Assembly: GCA_039028935.1 (NCBI GenBank)
Contig: JBCCHD010000027.1
Span: forward strand, 1-47,674
From: Pseudomonadota bacterium
GTDB lineage: Bacteria > Pseudomonadota > Gammaproteobacteria > Steroidobacterales > SZUA-146
Reading direction: 5' to 3'
DNA length: 47,674 nucleotides
Below the pieces are notes generated by a model. It was not told where the DNA came from, ran no database searches, and saw only the letters and a list, made by a program, of their open reading frames with translations. Positions 1 to 47,674 of this stretch are shown here, piece by piece. The translations under genes and the position numbers were made by a program. How positions within the stretch are numbered: position 1 is the first letter of the stretch; the number at the start of each line of letters is the position of its first letter.

Positions 1-493
1 CCGGCGCGATACTCGTATCGACCAATGAAAACTCGTCGCTCAAGAAGTAGTTGTTGGCGGCGAACACATCGGAACTCGCCAGAATACTCTCCTTGAGGAT
101 TTTACGAGCGCGAGCATTTTTCTTGCGATCAGCCGCCGCCTCGATTTCTTCGACGAGGCTGTACCAGTCTTTTTCGATTCGATACAACGCCAAACGAAAC
201 TGGGCGCGAGTCACAGGGTCAACGGGCATGAGCGGTGGATGAGGAAATCGCTCATCGAGGTATTCGACGATTACACGAGAATCGTAAAGAACCAACTCGC
301 GATCCACGAGCGTGGGAACACTGTGATAGGGGTTAAGGTCGAGCAAATCCTCGGGCAATCGAGGCCCATTAACATCAACGATTTCGACGTTGATGCTTTT
401 CTCGGCCAGCACAATGCGCACACGATGACTGTGCGGACACGTGGGCTTTGAGAAAAGAGTCATGACGGACCGTCGGTTGGCGATAATAGCCAT
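1..493 (-). CDS. sspA: Stringent starvation protein A homologue (partial, C-terminus beyond window)
   Basis: SspA is a glutathione-S-transferase-fold protein that binds RNA polymerase and alters transcription in starvation and acid stress. About 164 codons are present; the frame runs off the left edge, so the helical C-terminal domain is incomplete. The start ATG at 493-491 is preceded by GGAGA at good spacing. The N-terminus (MAIIANRRSVMTLFS), the block SVPTLVDRELVLYDSR and the block YLDERFPHPPLMPVDP are close to E. coli SspA, as are RIEKDWY and YFLSDEFSLVDT. Unlike E. coli SspA, the thioredoxin-fold loop carries Cys19 in TCPHS. It lies downstream of petABC on the same strand, the usual neighbourhood in many gammaproteobacteria; sspB would be expected next. 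Identification is firm. Confidence 0.95.
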   Translation of the reverse strand, partial: MAIIANRRSVMTLFSKPTCPHSHRVRIVLAEKSINVEIVDVNGPRLPEDLLDLNPYHSVPTLVDRELVLYDSRVIVEYLDERFPHPPLMPVDPVTRAQFRLALYRIEKDWYSLVEEIEAAADRKKNARARKILKESILASSDVFAANNYFLSDEFSLVDTSIAP

Positions 494-818
494 AAATGCT
501 GTCTCCGCGAGCGTTTTGTTGTGATCGGGCTGCATCGTCGCGTGCAGCTTTTCCGTTTGCGAGGGATCCACACGCCGTATGGCGTGTTGCTGTCCGACGC
601 GCAATCAGGCGATGATACCGAAAATACCGCGTCGACACACCGTCAATCGGTTACTCGGGATCAGTACGTCACCTCACCCGTATCGCGCTGGTCGCGCCAT
701 CTCGTCCCATCCGGCTTGGAAAACAAGGTGAGAACCACCCGGTCGGCACCGATCGCCGGCGCAACAGCTACTGCTGGCGGGCGGGGTTGAGGTGACCGAA
801 CGGACGTCCAGCGGTCCC
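494..818. other. Intergenic region between petC and sspA
   Basis: This stretch of 325 bases lies between the petC stop and the sspA start, both genes on the minus strand. I see no convincing gene: open frames here lack a ribosome-binding site and resemble no known protein. It probably holds the sspA promoter and a leader of the sspA mRNA. On the minus strand a TATCAT hexamer (around 611-616) is a possible -10, but I find no matching -35 at normal spacing. No stem followed by a T run marks the end of petC. Confidence 0.5.
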
Positions 819-1613
819 CTAGTGAATGTCCTTCCAGTATTCGACCTTTAGCGCGTAAGTGAGCAGCCCCAAAAGAACGAGAAAACCCAACACCATGAAG
901 CCAATCGACTGCCTTTTGAGCTTCATCGGCTCGGCGGTGTACTCCATAAACGCTGTGGTGTCGCGCACAAAACTGCTGAATTCTTGTGGCGTCATTGAAC
1001 CTTCGGTGTGCTGTTCGAAACGATCAAACACCTTAACCTTCTTGGCGTTACCGCTGTCGTCCATCACTACGTTGCCATTGTCGTCGAGCATGTCCTCGTC
1101 ACGATAAACGGCGACTTGTTGACCCTGCAGCGCCCACAGCACGTTGGGCATGGAGGACCCAGGAAGCACTTTATTGTTGGTACCAAATGTGCGGCTATCA
1201 TCGAGATAAAAACTCTTCAGGTAGGTGTAAATCCAGTCGACGCCACGCGAACGAGCGGTGAGGGACAGATCAGGGGGCGCAGCATTGAAGTACCCTTCAG
1301 ACTGCTCCTTGGTCATCGCGGTCAGAACGTTACTGTTGACCCTATCGACACCGAAAATCAGATTTTCGCGAAGTTGATCCTCGCTCATCCCTAAATCTTC
1401 AGCGATCCGGTTGTAGCGCACGTATTGCATGGAATGGCAGCCCACACAGTAGTTCATGAAATTTCGCGCGCCGCGCTGAAGCGATGCCGTGTTTTCCATT
1501 TCGGTATTCGCCGACTGCAGCGCCGCGGCGGGGCCAGCGGCGAGGGCCGGCGCCGCAAGGCCAATCAGACCCAGCAAAACAACGAGGCGGGTCACGTGAT
1601 TAATGGCTTTCAT
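819..1613 (-). CDS. petC: Ubiquinol-cytochrome c reductase, cytochrome c1 subunit
   Basis: Membrane-anchored c-type cytochrome of the bc1 complex, passing electrons from the Rieske centre to a soluble cytochrome c on the periplasmic side. The 264-residue protein begins with a Sec signal peptide (hydrophobic residues about 9-25, ending ALAAG). It has one haem-binding motif, CVGCH, at residues 56-60, a probable axial Met155 in PGSSMPNVLW, and a C-terminal membrane helix at about 238-256 ending in VEYWKDIH. The ATG at 1613 lies inside the end of petB, a 14-base overlap that implies translational coupling. It is the third gene of petABC. Length and motifs are normal for the family. Confidence 0.97.
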   Translation of the reverse strand: MKAINHVTRLVVLLGLIGLAAPALAAGPAAALQSANTEMENTASLQRGARNFMNYCVGCHSMQYVRYNRIAEDLGMSEDQLRENLIFGVDRVNSNVLTAMTKEQSEGYFNAAPPDLSLTARSRGVDWIYTYLKSFYLDDSRTFGTNNKVLPGSSMPNVLWALQGQQVAVYRDEDMLDDNGNVVMDDSGNAKKVKVFDRFEQHTEGSMTPQEFSSFVRDTTAFMEYTAEPMKLKRQSIGFMVLGFLVLLGLLTYALKVEYWKDIH

Positions 1614-2856
1614 ACGTCACCCTCTCCGGCTCAGGTTGATGCTGCCCCATCTTCGACCACCACGGCATGGTAATGAGAAAGATGAAGTAGAAGGCGGTGA
1701 ACACACGCGACAAAATCGTATACAGATCGGTCACCGGCTGTAGCCCCAGATACCCCAGCGCCAAAAAGCTAATGACGAACAACGTCAGCATGACTTTTGA
1801 CACCATGCTGCGGTATCGCATCGATCGGGCCGGGCTTCGATCAAGCCATGGCAACAAAAACAGAAGCACAATCGCCAGGCCCATCGCGATCACACCGGCC
1901 AACTTCTCAGGCAGCGCCCGCAGAATGGCGTAGAACGGCGTGAAGTACCAAACTGGCGCGATGTGTTCCGGCGTTTTGAGCCGATCCGCCGGCTCAAAAT
2001 TAGCGTGCTCGAGGAACAGACCACCCATTTCGGGCGCGAAAAACACCACAAGGAAGAAGATGAAAAGGAAGACGGTGAGCCCAAACAAGTCCTTAACCGT
2101 GTAATAAGGATGGAACGGAATTCCGTCTAACGGCACACCATCCTTATCTTTGAGCTTCTTGATCTCAATCCCGTCTGGGTTGTTGGAACCCACCTGGTGA
2201 AGCGCACCGAGGTGAAAGACCACCAGCATCAGTAGAACCAGCGGCAACGCGATCACATGAAACGCGAAGAATCGGTTTAGCGTGATGTCACTGATGAAGT
2301 AATCGCCCCGGATCCACTCAGCCAGGCCGTCGCCAACGACCGGTATCGCGCCAAATAGGGATACGATCACTTGTGCGCCCCAGTACGACATCTGGCCCCA
2401 GGGCAATAGATACCCCATGAACGCTTCTGCCATGAGGATCAGGTAGATAAACATCCCGATCACCCAGAGCAATTCGCGCGGCTTGCGGTAAGAGCCGTAG
2501 AGCAATGCGCGGAACATATGCAGGTAAACCACCACGAAAAACGCTGAGGCTCCCGTCGAATGCATGTACCGAATGAGCCAACCCCAGCTCACGTCACGCA
2601 TGATGTACTCAACCGATGCAAACGCGCCCGCCGCTGACGGCTTGTAATTCATCGTGAGCATAATGCCGGTTACGATTTGAATCACCAGCACAACCAGTGC
2701 CAGTGATCCGAAGTAATACCAAATGTTGAAGTTCTTGGGCGCGTAGTACTCACTGACGTGCGCTTTCCAGAACCCCGAGAAACCGGTGCGGTCATCGACC
2801 CACTGACCGAAGCGCTCCAATCGACCTGCGCCCACTGTTGCTGTCTGCTTTGTCAT
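1600..2856 (-). CDS. petB: Ubiquinol-cytochrome c reductase, cytochrome b subunit
   Basis: Polytopic dihaem subunit of the bc1 complex that holds the quinol-oxidation (Qo) and quinone-reduction (Qi) sites. The 418-residue protein has the two pairs of haem-ligand histidines: His99 and His113 in the second membrane helix, His200 and His215 in the fourth. The Qo-site motif, PEWY in mitochondria and alphaproteobacteria, is PVWY at residues 301-304, so the conserved glutamate is replaced by valine. A charged C-terminal tail follows the last membrane helix. Its ATG overlaps the petA stop by four bases (ATGA), which indicates coupled translation. Identification is certain. Confidence 0.98.
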   Translation of the reverse strand: MTKQTATVGAGRLERFGQWVDDRTGFSGFWKAHVSEYYAPKNFNIWYYFGSLALVVLVIQIVTGIMLTMNYKPSAAGAFASVEYIMRDVSWGWLIRYMHSTGASAFFVVVYLHMFRALLYGSYRKPRELLWVIGMFIYLILMAEAFMGYLLPWGQMSYWGAQVIVSLFGAIPVVGDGLAEWIRGDYFISDITLNRFFAFHVIALPLVLLMLVVFHLGALHQVGSNNPDGIEIKKLKDKDGVPLDGIPFHPYYTVKDLFGLTVFLFIFFLVVFFAPEMGGLFLEHANFEPADRLKTPEHIAPVWYFTPFYAILRALPEKLAGVIAMGLAIVLLFLLPWLDRSPARSMRYRSMVSKVMLTLFVISFLALGYLGLQPVTDLYTILSRVFTAFYFIFLITMPWWSKMGQHQPEPERVTYESH

Positions 2857-3446
2857 GACGCCTGACCTCCGTCGTCGCCGATCAGCAACCAGCCGTCTTC
2901 GATGCTGCGATACGGCGGCACCTCCAGATTGGCTGCCGCCGGCATGGCCTTGAAGACACGCCCAGAAATATCAAATTCAGAACCGTGGCACGCACACAAA
3001 AAGCCCACTAACTCTTTGTCTGCTCCCGGTGATCCCACTTCGGGACGGTATTCGGGGGCACACCCCAGGTGCGTACATACGCCCAGCAGCACCAGCAGTT
3101 CAGGATCGCGCGATCGAGTCGCATTCTTCGCGTAGTTGGGCTGATCGGACTGATCAGAGTCCGGATCGAATAGGTCGCTGGTCACTTTCGGTAAGGTTTC
3201 CAGAGCCTGCTCACTGCGGCGCACGATGTACACCGGCTTACCGCGCCACTCAACCCGCAAAAGTCCGCCCATTTCGAGCTTAGTCACATCGACCTTAACC
3301 GGGGCACCGACCGCTTTGGCACGGGCACTGGGTTTGAAGGACAAAACAAACGGCGCCGCCAGCGCGGCCGCGCCGACACCCGCGGTCACGGATGTGGCCA
3401 CCGTCAGCAGCCGCCGTCGGCCCAAATCTACTTCGCCATCACTCAT
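2853..3446 (-). CDS. petA: Ubiquinol-cytochrome c reductase, Rieske iron-sulfur subunit
   Basis: 2Fe-2S subunit of the bc1 complex. I choose the ATG at 3446, giving 197 residues, because AGGGG lies nine bases upstream and the protein then starts with the usual short cytoplasmic segment. Residues 10-12 are RRR, followed by a hydrophobic helix (about 13-36), as in twin-arginine signal anchors. Cluster ligands are in CTHLGC (Cys124, His126, Cys129) and CACHGS (Cys151, Cys153, His154); Cys129 and Cys153 would form the usual disulfide. The frame stays open 46 codons further upstream to an ATG at 3584, but that extension has no family resemblance. First gene of petABC. Confidence 0.97.
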   Translation of the reverse strand: MSDGEVDLGRRRLLTVATSVTAGVGAAALAAPFVLSFKPSARAKAVGAPVKVDVTKLEMGGLLRVEWRGKPVYIVRRSEQALETLPKVTSDLFDPDSDQSDQPNYAKNATRSRDPELLVLLGVCTHLGCAPEYRPEVGSPGADKELVGFLCACHGSEFDISGRVFKAMPAAANLEVPPYRSIEDGWLLIGDDGGQAS

Positions 3447-3766
3447 TAATATGTTCCCCTGGGAGTCAGCCAGTGTTGTGATCACGCCCGCACAGGTGCC
3501 GTCCTCTTGCCTGAGTCGCCAATTGGCGGCGACCGCCACCGGTGCGTTACACGTTTTGTCCACGCCGCCTTCGCTGATGCCCAAGCCTCTGATATATCAG
3601 TTTAAATTGATTATCAGCCGGTTAAATTAAGGGATCGGCGTAGGCACTTGTCGGCGCCGTGTTGCGCTGCCCGTGTCTGCGTCTGGCCGCATTATACACA
3701 CCGATTTGCTGCGATGCCTACACCCGCATAGTATCCGGCATTCACCCTCTAAATGACGTGAAAATC
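3447..3766. other. Divergent intergenic region petA / degS
   Basis: This 320-base region separates petA (minus) and degS (plus) and should hold both promoters. It contains an AT-rich patch at 3589-3631 with the perfect 12-bp palindrome CTGATATATCAG (3589-3600) and a second, imperfect copy of its half-site (TTGATTATCAG) just after it, possibly a regulator-binding site. On the minus strand TATAAT (3691-3696) is the best -10 in the region. No RNA gene is evident. Confidence 0.5.
3691..3719 (-). promoter_or_regulatory. Candidate promoter for petABC
   Basis: Read on the minus strand, a perfect TATAAT (3691-3696) is preceded, about 18 bases earlier, by TAGGCA (4 of 6 matches to the -35 consensus). 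Transcription would start near 3684 and leave a leader of about 240 bases before petA, running through the palindrome at 3589-3600. The call rests on sequence match only. Confidence 0.35.
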
Positions 3767-4840
3767 ATGCGTGATTCGACCGCCACTCCCTCGCTGCTCA
3801 TTTACTGGCTCAAAGCCGCCGTTGTCGGCCTTGCGGCCGCCTTTATCGTCGTGTGGTTCAACCGCGGCTTTGCCGAACCGCCGACCGATGGTTACGCCGA
3901 TGCTGTCGCCGTCGCGGCACCCGCTGTCGTCTACCTTTATACCAGTCGGTCCCTGGCCGAGCGCGGTCAGCGACTTGGCGGAACCGACATCCCGGTACGG
4001 CGGGAAGTGCCGAACAATGTTGGCTCGGGCGTCGTCATTCGTCATGACGGTCTGATCGTGACCAATGAGCACCTGCTTCGCAATGCGGAAAACATATACG
4101 TCGTTCTGCGTGACGGCGCCGTGTTGCGCGCCACCATCATCGGTATCGACGCGGATACCGACCTGGCACTGCTGGATGTCGACGCCACCGATCTACCGAC
4201 CATAAAGATGGGCCGCTCTGATACCTTGCGCATTGGACAGGTGGTGCTCGCGATTGGCAACGCCTTTGGCATCGGCCAAACGGTCACTCAGGGCATCGTG
4301 AGCGCGACCGATCGCGACGAACTCAATCTCAACCGCATCGAACAGTTTATCCAGACCGATGCGTCGATTAATCCCGGGAACTCGGGCGGCGCCTTGGTCG
4401 ATACGGCCGGGCGCCTCATTGGCATAAACTCAGCCGTGATTAACCCCGCTGGCTCAGAAGGCATCAGCTTTGCCATTCCCGTCAATTTGGTACGCGGCGT
4501 CTCCAATCAACTGCTTGAGCACGGTCGTGTGATCCGTGGCTGGCTCGGACTACAAGCAGGACCCGTGCCGCCACACCTGGTGGACCGACTGGGCATTCTC
4601 TCCGGCGGCATTATCGTCACCGCGGTGCAACGCGGCTCACCTGCTGAACTGGCGGGCATCGGCCCCGGCGATGTGATTATTGCGGTGAATGATCAGCCTG
4701 TGCCTCGGGTCAAAGATGCCGTGAATCGCATTAGCAACATCCCGCCGGGCGGCGAAGTGTTGCTGCGAATCTTGCGGGGAGGCCAGACGATTGAAGCCCG
4801 CGTGCGTGTCATCGAGCAACCGGCGTTGAGCGGTGGTTAG
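3767..4840 (+). CDS. degS: DegS-type membrane-anchored serine protease (HtrA family)
   Basis: Inner-membrane-anchored periplasmic protease; in E. coli, DegS senses misfolded porins through its PDZ domain and makes the first cut in the anti-sigma factor RseA. The 357-residue protein has an N-terminal membrane helix (about 12-31) and a trypsin-like domain with catalytic His102 (TNEHLL), Asp132 (DTDLALL) and Ser206 (NPGNSGGAL). It has a single PDZ domain from about 265, which separates it from two-PDZ DegP and DegQ. The QFIQTDASI and GISFAIP blocks match DegS/AlgW. The start is taken at ATG 3767; an in-frame GTG three codons upstream is an alternative. Convergent with murA. Confidence 0.92.
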   Translation: MRDSTATPSLLIYWLKAAVVGLAAAFIVVWFNRGFAEPPTDGYADAVAVAAPAVVYLYTSRSLAERGQRLGGTDIPVRREVPNNVGSGVVIRHDGLIVTNEHLLRNAENIYVVLRDGAVLRATIIGIDADTDLALLDVDATDLPTIKMGRSDTLRIGQVVLAIGNAFGIGQTVTQGIVSATDRDELNLNRIEQFIQTDASINPGNSGGALVDTAGRLIGINSAVINPAGSEGISFAIPVNLVRGVSNQLLEHGRVIRGWLGLQAGPVPPHLVDRLGILSGGIIVTAVQRGSPAELAGIGPGDVIIAVNDQPVPRVKDAVNRISNIPPGGEVLLRILRGGQTIEARVRVIEQPALSGG

Positions 4841-4845
4841 GCAGA

Positions 4846-4860
4846 AGCCATAGCATGGCT
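4846..4860. repeat. Small inverted repeat between convergent degS and murA
   Basis: AGCCAT and ATGGCT form a 6-bp stem with a 3-base loop immediately after the degS stop. No T run follows, so it is at most a weak terminator or a processing or stability element. Confidence 0.3.
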
Positions 4861-4920
4861 CGCCAGCCCGTGAATGGGGATTAAGATCGGTGGTATCGCG
4901 GCGCCGGGACCGATGACCGG

Positions 4921-6180
<1,260 letters not shown>

Positions 6181-6252
6181 TTACCCCTGCAAGGTGGTTG
6201 GATGACGGTGACAACCAGTAGCCACCTGCCAAGCCGCAAAACGACCGATTAT

Positions 6253-6489
6253 TCAGAGCGCCTGCCATTCCGCGGGCGTGTAGGTTTGCAGCGCCAGCGC
6301 ATGAATTTCTCGCCCCATGAGCTCACCGAGCGTGGCGTATACCTGCTGGTGACGCTTGAGACTGCGCAAACCGTCAAACCCCGCATCGATAACCTGCGCC
6401 TCAAAATGCGTGTTGTCATCAGATTTTACAATGACCTGGGCGTCGGGCATTCCCGCCTCAATTAATGCACTTACTTGTTCGGGTGTCAT
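6253..6489 (-). CDS. ibaG: BolA-family protein IbaG
   Basis: Small BolA-fold protein of 78 residues. BolA/IbaG proteins pair with monothiol glutaredoxins to bind [2Fe-2S] clusters, and IbaG has been linked to acid stress. The start at ATG 6489 gives the family-typical N-terminus (MTPEQVSALIEAGMP). The conserved core SLKRHQQVYATLGELM (about 43-58) is followed by IHAL with His63. An in-frame open stretch to 6594 is not needed. It lies 75 bases upstream of murA, the E. coli gene order, and is divergent from yrbG. The mla genes that follow or precede ibaG in many gammaproteobacteria are absent. Confidence 0.92.
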   Translation of the reverse strand: MTPEQVSALIEAGMPDAQVIVKSDDNTHFEAQVIDAGFDGLRSLKRHQQVYATLGELMGREIHALALQTYTPAEWQAL

Positions 6490-6648
6490 GGTGTCTCCAG
6501 TCTGTCGGCCGGTCGCCCGGCCCATTTGCGCAGCCAGTGTAGCGAAATGTGGCTGAAAACCAAGCTTTTCATGTCCGTATCGCGTGGTCCACACCTCGGC
6601 GGCTGTGTTATCGTCTGGCTCCCCAAAAGTCTGAACAACGATAAATTT

Positions 6649-7620
6649 ATGCCGCTACTGATCACCGCCTTGTTGGCTGGTTTCGCCTTGTTAATCTGGG
6701 GTGCCGACCGGTTTGTGATTGGCTCAGCCGCCACCGCCCACCGACTGGGCGTATCATCCTTGCTCATCGGACTAACGGTGGTGGGGTTTGGCACCTCAGC
6801 ACCAGAGATCATCGTCTCGATCAGCGCGGCGGCGAGGGGCGCGCCGCAGCTGGCGGTTGGCAACGCGCTGGGCTCCAATATTGCCAACATCGGCCTAATC
6901 TTAGGCGTAACGGCTCTGATCACCCCTCTGGTCGTTCGCTCACAAACGCTGCGGCGTGAGTTACCGATGCTGCTGGCGATCACACTACTGGCGCTGCTGC
7001 CGTTTCTCGATTCCTATCTCAGTCGTCTTGAGGGTGTTGGTCTATTCGGCGGCTTGGTGCTCATGCTCTATTGGCTCGTACGATTGGAAACAACCAGTAG
7101 TAGTGCCGACGAGCTGTCCGCTGAGGCTGACGCAGAAATTCGCCACGACCTCTCGTTGATGCAGGCCGTCGGCATATTGATGCTCGGACTGCTGGTCTTA
7201 CTCACGGGCTCTCAGCTTCTGGTCTGGGGCGCCACGGGCCTGGCCAAAACGCTGGGCATTTCAGATTTGGTCATCGGTCTGACGGTAGTGGCGATTGGCA
7301 CCAGTCTGCCGGAGCTCGCTGCCTCAATAGCCGCCGTGTTCAAACAGGAACACGACCTGGCCATCGGCAATGTGATTGGCTCCAACATGTACAACTTATT
7401 GGCGGTCATGGGCCTGGCCGGTCTCGTCCGCCCGACGGAACTTAGCAATCATGTGTTGGAGCGGGATTTTCCCGTCATGATAGGGTTGACCGTACTGCTG
7501 TTTGCCATGTCTTACGGCTGGCGTCAGGGCGGACAACGCATTAACCGAGCCGAAGGCGCCGCACTGCTGCTGATTTTTGTGGTCTATCAGGTTTATATCG
7601 TTTACGGAGAACTGACGTGA
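6649..7620 (+). CDS. yrbG: Calcium/sodium antiporter, YrbG family (CaCA superfamily)
   Basis: Inner-membrane cation/Ca2+ exchanger of 323 residues with about ten membrane helices. The two inverted alpha-repeats are clear: GFGTSAPEIIVS near residue 48 and AIGTSLPELAAS near residue 215, each with the acidic residue that coordinates the ion, and each followed by an (A)xGNxxGSN block. The start is ATG 6649; upstream codons in the same frame are not hydrophobic and overlap the ibaG start region. It heads the kds-lpt operon exactly as in E. coli. Its physiological ion is inferred from the family. Confidence 0.92.
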   Translation: MPLLITALLAGFALLIWGADRFVIGSAATAHRLGVSSLLIGLTVVGFGTSAPEIIVSISAAARGAPQLAVGNALGSNIANIGLILGVTALITPLVVRSQTLRRELPMLLAITLLALLPFLDSYLSRLEGVGLFGGLVLMLYWLVRLETTSSSADELSAEADAEIRHDLSLMQAVGILMLGLLVLLTGSQLLVWGATGLAKTLGISDLVIGLTVVAIGTSLPELAASIAAVFKQEHDLAIGNVIGSNMYNLLAVMGLAGLVRPTELSNHVLERDFPVMIGLTVLLFAMSYGWRQGGQRINRAEGAALLLIFVVYQVYIVYGELT

Positions 7621-8621
7621 GCGCCCACGCCGACAACACCGCCCGCCTGGGCAGCCTCGACGACGTGCGATCGATCGCCGCGAAAGTGCTCGACATCGAG
7701 GCAAAAGCCATTAATGGTTTGCTGGCGCGTCTAGACGACGCGTTTTATCAGGCGGCTGCCTTGTGTATGAACTGCACGGGTCGTCTCGTTGTGACGGGCA
7801 TGGGCAAGTCCGGACACATTGCCAATAAGATCGCCGCGACATTGGCGTCCACCGGTTCACCGTCTTTTTTTGTGCATCCCGGTGAAGCCTCGCATGGTGA
7901 CATGGGCATGATCACCAACGACGACGCCGTCTTGGCGGTGTCCAATTCCGGTGAAACCGCGGAGATTCTGATGTTGTTGCCAACGATCAAGCGTCTCGGC
8001 GTGCCGCTGATTGCGATGACCGGCAAGCCGAATTCAACGCTGGCGCGCGCGGCCAGCGCCCACATCGACGTCGGCGTGGCCGAAGAAGCCTGCCCACTCA
8101 ATCTCGCACCGACCGCCAGCACCACAGCCACGCTGGCTATGGGTGACGCGCTGGCAGTCGTGCTGCTCGAAAGCCGTGGTTTCACTTCTGAGGATTTTGC
8201 CCTGTCGCATCCGGGCGGCGCACTCGGTCGAAAGCTACTCATGCGGGTTGCAGATGTCATGCGCATCGGCGACGAAATTTCGGCCGTACAACCCGACGTC
8301 AATCTTGGCGAAGCGCTGCTGGACATGTCCAAGAAAGGACTCGGCATGACCATTGTGACGGATCATGACTCGACGATGCTCGGTGTCTTCACGGACGGCG
8401 ATTTGCGCCGCGTCATTGACGCGCGCACAGACATTCATAGCGTCGCAATCAGCGAGGTTATGATTCGCGAATGCAAATCTGCCCATCCCTCTATGATGGC
8501 GGCTGAGGCGGTACACGTCATGGAAACGTATCGCATCACGGCTCTACCGGTCGTCGATGAAGCGAACAAAGTGATCGGTGCACTCAACATCCATGATCTG
8601 TTCCGCGCGGGCGTTGTCTAG
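7617..8621 (+). CDS. kdsD: Arabinose-5-phosphate isomerase
   Basis: Converts ribulose 5-phosphate to arabinose 5-phosphate, the first step of Kdo synthesis for LPS. The 334 residues comprise an SIS domain (about 40-180), with GMGKSGHIANK and the conserved HPGEASHGDMGM block, and a tandem CBS pair (about 210-330). The start is GTG at 7617, overlapping the yrbG stop by four bases, and the stop overlaps the start of kdsC. The tight packing points to one transcript from yrbG onward. Confidence 0.96.
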   Translation: MSAHADNTARLGSLDDVRSIAAKVLDIEAKAINGLLARLDDAFYQAAALCMNCTGRLVVTGMGKSGHIANKIAATLASTGSPSFFVHPGEASHGDMGMITNDDAVLAVSNSGETAEILMLLPTIKRLGVPLIAMTGKPNSTLARAASAHIDVGVAEEACPLNLAPTASTTATLAMGDALAVVLLESRGFTSEDFALSHPGGALGRKLLMRVADVMRIGDEISAVQPDVNLGEALLDMSKKGLGMTIVTDHDSTMLGVFTDGDLRRVIDARTDIHSVAISEVMIRECKSAHPSMMAAEAVHVMETYRITALPVVDEANKVIGALNIHDLFRAGVV

Positions 8622-9118
8622 TGGCACCCCCCCATAACGCACTGGCCAATATCGAACTCCTGGTCTTGGATGTCGACGGCGTACTGACCGACGGTCAGCT
8701 GCTGTATGGCGCGGAGGGTGAAATTGGCAAATCGTTTAACGTGAAAGATGGCTATGGTCTACGCCGCCTATTGACCGCAGGCGTGCACATCGCCGCGATC
8801 GGTGGGCGTCGCTCAGACGGCGCACTGATGCGCTTAAGTGAACTCGGCATTGAGCACATTCACCTGGGCTGTCGGGACAAAGTAGCGGTTCTGACCCAGC
8901 TCCAGCAGGCGCTGAAGCTCAACCCCGACCAAACCGCCGTGATGGGTGATGACCTACCCGATCTTGCCATGATGGCACTCGGCGCGATTCGTATCGCGCC
9001 CGCCGACGCCGTGGCGGCGCTGCGTGACCAGACCGACTGGGTGACCAGTCTCCCCGGCGGTCGCGGCGCCGTGCGTGAGGTCTGCGACGCGCTGCTGGCG
9101 GCCAGGGAGGGTCGATGA
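8621..9118 (+). CDS. kdsC: 3-deoxy-D-manno-octulosonate 8-phosphate phosphatase
   Basis: HAD-superfamily phosphatase that releases Kdo from Kdo-8-phosphate. The 165-residue protein has motif I LDVDGVLTDG (nucleophile Asp and acid/base Asp, about residues 16-25), the KDGYGLRRL stretch, and the Mg-binding GDDLPDLAMM (about 108-117). It is a capless C0-type HAD, which fits the tetramer-forming KdsC family. The GTG start at 8621 shares a base with the kdsD stop; the end overlaps lptC by four bases. Confidence 0.95.
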   Translation: MAPPHNALANIELLVLDVDGVLTDGQLLYGAEGEIGKSFNVKDGYGLRRLLTAGVHIAAIGGRRSDGALMRLSELGIEHIHLGCRDKVAVLTQLQQALKLNPDQTAVMGDDLPDLAMMALGAIRIAPADAVAALRDQTDWVTSLPGGRGAVREVCDALLAAREGR

Positions 9119-9666
9119 CCACTCGCCGAATTGCGCTGTTCATCCTCATCGCACTCGCCATCGCCAGCGGCTGGTTGCTCAAACCTACGTCCAATGAAAC
9201 GTTGCAGACGCAACAGCGCGAACTCAGCGACGGCTACTATCTACTCGATGCCACCATCAGTGATACCGATGAAAACGGCCAATTGGTCTACTCGCTGCAA
9301 GCCGATCGAATCGATCATGTGCCCGATGACGGCAGCGTCATTCTCAACGGACTCAACGTGCTGTACACCAGCGATGCCAGCAGCACATGGACCATCGCCG
9401 CCGAGCGCGGCACAATGAGTGCGGCTCGCGAATCGCTCGACCTCAATGGTGGCGTCACCATCCGCTCTGATCCTGAACAGAATACGGCGGTCAGCACCGA
9501 GCAGCTGACGCTTGATATGATCAATAACGAGGCGCGCACCGATCGTCAGGTCACCGTCGATCTTCGCGGTGGTCGACTTGTTGCACAAGGCATGCGCGCC
9601 GACTTAAAAAGTAAACAGATCGATCTGCTCTCAAACGTGCGCGGATCCTTTGAGGCCACACCATGA
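9115..9666 (+). CDS. lptC: LPS export ABC transporter periplasmic protein LptC
   Basis: Single-pass inner-membrane protein that takes LPS from LptB2FG and passes it to LptA. The 183 residues start with a membrane helix (about 6-23) followed by a periplasmic beta-jellyroll; the segment YYLLDATISDTDENGQL is typical. The ATGA overlap with kdsC and a four-base overlap with lptA place it in the operon. Sequence conservation in LptC is low, so the call leans partly on gene order. Confidence 0.92.
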   Translation: MTTRRIALFILIALAIASGWLLKPTSNETLQTQQRELSDGYYLLDATISDTDENGQLVYSLQADRIDHVPDDGSVILNGLNVLYTSDASSTWTIAAERGTMSAARESLDLNGGVTIRSDPEQNTAVSTEQLTLDMINNEARTDRQVTVDLRGGRLVAQGMRADLKSKQIDLLSNVRGSFEATP

Positions 9667-10400
9667 TGCACATAAGACTGGTAATGCTGCTGATTGCGCT
9701 TTTCACCTGCGCTGGCGCGCAGGCTCAGTTTGCCAACTCCTCGTTACCGATTGAGATGGAAGCCGACTCCACCGGTGCGGATGCAAATACCGGTAAGGTC
9801 ACGTTCACGAACATCGCCATCCGACAAGGCCCGCTCTCCATACGCGCAGATCGCGCGGAGTCCTCTGCATTGGGTTTTGACAACAGCACATGGACGTTTC
9901 GCGGCAACGTGACACTCGACGCACCGCAGTCCAATCTCAGTGCCAGCCAAATGACCTTGCGCTTTCGCGAGAAACGGCTGGAGAGCGCCGAGTTCGCGGG
10001 CAGCCCGCTGCGTTACGCCGACAAACTCGATAGCGATACACGCGTGACGGCTCGTCGCGCGGACGTCCGCTTTACGCGCAATGCAGTTGCCTCGGTTGAA
10101 CTCAGCGGCGCGCCGATCGAGCTGAGTCGCGCCGCCGACGAGGACGGTCAGCGCACCGAGGGCAAAGCCGATGCCATTTCCTACGATGCGTCGACCAGCG
10201 ATTTGCGCTTGACGGGCAACGCAGAACTTGGCGAGGGCGCCAACCGCATCACCGGAAATCAGATCACCTACAACCTGATCTCGCGGCAAGTCACCGCGGC
10301 GGCCGATGAACAAGGGGACCGCAAGGTTCACATCACGATCAATCCTTCGACGGGTGACACGACTATCACGTCCGACCAGGACGATTCGGGCACCGAATGA
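9663..10400 (+). CDS. lptA: LPS transport periplasmic protein LptA
   Basis: Periplasmic bridge protein that carries LPS between LptC and the outer-membrane LptDE. It begins with a Sec signal peptide (about 1-20, cleavage near AQAQ) and then the N-terminal LptA/OstA block [10 protein letters not shown]. At 245 residues it is longer than E. coli LptA (185), so it may have extra jellyroll strands or a C-terminal tail (acidic end DQDDSGTE). Two consecutive ATG codons mark the start; the first, at 9663, overlaps the lptC stop. The end overlaps lptB by four bases. Confidence 0.93.
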
Positions 10401-11122
10401 CAAAATTGCAGGCCACGGATCTTAAGAAGCGCTATCGCTCACGTACTGTCGTGCGCGGCATTTCGATGGAAGTGAATGAAGGTGAAGTGGTGGGCCTTCT
10501 CGGCCCTAATGGCGCGGGCAAAACCACCGCGTTTTACATGATCGTCGGTTTAGTACCGGCCGATGACGGAAAAATTGTGCTCGATGGAAAAGACCTCACG
10601 CGCGCGCCGATGCACAAGCGCGCCCGACTGGGCATTGGCTACCTCCCTCAGGAAGCGTCAATTTTCCGCAAGCTCAGCGTTGAGCAGAATATTTTCTCAA
10701 TCCTTGAAACACGTCGCGGTTTAAGCCGTGCCGATCGCGAGAGAATACTCGAAGAGCTACTTGAGGAACTTAACATAGTCGGTATTCGCGGCAATATCGG
10801 TATGAGTTTGTCTGGCGGTGAACGGCGGCGAGTAGAAATTGCCCGAGCCTTGGCGGCCGAACCGCGATTTATTTTGCTCGACGAGCCGTTTGCCGGGGTT
10901 GACCCGATTTCCGTGCTGGATATTCAGCGCATAATTAGGCAATTGACCGATCGCGGCATCGGCGTCTTGATCACGGATCACAGCGTAAGGGAAACACTGG
11001 GAATTTGCTCAAGGGCGTACATATTAAGCGACGGGAAAGTGATCGCGCAGGGCTCGCCAAACGATGTGTTGGCCAATCAGCAAGTACGCGAAGTGTACTT
11101 GGGAGAGGATTTTCGATTATAA
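10397..11122 (+). CDS. lptB: LPS export ABC transporter ATP-binding protein LptB
   Basis: Cytoplasmic ATPase that powers LPS extraction together with LptF and LptG, which are not in this window. The 241 residues show Walker [10 protein letters not shown] (about 35-43), a Q-loop in YLPQEAS, the signature [15 protein letters not shown], Walker [14 protein letters not shown] and the switch histidine in ITDHSV. Length and C-terminus (VYLGEDFRL) are typical. Last of the tightly overlapping yrbG-kdsDC-lptCAB run. Confidence 0.97.
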
Positions 11123-11279
11123 ATACAGAGGTTCAATCGAACGTGTACGGACAGGGACACGGTTGCCGTCACCGGGCCGCACTCCCCGCTCGTCAAACCT
11201 CGATTGTCATTCGGAGCGCGCGACACGGCGTGCTAGGCAGCGTCTCGGTTGAGCGCATAGCGATCAGCCACAACAAATC

Positions 11280-12728
11280 ATGAAACCAACGCTTCAATTA
11301 AAAATCGGTCAGTCCTTGACCATGACACCGCAGCTTCAGCAGGCTATCCGACTGCTGCAACTGCCGGTGATGGAGCTCCAAACCCAAATACAAGAAGCGC
11401 TAGAGAGCAATGTCATGCTCGAAGCGGTTGAAGAAGAGCAAACCGTAGAGGTCAAGGCGCTCGAGGCGCCGGACAAACCCGCTGAGCCAGAGAACGATGG
11501 CGACACACAGGTTGCGGAGGCCACATACGAAGAAACCTGGGACAAGCAAATTACCGCGGCCGAGCCCAACTACAACAGCGCGGGCGGCGAGCCACCCATA
11601 CAACAAGACTTTGTTGACCACTCGGGTCAAACCCTGCAAGAGCATTTATTGTGGCAGCTGGAGCTCGAAAAGTTTGATGCGTTTGAAGCCGCCATTGGGC
11701 GCGCCATCATCGACGCCATCAATGAAGACGGGTATCTCATCGACGACTTGAACACCATCATTGACACACTGGCGGTTGCACGCGATGGCGGAGCTGTACA
11801 CGCGACCGAAGCCGATCTTGAGCGGGTGCTGAAAAAAATTCAGCGACTTGATCCCGCCGGCGTTGCCGCACGCAGTCTCGCCGAATGTCTCGACTTACAG
11901 CTGCAACAACTCAGCGACGACACGGACGAACGCGAACTCGCCCGCGAACTGGTGGCCAACCATTTGGAACTGCTCGCCGAGCGCCAGTTCGCCGCGTTGC
12001 GCCGTCGCCTCAAGGTGGACGAAGAGTCGCTGGAAATTGCTGCCGCACTCGTGCGCAGCCTGCACCCGCGCCCCGGCTCCACGGTGAACACCGTACCGCC
12101 CGCGTATATCGTGCCGGATGTCCATGTTAAGAAACAGGACGGTCGTTGGATCATCGAACTCAATTCAGGCACCACGCCCTCACTGCGCGTGAATCAAATC
12201 TACGCCAGCCAACTCGCCCGTGGCGCCGAACACAGTACATTGCGTAGTCAGCTGCAAGAAGCACGCTGGCTGGTGCGCAGTCTTGAAATTCGCAATGAGA
12301 CGTTGTTTCGTGTCGCCAGCTGCATTGTCGCAAGGCAACAAGGTTTTCTAGAGGATGGGGACGAGGCAATGTCGCCCATGATTCTACGCGACGTCGCAGA
12401 AGAACTCGACATGCACGAATCGACTATTTCGCGCGTAACGACCAATAAATACATGCGCACACCCCGCGGAATCTTTGAGTTTCGCTACTTTTTCTCGAGC
12501 CATATTGGCACCGCCGACGGGAATGAACTATCGTCAGTAGCCATACGGGCAAAAATTCGCAAGCTAATCAATGAAGAGGAGGCCAAGAAACCGCTGAGCG
12601 ACAGCAAGATTGCCAAGACCCTTCAGGACGCCGGCATCAACGTCGCCAGACGGACAATCGCAAAGTATAGGGAATCAATGAACATACCAGCGTCTAGCGA
12701 ACGCAAGAAACTTGCTTTGCTGCGCTGA
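11280..12728 (+). CDS. rpoN: RNA polymerase sigma-54 factor
   Basis: Alternative sigma factor that recognises -24/-12 promoters and needs enhancer-binding ATPases. The 482-residue protein has the glutamine-rich activator-interacting region I (MKPTLQLKIGQSLTMTPQLQ), an acidic region II, the core-binding and DNA-binding regions including the helix-turn-helix around HESTISRVTTNKY, and the RpoN box ARRTIAKYRE near the C-terminus. It follows lptB after 157 bases, the same order as in E. coli. No strong Shine-Dalgarno is seen before ATG 11280, but the start is fixed by region I homology. Confidence 0.98.
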   Translation: MKPTLQLKIGQSLTMTPQLQQAIRLLQLPVMELQTQIQEALESNVMLEAVEEEQTVEVKALEAPDKPAEPENDGDTQVAEATYEETWDKQITAAEPNYNSAGGEPPIQQDFVDHSGQTLQEHLLWQLELEKFDAFEAAIGRAIIDAINEDGYLIDDLNTIIDTLAVARDGGAVHATEADLERVLKKIQRLDPAGVAARSLAECLDLQLQQLSDDTDERELARELVANHLELLAERQFAALRRRLKVDEESLEIAAALVRSLHPRPGSTVNTVPPAYIVPDVHVKKQDGRWIIELNSGTTPSLRVNQIYASQLARGAEHSTLRSQLQEARWLVRSLEIRNETLFRVASCIVARQQGFLEDGDEAMSPMILRDVAEELDMHESTISRVTTNKYMRTPRGIFEFRYFFSSHIGTADGNELSSVAIRAKIRKLINEEEAKKPLSDSKIAKTLQDAGINVARRTIAKYRESMNIPASSERKKLALLR

Positions 12729-12746
12729 GGCAAATAGGAGTCATCA

Positions 12747-13067
12747 ATGCAAATTACAGTAACTGGTCACCACGTAGACGTTACCGCTGCCCTTCGATCG
12801 AGTGTCGAGGATAAAATGGAGCGCCTTGAACGACATTTTGATATGGTCACCGACGCGCACGTTATTCTGACGGTAGAAAAATTGCGCCACAAGGCCGAAG
12901 CCAAAGTGCAGTATCGGGGTGGAACGATCTACGCAGATTCGGTTGAACAGGATATGTATGCTGCCATCGATAGTCTGGTCGACAAACTCGATCGACGAGT
13001 GAAAAAATCCAAAGAAAAAATCACCAATCACCATGCAAGGGAAGCAAGAAAATCCAATTACTCATGA
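12747..13067 (+). CDS. hpf: Ribosome hibernation promoting factor (short HPF / RaiA family)
   Basis: Small basic protein (106 residues) that binds the 30S subunit and promotes inactive 100S ribosome dimers in stationary phase. It begins MQITVTGHHVDVT, contains AEAKVQYRGGTIYADS and ends in a lysine-rich tail, all typical of short HPF. AGGAG sits seven bases before ATG 12747. Position directly after rpoN is conserved. Its last 35 bases overlap the assigned start of ptsN. Confidence 0.95.
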   Translation: MQITVTGHHVDVTAALRSSVEDKMERLERHFDMVTDAHVILTVEKLRHKAEAKVQYRGGTIYADSVEQDMYAAIDSLVDKLDRRVKKSKEKITNHHAREARKSNYS

Positions 13068-13569
13068 CGAGCCCGAGGGCACGTCAGACTCTCACTTGGC
13101 CAGCGTTACGACGCTGGCCAATCTGATTTCACCAGAGCGAGTTTTGTGCAATGTCACGGCGCGCTCGAAAAAACACTGCCTCGAAATCATTGCCCGCCTA
13201 CTGACCAACGATCAGGACAGCCTGACGGAGTCCGAGGTCTTCGACACCATCTATCAACGCGAGAAGCTGGGTAGCACCGGCCTTGGAGAGGGATTCGCGT
13301 TGCCGCATGGGCGTGTTGAAGACCTCGAAGAAAGTGTCGGCGCCTTTCTTATGCTCACCGAACCTGTCGACTTTGACCTCGAAGGCGGCGAAGGTGTCGA
13401 TATGATATTTGCCCTGGCGGTACCGACCGACAGCGCCGAGGAACATCTTAAAGATCTGTCGTCAATTGCACAGTTGCTGGCCAATACGGACGTGCGCGGC
13501 AAAGTCAGTCACTTGGTGAGCAGCATTGATATTCACGATGCGCTGATCGAACTATCGGCCAACACTTAA
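13033..13569 (+). CDS. ptsN: PTS IIA-like nitrogen regulatory protein
   Basis: EIIA-Ntr, the phosphoryl acceptor at the end of the nitrogen-related PTS; in enterics it regulates K+ transport and sensor kinases. The phosphorylation-site histidine is in GFALPHGRVED. The family core starts near LANLISPERVLCNV (about residue 30). The only in-frame ATG before the core is 13033, inside hpf, giving 178 residues; family members usually have about 155-165, so translation may instead start at a later TTG around 13097. Two bases separate the stop from rapZ. Confidence 0.95.
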   Translation: MQGKQENPITHDEPEGTSDSHLASVTTLANLISPERVLCNVTARSKKHCLEIIARLLTNDQDSLTESEVFDTIYQREKLGSTGLGEGFALPHGRVEDLEESVGAFLMLTEPVDFDLEGGEGVDMIFALAVPTDSAEEHLKDLSSIAQLLANTDVRGKVSHLVSSIDIHDALIELSANT

Positions 13570-13570
13570 T

Positions 13571-14434
13571 ATGTCGCAGCTTATTTTCGTCAGTGGATTA
13601 TCAGGTTCGGGAAAAACCGTCGCTCTCCATATGCTTGAAGACCTCGGCTTCTATTGCATCGACAACATTCCGGCCGGCCTTCTTCAAACCTTCGTCAAGC
13701 ACACGATCGATGCTGATGACCCCGTGTTCGCCAAAACAGCTGTCGGCATTGACGCTCGCAATCGCGCCGCGGACATCGCCCGCGTGCCCGACCTATTCGC
13801 CAGACTGCGCGAACTCAATATCGAACACAAAGTGATTTTTCTACACGCCGGTGAAAGTGAATTACTGACTCGCTACAGTGAAACACGACGCAAACACCCG
13901 CTTAGTCGCGGGGGTATTGGTCTTCGCGAGGCGTTGATCACCGAGCGAGAGCTCCTCGACCCAATCAGTCGTGAGGCCCATCACATTATCGACACAAGCG
14001 GCCTGAGCGTGCACGACTTGCGAGAAATCGTACGCTCTCGTGTTGCGCTGGAAGCCTCATCAAAACTCACGTTGCAAATCGGTTCGTTCGGCTTTAAAAA
14101 CGGCGTACCCTCCGATGCCGATTTTGTTTTTGATGTTCGCTTCTTACCCAATCCGTACTGGGATAAAAAACTACGCGCCTACAATGGCCGCGACAAACCG
14201 GTGATCGACTACCTAAAATCCCAAGACAAAGTCGCCGCGCGAGTTAACGACATCATCGACCTTCTCGAAAAGTGGCTGCCCGACTTTGAAGCCAACAACC
14301 GCAGCTATCTGACGATTGCCATCGGGTGCACCGGCGGTCAGCACCGGTCGGTTTATGTGGCCGATCAACTCACCGAGCATTTTTCCAAAACCTATCAGCG
14401 GGTAAGCTGCCGGCATTCGGCCCTGAGTACCTAG
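13571..14434 (+). CDS. rapZ: RNase adapter protein RapZ
   Basis: Nucleotide-binding adapter; in E. coli it directs RNase E to the small RNA GlmZ and so tunes glucosamine-6-phosphate synthase. The 287 residues have an N-terminal Walker A GLSGSGKTVALHML (about 8-21), a Walker B-like IFLHA region and the conserved C-terminal AIGCTGGQHRSVY. Length is standard. Whether GlmZ exists in this organism cannot be seen here; the C-terminal domain is conserved enough that some RNA or partner binding is likely. Confidence 0.96.
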   Translation: MSQLIFVSGLSGSGKTVALHMLEDLGFYCIDNIPAGLLQTFVKHTIDADDPVFAKTAVGIDARNRAADIARVPDLFARLRELNIEHKVIFLHAGESELLTRYSETRRKHPLSRGGIGLREALITERELLDPISREAHHIIDTSGLSVHDLREIVRSRVALEASSKLTLQIGSFGFKNGVPSDADFVFDVRFLPNPYWDKKLRAYNGRDKPVIDYLKSQDKVAARVNDIIDLLEKWLPDFEANNRSYLTIAIGCTGGQHRSVYVADQLTEHFSKTYQRVSCRHSALST

Positions 14435-14494
14435 CCGTATCCAACCCTCATCGGCAGGCCCCCACGCAACTCGGCGCGCACGCGGCAGACCGTT

Positions 14495-14500
14495 TATACT
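14495..14500 (+). promoter_or_regulatory. Possible -10 element upstream of the HPr gene
   Basis: TATACT (5 of 6 matches) lies 33 bases before the npr start, in the only sizeable gap of the ptsN-EI run. No good -35 hexamer is present at 16-18 bases, so this is a weak candidate for a separate promoter of npr-ptsI-mgtE. Confidence 0.25.
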
Positions 14501-14533
14501 GTCAAGCGCGTTCAAGAAAGAGGCGAATTCGCC

Positions 14534-14815
14534 ATGAAGGAACTCATTGTCAGAGTGTGTAACGATCGCGGTCTCCACGCGAGACCGTCTGCGCAGTTTT
14601 CGTCGGTGGCCAAGAAGTTTGACTGCCGCGTAACGGTCACCGCATCCGATCGTAGCGCTGACGGAAAAAGTATCATGGGCCTTCTCACACTCGCCGCTAC
14701 TCAAAATAGCCGGCTGGTCATCTGCCTGGTGGGCCCGCAAGCCGCCGAAGCCGCTGAGGCGTTGCTCGAGCAATGTAGCGATACGATTTGTCTTGACGCG
14801 AAGAGCGACTCATGA
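14534..14815 (+). CDS. ptsO: HPr-family phosphocarrier protein (NPr-like)
   Basis: Phosphocarrier between Enzyme I and EIIA. The 93-residue protein has the active-site His15 in RGLHARPSAQF and Ser46 in the DGKSIMGLLTLAA block, the position of the regulatory serine phosphorylated by HPr kinase in other bacteria; no hprK is visible in this window. AGAGG precedes the ATG, and the 12-bp palindrome GGCGAATTCGCC fills the gap between them. The stop overlaps the Enzyme I start by four bases. Whether it acts as HPr or NPr depends on its partners. Confidence 0.93.
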   Translation: MKELIVRVCNDRGLHARPSAQFSSVAKKFDCRVTVTASDRSADGKSIMGLLTLAATQNSRLVICLVGPQAAEAAEALLEQCSDTICLDAKSDS

Positions 14816-16548
14816 CGCTGCTGATGAATGGCACGGGCGTCAGTCGCGGCATCGCCATCGGCCCGGTTAGGCTTCTGCATGAAATACAGCCTCAGGCGCG
14901 CCGCAAGAAGATCCTCGCCAGTCAAAAGCGCGCCGAACTGAATCGGTTTCGCAAAGCGCTGAGCCGTTCTGAGGAGGAACTCAGCACGGCCAAAGAGCAG
15001 CTGCCAACGAGCGGTAGTGGCACAGTCATCAGTATTCTCGATAGCAATATCGCCATGCTTCACGATCCGGCCCTCGTTGAACCCATCGAAAATTACATTT
15101 CGGAACATCTTTATTCGTGTGAGTGGGCGCTCGCCGTGCAACGCGATGAGTTGTTTCAGATGTTCGATGCGATCACTGATCCGTACTTGCGCCAGCGATC
15201 GCTCGACGTTGAAGAAACCATCGCACGGCTTCTAAAACACCTTAAACGGCGGCCCGCCAAACAAAAGAAGACCACACAGTCGCCCCAAAAATTTGTGCTC
15301 GTGAGTAAAAACCTGGCTCCTTCCGATCTTATTCAGCAGCAACATGCGGGCCTGATTGGCGCGGTAACCCAAGGCGGCAGCCAGTTGTCGCACACAACGA
15401 TCATCGCCAAGAGCCTCAATATTCCGTTAATCGTTCACGCCCGACACGCTATGACGTTGCTCGATGAAAGCGACAAACTGATTATTGACGGCGCCCAGGG
15501 CACCGTGATCGTCAACGCCGACGCCGCCACCACCCGCAGCTTTAAGTCTCAGCAGTCATCCGCACGGAAAGCGCGCAAGCAGCTCGATTCGCTGAAGGCC
15601 CGCGCAACACGCACGCGAGACAAGCAGCAAGCGCATGTGCTGGCCAACTGCAGTGAACCGGCCGACATATCCAAAGCAAAGCGCCTGGGCACCGAGGGCG
15701 TCGGTTTGTACCGAACCGAGTCGCTGTATCTTAATCGCGATGAGTTGCCCGACGAGACCGAGCACTTCAAGCTATACAGAAAACTCATCACCAAGCTCAA
15801 GGGCGATCCGCTCGTCGTCCGCACGATGGACGTGTGGTCCAGTCGCCGCGCACCGGGGCTCGAACAGCACGTACCCATGTCCCGTCAACCCGCGCTCGGA
15901 CTGCGCGCCATTCGCTTATGTCTGCGGCATCCAGAACTCTTCTTACCTCAGCTCCGTGCACTGCTTCGTGCCGCCCATTACGGGCCGTTATCGATGCTTG
16001 TGCCCATGGTTGCCAATGTGCAGGAAGTGCGCGATTTGCTGCAGATGGTCGATGTGACCAAGGCACACCTACAGCGCCAGCGCTTCGCGTATAACCCCAA
16101 CATGCCGATTGGTGTGATGGTGGAGGTGCCGTCCGCAGCCATCTCGGCTCGGTTGATTGCGCCCCTGGTTGATTTCATGGCGATTGGCAGCAACGACCTG
16201 ACGCAGTACACATTGGCTATGGACCGAGATGATGAAAACGTTCAGCCGCTGCTCGATCCGCTTAACCCAGCGATTCTTCACCTTATTCGCGAAACCGTAA
16301 AGGCGTGCGATCAACACGACGTACCCGTATCGCTGTGCGGCGAGATGGCAGGCGATCCGCTTTATACACGCTTACTGCTCGGACTGGGTTTGCGTCAATT
16401 TAGCATGCACCCGTCGAGCGCTTTGGAGGTGAAACGACAAATCATTTCCACCGACGTCGGCAAGATCGAGAAAATTGCGCGGGCCATGATCCGCGCTAAC
16501 TCACCCTTACGATCGCAACGCTTGCTCGAACGCATCAACTCAGTGTAA
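14812..16548 (+). CDS. ptsI: PEP-protein phosphotransferase (Enzyme I), GAF-less
   Basis: Autophosphorylates from PEP and passes phosphate to HPr. At 578 residues it has the classical EI layout: an HPr-binding and swivelling N-terminal half with phosphorylation-site His194 in GGSQLSHTTIIAKS, then a PEP-binding TIM barrel with GVGLYRTESLYL, MPIGVMVEVPSA, the block around IGSNDLTQYTLAMDRDD, and the catalytic Cys in LCGEMAGDP. It lacks the N-terminal GAF domain of the nitrogen PTS enzyme PtsP (about 750 residues), although it sits next to ptsN and npr. No permease is encoded here, so a regulatory phosphorelay is the simplest reading. Confidence 0.94.
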   Translation: MTLLMNGTGVSRGIAIGPVRLLHEIQPQARRKKILASQKRAELNRFRKALSRSEEELSTAKEQLPTSGSGTVISILDSNIAMLHDPALVEPIENYISEHLYSCEWALAVQRDELFQMFDAITDPYLRQRSLDVEETIARLLKHLKRRPAKQKKTTQSPQKFVLVSKNLAPSDLIQQQHAGLIGAVTQGGSQLSHTTIIAKSLNIPLIVHARHAMTLLDESDKLIIDGAQGTVIVNADAATTRSFKSQQSSARKARKQLDSLKARATRTRDKQQAHVLANCSEPADISKAKRLGTEGVGLYRTESLYLNRDELPDETEHFKLYRKLITKLKGDPLVVRTMDVWSSRRAPGLEQHVPMSRQPALGLRAIRLCLRHPELFLPQLRALLRAAHYGPLSMLVPMVANVQEVRDLLQMVDVTKAHLQRQRFAYNPNMPIGVMVEVPSAAISARLIAPLVDFMAIGSNDLTQYTLAMDRDDENVQPLLDPLNPAILHLIRETVKACDQHDVPVSLCGEMAGDPLYTRLLLGLGLRQFSMHPSSALEVKRQIISTDVGKIEKIARAMIRANSPLRSQRLLERINSV

Positions 16549-16564
16549 TCCCGCAAAGGCGACT

Positions 16565-17950
16565 TTGTTGGACATAGGGGCTAAACTTGCCGCTGTGAAC
16601 ACCGAAACCACTCAGCATCAACCGACTCGCCTTGAAACGTTGCGTTCTGCGCTGCAAAGCGGTGCACTGCGGCCAATCCAAGGCCTACTACAAAGTCTGC
16701 ACCCAGCCGAAATCGCGCATTTGCTCGAAGCGCTACCCGTCGATGAGCGCAATATTGTTTGGGGACTCATGGATCCCGATGATGAAGGGGAAACGCTGCT
16801 TCACGTCAATGATGAAGTGCGGATCAAACTCATTGACGGCATGGAAGACACCGAGTTGCTGGCGGCTGTTGACGGCATGGAGGTCGACGACCTGGCGGAT
16901 CTGCTTGGCGATTTACCTGAGGCGATCACACAAGGTGTGCTCAAAGCGATGGATTCGCAGAATCGCGCGCGCCTGCGCGAAGTTCTCAGCTATCCGGAGG
17001 ATGTCGCCGGTGGCCTGATGAACATCGACACCATCACCATCCGTCCCGATGTCACACTGGAAGTCGTGTGGCGCTATCTTCGTGCACTCGATAACGTTCC
17101 AGACACCACCGACACGCTGTTTGTTGTCAATCGTTACGGCAAATACCTTGGCCTGGTGTACGTGACGCGACTGCTAACTCACGATGCGTCAGTTACCGTG
17201 GCGGATATCATGGATACGAGCATCGAAGGCATCGAGGCCGAAACTGACGCCCACGTTGTGGTCGACATTTTTGAGAAGCGCGACCTGGTGTCCGCCCCGG
17301 TGGTGGATGCGGAATCACGCCTTCTGGGCCGCATTACCATCGACGATGTCGTGGATGTTCTGCGTGAAGAGGCCGAGCACTCACTGATGAGCATGGCCGG
17401 CCTCGACGAAACCGAAGATATGTTCGCGCCAGTGGCCACCAGCGCGCGTCGTCGCGCCATCTGGCTTGGTGTTAATCTTGCGACCGCGTTTATCGCCGCG
17501 TCCGTGGTCGGTGTATTCGACGCGACCATCGAAAAGGTCGTGGCGCTCGCGGTGCTGATGCCGGTTGTCGCCAGCATGGGTGGCGTGGCGGGTATGCAAA
17601 CGTTGACGCTGGTGATCCGCGGCATGGCGCTGGGCCAAATCGAGCGATCAAACGCACGCTGGATGCTGCTTAAAGAAATTTCCATCGGCACATTGAACGG
17701 CTTTGCATGGGCGATTGTGGTCTCGCTGGTCACCGTGCTGTGGTGGGGCACCTGGGACATCGCCGCTGTGATCGCTGGCGCCATGATCATCAATCTGTTG
17801 ATCGCCGCGGCGGCCGGTGTATTGGTTCCTCTGATTCTAAAACGCCTAAATATTGATCCGGCGCTCGCGGGCAGCGTGGTGCTGACCACGGTAACCGACG
17901 TGGTCGGCTTTGCCGCTTTTTTAGGGCTTGGCGCGCTGTTTCTCACCTAA
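16565..17950 (+). CDS. mgtE: Magnesium transporter MgtE
   Basis: Mg2+ channel/transporter with a cytoplasmic Mg2+ sensor. It has an N-terminal helical domain rich in acidic pairs (about 30-135), a tandem CBS pair (about 140-265) and five C-terminal membrane helices including the pore segment around VASMGGVAGMQTLT. The longest frame begins at TTG 16565 (461 residues); an in-frame GTG at 16595 is a reasonable alternative, and neither has a perfect ribosome-binding site. It follows Enzyme I by 16 bases on the same strand, an association I recall from xanthomonads and relatives. Confidence 0.93.
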   Translation: MLDIGAKLAAVNTETTQHQPTRLETLRSALQSGALRPIQGLLQSLHPAEIAHLLEALPVDERNIVWGLMDPDDEGETLLHVNDEVRIKLIDGMEDTELLAAVDGMEVDDLADLLGDLPEAITQGVLKAMDSQNRARLREVLSYPEDVAGGLMNIDTITIRPDVTLEVVWRYLRALDNVPDTTDTLFVVNRYGKYLGLVYVTRLLTHDASVTVADIMDTSIEGIEAETDAHVVVDIFEKRDLVSAPVVDAESRLLGRITIDDVVDVLREEAEHSLMSMAGLDETEDMFAPVATSARRRAIWLGVNLATAFIAASVVGVFDATIEKVVALAVLMPVVASMGGVAGMQTLTLVIRGMALGQIERSNARWMLLKEISIGTLNGFAWAIVVSLVTVLWWGTWDIAAVIAGAMIINLLIAAAAGVLVPLILKRLNIDPALAGSVVLTTVTDVVGFAAFLGLGALFLT

Positions 17951-18055
17951 ACACGACCCGACCGACGCGATTCACTCGCGGCCGTCGACACTAGTCAACC
18001 GATTGCGTGTGATGCGCGCGAGAACCGGGCCGGCAACGCCTCGCTCACCGTTGGG

Positions 18056-19231
18056 TTACATCAGTGACTCACGAATATGGCGAGGCCCATCTAGCGCGGG
18101 CACCTCGTCGCCCTGCAAAAACGGCAATAAGCGATCTTTTCGCAACATCGCATCATGGTAACCAAGATCGATTAATTCTTGGCAGTACGTCTGCTCAAAC
18201 AGCAAATAGCTGATGAGGGGACGACCGCCTGAGTTGTAGGCGCCAATACCGCGCAGAAGCGCTTTGACCGGTCGCGGAAACTGTTGTTTGTGGCGGTGCG
18301 CGATTTCGCGAATATCCTTACTGGGAACGATAATATGGATGTCGACAATATCGAAATTGGTTTCCGCACCCGCCTCAATGAGACGATTAATGCGCGTCAG
18401 CCGCTCAAGATCGGCATAGAGTCCATCGAGAAAAATGGTGTCGAGAATGTACCCCGCTATATGCCCAAAGGACGGTGGATGGCCGTCGAACACCGCCGGG
18501 TTTGGCTGCCGCATGGTCTGCTCGTCACGCGTGCCGATCACTAGCAGGCGGTTAGCGCCAAGATGAATCGCTGGACTGAGTGGCGCCGCCTCACGCAAAG
18601 CACCATCGCCAAAGTACTCCTCACCAATTTTGACGGGCGGAAACACGAAGGGAACAGCCACAGACGCCATGAGATGATCAAGCGTCAAATCCGTCGCCAC
18701 CCCGGCCCGTCGCGCCCGCTCCCAAGCGAGCGACGCCTCGCCCATAAAAAACGACAAGGCCTTAGCCTGCGAGTAGCCAGACGCGGTGATCGCGACCGCA
18801 TCGAGTGCCCCCTGATCGATGGCACGCTGCACACGATCGAATTGGATGTATTTGGCTAACAGATCACGCAGCGGCGCGTTATCGAGCAAGAAATGCGGAT
18901 TGCGCGGTCCAAGGCCCCCGAGCGTGAGCGCCGCCAGCCAGGTGGCACCGGTTTTGGCCACGTATCGGGCGTCGGACCGGTATACCTGCGCGCAATGAAA
19001 GTTGCCCCAAACCTCAACCAGATCGTCAATACCGGCATGAAAATTCAGGGCGTTATTGGCTACGACGGTCGCGTTGATCGCCCCGGCCGATGTGCCACTC
19101 ACAACGGGAAACGGGTTGCTGTCCCCCGGCAACATGTCTGACACGGCTTTGAGAACGCCCGCTTGATAGGCGCCGCGAGCGCCGCCACCGGGCAACACCA
19201 GGCCAATTTTGGTTTCGTCACGTTCGCGCAT
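18056..19231 (-). CDS. Patatin-like phospholipase / lipid acyl hydrolase (RssA-like)
   Basis: Serine hydrolase with a Ser-Asp dyad. The 391-residue protein has the oxyanion loop PGGGARGAYQAG (about 14-25), the nucleophile elbow GTSAG with Ser48, and the dyad aspartate Asp209 in YFGDGALRE. No signal peptide or membrane helix is seen, so it is probably cytoplasmic. The C-terminal 130 residues resemble the extension of bacterial patatins of the RssA/YchK type. Its start lies two bases from the next annotated strand region and is divergent from the peroxiredoxin. Substrate unknown. Confidence 0.88.
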   Translation of the reverse strand: MRERDETKIGLVLPGGGARGAYQAGVLKAVSDMLPGDSNPFPVVSGTSAGAINATVVANNALNFHAGIDDLVEVWGNFHCAQVYRSDARYVAKTGATWLAALTLGGLGPRNPHFLLDNAPLRDLLAKYIQFDRVQRAIDQGALDAVAITASGYSQAKALSFFMGEASLAWERARRAGVATDLTLDHLMASVAVPFVFPPVKIGEEYFGDGALREAAPLSPAIHLGANRLLVIGTRDEQTMRQPNPAVFDGHPPSFGHIAGYILDTIFLDGLYADLERLTRINRLIEAGAETNFDIVDIHIIVPSKDIREIAHRHKQQFPRPVKALLRGIGAYNSGGRPLISYLLFEQTYCQELIDLGYHDAMLRKDRLLPFLQGDEVPALDGPRHIRESLM

Positions 19232-19293
19232 GTTTGATCTTTGCTCTCACAGAGGCAACAATTAAGCGGTTCAACCAACAAGAGATAGAATAC

Positions 19294-19866
19294 ATGCTGG
19301 CTTTACAACGCGCATCCCGATTACTTCAACTCATCGTTTTCTCTGCGCTGTGCGCAGGCTTCTCGGCCACCGCTCTGGGCGAGACCGTCACCGAAGGCCA
19401 GGTGGCTCCAGCGTTTCGATTACAGGATCAAAACGGCAAGTGGCACGAGCTCGAGCGCTACTGTGGCCAGTGGGTGGTGCTGTATTTCTACCCCAAAGAC
19501 GATACGCCGGGCTGCACGACGCAAGCCTGTGAATTTCGTGACGAGATTTATGCTTTTCGCAAGAACAACATCAACATACTTGGTGTGAGTCTCGACGACG
19601 TCAGCTCGCATGAGGAATTTGCCGACAAGTACAGCCTGCCGTTTTCGTTGCTGTCCGACGCTGACAAGAACGTGGCCAATGCCTATGGTGTGCTCAAAAA
19701 TTATGGCGTCGTAAAATACTCGGCACGCGAGACGTTTCTGATCGATCCAGATGGCAAGATTGCCAAGCACTATCGCAAGGTCGAGCCCAAGGGCCATGCC
19801 ACCGACGTGATTGACTCCATCAAGTCGCTAGCGGAAGGATCTCGCGCGAATACTCAGGGACACTGA
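19294..19866 (+). CDS. Bcp/PrxQ-type peroxiredoxin with signal peptide
   Basis: Thiol peroxidase that reduces hydroperoxides. The catalytic motif DDTPGCTTQACEFRD holds the peroxidatic Cys74 and resolving Cys79, the five-residue spacing of the Bcp/PrxQ class. The start at ATG 19294 (AGAG upstream) gives 190 residues. Unlike cytoplasmic Bcp (about 155 residues), it has an N-terminal hydrophobic segment (about 10-28) ending ATALG-ET, which reads as a Sec signal peptide, so the enzyme should act in the periplasm or be membrane-tethered. Its stop is 12 bases from that of the convergent VWA gene. Confidence 0.92.
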   Translation: MLALQRASRLLQLIVFSALCAGFSATALGETVTEGQVAPAFRLQDQNGKWHELERYCGQWVVLYFYPKDDTPGCTTQACEFRDEIYAFRKNNINILGVSLDDVSSHEEFADKYSLPFSLLSDADKNVANAYGVLKNYGVVKYSARETFLIDPDGKIAKHYRKVEPKGHATDVIDSIKSLAEGSRANTQGH

Positions 19867-19878
19867 GTATTACCGCAT

Positions 19879-21084
19879 TCAGGCGGGCACAAGTGGCGTC
19901 GTGATCTGCGACTTTCGCAAGCCCTTTACCGCCTGATCAAGTCCACCGAGCGTGAGCGGGTACATGCGATCTGTCATCAGCTCGCGCGTGATGCCGATCG
20001 ATGGCGTGTAGTGCCAATCGGCTTCGCGCACAGGGTTGAGCCAGGCGGCGCTACCAAAATGTTGCAACAACCGGTTGAGCCAAACCGCGCCGGCCTCTTC
20101 ATTGAAGTGTTCGATACTGCCACCGGGATAGGTAATCTCATACGGACTCATGGTCGCATCACCCACAAAAATGAGTTTGTAATCCCGACCATACGTCCGC
20201 ATTAGCTCATGAACGCTCAGACGTTCATTGTGGCGCCGGTAGTTGTCCTTCCACACCGACTCATAAACAAAATTGTGAAAGTAAAAGTACTCGAGATTTT
20301 TAAACTCGGTGCGCGCAGCGGAAAATAACTCTTCGCAAAGCCGGATATACGGATCCATGGAGCCGCCGACATCAAAAAACAGCAGCACCTTGATCGTGTT
20401 GCGCTTTTCGGGACGCATCTTAATATCCAGCCAACCCGCATTTCGCGCGGTGGAGGCGATGGTGTCATCCAGGTCAAACTGATCGGCTGAGCCTTCGCGA
20501 GCAAACAGGCGTAACCGCCGCAAGGCCATTTTAATATTGCGCGTTCCGATCTCGACATCCGCATCCAGGTTGCGATATTGACGCTCTTGCCAAACCTTGA
20601 CGGCCGATCCGTGACGCGACTCGCCACCGATTCGCACGCCTTCGGGGTTGTAACCGTAGGCACCAAAGGGTGAAGTACCGCCCGTGCCTATCCACTTGCT
20701 GCCACCCTCATGCCGCTCCTGCTGTTCCTCAAGGCGCTGTCTCAAGGTTTCCATGAGCTCGTCCCAATCGCCCATCGCTTCAATTTGTGCTTTTTCTTCG
20801 TCGGTTAAATACTGCTCCAACTGCTGTCGCAACCATTCCTCCGGGATTTGATGAAGCTCGTCATTGTAAAGCGCTTCAACCCCATCAAAAAAATCGCCGA
20901 ACGCCCGGTCGAATAAATCGTACCGAGTCTCGTCCTTCACCAGCACGGTGCGGGCCAACAGATAAAAATTGTGCAGATTCGAGTCGGCGAGGTTCGCTTT
21001 GAGCGTGTCGAGCAAGGCCAGAAACTCGGTGGTCGATACCGGTAATCCCGAACGCTTCAGATGATAAAAAAAGTTAACGAGCAT
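19879..21084 (-). CDS. VWA-domain protein, CoxE-like, paired with MoxR ATPase
   Basis: Cytoplasmic protein of 401 residues with an N-terminal helical part, a coiled, Glu/Gln-rich stretch (about 85-125) and a C-terminal von Willebrand A domain. The metal-ion site reads DVGGSMD (238-244) in place of the usual DxSxS; I recall this as a feature of the CoxE-like subfamily. It overlaps the MoxR gene by 11 bases, so the two are translated together. MoxR/VWA pairs generally act as chaperones that insert cofactors or metals or remodel complexes; the client here is unknown. Confidence 0.88.
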   Translation of the reverse strand: MLVNFFYHLKRSGLPVSTTEFLALLDTLKANLADSNLHNFYLLARTVLVKDETRYDLFDRAFGDFFDGVEALYNDELHQIPEEWLRQQLEQYLTDEEKAQIEAMGDWDELMETLRQRLEEQQERHEGGSKWIGTGGTSPFGAYGYNPEGVRIGGESRHGSAVKVWQERQYRNLDADVEIGTRNIKMALRRLRLFAREGSADQFDLDDTIASTARNAGWLDIKMRPEKRNTIKVLLFFDVGGSMDPYIRLCEELFSAARTEFKNLEYFYFHNFVYESVWKDNYRRHNERLSVHELMRTYGRDYKLIFVGDATMSPYEITYPGGSIEHFNEEAGAVWLNRLLQHFGSAAWLNPVREADWHYTPSIGITRELMTDRMYPLTLGGLDQAVKGLRKSQITTPLVPA

Positions 21085-21925
21085 TGCGCTTATTCAAGAA
21101 CACCAGTTGTTCAAACAGATGCACATCTTGCTCATTTTTAAGCAGTGCGCCATGCATGATCGGCATGAGTTTTTTGTCGTCATTGCGCAGCGCGTCCGCC
21201 GGGATATCCTCGGCGAGCAGCAACTTTATCCAGTCGATCAGCTCGGACGTGGATGGCTTTTTCTTAAGACCACGCGCGTCGCGAATATCGTAGAACGCGC
21301 TCAGAGCCGCTTTGAGCAGATCCTGTTTTAGGCCCGGATGATGCACATCCACAATTTTGGCCATCACTTCCTTGGATGGGAAGCGAATGTAGTGGAAGAA
21401 ACAGCGACGCAAGAACGCGTCGGGCAGCTCTTTTTCATTGTTGCTCGTAATAATGATAATCGGCCGATGTTTGGCGCTGATCGTCTGCTGCGTTTCGTAC
21501 ACAAAAAACTCCATGCGATCGAGCTCTTGCAGCAGGTCATTAGGAAATTCGATATCCGCCTTGTCAATTTCGTCGATGAGTAGAACCGGTTGCTGTTCCG
21601 ACTCAAAGGCCTCCCACAGTTTTCCCGGCACAATGTAGTTATCGATGCTCTTGACCTTGTCATCACCGAGCTGCGAATCGCGCAGCCGGGCCACGGCATC
21701 GTACTCATACAGACCCTGCCGTGCTTTTGTCGTCGATTTGATGTGCCACTCGATAAGTGGCTTTCCGAGCGCCCGAGCCACCTCGATCGCCAGCTGGGTT
21801 TTGCCCGTGCCCGGCTCACCCTTGATGAGCAGGGGTCGCTGCAGCGTCACAGCGGCGTTCACCGCCATCATGAGTTCGTCATCGGCTACGTAGCGGTCGG
21901 TGCCACTGAATTTCTGATCGGTCAT
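21074..21925 (-). CDS. MoxR-family AAA+ ATPase
   Basis: AAA+ ATPase of 283 residues with Walker A GEPGTGKTQ (36-44), Walker B LLIDEIDKAD and sensor 1 IIITSNNEKELPDAF, followed by RRCFF with the arginine finger region. Its Walker A is immediately preceded by the LLIKG stretch typical of MoxR. First gene of the two-gene unit with the VWA protein; 162 bases upstream lies pyk on the same strand. The partner protein, not the sequence of the ATPase, would define the client, so the function beyond chaperone-like remodelling is not assignable. Confidence 0.92.
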   Translation of the reverse strand: MTDQKFSGTDRYVADDELMMAVNAAVTLQRPLLIKGEPGTGKTQLAIEVARALGKPLIEWHIKSTTKARQGLYEYDAVARLRDSQLGDDKVKSIDNYIVPGKLWEAFESEQQPVLLIDEIDKADIEFPNDLLQELDRMEFFVYETQQTISAKHRPIIIITSNNEKELPDAFLRRCFFHYIRFPSKEVMAKIVDVHHPGLKQDLLKAALSAFYDIRDARGLKKKPSTSELIDWIKLLLAEDIPADALRNDDKKLMPIMHGALLKNEQDVHLFEQLVFLNKRNAR

Positions 21926-22087
21926 GCCAGTCTCTTGTTCGTTTGGCGTTTATCACGCGTGGTGGAAGCCGCGCATCGAGATCGACAGCGCGCGCCTGGA
22001 ACGCGACGATACCATGAAGAATGCTGCAACGCAGTCATGCCCCTTAGCGCGGTCGCCAGGGGCGTATGCGGTGGCGCCACGGAATGG

Positions 22088-23509
22088 CTAAATCTTTAAA
22101 ATTATCATGGCGTTAGTACCGCCAGTCACACCCGATAGTTCGCCTTTGGTGAGAATGATCCAATCACCCTCTTCGACGATGTTCTTTTCCAACAGCAAGG
22201 CCTTGATGTCGCGATTGAGGTCCTCGTGAGCGGATTGACCAAAATCCGCAGCCAACGGATAAACGCCACGATAGAGCGTTACGCGGCGGCGTGTTTCCTC
22301 GTGCCGCGTCACCGCGAAGATCGGCTTGCCGGAGCGAATGCGCGAGGCCCAAAGACTGGTGGAGCCCGATTCGGTCAGTGCCACAATCGCTTTGACGTTG
22401 AGATGATTGGCGGTGTACATCGTCGCCATGGCGATGGCCTCATCGACCCGACGAAACCGCTTGTCGACGCGATGGTGGGATACTTGCGTCACCTTTTGCC
22501 GCTCCGCGCCACGGCATACCCGGTCCATGGCTTTTACCGCCTCCAGTGGAAAACGGCCTGTTGCGGTTTCCGCCGACAGCATGACCGCATCGGTGCCATC
22601 GAGCACCGCATTGGCCACATCAAGCACTTCAGCGCGTGTGGGAATCGCATTGTTAATCATCGACTCCATCATTTGCGTGGCGGTGATCACTACACTGTCG
22701 CGTTCGCGCGTTAACTCAATAATGTGCTTTTGCACACCCGGCAGTTCGGCATCACCGATCTCCACGCCCAAATCGCCTCGAGCAACCATCACGGCATCCG
22801 ACGCGTCGACAATCTCTTCGATGTTGTCGACGGCCTCGGCGCGTTCAATCTTAGCGATCAGATAGCCTTCGCCGCCGGCCTCGCGCAACAGTGTGCGTGC
22901 GCGCTCAATATCTTCACCGGAGCGTGGGAACGAGATCGCCAGATAGTCAACGCCTAACTCAGCGGCCAACGTGATATCGGCTCGGTCTTTGTCGGTCAAT
23001 GCTTCGGCCGAAAGACCACCCCCCATGCGGTTGATGCCCTTACTGTTGGACAGCACACCGCCACGCTTGACCACACAATGAATGCGAGGGCCGTCGACCC
23101 GATCGACGCGCATGGCAATTTGCCCATCGTTAAGCAACAGTAGATCGCCCGATTGCACGTCGTTGCACAGATTTTTATACGTTACGCCGACACGCTGCTG
23201 ATCGCCGTCATGGGTGCCCAGCTCCATGTCGAGCACAAACGCATCGCCGTTTGCCAGCTCAATCGAGCCATCCCGGAAGCGCTCAATTCGAATCTTGGGT
23301 CCCTGCAGATCGCCCAGCACGCCGATGTCGTGACCCCGCGACGCCGCAATACGCCGCACCTGTTCGACGCGCTGGCGATGACTGTCTCGGTCACCGTGCG
23401 AGAAATTCAGGCGCACGACATTCACGCCCGCATCAAACAAATCGCCCATCAGCTGCGGGTCGTCCGTAGCCGGACCAAGCGTTGCCACAATTTTGGTTCT
23501 GCGTCGCAT
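22088..23509 (-). CDS. pyk: Pyruvate kinase
   Basis: Last step of glycolysis: PEP + ADP to pyruvate + ATP. The 473-residue protein begins MRRRTKIVATLGPATDD and has the active-site blocks VVRLNFSHG, KIERAEAVDNIEEI, MVARGDLGVEIG, ITATQMMESM and SAETATGRFP. The frame opens at a TTG at 23512, but ATG 23509 is preferred, with AAGGA nine bases upstream. It is downstream of pgk, 90 bases away, and is likely the last gene of a tkt-gap-pgk-pyk glycolytic and pentose-phosphate group. Confidence 0.97.
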   Translation of the reverse strand: MRRRTKIVATLGPATDDPQLMGDLFDAGVNVVRLNFSHGDRDSHRQRVEQVRRIAASRGHDIGVLGDLQGPKIRIERFRDGSIELANGDAFVLDMELGTHDGDQQRVGVTYKNLCNDVQSGDLLLLNDGQIAMRVDRVDGPRIHCVVKRGGVLSNSKGINRMGGGLSAEALTDKDRADITLAAELGVDYLAISFPRSGEDIERARTLLREAGGEGYLIAKIERAEAVDNIEEIVDASDAVMVARGDLGVEIGDAELPGVQKHIIELTRERDSVVITATQMMESMINNAIPTRAEVLDVANAVLDGTDAVMLSAETATGRFPLEAVKAMDRVCRGAERQKVTQVSHHRVDKRFRRVDEAIAMATMYTANHLNVKAIVALTESGSTSLWASRIRSGKPIFAVTRHEETRRRVTLYRGVYPLAADFGQSAHEDLNRDIKALLLEKNIVEEGDWIILTKGELSGVTGGTNAMIILKI

Positions 23510-23599
23510 CAAGCGGTTTCCTTAACGTTGTTCTTCGTAGCACGAAGCCATGCGTCTATGACGTGAAGACGATGCCGGCTTCGCGACGTACTGTGCGCG

Positions 23600-24772
23600 T
23601 TACTCGGCGGCACGCTCCTGCAATATCGCCACGGCTGGCAGCGTCTTTCCTTCGAGAAATTCAAGAAAGGCGCCACCGCCGGTCGAGATGTACGACATTC
23701 CGTCGCCGATCCCAAATGCATCGAGTGCGGCCAGCGTATCGCCTCCGCCTGCAATTGAAAACGCATGACTGCGCGCAATCGCTTCGCCCACCACCCGGGT
23801 GCCCTCGGCAAACGCGGCAAATTCAAATACCCCAACCGGCCCATTCCAAACGATCGTACCGGCGCCCTCTAACAGCGCGGCAAGCTGTTCGGCCGATTCA
23901 GGACCAATATCGAGCGCTTGATCATCCTCCGCCATGGCGTCGACTGACTTCACGATGGCCTCGGCATCCGCCGAAAACGACTTGGCTACCACCACGTCCT
24001 GCGGAATGGGAATGGTGGCACCGCCCTGTTTGCCCCGCTCGATAAGCGTCCGTGCCGTATCAACCAGATCGGGCTCATAGAGTGACTGGCCGACGTCATG
24101 TCCCGCCGCAGCAATAAACGTGTTCGCAATGCCGCCACCAACGATGAGTTGATCGACACGCGGCATTAGGGATTCTAAGAGCGTCAGCTTGGTCGACACT
24201 TTGGAGCCACCGACGATGGCAACCAAGGGGCGCTTTGGATTGTCGAGCGCCTTAGCCAGCGCATCGAGTTCGGCCGCGAGCAGTGGGCCCGCGCACGCAA
24301 TCGGGGCATAGTGAGCGACCCCATGCGTCGACGCCTGCGCCCGGTGAGCGGTACCAAACGCGTCCATTACATACACATCGCACAGCGCGGCCAGTTTGCG
24401 CGATAACTGCTCATCATTGGCCTTTTCGCCCACATTAAATCGAGCGTTCTCGCACATCACAATCTGACCCGGTGCGACGTCCACGCCCTCGAGCCAATTG
24501 CTCGACAGCGTGACGGGGTGCTCGAGCAATGCGGCCAGCCGGTCTGCCACCGGTCGCAACGACAACGCCGCATCCGGTTGCCCTTCTAGGGGACGACCGA
24601 GATGCGACATGACCATAATGGCGGCGCCTTGCTCGAGCGCCAAGCGCAAGGTCGGCAAACACGCTCGAATGCGGCGATCATTGGTCACTTGGCCGTTCTT
24701 GACCGGCACATTCATGTCTTCGCGAATCAGCACTCGCTTATTACGAAGATCGAGGGTGTCCATTCTCAACAT
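23600..24772 (-). CDS. pgk: Phosphoglycerate kinase
   Basis: Interconverts 1,3-bisphosphoglycerate and 3-phosphoglycerate with ADP/ATP. I choose ATG 24772 (390 residues), with AGG eight bases upstream; the open frame runs further into gap, and a second ATG lies three codons on. Typical blocks are [40 protein letters not shown] and the nucleotide-binding GGGDTLAAL near the C-terminus. It lies 14 bases after the gap stop. Confidence 0.97.
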
Positions 24773-24786
24773 AGTGCTTACCTGCG

Positions 24787-25800
24787 TTAGAGTGCGCGAT
24801 GCATCGCGGTCATCGTATCGAGCATCCGCATCGAAAAACCCCACTCGTTGTCGTACCACGAGCATACTTTGACTAGACGACCGTTCACTTTCGTCATGGA
24901 TTCATCATAGGTGGAGCTGGCCGGATTGTGATTGTAGTCGATGGACACAAGTGGTTCGTCGCTGTAATCCAATACTGCACTCAACGGACCGCTATCGGCC
25001 GCCGTGCGCATGATACGGTTGACCTCTTCCACGCTGGTGTCGCGCGATGCGATAAACGACAGGTCCACCATCGACACGTTTATCGTGGGCACGCGCACCG
25101 CGTAGCCGTCCAGTTTGCCGTCCAGCTCCGGCAGCACCAGCCCTACCGCCGCGGCGGCCCCGGTTTTGGTTGGAATCATCGACATGGTGGCCGAGCGAGC
25201 GCGCCGGATATCCTTGTGATACACGTCGGTTAGGCGTTGATCGTTGGTATATGCATGAATCGTGACAATCAGGCCCGATTCGATACCGATCGCATCGTTG
25301 AGTGGCTTAGCAAGCGGCGCAAGACAGTTGGTCGTGCACGAGGCATTGGACACCACGCGGTGTTCTGCTTTGAGCACATCGTGATTAACGCCAAACACGA
25401 CTGTCGCATCGATGTCTCCGCCAGACGGTGCCGACACCAGCACCCGCTTGGCGCCCGCGTCAAGATGCGCTTTAGCTTTGGTCTTGGTACGAAACACGCC
25501 GGTGCACTCCAACACCACATCGACCTCGAGTTCTTTCCAAGGCAAATTGGCGGGGTCGCGTTCACAGCACACTCGCACACGGTCGCCGTTGACCAACATG
25601 TGATCGCCGTCTTTGGCGACCTCGGCTAGGAACGGGCCGTGCGCCGTGTCGCGCCGGGTCAGCAAGACATTTGTGTCGATGTCGCTCAGATCATTGATCG
25701 CTACAATCTGAATCTCTTCGCGACGATTGGATTCATAGAGTGCACGCAGCGTCATGCGGCCAATGCGGCCATACCCGTTGATCGCAACCTTAATGGTCAT
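24787..25800 (-). CDS. gap: Glyceraldehyde-3-phosphate dehydrogenase, type I
   Basis: Oxidises and phosphorylates glyceraldehyde 3-phosphate. The 337 residues show the dinucleotide motif INGYGRIGR, catalytic cysteine in [13 protein letters not shown] and the C-terminal [12 protein letters not shown]. Residue context INDLSDID fits an NAD enzyme, since an acidic residue follows the second strand, but this is only indicative. AGGAGA precedes ATG 25800. It lies between tkt and pgk on the same strand. Confidence 0.96.
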
Positions 25801-25977
25801 GGGTGTTTCTCCTGAGTAAAGGGCGACTCGCGCCCGGTTTTCTCCCTGTTTGATCGATTGCCAACATGCGCGTCAGACACGCAGGACGACGACGCACTTG
25901 ACGCACAATCGTCCGACGCACACTGGTGGCCGCATTCGTTTTCTCACGCCCTGGTCAGCGCGCTCAGAACCCGTGTT

Positions 25978-27972
25978 TTAGAGCAGTGCTTCCGCTTCCT
26001 GTGCAACACGCGTTGCCGTGACGCCGAGGTGCTCATAAACCGCTGGCGCGGGCGCCGACTCGCCGAAGCGATCAATACCGACGACCTGACCCTTAGAGCC
26101 GGCGATGCGCCACCAGCCATCGGTTGCGCCCGCTTCAACAACCACTCGAGCAGTCACGTTAGGGGGGAGTACGCGGTCACGATAATTCGAGTCCTGGCGG
26201 TCGAACACGCTGGTACACGGCATAGACACCACGCGCGCCTGTATGTTCTTCTCGGCGAGTAAATCCGCCGCGTCCATCGCCAGGCTCAATTCTGTCCCAG
26301 TACCGATCAAAATCACGTCAGGCGTGCCATCCACATCACGCAGGACGTACCCGCCCTTGCTCACATCCCCAAGTTGAGCCTCGGTGCGGGCCTGAAACGG
26401 CACACCCTGTCGGCTAAACACGAGGCAGTGCGGCGTACGTTGGCTCTCAATGGCCGCTCGCCAAGCGACAGCCGACTCAACCGTGTCGCACGGCCGCCAA
26501 ACGTCCAGATTGGGCATCAGACGCAGGCTGGCCAAATGCTCCACCGGCTGGTGGGTCGGGCCGTCTTCACCTAAGCCGATCGAGTCATGGGTGTATACAA
26601 ACATGGTCGGCACTTCCATCAGCGCGGCCATACGGACCGCGTTGCGCGCATAGTCGGAAAAAGTGAGAAACGTGCCGGAATAAGGTTTAAAACCACCATA
26701 CAGCCAAAGGCCATTCATGATCGCGGACATGCCAAATTCGCGCACGCCGTACCAGATGTAGTTGCCATCCGCACTATCGGGGGTGACGCCTTTCGACTGA
26801 GACCAAAAGGTATTGTTCGACCCAGTTAGGTCAGCCGAGCCACCAATGAGCTCAGGCAGCATGGGCCCTAGCCCTTCCAACGCGGCCTGTGATGCTTTTC
26901 GCGTGGCCATACTCTTGGCTTCTGCCGACAGCGACGCAATTACTTGCGTCGCCGCTTCATCCCAGCCGTCAGGTAAACCTCGACCCCACCGTCGTTCGAG
27001 CTCAGCGGCTAACTCCGGATGGTCCTTACGGTAGGCATCAAATTCCCGTCGCCAATTGGATTCGGTGGCTTCGCCCTGATCAACCGCGTGCCAGGCCGCT
27101 TGGATATCCTCCGGGATATCGAAGGGACCGTGCGGCCAATCGAGCGCTTCGCGCGTCAGCGCGATTTCCTCATCGCCCAGTGGCGAACCATGTGAGGAAG
27201 ATTTGCCCGCTTTGTTGGGCGAGCCATAGCCAATGGTTGTTTTACAGCAAATGAGGGTGGGTTGTGTTTCGTTCGCTCGCGCGGCGATCAATGCCTGATC
27301 ACACGCTTCCGCATCATGGCCATCCACATCCTCAATCACCTGCCAGCCATAGGCTCGGAAACGCGCAGGCGTGTCATCGGTGAACCACCCGCCGACTTCA
27401 CCATCAATCGAGATATTGTTGTCGTCGTAAACGCAGATCAACTTTCCCAGTTTGTGCGTGCCGGCTAACGAACAGGCTTCGTGCGAAATGCCTTCCATCA
27501 GACAGCCGTCACCGAGAAAAACGTAGGTGTGATTGTCAACAATCGTGTGCCCCGGGCGGTTGAACTGTTCGGCGAGAATCTTCTCCGCGAGCGCCATGCC
27601 CACCGCATTGGTGATGCCCTGCCCCAGTGGACCAGTGGTGGTCTCAACTCCTGGCGTGATGCCGTATTCCGGATGACCCGCCGTGCGGCTGTGAAGCTGC
27701 CGGAAGTTGATCAACTCTTCGAGAGGCAGATCGTAGCCGCTCAAATGCAACAGCGCATAGATGAGCATGGAACCGTGACCATTCGATAGCACGAAGCGAT
27801 CACGGTTAGGCCAGGCGGGATTTGCAGGATTATGTTTGAGGTGTTTGGCCCACAAAACTTGCGCCACATCCGCCATGCCCAGCGGCGCTCCCGGATGTCC
27901 CGAATTTGCTTTTTGCACAGCGTCCATACTGAGCGCGCGAATGGCGTTGGCCAATTGTTTGTTTGTCGGCAT
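25978..27972 (-). CDS. tkt: Transketolase
   Basis: Thiamine-diphosphate enzyme of the non-oxidative pentose phosphate pathway. The start at ATG 27972 (AGGGGGA nearby) gives 664 residues, the usual size. Visible blocks are [19 protein letters not shown], the ThDP motif [13 protein letters not shown] followed by NNISIDGE, and the pyrimidine-domain stretch [21 protein letters not shown]. The C-terminal domain begins near 530. It is the first gene of the tkt-gap-pgk-pyk run and is divergent from metK. Confidence 0.97.
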
Positions 27973-28093
27973 GAAGTCCCCCTGTTTCAAGGCGCGAATT
28001 GTCCCCCAAAGACGGGGTGCGCGGCAAATGCCATCCGCCATTGACACCTCTTCACGCTGCCCTGAGCTTCGTGCTTTATGGTCAGCTCCGGGA

Positions 28094-28099
28094 TATAAT
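28094..28099 (+). promoter_or_regulatory. Candidate -10 element for metK
   Basis: A perfect TATAAT lies 64 bases before the metK ATG. The upstream hexamer at 17-base spacing is poor (GTGCTT). Transcription would begin near 28106 and give a leader of about 58 bases with a small GCGCG/CGCGC inverted repeat partly at its start. No known SAM riboswitch class is recognised in it. Confidence 0.45.
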
Positions 28100-28163
28100 T
28101 GCGCGGTTTACTGGCCTGGCAACGCGCCTCATTCCCCACCCTTTTTGAAGGAACCTCTAAGCT

Positions 28164-29339
28164 ATGTCCGATAACTATGTGTTTACATCTGAATCCGTTT
28201 CGGAAGGCCACCCCGATAAGGTCGCCGATCAGATTTCGGATGCGATTCTCGACGCCATCCTCGCCGAGGACAAACAAGCTCGGGTTGCCTGCGAGACGAT
28301 GGTCAAAACGGGTATGGCGGTCATCGCGGGCGAAATCACCACCAGCGCATGGGTAGATCTTGAAGAATTGGTGCGCCACGTGGTGCTCGACATCGGGTAC
28401 AACAGCTCTGAGGTCGGCTTCGATGGCGCCACGTGCGCGGTGATTAACGCGATTGGCAAGCAGTCGGTGGACATCGCCCAGGGCGTCGACCGCGAATCGC
28501 AGGAGAACCAGGGCGCTGGGGATCAGGGCCTCATGTTCGGTTATGCGAGCAATGAAACCGATGTGTTAATGCCCGCGCCGATTACGTTTTCCCATCGGCT
28601 CGTCCAGCGCCAGGCAGAAGTGCGCAAGAATGGCACGCTGCCTTGGCTGCGGCCAGACGCCAAAAGTCAGGTCACGTTTCGCTACGAGAATCACCAACCG
28701 GTAGGGGTGGAAGCGGTCGTGCTATCGACTCAGCATGCTGAGGACGTCTCGGCTGACGCGCTGCGCGAGGGTGTGATGGAAGAGATCATTAAGCCCGTGC
28801 TGCCAGCTAAATGGCTTGAAAGTTGCCCTTCTGACCATATTCATATTAATCCGACCGGTAAATTTGTTATCGGTGGGCCAGTTGGCGACTGTGGCCTGAC
28901 CGGTCGCAAGATTATCGTGGACACCTACGGCGGTATGGCACGGCATGGCGGCGGCGCGTTTTCAGGCAAAGATCCATCCAAAGTGGATCGATCCGCCGCC
29001 TACGCGTGTCGCTACGCGGCCAAGAACATCGTCGCGGCCGGCCTCGCTGAACGCTGCGAAATTCAGGTGTCGTATGCCATTGGCGTGGCCGAACCCACTT
29101 CGATTTCGCTCGAAACCTTCGGCACGGAAAAAGTGCCCACCGACCGCATCGAAGCGCTGGTTCGGGAACACTTTGACCTGCGCCCCTATGGCATTTTGAA
29201 CATGCTCGATCTGCTTCGACCGATCTATCGTAATACGGCGAGCTACGGTCACTTCGGGCGCACCGAACCTGAGTTTACTTGGGAAGCGACCGACAAAGCT
29301 GCGCTGCTCGCCGATGCGGCGGGACTGAGTGGCGCCTGA
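28164..29339 (+). CDS. metK: S-adenosylmethionine synthetase
   Basis: Makes SAM from methionine and ATP. The 391-residue protein opens with the family start ([23 protein letters not shown], given here in parts: [12 protein letters not shown] is the ATP/Met motif) and has [12 protein letters not shown], the P-loop-like [16 protein letters not shown] and the C-terminal YGHFGR. AAGGAA precedes the ATG. With ahcY 87 bases downstream it forms a methyl-cycle pair, making SAM and clearing its product S-adenosylhomocysteine. Confidence 0.98.
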
Positions 29340-29349
29340 GCGGGCTGAG

Positions 29350-29362
29350 CGGCGAAACGCCG
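29350..29362 (+). repeat. Small hairpin between metK and ahcY
   Basis: CGGCG-AAA-CGCCG forms a 5-bp stem with a 3-base loop shortly after the metK stop. It has no T run and does not match the SAH riboswitch consensus as I remember it; it could be a minor processing or stability element. Confidence 0.3.
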
Positions 29363-29426
29363 ACGCCAGAACGAGCATTACCGAGAATTTGATCAACGTT
29401 ACAACGCTACAAACACGGAGAACATC

Positions 29427-30737
29427 ATGAGCAAGCCAGCCGAACATTTACACCCCGACTACAAGGTGGCCGACATCAGTCTGGCTGCTTGGGGTCGCAA
29501 GGAAATTGCGATTGCCGAAACCGAGATGCCGGGCCTCATGGCGCTGCGCGAAGAATATGCGGACGCCAAACCGTTGGACGGCGCTCGCATCGCCGGTTGT
29601 CTGCATATGACCATTCAGACCGCCGTATTGATTGAGACGCTGGTCGCGTTGGGCGCCGATGTGCGCTGGTCGTCCTGCAACATCTTTTCGACGCAGGACA
29701 ATGCAGCCGCCGCAATCGCAGAAGCCGGCGTTCCGGTGTTCGCATGGAAAGGCGAAACCGAAGACGAATATTGGTGGTGCGTCGAAAAAACCGTCCATGG
29801 CCCGAACGGTTGGACACCCAACATGATCCTAGACGATGGCGGTGACCTGACCCAGCTCGTGCACGACAAATATCCCGCGCTCATGGATGACATTAAAGGG
29901 GTTACCGAAGAGACCACCACGGGCGTTAAACGACTGTATGATATGCAGCGCGATGGCACGCTCAAAGCACCTGCCTTCAACGTTAACGACTCGGTTACCA
30001 AGTCCAAATTTGACAACCTCTATGGCTGTCGTGAGTCGCTAGTGGACGGCATTAAGCGCGCGACCGACGTCATGATCGCAGGCAAAGTCGCCATCGTGGC
30101 CGGGTTCGGCGACGTCGGCAAAGGCTCCGCGCAGTCGCTTCGCGGCTTGGGTGCGACCGTTTGGATCACCGAGATCGACCCTATCAATGCGTTACAGGCG
30201 GCGATGGAAGGCTATCGTGTCGTGACAATGGACGATGCGGCCAGCGAAGCGGACATATTCGTTTCCGCCACCGGCAACTATAACGTCATTACGCATGACC
30301 ATATGAAAGCCATGAAGGACCAGGCGATCGTTTGCAATATCGGGCATTTCGACAACGAAATCGATGTCGCCTCGTTGAAGCAATACACCTGGGAGCCGAT
30401 CAAAGATCAAGTCGATCACATTATCTTTCCCGATGGCAAACGCATTATTCTGCTGGCCGAAGGCCGCCTGGTTAACCTAGGTTGCGCCACAGGCCATCCC
30501 AGTTTCGTCATGTCAAACTCGTTCACCAACCAAGTGTTGGCGCAAATCGAGCTGTGGAAAAACCACGAGAGCTACCCAGATGAAGTGTTCGTGCTACCCA
30601 AGCATTTGGACGAGAAAGTGGCGCGTCTGCATCTTGATCGAATCGGTGTGAAACTCACCGAGCTTTCGAAAGAACAAGCCGACTACATCGGTGTGGCAAA
30701 AGAGGGCCCCTATAAGCCCGACTACTACCGCTACTGA
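29427..30737 (+). CDS. ahcY: Adenosylhomocysteinase
   Basis: NAD-dependent hydrolase of S-adenosylhomocysteine to homocysteine and adenosine. The 436 residues match the bacterial form. Landmarks are [23 protein letters not shown], the Rossmann motif [26 protein letters not shown], and the C-terminal PDYYRY. GGAGA precedes the ATG. Directly after metK and closed by a strong terminator, so the pair is probably one transcript. No metF or SAH riboswitch is adjacent. Confidence 0.98.
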
Positions 30738-30760
30738 TTTCGGCCCATAGCGCGCACGAC

Positions 30761-30793
30761 AACAGGCAGCCCAAGTGGGGCTGCCTGTTTGCG
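30761..30793 (+). terminator. Intrinsic terminator of metK-ahcY
   Basis: A perfect 12-bp inverted repeat (left arm 30761-30772, right arm 30778-30789, 5-base loop AAGTG) lies 23 bases after the ahcY stop and runs into TTTGCGTTTT. The left arm starts with AA, so it may also work weakly on the other strand. Confidence 0.85.
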
Positions 30794-30900
30794 TTTTGGC
30801 GCTGACCAAAGGTGTGTCGGCAGCAGGACCACTTGTCGAGACGCTCGACGAGCACGCCAGAGTGCTCAGGTTGCCCACCCCACAGGAGTAAGTCCGGCCG

Positions 30901-32106
30901 CTACCGAATCAGATCAATGGGTTCAAATCCGCGCAGTGCCGCCGCCGCGTCGCTCGCGCCCAACCACTGCTGGGCGACGGTTCGATAGAGGCGTCGGTAA
31001 TCAAGGTGAAAGGCCAAATCCTCATCGTCATGCGCCGGAAAGACAGGCTGTTGGCCTGAGAAACCACCTTTAACGCGCCCACCCATGAGTATGACCGGCG
31101 CGGCCGTTCCGTGGTCAGTACCGCGGCTACCATTCTCGGCGGCCCGACGCCCGAATTCCGAATAGGTCATCACCAACGTGTTTTCCCAATCGCCCGAGGC
31201 CATTAAACGTTCTCGAAGTGTCGCCAATTCTGTGCCGAGTTCTTCCATCAGCTTGTTATGTCGATTGGGTTGATAGAAGTGCGTATCGAACCCCGTCAAC
31301 GTCGCTTTGTACATCGGCACACGGGCACCCAGGGCGATCATTTCACTGGCGACGACCAACTGCTTGTGCAACGAAGAGCCCTTAATCTGTTTGCCCTTGC
31401 GCGCATCGATAACCGCCGATAGGTCTTTGAGCCCTCGCGCTATCTGCTGACGTACATTCACCACGTGAGTCAGTGCTGGGTTGCCCGGCGGAGCAGAGGC
31501 AGGCCGCATCAGTTTTGCCTGTTTGGCAAACACCACTGGATTGTCGAGCACCAGGCTTTGCGACGAACCCAGGAACGGTCCGTAGCCCGTTCCAAATGCG
31601 ATTCCTTCGGCGCTAAACGCGGCGCTTTGCGCTGACGGAAAACTGTCGGCCAGCCAGCCGCGCTTGAGCACTTTGTCACTGCCGCTCGCAGTGTGCCAGA
31701 TGTCTGACGAACGGAAGTGTGATCGGTTGGGATCGGGATACCCCACGCCGAGTGCAATGTGCAGATCGTTGTTGCGCCATGCGTCGTTGAGCGGCGCCAG
31801 CTGTGGATGCAAACCCAATTGCGCATTGAGCACCACTGTTTGCTCGCGCGGAATACCAAGAACAGGCCGCGCTTCATAGTATCGCTTTTGCGAAAACGGA
31901 ATCACCGTATTCAAACCGTCATTACCACCGGCAAGTTCGATAAGGATGAGCCGACGACTCACGCCTTTGCTGGCGTTGTCGACCCGAGCAAAACTCAAGC
32001 CGGCTGGCAGCACAGAAAGCGCGGCGAGTGTGGATAAAAAGCGGCGACGCTCCGGCGATTGGGGCGGCGAAGGCGTCTCGTTAGAAAAAGGTAATTTACG
32101 TTTCAT
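30901..32106 (-). CDS. DUF1501 family protein with twin-arginine signal
   Basis: Exported protein of 401 residues. The N-terminus PERRRFLSTLAAL (about 19-31) reads as a twin-arginine signal peptide, ending near FAR. The mature part has the DUF1501 blocks LIELAGGNDGLNTVIPF, RSHFRSSDIWHTA and TYSEFGRRAAENGSRGTDHGTA, the last resembling the alkaline-phosphatase/sulfatase fold metal region. It follows the DUF1800 gene after four bases; the two are found together in many proteobacteria and planctomycetes. The molecular function of the pair is not established. Confidence 0.9.
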   Translation of the reverse strand: MKRKLPFSNETPSPPQSPERRRFLSTLAALSVLPAGLSFARVDNASKGVSRRLILIELAGGNDGLNTVIPFSQKRYYEARPVLGIPREQTVVLNAQLGLHPQLAPLNDAWRNNDLHIALGVGYPDPNRSHFRSSDIWHTASGSDKVLKRGWLADSFPSAQSAAFSAEGIAFGTGYGPFLGSSQSLVLDNPVVFAKQAKLMRPASAPPGNPALTHVVNVRQQIARGLKDLSAVIDARKGKQIKGSSLHKQLVVASEMIALGARVPMYKATLTGFDTHFYQPNRHNKLMEELGTELATLRERLMASGDWENTLVMTYSEFGRRAAENGSRGTDHGTAAPVILMGGRVKGGFSGQQPVFPAHDDEDLAFHLDYRRLYRTVAQQWLGASDAAAALRGFEPIDLIR

Positions 32107-32110
32107 AGCG

Positions 32111-33475
32111 CTACTTTAGATGCACGGTCGGATCCCGAATAAGCTCGAGAAGCAACCGCTGTTGCGTGTAGGAATCGGGAATATTGGTGACCGGGTCAAT
32201 CGCATTGAGATAGGCAAGTAACGATCCGCGTCGGCGCCCGTCAGCACGGAGAGGGCCCTCGAGATTCAGGTAGGGATTGGTACGGCGACTGTCGGTACCT
32301 AAATTCACTACGAGATTACGCGCGGTCTGTTCGCGCGACAAAAGCGTGCGACTGTCAATCCACTCTAAGCCGCCAGGCCAACCTTCAACGGTAGGCGGAT
32401 CGAATAAATCTTGACCGGCTTGTTTGAATAGGTTTGGCAAACGCTTAGCCGCCCTGAGCGTGCTTACGCGCTCACTTAACGCCTTGGGGGACAATCCATC
32501 CACTGCGGGCCTCATCAAACCCACAAACAATTCGACTGGGCTTTTGATCAATACGCCTCGATTGGCATTTTCGCGAAACGCTGGCGTTTTAAAAAGTGCT
32601 TTGAGGAGGCGCGCGATGTCGTAATTGTTGGCGCGAAACGCCGCCGCTAATGACGCCACGCGTGACTCGTCTGGCTCAAGGGAAATGAATTCGAGCCAGA
32701 GCTTGCGCACCACTCTCTCGGCAGTAGCCGGTTGCGCAAGCAACAGAGCCGCCAGGTCATCGCCATCGTGATTGCCTCGTTGGCCAAGCACGGTTTTGGT
32801 GCCACGATCAAACCGTTTGCGTGCGAACAGATAGTCGCCTGTCGATCTTTCGACGGTGCGGCCAGTGAGGCATCGCGCCGCTTCTTTCACGTCCTTTTCA
32901 GTATAGTTTCCTTCACCTAATGTAAACAGTTCCATCAATTCGCGAGCGAGATTTTCGTTGACGTTATTGGCTCTGTTCTTATCGTTATCCAGATACAGCA
33001 GCATGGCCGGATCCCGCAGCATGGCCTGCAGCATGTGATCAAAACGGCCTAGCGCATGCTGACGCAACTGACGATGCTGTCGAAAGACCAACATCGGTGC
33101 ATAAATCTTGCTGTACTGGGTAGTGAAGTGATTCGACCAGAACAGTGTCATCCGCTCTTGGAGTGGCGTGGGGGAGGCGAGCATCTGCTCAATCCACCAG
33201 CGCCTCAACTCGGCAATCTTTGCGCGTTTGTCGAGTCGCAGCGTGCGCCGCTGTTCGGTGGTCCAACCACGCTGAGAAATAGTCCAAAGCGGCTTGTCGG
33301 TAACCCAGTTCGGCGGCGTGATGAGGTCTGCGCGCGACTTGCCGTCAACCAGCAAATCGACCGCGGTGTTAAAATCCAGCGGCGCCAGAGCCTGCCATTG
33401 CGAGTTGGACACACCAAACCCAGTTCGGTGGAGCAGGTGGCGAATGTCATCGGAGTTCATGAGTATATTGTCCAT
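32111..33475 (-). CDS. DUF1800 family protein
   Basis: A protein of 454 residues, helical, with the DUF1800 landmarks: RHLLHRTGFGVS at the N-terminus, MTLFWSNHFTTQ, LYLDNDKNRANNVNENLARELMELFTLG (split: NENLARELMELFTLGEGNYT is the diagnostic block) and FDPPTVEGWPGG near the C-terminus. No convincing signal peptide, so it may be cytoplasmic or exported with its Tat-signal partner. It is the promoter-proximal gene of the pair with DUF1501. Function unknown; partner export or assembly is a guess from the linkage. Confidence 0.9.
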   Translation of the reverse strand: MDNILMNSDDIRHLLHRTGFGVSNSQWQALAPLDFNTAVDLLVDGKSRADLITPPNWVTDKPLWTISQRGWTTEQRRTLRLDKRAKIAELRRWWIEQMLASPTPLQERMTLFWSNHFTTQYSKIYAPMLVFRQHRQLRQHALGRFDHMLQAMLRDPAMLLYLDNDKNRANNVNENLARELMELFTLGEGNYTEKDVKEAARCLTGRTVERSTGDYLFARKRFDRGTKTVLGQRGNHDGDDLAALLLAQPATAERVVRKLWLEFISLEPDESRVASLAAAFRANNYDIARLLKALFKTPAFRENANRGVLIKSPVELFVGLMRPAVDGLSPKALSERVSTLRAAKRLPNLFKQAGQDLFDPPTVEGWPGGLEWIDSRTLLSREQTARNLVVNLGTDSRRTNPYLNLEGPLRADGRRRGSLLAYLNAIDPVTNIPDSYTQQRLLLELIRDPTVHLK

Positions 33476-33655
33476 CGAACAGGTGGTTAGTCAAAGCACG
33501 ACACATAATGTCACAACATGCCGGCGGTCGATGGGTACTGCGCGCCCGACACGCCACGCGCTTTACCCACGGATAATGGCGATTGGCACATCGACCGCTT
33601 GCGCTACGCCCCATAAAAGGTAGGCTTTGCCCTTATTCCTACAATAGACTCAATA

Positions 33656-34240
33656 ATGCCGCAAAAATTCATCCTTATCGCGGTTACCGGCTACCTGCTG
33701 TTTGCCTGGATGGCCGCGACGCTCGCATCGATGGCGTCACCCGACTCCACGCCAACCGCCCCGAATCGGCGCCGGCGTGCGATCGTTCTGTGTCTGTGGC
33801 TGGCACCATTGATGTTCGTCGGATCGGCGTTCATTGAAATGCTCGTCAGCTCAGAGTTACTGCTAGTTAGCCTCGTGTCGCCGTCCGCCACTGTGTTCGG
33901 AATGGTGGTCGTCGCAGTGGCCATCACGCTGTTGTCCTATCGTGCGGGTTTGAGCGGTTGGTGGTCGCCCTTACCTTTGCTACGTGGCGTGACGGTCATC
34001 GCGTTTTTTGCGGCTTGGCAGAGCGCCATACAAGGCGCACACACGATGGCGCTACCTGACTGGCGGTTTTTGGGCATATCGTTGGTGCTGTGGCTGGTCT
34101 GCCTCATTCTCGCCGATCTGGCGCTGTTTGCGTCGCATCGACGTGCGCAGGATCAAAGCACGAAGATGATAAAAGAATGGCTGCGTTTGTGTGCCGCACT
34201 CCCTGCGCTGCTTATTTTCCTGATTGGTTTTCGACCCTGA
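33656..34240 (+). CDS. Unknown inner-membrane protein
   Basis: A 194-residue hydrophobic protein that I do not recognise. Hydrophobic segments lie at about 5-24, 42-62, 68-90, 102-122, 137-158 and 176-192, so five or six membrane helices are likely, with a basic loop NRRRR after the first. It sits alone upstream of cpdA, divergent from the DUF1800 gene. A TACAAT hexamer at 33640-33645 lies 10 bases before the ATG and no Shine-Dalgarno is seen, which would fit a leaderless or nearly leaderless mRNA. Confidence 0.7.
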   Translation: MPQKFILIAVTGYLLFAWMAATLASMASPDSTPTAPNRRRRAIVLCLWLAPLMFVGSAFIEMLVSSELLLVSLVSPSATVFGMVVVAVAITLLSYRAGLSGWWSPLPLLRGVTVIAFFAAWQSAIQGAHTMALPDWRFLGISLVLWLVCLILADLALFASHRRAQDQSTKMIKEWLRLCAALPALLIFLIGFRP

Positions 34241-34329
34241 ATTAACACCAGTCAGGCATCGCATGACACATTACGGTTAAATAGTGGCCCATTAGCCAGC
34301 CCGTTGGCTCGGTGCGGTATCATGCTCAC

Positions 34330-35214
34330 ATGTCTACGTCGACCGCCCCAACCCAATTTCTCGCGAATGATACGCAAATGTCTAGCGGCGAGCTGCCGTC
34401 CGCTCGCCTAGTTCAAATCAGCGATCCGCATTTGCTTGAAGACCCCTTGGCGACACATCGCACCGTTAATACATCGGTGTCATTGGCACATGTTCTAAGC
34501 CGAGCTCAAACGCATATTCGCAACGCGGACGCGGTAGTGCTTACGGGCGATATAGCACAGGACGAACTCAGCGCCACCTATGATCGTTTGCGTGAGAGCT
34601 GGATCAACGAGTGGGTGGGGCCACATACACCGGTATGGTGCCTACCCGGCAATCATGATGCACCGGTTCTTATGCAAGAGGCGCTCAGTGAATCGCCGTT
34701 CTCGTGTCTCGGCCATCATACCTTGGGAAATTGGGAGGTGATCTTGCTCGACTCGCGTTATCCAGGGCACGCATCGGGCTTGCTTGGCGATGACGAGCTC
34801 GCGCGCCTGGCCGATCGCTTGCGTCATACAGGGGCCGAGCACCTACTCGTTGTATTACATCATCACGCTATCGCATTGGGCCATAGCTGGCTGGACAAAG
34901 TGGGTCTGCTTGATCACCACGCCTTCAATACCTTGTTACATCAAGACGGACGTACTCGCGCAGTGGTGTTTGGCCACATACACCAGGCCGTTGACCGCGT
35001 TTTTAGCACTGTCCGGTATCTTGGCTGCCCATCCACCGGCGTTCAATTCGAACCAAATCAGACCGACTTTCGACTGGACACCCGTCCACCGGGCTACCGA
35101 ATCATGTCGCTCATGCCCTCGGGCAAGATCGAAACTCAAGTGGTATGGTTACGCCAGACCGCGAACGCGCTCACGCGCCAATTTTCTGAACAGCTCGAGT
35201 CGTCTACATCATGA
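34330..35214 (+). CDS. cpdA: Calcineurin-like phosphoesterase, CpdA type
   Basis: Probable 3',5'-cyclic-AMP phosphodiesterase. It has the full class III metallophosphatase set: ISDPHLL, GDIAQDE, GNHD, the LHHHAI block and GHIHQ. The start is uncertain: the open frame begins at a GTG (34312), ATG 34330 gives 294 residues, and ATG 34378 gives 278, which starts closest to the family core. None has a good ribosome-binding site, and TATCAT sits seven bases before 34330. The stop overlaps the next gene by four bases. Other substrates (Icc family) cannot be excluded. Confidence 0.85.
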   Translation: MSTSTAPTQFLANDTQMSSGELPSARLVQISDPHLLEDPLATHRTVNTSVSLAHVLSRAQTHIRNADAVVLTGDIAQDELSATYDRLRESWINEWVGPHTPVWCLPGNHDAPVLMQEALSESPFSCLGHHTLGNWEVILLDSRYPGHASGLLGDDELARLADRLRHTGAEHLLVVLHHHAIALGHSWLDKVGLLDHHAFNTLLHQDGRTRAVVFGHIHQAVDRVFSTVRYLGCPSTGVQFEPNQTDFRLDTRPPGYRIMSLMPSGKIETQVVWLRQTANALTRQFSEQLESSTS

Positions 35215-36191
35215 AAAAGCCCTTTTCGAATGTGTTGATCGTGCTACTGCTCGCGGTCACCGTTGGCTGCACGAAGCACGATTCAGCCACCGCCGCAGAG
35301 CCCGCATCGTCGCCCACCCTGCCGGCTGTGGCCGCGACGCCGGAACGGGCGCCTGCCGCGACACCCGATCGACCATCGGCTACCGCCCTACGCCACCCGT
35401 TGTGGGTGATTGAGAGCGCCCAGAACCGAACATATCTTTTGGGGTCGATTCACGTCTTACGGGATGAAGATTATCCATTGCCACACGCTTTTCAAAAGGC
35501 CTATGACGACGCCGAGCACCTCGTCATGGAACTCGATTTTTCGTCCTTTGACGCGATGACGGTGATGGCCACAACGCGGCAATTGGCGATGCTGCCGGAA
35601 AACCAAACGTTGCGTGACGCAATGGGCGATAAAAACTATGCGCTCGCCGAACAAAAGGCACGCGCCATAAACGTCGATCTTACGCAATTTGACCGCGTTG
35701 AACCCTGGTATGCGGCATTGACCATCACTCAAGTACAGCTTGGCAAACTCGGCTTTAAAGCTGAGAACGGCGTTGAATTTTACTTCGAACGCCAGGCAAA
35801 AGATGACGACAAAACCGGTAGTGGGCTGGAGACCTTCGAACAGCAGCTCGGCATCTTGGATGCACTGCCGATCGATGCGCAAAATCAATTTTTGCTCGAA
35901 GCGCTCGTGCCGAGCGATGAACTCATTGCCGAGGGTGACCGGATGATCGACGCGTGGAAAACCGGTCAAGCGGACAAGTTGTTCGACTTGTTTGAAGAGG
36001 ACCTCAAAAACAATCCGGCGCTGCGAGAGGCGCTGCTTGTAAAACGCAATCGTGAATGGTTGCCGAAGATCATGGCGCTGACCGAGCGCGATGACAATGT
36101 GTTGGTTATTGTTGGCGCGTTGCACCTGGTTGGTGACGATGGTGTGATTGCCATGCTGCGCGAACAGGGTCTGACGGTCCGCCAACTCTAG
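35211..36191 (+). CDS. TraB/GumN family lipoprotein
   Basis: A 326-residue protein with a lipoprotein signal: hydrophobic residues about 8-19 and lipobox TVGC with Cys20; the following residue is Thr, which suggests sorting to the outer membrane. After a Pro/Ala-rich linker (about 25-60) the TraB/GumN domain shows YLLGSIHVLRDEDYPLP and, at the end, VGALHLVGDDGV. The GxxH pairs suggest a metal-dependent enzyme (a Tiki-like protease fold has been proposed for the superfamily), but the activity of bacterial members is not settled. Translationally coupled to cpdA by ATGA. Confidence 0.9.
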   Translation: MKKPFSNVLIVLLLAVTVGCTKHDSATAAEPASSPTLPAVAATPERAPAATPDRPSATALRHPLWVIESAQNRTYLLGSIHVLRDEDYPLPHAFQKAYDDAEHLVMELDFSSFDAMTVMATTRQLAMLPENQTLRDAMGDKNYALAEQKARAINVDLTQFDRVEPWYAALTITQVQLGKLGFKAENGVEFYFERQAKDDDKTGSGLETFEQQLGILDALPIDAQNQFLLEALVPSDELIAEGDRMIDAWKTGQADKLFDLFEEDLKNNPALREALLVKRNREWLPKIMALTERDDNVLVIVGALHLVGDDGVIAMLREQGLTVRQL

Positions 36192-36255
36192 CGTGGATCG
36201 GAATCGAAACGGCGACGGCAAAAACCGCTAATAACCGAGTAGCGCACGATACTTA

Positions 36256-36282
36256 AGCGATCAACTCGGGGGCGTGATCGCT
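36256..36282. repeat. Inverted repeat between convergent TraB-like gene and rubredoxin
   Basis: AGCGATCA and TGATCGCT form an 8-bp stem with an 11-base loop midway between the two convergent stops. There is no clear T run on either side, so it is only a possible bidirectional terminator. Confidence 0.35.
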
Positions 36283-36298
36283 CAATGGCCCGGCAAGA

Positions 36299-36466
36299 TC
36301 AGGTCATTTCCTCCATTTCAAAATCCTCTTTCCCAACGCCACAATCGGGACAGCGCCAGGAAATGGGTACGTCCTCCCATTTCGTGCCGGGGGCCAGCCC
36401 CCCATCGGGGTCGCCTTTTGCCTCATCGTAGACGTAGCCGCAGACGATGCACATCCAAACTTTCAT
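36299..36466 (-). CDS. Rubredoxin
   Basis: Small one-iron electron carrier, 55 residues. The iron ligands are in CIVCG and CPDCG, separated by the conserved [16 protein letters not shown] and the W-x-C pattern of rubredoxins; the ATG at 36466 gives the standard start MKVWMC. A longer in-frame start (GTG 36502) is unlikely. It is divergent from thiD. Its redox partner is not in the window; alkane hydroxylase and reactive-oxygen reduction are usual roles of such proteins. Confidence 0.95.
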
Positions 36467-36516
36467 AATGAACCCAAAGAACACATCTTCATTTCGGGCC
36501 ACTATACGTTGACGCT

Positions 36517-36544
36517 TTGGCTGAGCTCAACCCTTGGTTACACT
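36517..36544 (+). promoter_or_regulatory. Candidate promoter for thiD placed for a leaderless transcript
   Basis: TTGGCT (36517-36522), 16-base spacer, TACACT (36539-36544). Six bases separate the -10 from the ATG at 36551, so the predicted transcription start falls on or beside the A of the start codon. No Shine-Dalgarno is seen before thiD. Confidence 0.4.
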
Positions 36545-36550
36545 TAGCTC

Positions 36551-37342
36551 ATGACGGACAAACCCAAACCACCCGCCCTACTTATCGTAGCCGGTCTTGA
36601 CCCCAGCGGCGGTGCGGGGCTGATCGCCGACAGCCAGACTGCGTCAACACTCGGTGCGCATGCGGTGGTGATCGCCACAACATTGACCGTGCAGTCGCTA
36701 CAACGCTGCCATGCCTCCCATGCGGTGAGCGCTGACGTCATTCACGCACAACTGAATGCGATTGCCGACGATGTCGATGTTCGCGCTGTCAAAATTGGCG
36801 CCGTCCCGACTCGCGACAGCCTCGACGTCATTGTCAGTGCAATACATCGATTTGAACCTGAATACGTGGTGGTCGACCCTGTGCGGAATGCGACCCGTGG
36901 TGCAGCGCTTCACACCGGCCTGCCGTTTATCGACTATGTCCGTCGCATTCTGACACTGAATCCCATACTGACCCCCAATCGTGACGAACTTCGGCACTGG
37001 CTGAGCGCAGACACCGATCACATTGCCAAGTCGACGGACGCGACCGGTCAAGCGCTAATCGATGCCGGTTGTCGCGCGGTATTGGAAACCGACGGCGACG
37101 GGACCGACCAGCGCTGCGTGCACCGCCTTCATACGGCCGGGCACATACGTTGCATCGAGCACGACCGAGTGAGCGGTGACTTTCGCGGCACTGGCTGCAC
37201 ACTGTCTACCGCGCTTGCCGCCTTGTTGCTGAACGGGCAGTCGCTGGACAATGCGGTGGATAACGCGCTCGACTTTACGTTGGATGCCATCCGGCGAGCG
37301 CCTGCTGACACCGGCATCCCCATGCGCTGGCGCACTTCGTGA
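36551..37342 (+). CDS. thiD: Hydroxymethylpyrimidine/phosphomethylpyrimidine kinase
   Basis: Phosphorylates HMP and HMP-phosphate in thiamine synthesis. The 263 residues have the ribokinase-like signature GLDPSGGAGLIADSQTAS (about 16-33), TLTVQ after it, VVVDPV, and the C-terminal anion hole GTGCTLSTALAALLL. The GTG of thiE overlaps its stop by four bases, and hemL follows, an arrangement I know from other gammaproteobacteria. Length is normal for the single-domain enzyme. Confidence 0.95.
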   Translation: MTDKPKPPALLIVAGLDPSGGAGLIADSQTASTLGAHAVVIATTLTVQSLQRCHASHAVSADVIHAQLNAIADDVDVRAVKIGAVPTRDSLDVIVSAIHRFEPEYVVVDPVRNATRGAALHTGLPFIDYVRRILTLNPILTPNRDELRHWLSADTDHIAKSTDATGQALIDAGCRAVLETDGDGTDQRCVHRLHTAGHIRCIEHDRVSGDFRGTGCTLSTALAALLLNGQSLDNAVDNALDFTLDAIRRAPADTGIPMRWRTS

Positions 37343-37959
37343 TTTACGGCCTTTATGCCATTACGGATCATCATGAAACCGATGATCTTCTGAGCCATAC
37401 TGAACAGGTGCTCCTGGGCGGCGCTCAGATCGTGCAGTACCGTGACAAGTCTACTGACCACGACCGGCGTTATCACAACGCAACGGCGCTTTGCGCCTTG
37501 TGCTCCCGCTTCAATGTGCCATTGATCGTTAACGACGATATCCAATTAGCCGCGACCGTCGACGCGGCTGGTGTCCACTTGGGCCAGCACGATGGTTCCC
37601 TTCGCGAAGCGCGTAACCGATTGGGTGCCGACGCGTTGATTGGCGTGTCGTGCTACGCCTCGATGCGTCGTGCTGTTCAGGCGCAGGAACATGGCGCATC
37701 GTACGTCGCGTTTGGCGCGATGTTTCCCTCTTCAATTAAACCGTTTGCACCGTCGGCCCCGCTAACGCTGTTAACCAGCGCGCGCGACATGCTCGATGTA
37801 ACCGTGGTTGCGATCGGTGGCATTACGCTGGACAATGCGTCCAACGTTGTAGAGGCTGGGGCCAATGCGGTTGCCGTGATCTCAGCGCTCAAGACCAACG
37901 AGCCAGCCGCCACCGCTGCGGCCTTTCGCCAACTCTTTGATCCGCTGCCTGCCGAATGA
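37339..37959 (+). CDS. thiE: Thiamine-phosphate synthase
   Basis: Joins HMP-PP with thiazole phosphate to form thiamine phosphate. The 206-residue TIM-barrel protein has GLYAITD at the N-terminus, [51 protein letters not shown] and VVAIGGIT, matching ThiE blocks. The start is GTG 37339 inside the thiD stop. Three downstream genes of the thiazole branch are not in the window. hemL starts 25 bases after its stop. Confidence 0.95.
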
Positions 37960-37984
37960 CGGCGCGTTTGCCATGGAGATCCTG

Positions 37985-39262
37985 ATGTCCACTGATTATT
38001 TTGCCGAAGCCCAAACCGTTATACCTGGAGGCGTGAATTCGCCGGTACGCGCCTTTGGCAGCGTCGGTGGCACACCTGTGTTTGTGGCGTCGGCCAAAGG
38101 CGCCAAAGTGCGCTCGCAGGACGGTCGCGAATTTACCGACTACGTCGGTTCATGGGGGCCGATGATTCTCGGTCATGCCGATGAGCGCGTGGTGTCACGC
38201 GTGCAGTCCGCTGCCGAGAGTGGACTGAGCTTTGGCGCGCCAACCGTGCAGGAAACCGAGTTGGCAAAACTCATTTGCACGCTCGTGCCGTCGATTGAAC
38301 GCGTGCGTATGGTGAGCTCGGGCACAGAGGCAACGATGAGCGCCATCCGTCTCGCCAGAGGTTTTACGGGTCGGCCCCTTCTGCTCAAATTTACCGGCTG
38401 CTATCACGGCCACGCCGACGCGCTGTTAATCAAAGCAGGCTCCGGCGCACTCACGCTGGGCATCCCCGGATCGGCGGGCGTGCCCGCCGGCGCCGCGCAG
38501 GACACACTCACCGCGGACTTTAATGATGTGGACAGTTTACGCGCCGTGTTCGACGAGTACGGCAGCCAGATTGCCTGTGTCATCGTTGAGCCGATCGCGG
38601 GCAATATGAACATGGTGATGCCAAAGCCTGCTTTTCTTACGGCGATGCGCGAGCTGTGTGACACCCATGGCAGTATCTTGATTTTTGATGAAGTGATGAC
38701 CGGCTTTCGCGTTGCGCTCGGTGGCGCGCAATCCGTGTTTGGGATAACTCCCGATCTCACCACGCTGGGCAAGGTAGTGGGTGGTGGTATGCCCGTCGGT
38801 GCGTTTGGTGGGCGGCGGGATATCATGGAGCACATCGCGCCGCTTGGGCCGGTGTATCAAGCCGGTACGCTCTCGGGTAACCCGCTTGGCATGGCGGCTG
38901 GGATCGAAACACTCACCCACATACAGGCGCCCGATTTTTACACCGCGTTGGAGCAGAAAGCCCGGCGGCTAACCGAAGGCCTGATGCAGGCCGCCAAAGA
39001 TCAGGGAGTCGCGCTACAGGCTCATTGTTTGGGCGGCATGTTTGGCGTGTTTTTCTCTTCTGACGAGGCGATCGACTCCTACGCGCAGGTCACGGCGTGC
39101 AACATTGACCAATTTAAACAATTCTTTCGCGGCATGCTCGAGCGCGGTCACTATTTTGCGCCATCGGCCTATGAAGCGGGTTTTATCAGTGCGGCTCACA
39201 CCGATGCCGATGTTGATGAAACCATCAAAGCCGCCCGGGCCGTATTCGGCGAGATAAATTAA
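37985..39262 (+). CDS. hemL: Glutamate-1-semialdehyde 2,1-aminomutase
   Basis: PLP enzyme that forms 5-aminolaevulinate in the C5 haem pathway. The ATG at 37985, with GGAGAT six bases upstream, gives 425 residues. Landmarks are [39 protein letters not shown], and the PLP lysine in [18 protein letters not shown]. The frame is open upstream but the extension overlaps thiE. It is the third gene of thiD-thiE-hemL. Confidence 0.98.
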
Positions 39263-39344
39263 GCCTCGACGCCACGCCCTGCAGGAGAGCTCCTACTCGG
39301 ACAGAATGATACCCACCGCTATACGACGCTAGGGAGAACAGCAC

Positions 39345-39773
39345 ATGAACGCAGAAGCCGCACCGACATCCTACAAGGTCATCGCGATCGTCGCGTTGAT
39401 TTGGAACATCCTAGGGTTACTCGCCTTTGTGGCACATCTACTGATCACGCCTGACATCATCGCGGCCATGCCCGAGGCGCGGCAGGCGCTCTATCTCAAT
39501 GCGCCCGGATGGCTCAATGTCGCGTTTGGCAGCGCCGTCATTGGCGGAACGCTCGGCGCGCTGGGTCTTGTGCTAAAAAAATCGTGGTCGATTCCGTTGC
39601 TGATTGTTTCGCTGATTGGCGTACTCGCGCAGCACTATCACAGTTTTTTCATGAGCAATACGTTCGACGTATTGGGTCAAAGCGCGATGGTGATGCCCAT
39701 TGTGGTTATCGCGATTTGCGTGTTTCTCGTGTGGTTTGCACTGAACGCAAAGAAAAAGGGCTATTTGTCTTAG
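39345..39773 (+). CDS. Unknown small inner-membrane protein
   Basis: A 142-residue protein with about four hydrophobic segments (about 11-31, 55-77, 82-98, 112-133) and a lysine-rich C-terminus (NAKKKGYLS). I recall similar unnamed proteins in marine bacteria but cannot assign a family. AGGGAGA stands eight bases before ATG 39345, a strong initiation signal, so the gene is real. It follows hemL by 82 bases and may be monocistronic; a 6-7 bp hairpin lies just after it. Confidence 0.75.
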   Translation: MNAEAAPTSYKVIAIVALIWNILGLLAFVAHLLITPDIIAAMPEARQALYLNAPGWLNVAFGSAVIGGTLGALGLVLKKSWSIPLLIVSLIGVLAQHYHSFFMSNTFDVLGQSAMVMPIVVIAICVFLVWFALNAKKKGYLS

Positions 39774-39781
39774 GCTAAAGG

Positions 39782-39797
39782 AGCCCGACTTCGGGCT
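39782..39797 (+). terminator. Hairpin after the small membrane protein
   Basis: AGCCCGA and TCGGGCT form a 6-7 bp stem with a very short loop nine bases after the stop. No U-rich tract follows, so termination would be weak. Confidence 0.35.
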
Positions 39798-39872
39798 AGC
39801 CGGCGACTGTTCTGTACAGCGTTGTGGGTTGCGCGTGAATCCCCGAGACGATCGGGCATACCACCGGATCAC

Positions 39873-40280
39873 TTACCAAAGGGCGATTTCGCGCGCGAGG
39901 TTGTTCACTTTGGAGAGCATGAGCAAATATTGCTCGTTGATGGCGACTTCGTCCCGCGCATCGAGCCGATGGCCCGCCTCAGGGCAAAGATACACGTCGC
40001 TGATCGATCCGATGCCGCTATAACCTTCGAGCAGCTCCTCGGCACCGATACGACTGTCTTTGCGAATCGCGGTGACGCATTCATCGAGCCAGACTGCCCA
40101 ATGCGTCTCGTCGAAACCGCGCAAGAAACGAGCGAGCTCTTGACATCGCACAACTAACTCGACTTTGCGCACGCGCAGGTCATTGGCCGGCGCACCCTGT
40201 GATGGCGAATCGTCAAAAATAACGGAAGCCGCCGAATCGTCAATGAAGCGGCGCACGGCGCCACTGTTAAAATCACTCAT
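39873..40280 (-). CDS. Unknown protein coupled to LON-domain gene
   Basis: A 135-residue soluble, acidic protein that I do not recognise. It has no signal peptide or membrane helix, and its motifs (RCQELARFLRGFDETHWAVWLDE; split here as RFLRGFDETHWAVWLDE, and DVYLCPEAGHRL) are not known to me. The ATGA overlap with the LON-domain gene means it is translated in the same unit, so a shared role is likely. Its frame, length and coupling argue for a real gene. Function not assignable. Confidence 0.7.
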   Translation of the reverse strand: MSDFNSGAVRRFIDDSAASVIFDDSPSQGAPANDLRVRKVELVVRCQELARFLRGFDETHWAVWLDECVTAIRKDSRIGAEELLEGYSGIGSISDVYLCPEAGHRLDARDEVAINEQYLLMLSKVNNLAREIALW

Positions 40281-40864
40281 GCTCGATCGTCCATTTTCTC
40301 TACCACACCGACCAACAATTCAAGTCGCTCAATGGGGTCGCAAATTTCCAAGCCAAATTGCTTTTGCTCGTTTGTTAGAGGCAAAAATTCCATGAGTCGG
40401 TATCCGACCCACGACGCGTTGGCAAAGTCGCGCTCAATCAGTTCGTAATGGGAACCCGTTTCCCCAAGAATGCGTTCGACTATTTCGGCAAGGTGACGAT
40501 ACTGGGCCGGCACCGGCACAGCCGGTTCGCGGTTGAGTAAGGTCACTTGGCCGACAAGCAAGCCGTTATTTTTAACAGAAGTATCGACTAGCCTGAAACG
40601 CTGTAAGCCTATCGCGGTAATGCCGAGAAGGCCATCATCATATTGGTACCAATCCGCGATTTTAGCAAATGTGCCGATTGCATGAACTTTGTCCGTGGCG
40701 GTTTCGCTGCCCTCCTGAATAAGACTCACACCAAAACCAGAGTCGGAAGACAAGCACTTACCCACCATCTCCAGATAGCGAGGCTCAAAGATGCGCAGCA
40801 AGAGCGGACCACCGGGCGTCAGCACGGTGGACAACGGAAACAGTGGAATTTCCATATAACTCAT
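40277..40864 (-). CDS. LON N-terminal substrate-binding domain protein (ATPase-less)
   Basis: A 195-residue stand-alone version of the Lon protease N-terminal domain, starting MSYMEIPLFPLSTVLTPGG and containing LRIFEPRYLEMVGKCL and IGTFAKIADW. It has no AAA or protease module. Such proteins are common in gammaproteobacteria and are often annotated as peptidase S16; no proven activity is known to me. AGG lies eight bases before ATG 40864. It precedes the unknown 135-residue gene, with overlapping stop and start. Confidence 0.88.
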   Translation of the reverse strand: MSYMEIPLFPLSTVLTPGGPLLLRIFEPRYLEMVGKCLSSDSGFGVSLIQEGSETATDKVHAIGTFAKIADWYQYDDGLLGITAIGLQRFRLVDTSVKNNGLLVGQVTLLNREPAVPVPAQYRHLAEIVERILGETGSHYELIERDFANASWVGYRLMEFLPLTNEQKQFGLEICDPIERLELLVGVVEKMDDRA

Positions 40865-40953
40865 TACGTTAACCTGGCGTTATGCGTCAAAAACCAGACC
40901 GGGATAGCGGTCTATCGGAGTGTGCACGGGACCCTTTGTTACGGTGAGTGCGC

Positions 40954-40962
40954 AGTATGACA
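40954..40962 (-). promoter_or_regulatory. Candidate extended -10 promoter for the LON-domain gene
   Basis: On the minus strand TGT-CATACT (5 of 6 matches plus a TG extension) lies about 90 bases upstream of the LON-domain ATG in the only gap before mpl. No good -35 was found, which an extended -10 may compensate for. Confidence 0.35.
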
Positions 40963-41050
40963 CTAATTAACAGTTGCGCGTGGCACCGTGCGCCATGTGG
41001 CTGAATGTACACGGCCATTGCGCAAAATTAGGCGACGCCAGTGCGCGCGA

Positions 41051-42394
41051 TCAAGCGCTAAGGTCGCGTAGGCCGTCAAGCAGTCGGTCATGCAGTCCGC
41101 CGAATGAACCGTTGCTCATTATCACCACAACGTCACCGGCGTTGACTGTGTCAAGTAAGGCGTCAAGCAAGGCGCTGACCGTTGCCGCGCTCACCGCATG
41201 CTCTAACGGAGCCAGAACCGGCGGTACATCCCACTGCAAATCCTCGGGTGCCAGCAACGCGGTGACATCGGCCTGCGCAAGCGCAGCGGAGAGCCCCACC
41301 GTATCGACGTGCGTCTTCATTGTGTTCGATCGAGGCTCGAGCACCGCCACTAGACGCGCAGTCGGATAACGGGTACGCACACCCTCCAACGTGGCTCGAA
41401 TTGCCGTCGGATGATGAGCAAAGTCATCGATGACCGTGACACCCTGTACTTGGCCGCGTACTTGGAGACGCCTAGCGACCCCTTCGAACTGACTCAGTGC
41501 CTGGATAGACTGTTCAATCGACACACCCACGCGATGCGCCGCGGCAACGGCGGCCAACGCGTTGCCACTGTTATGTCGGCCCGGCATGGGTGCGCACCAA
41601 CCATGATTCTCGGCCCCCCGTATCAGTCGATTGCCATCAATGCGCCAATCTGCCTCGGGCGCATCCAGCCCAAAACGCTGAAGTTGACTCCAACATCCCA
41701 TTTCAAGCACCGCTTCAAGCGCCTTGTCACCCGCGTGTGACAACACCAATCCCTCGGATGGAACGGTGCGAATCACGTGATGAAACTGACGCTGAATATC
41801 GGCGAGCGAGTGAAAGATATCGGCGTGATCGAACTCGAGGTTGTTGAGAATCAGCGTATGAGGCCGGTAGTGCACAAACTTCGAACGTTTATCGAAAAAC
41901 GCACTGTCGTATTCGTCCGCCTCCACCACAAAACAATCGCCGGTACCGCTGCGCGCGGATTCATTGAAATTGGTCGGTACACCGCCAATCAAGAATCCTG
42001 GCGCGTGGCCGCTGTGTTCAAGAATCCACGCTAACATTGAGGTTGTGGTGGTCTTGCCGTGCGTGCCCGCAACCGCGAGCACATGGCGACCCACTAATAC
42101 GTTCTCCGCCAGCCACTGCGGTCCCGACAGATAAGGCAATCCGCTGTTAAGCAAGAACTCCACCGCGGGATAACCACGCGTCATCGCATTGCCGACCACC
42201 ACCTGATCGATCGGGCGAGCGAACTGCGACCGCTCGTCGAGTGGATCAATGTCAATGCCCAGCTCAGCTAGCTGCGTGCTCATGGGCGGATACACGTTGG
42301 CATCCGCGCCGCTGACGGTGTGGCCCGCTTCGATGGCCAGGCGAGCCACGCCACCCATAAATGTGCCGCAGATGCCCAGGATGTGAATATGCAC
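41051..42394 (-). CDS. mpl: UDP-N-acetylmuramate:L-Ala-gamma-D-Glu-meso-DAP ligase
   Basis: Recycles the murein tripeptide onto UDP-MurNAc. The 447 residues belong to the Mur ligase family; the N-terminus HIHILGICGTFMGGVARLA is the Mpl type, with the P-loop GTHGKTTTTSML (about 116-127) and DDFAHHPTAIRATLEG in the C-terminal region. The start is GTG 42394 with AAGGA six bases upstream, divergent from rnd. Only cell-wall recycling, not de novo synthesis, is inferred. Confidence 0.95.
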   Translation of the reverse strand: MHIHILGICGTFMGGVARLAIEAGHTVSGADANVYPPMSTQLAELGIDIDPLDERSQFARPIDQVVVGNAMTRGYPAVEFLLNSGLPYLSGPQWLAENVLVGRHVLAVAGTHGKTTTTSMLAWILEHSGHAPGFLIGGVPTNFNESARSGTGDCFVVEADEYDSAFFDKRSKFVHYRPHTLILNNLEFDHADIFHSLADIQRQFHHVIRTVPSEGLVLSHAGDKALEAVLEMGCWSQLQRFGLDAPEADWRIDGNRLIRGAENHGWCAPMPGRHNSGNALAAVAAAHRVGVSIEQSIQALSQFEGVARRLQVRGQVQGVTVIDDFAHHPTAIRATLEGVRTRYPTARLVAVLEPRSNTMKTHVDTVGLSAALAQADVTALLAPEDLQWDVPPVLAPLEHAVSAATVSALLDALLDTVNAGDVVVIMSNGSFGGLHDRLLDGLRDLSA

Positions 42395-42518
42395 GATCGT
42401 TCCTTCGCGTTTAGCCGACTTCGGTCGAAGCCAAATGGTTCAGTCACGAGTATAACGCGAGCGATGGGCAGGCCAAATCGTGCTAAGCTCGGTCGCACGT
42501 TGCTGCCGCGATCACCCC

Positions 42519-43598
42519 ATGCCAAACGCACTTATTGATACACCCCAAACACTCGACGAAGTCTGCGAACACATTCGCACGGCAACGCATGCGGCCATCG
42601 ACACCGAGTTCATACGCCAGCGCACCTTTCGTCCGCAACTCTGCCTGATTCAAATCGCGGTACACGATGACATCTACTGCGTAGACCCTCTGGCGTTCGA
42701 CGATTTGACCGACTTAATGACCGCGCTGAATGGCGTGGAGATTGTGATCCACTCAGCACGTCAAGACATCGAGGCACTGTTTCAGACCACCGGCACCATG
42801 CTAACGCCATTGTTCGACACTCAAGTTGCCGCCGGCCTGACGGGGCTAGGCGATCAAGTGAGTTATTCGGGACTGGTCCAGAATGTACTCGACGTGGAGC
42901 TTGACAAAGGCGAGACACGCACCAATTGGGCTCAGCGCCCACTCACCGAAGCGCAAGTGCGTTATGCCGAGGATGATGTGCGCTATCTTCTCAAGCTCCT
43001 CGCCCCGCTCAAGCAGCGCCTCATCGATACCGATCGGCTCGCCTGGCACCAGCAGGAATGCGACCAACTCGGTAATCCCGCGCTGTACTCCCACGATCCG
43101 GGCACAGCCTGGACGCGCGTCAAAGGCACACGCCCTTTGAGTCGGTCACAACGTCGTGGCATGAAGCGCCTCGCGGCGTGGCGCGAAGAGCAGGCTTGGA
43201 ACAAAGACAAGCCGCGCAAATGGATTATGAGTGACGAAGACCTCGTGACGCTCGCATTGCATGAACCGGACTCACCTGAAACGCTGACGCAGCTATTGGA
43301 TGCGCGGCAACGCTACTTGCGTCAGCACAGTGACGACCTGTTTGCGGTCTTACAACAGGCGCTTGATGATCCGATTGAACCGCCGTTTACCGGCAACGAT
43401 CCGGAAGAAATGCGCCGCATAAAACTGTGCATGGGAACACTGCGAGAGGCCGCTCAACAAGCGGACATCAGCCCGTCGCTGTTAGGCACCCGCAAAGATG
43501 TAACACACCTTGTGCGGGGCGAACCCAGCCCACTGCTCGAATCCTGGCGATTCGAATTGATCGGGCAGTCGCTGCAGACGCTACTCGCCGACCGCTGA
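42519..43598 (+). CDS. rnd: Ribonuclease D
   Basis: 3'-5' exoribonuclease that trims tRNA and other stable RNAs. The DEDDy nuclease domain is first (AAIDTEFIR with Asp28 and Glu30; IVIHSARQDIEAL; YAEDDVRYLLKL), followed by HRDC domains (about 205-350). Start ATG 42519 gives 359 residues, close to the family norm; an open upstream stretch from 42480 has no homology. Divergent from mpl, convergent with the cysteine synthase gene. Confidence 0.95.
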   Translation: MPNALIDTPQTLDEVCEHIRTATHAAIDTEFIRQRTFRPQLCLIQIAVHDDIYCVDPLAFDDLTDLMTALNGVEIVIHSARQDIEALFQTTGTMLTPLFDTQVAAGLTGLGDQVSYSGLVQNVLDVELDKGETRTNWAQRPLTEAQVRYAEDDVRYLLKLLAPLKQRLIDTDRLAWHQQECDQLGNPALYSHDPGTAWTRVKGTRPLSRSQRRGMKRLAAWREEQAWNKDKPRKWIMSDEDLVTLALHEPDSPETLTQLLDARQRYLRQHSDDLFAVLQQALDDPIEPPFTGNDPEEMRRIKLCMGTLREAAQQADISPSLLGTRKDVTHLVRGEPSPLLESWRFELIGQSLQTLLADR

Positions 43599-43672
43599 CA
43601 CCCCGTCCAGCGACGACAACGCTCGTTGCGCTCATGGCCGTACGGGGCGTCAACCACCTGTATAACGATCGG

Positions 43673-44626
43673 CTAGAGGGACGCGAGCCACTCGTCGTCG
43701 GATCCCTCCGCGATATCTTCGAACAAAAACGTGCTCATATACCGCTCCCCGGTATCGGGCAACATCGCCACAATCACGCTTCCTTCCGGCGCATCGTTAG
43801 CCACCTTGAGCGCGGCGCACAATGTGCCCCCAGCCGAAACGCCCACTAAGATCCCCTCACGTCGCCCCAGTTCGAGCGATGTATCGCGAGACTCGTCATC
43901 ACCGACCAACACAATCGAATCGACCACCGAACGATCAAGCACAGACGGCAAAAAATCCGGCGTCCAGCCTTGGATTTTGTGCGGCTGCCATTCGTTGCCT
44001 GACAGCATAGCGGCCCCCTCCGGCTCAGTAGCCACAATCTGAATCGACGGTCGAGCTGCTTTGAGTGCCGCGCCGGCGCCACTCACCGTACCCCCAGTAC
44101 CCCAACCGCTCACAAAGTAATCGAGACGTTCACCGGCAAAATCACTGAGAATCTCAGGCCCCGTCGTGCTCGCGTGGTACGCGGGATTCGCCGGATTATC
44201 AAACTGCTCAGCCCAATACCAGCCGTGCTGTTCCGCCAGTTCCCGTGCCTTTCTAACCATACCCGAGCCGCGCTCGGCGGCCGGAGTGAGAATCACCTTG
44301 GCGCCCAGCGCACGCATAATACGACGCCGTTCAACCGAGAACGATTCCGCCATAACGGCGACAAACGGGTAGCCCCTCGCTGCACACACCATAGCCAATG
44401 CAATGCCGGTGTTTCCGGAGGTGGCTTCGACCACCGTCTGTCCGGGTGTCAGCACACCTCTTGCCTCGGCGTCTTTAATGATCGCAATGGCGAGGCGATC
44501 CTTGACCGACGCCATCGGATTGAACGATTCCACCTTGACGTAAAGATCGACGTGGTCGGGCGCCATGTGATTGAGTCGGACCACCGGCGTGCGGCCAATG
44601 GTGTCGACGATGCTTGCGTATTTCAT
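43673..44626 (-). CDS. Cysteine synthase (O-acetylserine sulfhydrylase), CysK/CysM family
   Basis: PLP enzyme of cysteine synthesis. The 317 residues have GRTPVVRLN near the N-terminus, the PLP lysine Lys42 in NPMASVKDR, the substrate-binding VEATSGNTGIALA and phosphate-binding GTGGTVSGAGAAL. The PLP-lysine block differs from the more usual NP(G/S)xSVKDR, and the pattern does not settle CysK versus CysM. GGGAG precedes ATG 44626. Alternative substrates (thiosulfate, phosphoserine) are possible. Confidence 0.92.
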   Translation of the reverse strand: MKYASIVDTIGRTPVVRLNHMAPDHVDLYVKVESFNPMASVKDRLAIAIIKDAEARGVLTPGQTVVEATSGNTGIALAMVCAARGYPFVAVMAESFSVERRRIMRALGAKVILTPAAERGSGMVRKARELAEQHGWYWAEQFDNPANPAYHASTTGPEILSDFAGERLDYFVSGWGTGGTVSGAGAALKAARPSIQIVATEPEGAAMLSGNEWQPHKIQGWTPDFLPSVLDRSVVDSIVLVGDDESRDTSLELGRREGILVGVSAGGTLCAALKVANDAPEGSVIVAMLPDTGERYMSTFLFEDIAEGSDDEWLASL

Positions 44627-44685
44627 TTCTGTGCTCCCTTGCGTGAGGTTGATTCCATCCTACAGTGATCGGACGTGAAAACGGG

Positions 44686-46449
44686 TCAGTTAGCGGCAAA
44701 CGGGGCTGGCTCAGGCGCTTTACGTTCCGGCGCGAACAGCTTTAGAAACGATCCAAACGCCAGTGCATTGCCCACTGGAAAATCAAAATCGGTTGCGAGT
44801 GCTGCCACCACATTGCGTTTGCCGCCCAATAATCGCTTAAGCGACATTTCGTCGGTGTGAACCTCAATGTCAGCTCCCTCCAACGCACTTTTTTTCACTT
44901 CGAGTACTCCTCGCCGCACCCATAACGACCACCACTGTTCCGTGTCGGTAAAAAATAGGTTTACTTTGATTTCGGTCTCCAGCACGTCCTCAGCGCGCAA
45001 GTTGACGCTCAGTGAGTCAAACAGCGTCGTCATTGGTAGTTGGGCGAGCAGCACTTCAGAGGACGTATCGAGCGGCGTGAAGCGAACGCCGTCACGCAGC
45101 TCCAGTGCGCTACTCAGATAGTACTGGCGCTCATTGGGATTGGAGGCATTCTGCCCGCGTGCGATCAACGCCCGAACGCGTGCTGACCGGGCAGCCTCGT
45201 GAGTCGGATCGAGGCGCAGCACATGATCGCTGAGCTCCAGCACCCATTGGTGTTCCCCGCGCTCATCGGCGTTGGCCAGTGCCGTCGTCAGCGCATCAAA
45301 ACCACCGGCAAGCGCCTGAACGTGTTGCGCACGTTCAAGGGGTGGCAGGGGCCGCAGCGTTGAGGGGTTACCATCAAACCAACCCAAGTTACCGGCATAA
45401 ACGGCTTTGACTGACCATTCGATCTTGCCATAGAGCTCTCGCAGATACGGCGACTTAGCCAAATGAGGGGGTAGTTCGATTGCGGCGACCGCTTCATCGG
45501 GCGTATAGCCCTGGTTCATGTAGCGCACGGTTTGATCGTACACAAAACGAATCGCGTCGCGATAATCCGTCAGAATCTGCAAACTGTGTTCGCGCCCTTT
45601 AATCGCACTACCGTGACTGGGCACTAACAGATCCACGGGCAGCGAGCGCGCCAGGTCTAGGCTATTCGCCCATTGCTTGACCGAGCGATGCGGCGTGCCG
45701 CGAATCGTGTAGAGATTCGGGAACGCGCGATATAAGTTGTCACCGACCGCCAGCAAGCCCATAGATTCAATCCAAACAAATAGTTGATCATTGGTTTCAC
45801 CCGGCGCATGCAGAAGACGAATCTCTAGCCCCGCCACGGTCGCCAGCAACGTATCGCTGAACGTACGCGTGGGTTCGATAAAGCCAAAGTCACTCTCCTC
45901 ATTAATGCGCAGACTAATCCCAATACCGTCGTTCTGTGCGCCACGATCAAGCTTCGTGCCAAACATGCGATAGGAGCGCGCGCTGATAATCGGCCGAAAC
46001 TCACTCACGATACGATGCACGTAATAGGCAGTAGTCTCGTGGCCAAATACCTCGACAGGGCGGCCCGGATGCGCCAATACATCAACAAACGACTGCGCGC
46101 CAAAAACATGATCGGCGTGGTTGTGGGTATAAATAATTGCCGCGAGGGGCTTATCGCTCAACGCACGAAAGCGATTGGCGACCTCAAGGCCGGCCTCGAG
46201 CGTCTCCATCGTGTCGATCACGATTAGCCCATCGGTCCCTTCGATCAAAATGGAGTTGGCCAGCCCAAATCCCACCGCAACCCATACCCCGTCGGCCACC
46301 TGCTCGACACGCTGACGAAATTCATGCGTGAGTTCGCGCATCGCCTCATCGTCCGGCGTGTCGGCGGCAACCGGCTCGGTATCCGGGGAACCACAGCTTG
46401 TCAGGAACAACAGTAACGACAGTAACCAATAGGAGTAAGTGGTGTGCAT
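44686..46449 (-). CDS. Metallo-beta-lactamase-fold lipoprotein, alkylsulfatase-like
   Basis: An envelope lipoprotein of 587 residues: signal segment about 7-18, lipobox LTSC with Cys19 and Gly next, consistent with an outer-membrane lipoprotein. The MBL domain has the zinc motif THNHADHVFG (His109, His111, Asp113, His114) and a later LVPSHGSAI. The middle, from about residue 310, carries the alkylsulfatase dimerisation pattern (TVRYMNQGYTPDEA), and the C-terminal 120 residues look like the SCP2-like domain of SdsA/BDS1. Sulfate-ester or other hydrolysis is inferred only. AAGGCG precedes the ATG, and a small secreted protein is transcribed before it. Confidence 0.85.
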   Translation of the reverse strand: MHTTYSYWLLSLLLFLTSCGSPDTEPVAADTPDDEAMRELTHEFRQRVEQVADGVWVAVGFGLANSILIEGTDGLIVIDTMETLEAGLEVANRFRALSDKPLAAIIYTHNHADHVFGAQSFVDVLAHPGRPVEVFGHETTAYYVHRIVSEFRPIISARSYRMFGTKLDRGAQNDGIGISLRINEESDFGFIEPTRTFSDTLLATVAGLEIRLLHAPGETNDQLFVWIESMGLLAVGDNLYRAFPNLYTIRGTPHRSVKQWANSLDLARSLPVDLLVPSHGSAIKGREHSLQILTDYRDAIRFVYDQTVRYMNQGYTPDEAVAAIELPPHLAKSPYLRELYGKIEWSVKAVYAGNLGWFDGNPSTLRPLPPLERAQHVQALAGGFDALTTALANADERGEHQWVLELSDHVLRLDPTHEAARSARVRALIARGQNASNPNERQYYLSSALELRDGVRFTPLDTSSEVLLAQLPMTTLFDSLSVNLRAEDVLETEIKVNLFFTDTEQWWSLWVRRGVLEVKKSALEGADIEVHTDEMSLKRLLGGKRNVVAALATDFDFPVGNALAFGSFLKLFAPERKAPEPAPFAAN

Positions 46450-46488
46450 AAACTTCGCCTTAATAATGTTTGAACGCGATTGGTTGAG

Positions 46489-46860
46489 CTAAAACGCCTC
46501 ACAGTGCCCATTTGTGATATCGGCCACTTCCACACTGCCGTCATTGCCGACATCCAGTAAGCGTCCCTGCCAAACGGCATCATCGAACTTATACGTCATC
46601 ACATGCAGCGATGACACATCATCGATTACTCGTATGCGAATGACACCCGCCTGAGCCAACGCTATACCCGACTCGGGGTGTCTATCGTCGAGCAGGATAT
46701 CCCAGACCGGCGTGTGGGCGAGTAACGTGTGGTGAGGATAACGCGCTATGGACTTCGACTCGACATCAACCGTCGGCGCGCGCGCGCCTGCGACGATGAC
46801 ACCGAGCAAGAAACCGGTCAGTACCAGCGCAAGGGATTGCCCATAGGAAGTCATGGCCAT
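46489..46860 (-). CDS. Unknown small secreted or membrane-anchored protein
   Basis: A 123-residue protein that I do not recognise. A single N-terminal hydrophobic segment (about 8-26) could be a signal anchor or cleavable signal, leaving about 95 exported residues rich in charged beta-like sequence. AGGTGA precedes ATG 46860; a second ATG two codons on (46854) has better spacing. It lies 39 bases upstream of the MBL-fold lipoprotein gene on the same strand, so the two may be co-transcribed and share a role in the envelope. Confidence 0.7.
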   Translation of the reverse strand: MAMTSYGQSLALVLTGFLLGVIVAGARAPTVDVESKSIARYPHHTLLAHTPVWDILLDDRHPESGIALAQAGVIRIRVIDDVSSLHVMTYKFDDAVWQGRLLDVGNDGSVEVADITNGHCEAF

Positions 46861-46922
46861 CGTTCACCTATAAAGAAAGGTCTTTTCATAGCGGCAAAAC
46901 GCCGCTCAGGAGGTCGATCGTC

Positions 46923-47189
46923 GATTTTAGTTTGCAATACGTTGTGATCGTCAGCGTCGACCGGTTTGTGCGTGATACAGGTTGTCGCCGGGTGATTGAT
47001 AAACCAACTCCCGTTCTTCGAGTCGTTCGTCGGTCAGATGGGCCTGGGTACAAATCCGCCGCCACAATTTGGACACACCTTGTTAAACCGTTCGACGCAA
47101 TCACGGCAGAACGTGCACTCGAACGAACAGATCAGTGCGTCGTTCGCCTCGGGCGGAAGCGGAATCGCGCAGTGTTCGCCACTTGGCCG
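46923..47189 (-). pseudogene. DUF1272 protein, degraded
   Basis: On the minus strand, one frame reads EHCAIPLPPEA, ALICSFECTFCRDCVERF and VCPNCGGGFVPRPI, the cysteine-rich core of DUF1272, then an in-frame TGA (47034-47036), then NHPATTCITHKPVD, which also looks like the C-terminal half of the family. The Arg expected after RPI is the TGA, as a CGA-to-TGA change would give. Another in-frame TGA (47190-47192) precedes the start of the match, the first conserved Cys is Gly (SGEHC), and no start codon precedes it. Both stop codons and the lost start mark a pseudogene. Confidence 0.75.
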
Positions 47190-47301
47190 TCATTGCCGCC
47201 TGCTCGCCCCTGACCGTGAATGGTTCCAAACCGTACCCCCGGCACGCGGAGCACGCAATGCCCTTCACCGAGTCAACCTAGCGCGCGGCCGGTCGTTTTT
47301 C

Positions 47302-47330
47302 TTGACAACTTTGCCGCTTAAGGCAATAGT
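47302..47330 (+). promoter_or_regulatory. Candidate sigma-70 promoter of the 65-codon gene
   Basis: A perfect TTGACA (47302-47307) is followed after exactly 17 bases by AATAGT (47325-47330; 4 of 6 matches). The transcript would start near 47337 and give a leader of about 108 bases before the ATG at 47445. Confidence 0.5.
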
Positions 47331-47444
47331 GCGCAGCCTTCGCGGCCTAGGGCCACGAATTGAGGTTAATTTATGACAATTGTTGATGCCATACTTTGCA
47401 AACGGTAAAGGAACGTTTGGAGAGGACATTAAAAGGAGAACGAC

Positions 47445-47642
47445 ATGGCCAAAAAGAAGCGGCCGCCTCGCTTGAGCGGGCCGCGAAATACACTTCACAA
47501 CCATCCGCTGTTACGTAAAGGCGGCCAACATCAAACCAGCACCAAAGCCAAACGACGTTTGGACAAGGTCAACCTGAAACGGGAGTGGCCACAGGTAAAG
47601 ACACCCTCTTTACCTGTGGCCATTTTCGTTGACGGCCACTGA
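47445..47642 (+). CDS. Small basic protein on a predicted nonstop mRNA; candidate ribosome-rescue factor
   Basis: A 65-codon frame with AAGGAG seven bases before ATG 47445. The protein is strongly basic (about a quarter Lys or Arg), with KKKRPPR near the start, HNHPLLRKGGQHQTS in the middle (GGQ at 26-28) and KAKRRLDKVNLKREW after it. Codons 48-59 lie in a perfect inverted repeat followed by TTTT, upstream of the only stop codon (47640-47642). If this is an active terminator, most mRNA would lack a stop and be a tmRNA substrate, as for arfA in E. coli and brfA in Bacillus. The sequence does not resemble ArfA's GKGSY block. Function is inferred from layout only. Confidence 0.75.
   Translation: MAKKKRPPRLSGPRNTLHNHPLLRKGGQHQTSTKAKRRLDKVNLKREWPQVKTPSLPVAIFVDGH
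47586..47626 (+). terminator. Intrinsic terminator inside the coding sequence of the 65-codon gene
   Basis: Left arm 47586-47600 and right arm 47608-47622 pair perfectly over 15 bp with a 7-base loop (ACACCCT), followed by TTTT (47623-47626). The stem starts at Trp48 and ends at Ile60, 17 bases before the TGA stop. It is the strongest stem-loop I see in the window after the ahcY terminator, and no gene follows it before the window ends. Confidence 0.85.
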
Positions 47643-47674
47643 CCCAATACCGGGCATTCGTCCTTATTACCCGG

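Follow-up and report, generated by a model that had tools for sequence, protein, structure and literature searches.

The 65-codon gene at the 3' end of the window (the whole stretch of DNA analysed here, 47,674 nucleotides of a gammaproteobacterial contig) probably encodes a small basic backup rescue factor of an undescribed family, which would be expressed from a nonstop mRNA repressed by tmRNA and would often be coupled to RNA repair. The anatomy of the gene predicts a nonstop message under tmRNA control, as for arfA and brfA. A coding-internal terminator or RNase III stem, a small basic protein and a tmRNA gene in the same genome are all present for the window gene, the role of RNase III being putative. 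The features of the locus are collected in Table 1.

Table 1. Positions of the window gene and its elements, with examples of gene X from related loci.
Feature	Position	Strand	Basis or remark
Predicted promoter-like element TTGACA-17-AATAGT (10/12)	47302..47330	+	One site versus a shuffle mean of 0.2
Shine-Dalgarno sequence AAGGAG	47433..47438	+	Sequence; counterpart AAAGGAG ahead of the ATG of L005
65-codon gene, stop included	47445..47642	+	Sequence and homologues
Codons 1-48, conserved basic part MAKKKRPPRLSGPRNTLHNHPLLRKGGQHQTSTKAKRRLDKVNLKREW	47445..47588	+	Alignments
24-pair stem-loop within the reading frame	47578..47630	+	RNA folding; perfect 15-bp core 47586-47600 / 47608-47622
Codons 49-65, non-conserved tail PQVKTPSLPVAIFVDGH, predicted to be lost from the nonstop message	47589..47639	+	Little conservation in alignments
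TTTT after the perfect stem, possible transcript end	47623..47626	+	T-run TTTTCGTT, scored -27.9 kcal/mol; absent in L005
Gene X, example	L093:1996-2937		
Gene X, example	L037:551-1495		
Gene X, example	L039:483-1427		

An earlier note on this DNA had described a perfect 15-bp stem, a 7-base loop and TTTT placed 17 bases before the only stop codon of a 65-codon gene with a good ribosome-binding site. Sequence and folding agree with this description: the codons run from 47445 to 47639, the sole stop read from the sequence is the TGA at 47640-47642, the 7-nt loop occupies 47601-47607, and the perfect stem ends 17 nt ahead of the TGA. When folded, the stem comprises 24 pairs around a 5-nt loop with a stability of -39.6 kcal/mol, which none of 200 dinucleotide shuffles reached (mean -16.96, sd 2.88; z -7.86). 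Its 5' perfect arm begins exactly at the first base of codon W48, near the end of protein conservation. The T-run is short and weak and able to pair with the 5' arm, and a stricter consensus terminator scan of the window found three sites on the minus strand and none on the plus strand. A stem of 24 pairs would be long enough to make it a candidate RNase III substrate.

As the contig stops 32 nt past the TGA, so does the window. Its last 169 nt (47506-47674) are overlapped at 93% identity by the end of a second contig from this assembly (C8 of G000); in that copy the 3' arm is disrupted and a TAA lies in frame, and the differences are concentrated in the hairpin and beyond it. The two contig ends probably represent one locus, as alleles or through an assembly error. 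In L005, the relative from a second genome of the genus (65% protein identity to the window gene), the same palindrome recurs mid-contig, differing in its loop and in one G-U pair, which makes it improbable that the hairpin arose as an artefact of the contig end. The stem is kept in this nearest relative of the window gene, but the T-run is absent there. Since the T-run of the window is weak, L005 has none and the stem is long, RNase III cutting may be commoner than termination, or even the main route, in the clade of the window.

The upstream region of L005 also carries a promoter-like sequence, TTGACT-17-GATAGT. The product of the window gene is a very basic protein of 65 residues. Its AlphaFold2 model (mean pLDDT 75, pTM 0.36) shows residues 1-32 without secondary structure and a single helix at residues 33-52; the predicted helix lies in the basic C-terminal half and may be compared with the charged C-terminal tails which other rescue factors place in the mRNA channel, as described in the part of PMC6299226 available to us. 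The genome that harbours the gene has a tmRNA gene (233 bits) and no match to the ArfA model PF03889, and tmRNA was above the cut-off in 32 of the 38 family genomes, one of these being a partial match only. Elsewhere in the window, the minus-strand gene at 44686-46449 is predicted to encode an alkyl-sulfatase-type protein of the metallo-beta-lactamase fold (PF14863, PF00753, PF14864), and a cysK-like gene (43673-44626) adjoins it.

Relatives of the gene were sought at several depths. Five of 59 related genomes matched at E <= 0.01, one of these weakly; a four-sequence profile at the same threshold matched 19 of 296 genomes of the order and 29 of 369 of the class, some of these matches being weak and later dropped, and a 33-sequence profile at E <= 0.001 matched 28 of the 369 genomes of the class. 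A short peptide pattern run against named genomes matched 190 stretches, of which 153 are relatives; the best 80 were used. The final set of 104 distinct genes was obtained from the 38 loci of our own sample and these best 80 of the 153 named relatives (118 together), minus identical ends. Rows L008, L011, L021-L027, L054 and L056 were dropped as weak, L057-L084 are repeats of genes already counted (L083, a weak hit, and L084, the C8 contig end, are among them), and neither L085, a second copy in G549, nor the C8 copy enters the counts. The family is scattered through gamma- and betaproteobacteria; the matches listed include Thiocystis, Thiorhodococcus, Thiomargarita, Microbulbifer, Pseudoteredinibacter, Alcanivorax, Ketobacter and Psychrobacter among the former, and Vogesella, Aquitalea and a Nitrosomonas MAG among the latter. 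Alignments give a core of approximately RNPxAxxPLLRKGGxHxKSxxxxR followed by a basic stretch. Single-linkage clustering at 60% amino-acid identity yields 30 clusters, with a T-run member in 9 and an rtcB-linked member in 14, a tally that corrects poorly for relatedness because one cluster holds 59 genes.

Pfam, NCBIfam and PHROGs gave no convincing match among the 38 members scanned. The NCBIfam match of one of these 38 members to the StcA family (E 0.0086, 16.5 bits versus a cut-off of 50) was taken as chance, and seven scattered weak PHROGs families, matching at most three of the 38 members (best 0.0011), were ignored. No PDB chain was matched by two family profiles at E <= 10; the BrfA complex was presumably present in the set searched, and ArfA chains were likewise unmatched, and short profiles miss distant relatives. 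Searches by tblastn with single queries, which are weak tests, found no match to L014 in the plasmid collection and none to L039 in the phage collection, so that a phage or plasmid origin is unsupported by these two scans. In a literature search at title and abstract level, with most subscription papers and bioRxiv outside its scope, no description of the family was found. A divergent member, L046 (G310, C10:46579-46644), and the tmRNA gene at C10:46044-46405, on the opposite strand, are about 170 nt apart, an interesting neighbourhood for a rescue factor.

We scored as in-frame terminators those hairpins of dG <= -14 kcal/mol which are followed by a T-run and start before the stop codon. By this measure, 36 of the 104 genes have one (38 at -10 and 43 at -6), versus 1.3 on average, and 3 at most, in 20 rounds of dinucleotide shuffling at -14. 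As related genes make these counts dependent, it should be added that 31 distinct stem-loop windows underlie the 36. Neighbouring open frames were used as a further control; these were mechanical frames of at least 130 codons, unannotated, with tail lengths drawn from the distribution of the family. A terminator before the stop was present in 6 of 298 such frames at -14 and in 21 of 298 at -10, and 59 of the 298 had a terminator (-10 or better) within 120 nt past the stop. The order is reversed in the family, in which terminators lying before the stop outnumber those found only after it by 36 to 3 at -14 and by 38 to 5 at -10.

A second scan looked for strong uninterrupted stems with the T-run disregarded, and found them at z < -3 in 44 and at z < -2 in 52 of the 104 genes. 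Among the 67 genes lacking a T-run terminator at -12, 16 have a stem at z < -3. The check proposed in the earlier note, whether a hairpin precedes the stop in each homologue, gives 53 of 104 genes that have a T-run terminator or a stem at z < -3 and 51 in which neither a T-run terminator (-14) nor a strong stem was detected in frame; homologues with no hairpin, which the earlier note had named as evidence against its reading, therefore make up about half of the family. In L006, L093 and L107, the stop comes shortly after the core, and in L013-L020, which belong to the order of the window, there is no in-frame terminator and a significant stem occurs only in L014. Strong stems with no T-run were found in L005, L164 and L168, and by eye L030 has a long interrupted stem. 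Several Microbulbifer species have a hairpin (CGCGGGAG...CTCCCGCG) that shares sequence with the codons of the conserved REW motif. Among L156, L165, L166, L171 and L139-L145, which include Microbulbifer genes, the hairpin is followed in some by a T-run, and in others the stem is followed almost immediately by a TGA.

Comparison of close relatives shows that the stem is nearly invariant, the sequence past the stem diverges, and the position of the stop often shifts. The Neisseriales genes and L104/L109 retain the T-run, and L047/L099/L149 do so with small changes; some Pseudoteredinibacter (L163) and Microbulbifer (L166) genes have an altered T-run or none, and that of Aquitalea is weak. The stop moves in L047/L099/L149, in L104/L109, in Pseudoteredinibacter, in Microbulbifer and in one of the five Neisseriales genes, and is fixed in the other four and in the Aquitalea genes, save for a two-codon gap in one of these. 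The nonstop-mRNA reading of the earlier note gains from these comparisons, as it does from the excess of in-frame terminators over shuffles and from the tmRNA gene of the genome itself.

The linkage to rtcB, of which the earlier note made no mention, is the main new fact. Using tblastn with RtcB proteins, rtcB was found beside 56 of the 104 genes and always on the same strand: directly upstream in 29 (about 2-244 nt), upstream with another gene, here called gene X, in between in 19, and downstream in 8, of which 7 are in Thiocystis, Thiorhodococcus or Imhoffiella. Fifty of the 56 linked rtcB genes are full length, three run off the end of the locus sequence and three are fragments. The latter belong to L047, L048 and L112, where only a C-terminal rtcB fragment is present, in L112 in frame with the small gene; either rtcB was lost with the small gene retained, or these are assembly errors. 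The flank examined at the remaining 48 loci, which covers less than 2 kb upstream in 27 of them, yielded no rtcB, and at 14 loci without detected rtcB no clear recurring neighbour was seen by eye. The window gene has no rtcB adjacent to it, and the rtcB of its genome lies on contig C3. At the level of genomes, rtcB was found in 23 of the 38 that carry the family and was not detected in 15. In-frame terminators and rtcB linkage are uncorrelated (21 linked and 15 unlinked genes with a terminator versus 35 and 33 without; Fisher p 0.54). Three linked RtcB proteins scanned with NCBIfam fell below the cut-off of TIGR03073, which we take, by its name release_rtcB, to be a model tied to release factor H.

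Gene X has about 315 codons and is present in 24 loci, in 19 of which it separates rtcB from the small gene; in L030, a short piece of it lies ahead of rtcB. No match was obtained with Pfam for five copies or with NCBIfam for three, nor with Foldseek at E <= 0.001. A structural model with a mean pLDDT of 84 aligned in VIA-align 2 with GNAT acetyltransferases (Z 9.8, rmsd 3.8, 125 aligned residues), and on this model we tentatively consider the fold to be GNAT-like.

Taken with the known rescue circuits, these observations suggest the following mechanism. The mRNA would normally end within the coding sequence, because transcription terminates intrinsically at the hairpin and T-run or because RNase III cuts the long stem, and a transcript ended there would lack a stop codon. 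The product of the window gene would then keep its conserved part and lose the tail past approximately residue 50-60. As long as trans-translation works, tmRNA would tag this product of about 50-60 residues, leading to its degradation; once tmRNA is overwhelmed or absent, the untagged product would accumulate, bind ribosomes stalled on broken mRNAs, its own message included, and recruit or assist a release factor in freeing them. From the circuit, the size and charge of the protein and the link to RtcB, we infer rescue activity for the family. Since the gene stands beside rtcB on the same strand in many species, the two may be co-transcribed, and ribosome release would be co-produced with the resealing of cleaved RNA. 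The fuller version, to which we give slightly less than even weight, is an undescribed and widely scattered proteobacterial family of release-factor-recruiting rescue proteins encoded by nonstop mRNAs and switched on only when trans-translation fails, which would form a rescue-and-reseal module together with RtcB and, in certain lineages, a GNAT-like protein: the small protein would free ribosomes on cut RNA and the ligase would mend the RNA.

The closest parallels to this circuit are arfA and brfA. The arfA mRNA is described as nonstop, a stem-loop either ending transcription or being cut by RNase III, and its product is kept low by trans-translation; full-length E. coli ArfA carries a hydrophobic, unstable tail, with which codons 49-65 of the window gene may be compared (PMC8012679, seen in part). 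Likeness to ArfA (E. coli YhdL; PF03889) extends to the small basic protein and the in-frame stem-loop ahead of the stop, and as three of six ArfA genes have an in-frame terminator under identical scoring, versus 36 of 104 here, the family resembles ArfA in this rate. However, it lacks the KGKGSY block and is often located beside rtcB. The earlier note had remarked on the absence of an ArfA-like block, and its suggested profile comparison returned no detectable homology, in line with that view: PF03889 matched none of the 38 members at E <= 0.1, and hhalign of the family against ArfA gave a probability of 0.45% and a score of 10.05 versus a shuffle mean of 7.7, with 8 of 100 shuffles as good. 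ArfA homology is therefore unsupported. In brfA, an intrinsic terminator inside the coding sequence gives a nonstop mRNA and BrfA is repressed by trans-translation; BrfA (Bacillus YqkK) is likewise a small, RF2-dependent rescue factor (PMC6881298, seen in part), but it is a Bacillus protein and has N-terminal helices.

In sequence, the RKGGxHxKSK stretch of the family resembles a motif of Francisella ArfT. PF10685 (KGG), which we take to be the Pfam model of GsiB repeats, matched no member of the family and, at E <= 0.01, none of the 38 genomes that carry it, versus 4 of 14 control genomes, leaving a KGG or ArfT-like assignment unsupported at the profile level. ArfT contains a KKGGSTNKK stretch and recruits RF1 or RF2; a comparison with nine published ArfT residues provides a lead, and, unlike the family, arfT has no terminator ahead of its stop, according to the part of PMC6299226 available to us. 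Burroughs and Aravind apparently placed ArfT in a broad GsiB-related family, and the same paper argues that release-factor/ligase pairs arise from toxin attack on ribosomes (PMC6514570, in excerpt). Such a pair is RtcB2-PrfH, in which PrfH, coupled to RtcB2, protects E. coli against colicin E3 (PMC9223846, in excerpt); the likeness lies in an RNA ligase gene paired with a ribosome-release protein, putative in the family, where rtcB is adjacent and co-directional in 56 of 104 loci and not at the window locus. PrfH is a release-factor homologue, whereas the small family protein has no convincing Pfam or NCBIfam domain, and no RF-1 domain was found in it by these scans.

Concerning other backups, Proteobacteria are not known to have the RqcH pathway, and the distribution of ArfA is patchy. 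A survey of gammaproteobacterial genomes lists arfA in 699 of 2,704 and arfB in 2,027 of 2,704 (PMC11633108, Table 1, seen in part), so many carriers of the family may have ArfB as another backup. In our evenly drawn sample of the class, ArfA was found in 6 of 369 genomes and the family in 28 with no overlap, which proves nothing as the expected overlap is only about 0.5. Anecdotally, the four genomes of a small taxonomic family include one with this gene and two different ones with ArfA; the fourth, 79% complete, is without this gene and was outside the ArfA search.

Three other explanations have to be weighed against a backup rescue factor. The message could be nonstop and tmRNA-controlled as proposed, with the protein being a partner of RtcB (activator, substrate adaptor or RNA chaperone) that is needed only when trans-translation is saturated. 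The adjacency of rtcB in 56 of 104 loci, the lack of detectable ArfA homology or of any member matching PF10685, and the precedent of a small partner beside rtcB in Archease operons (PMC3973293, in excerpt) would all fit such a protein. We nevertheless regard it as improbable, given that no rtcB was found in the flank at 48 of 104 loci nor detected in 15 of 38 genomes, that three loci retain only an rtcB fragment, and that coding-internal terminators are described for ribosome-rescue factors (PMC6881298, PMC8012679, both seen in part).

Somewhat less credible is that this is an ordinary small gene with a stop-coded message, its hairpin being a terminator that overlaps the 3' end of a non-conserved tail by chance, with readthrough as the usual outcome or a truncated product of no special fate. 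The tail is indeed non-conserved, the T-run of the window is weak, and about half of the members have no in-frame hairpin, so that, judging from these 51, a stop-containing message can yield the protein. Chance overlap would hardly account, however, for 36 of 104 terminators before the stop and 3 only after it (-14), when 6 of 298 neighbouring frames have one before the stop, and where the stop moves, the shift lies beyond the conserved hairpin. That the hairpin is an attenuator or another cis-regulatory RNA, such as a protein-binding site or an mRNA-stability element, and no nonstop device, seems to us very unlikely. Strong stems with no T-run in several members (L005, L164, L168) and the interrupted long stem seen by eye in L030 could be read in this manner, but the stem sequences differ between groups (31 distinct windows of 36) while position and T-run recur, which is more easily reconciled with termination or RNase III cutting than with a specific ligand site.

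If the reading as a backup rescue factor is true, the family would represent another independent origin of backup rescue under tmRNA repression, and its linkage to rtcB would tie the rescue of nonstop ribosomes to repair by an RNA ligase. The in-frame terminator would then offer a simple feature by which further factors of this kind could be found computationally.
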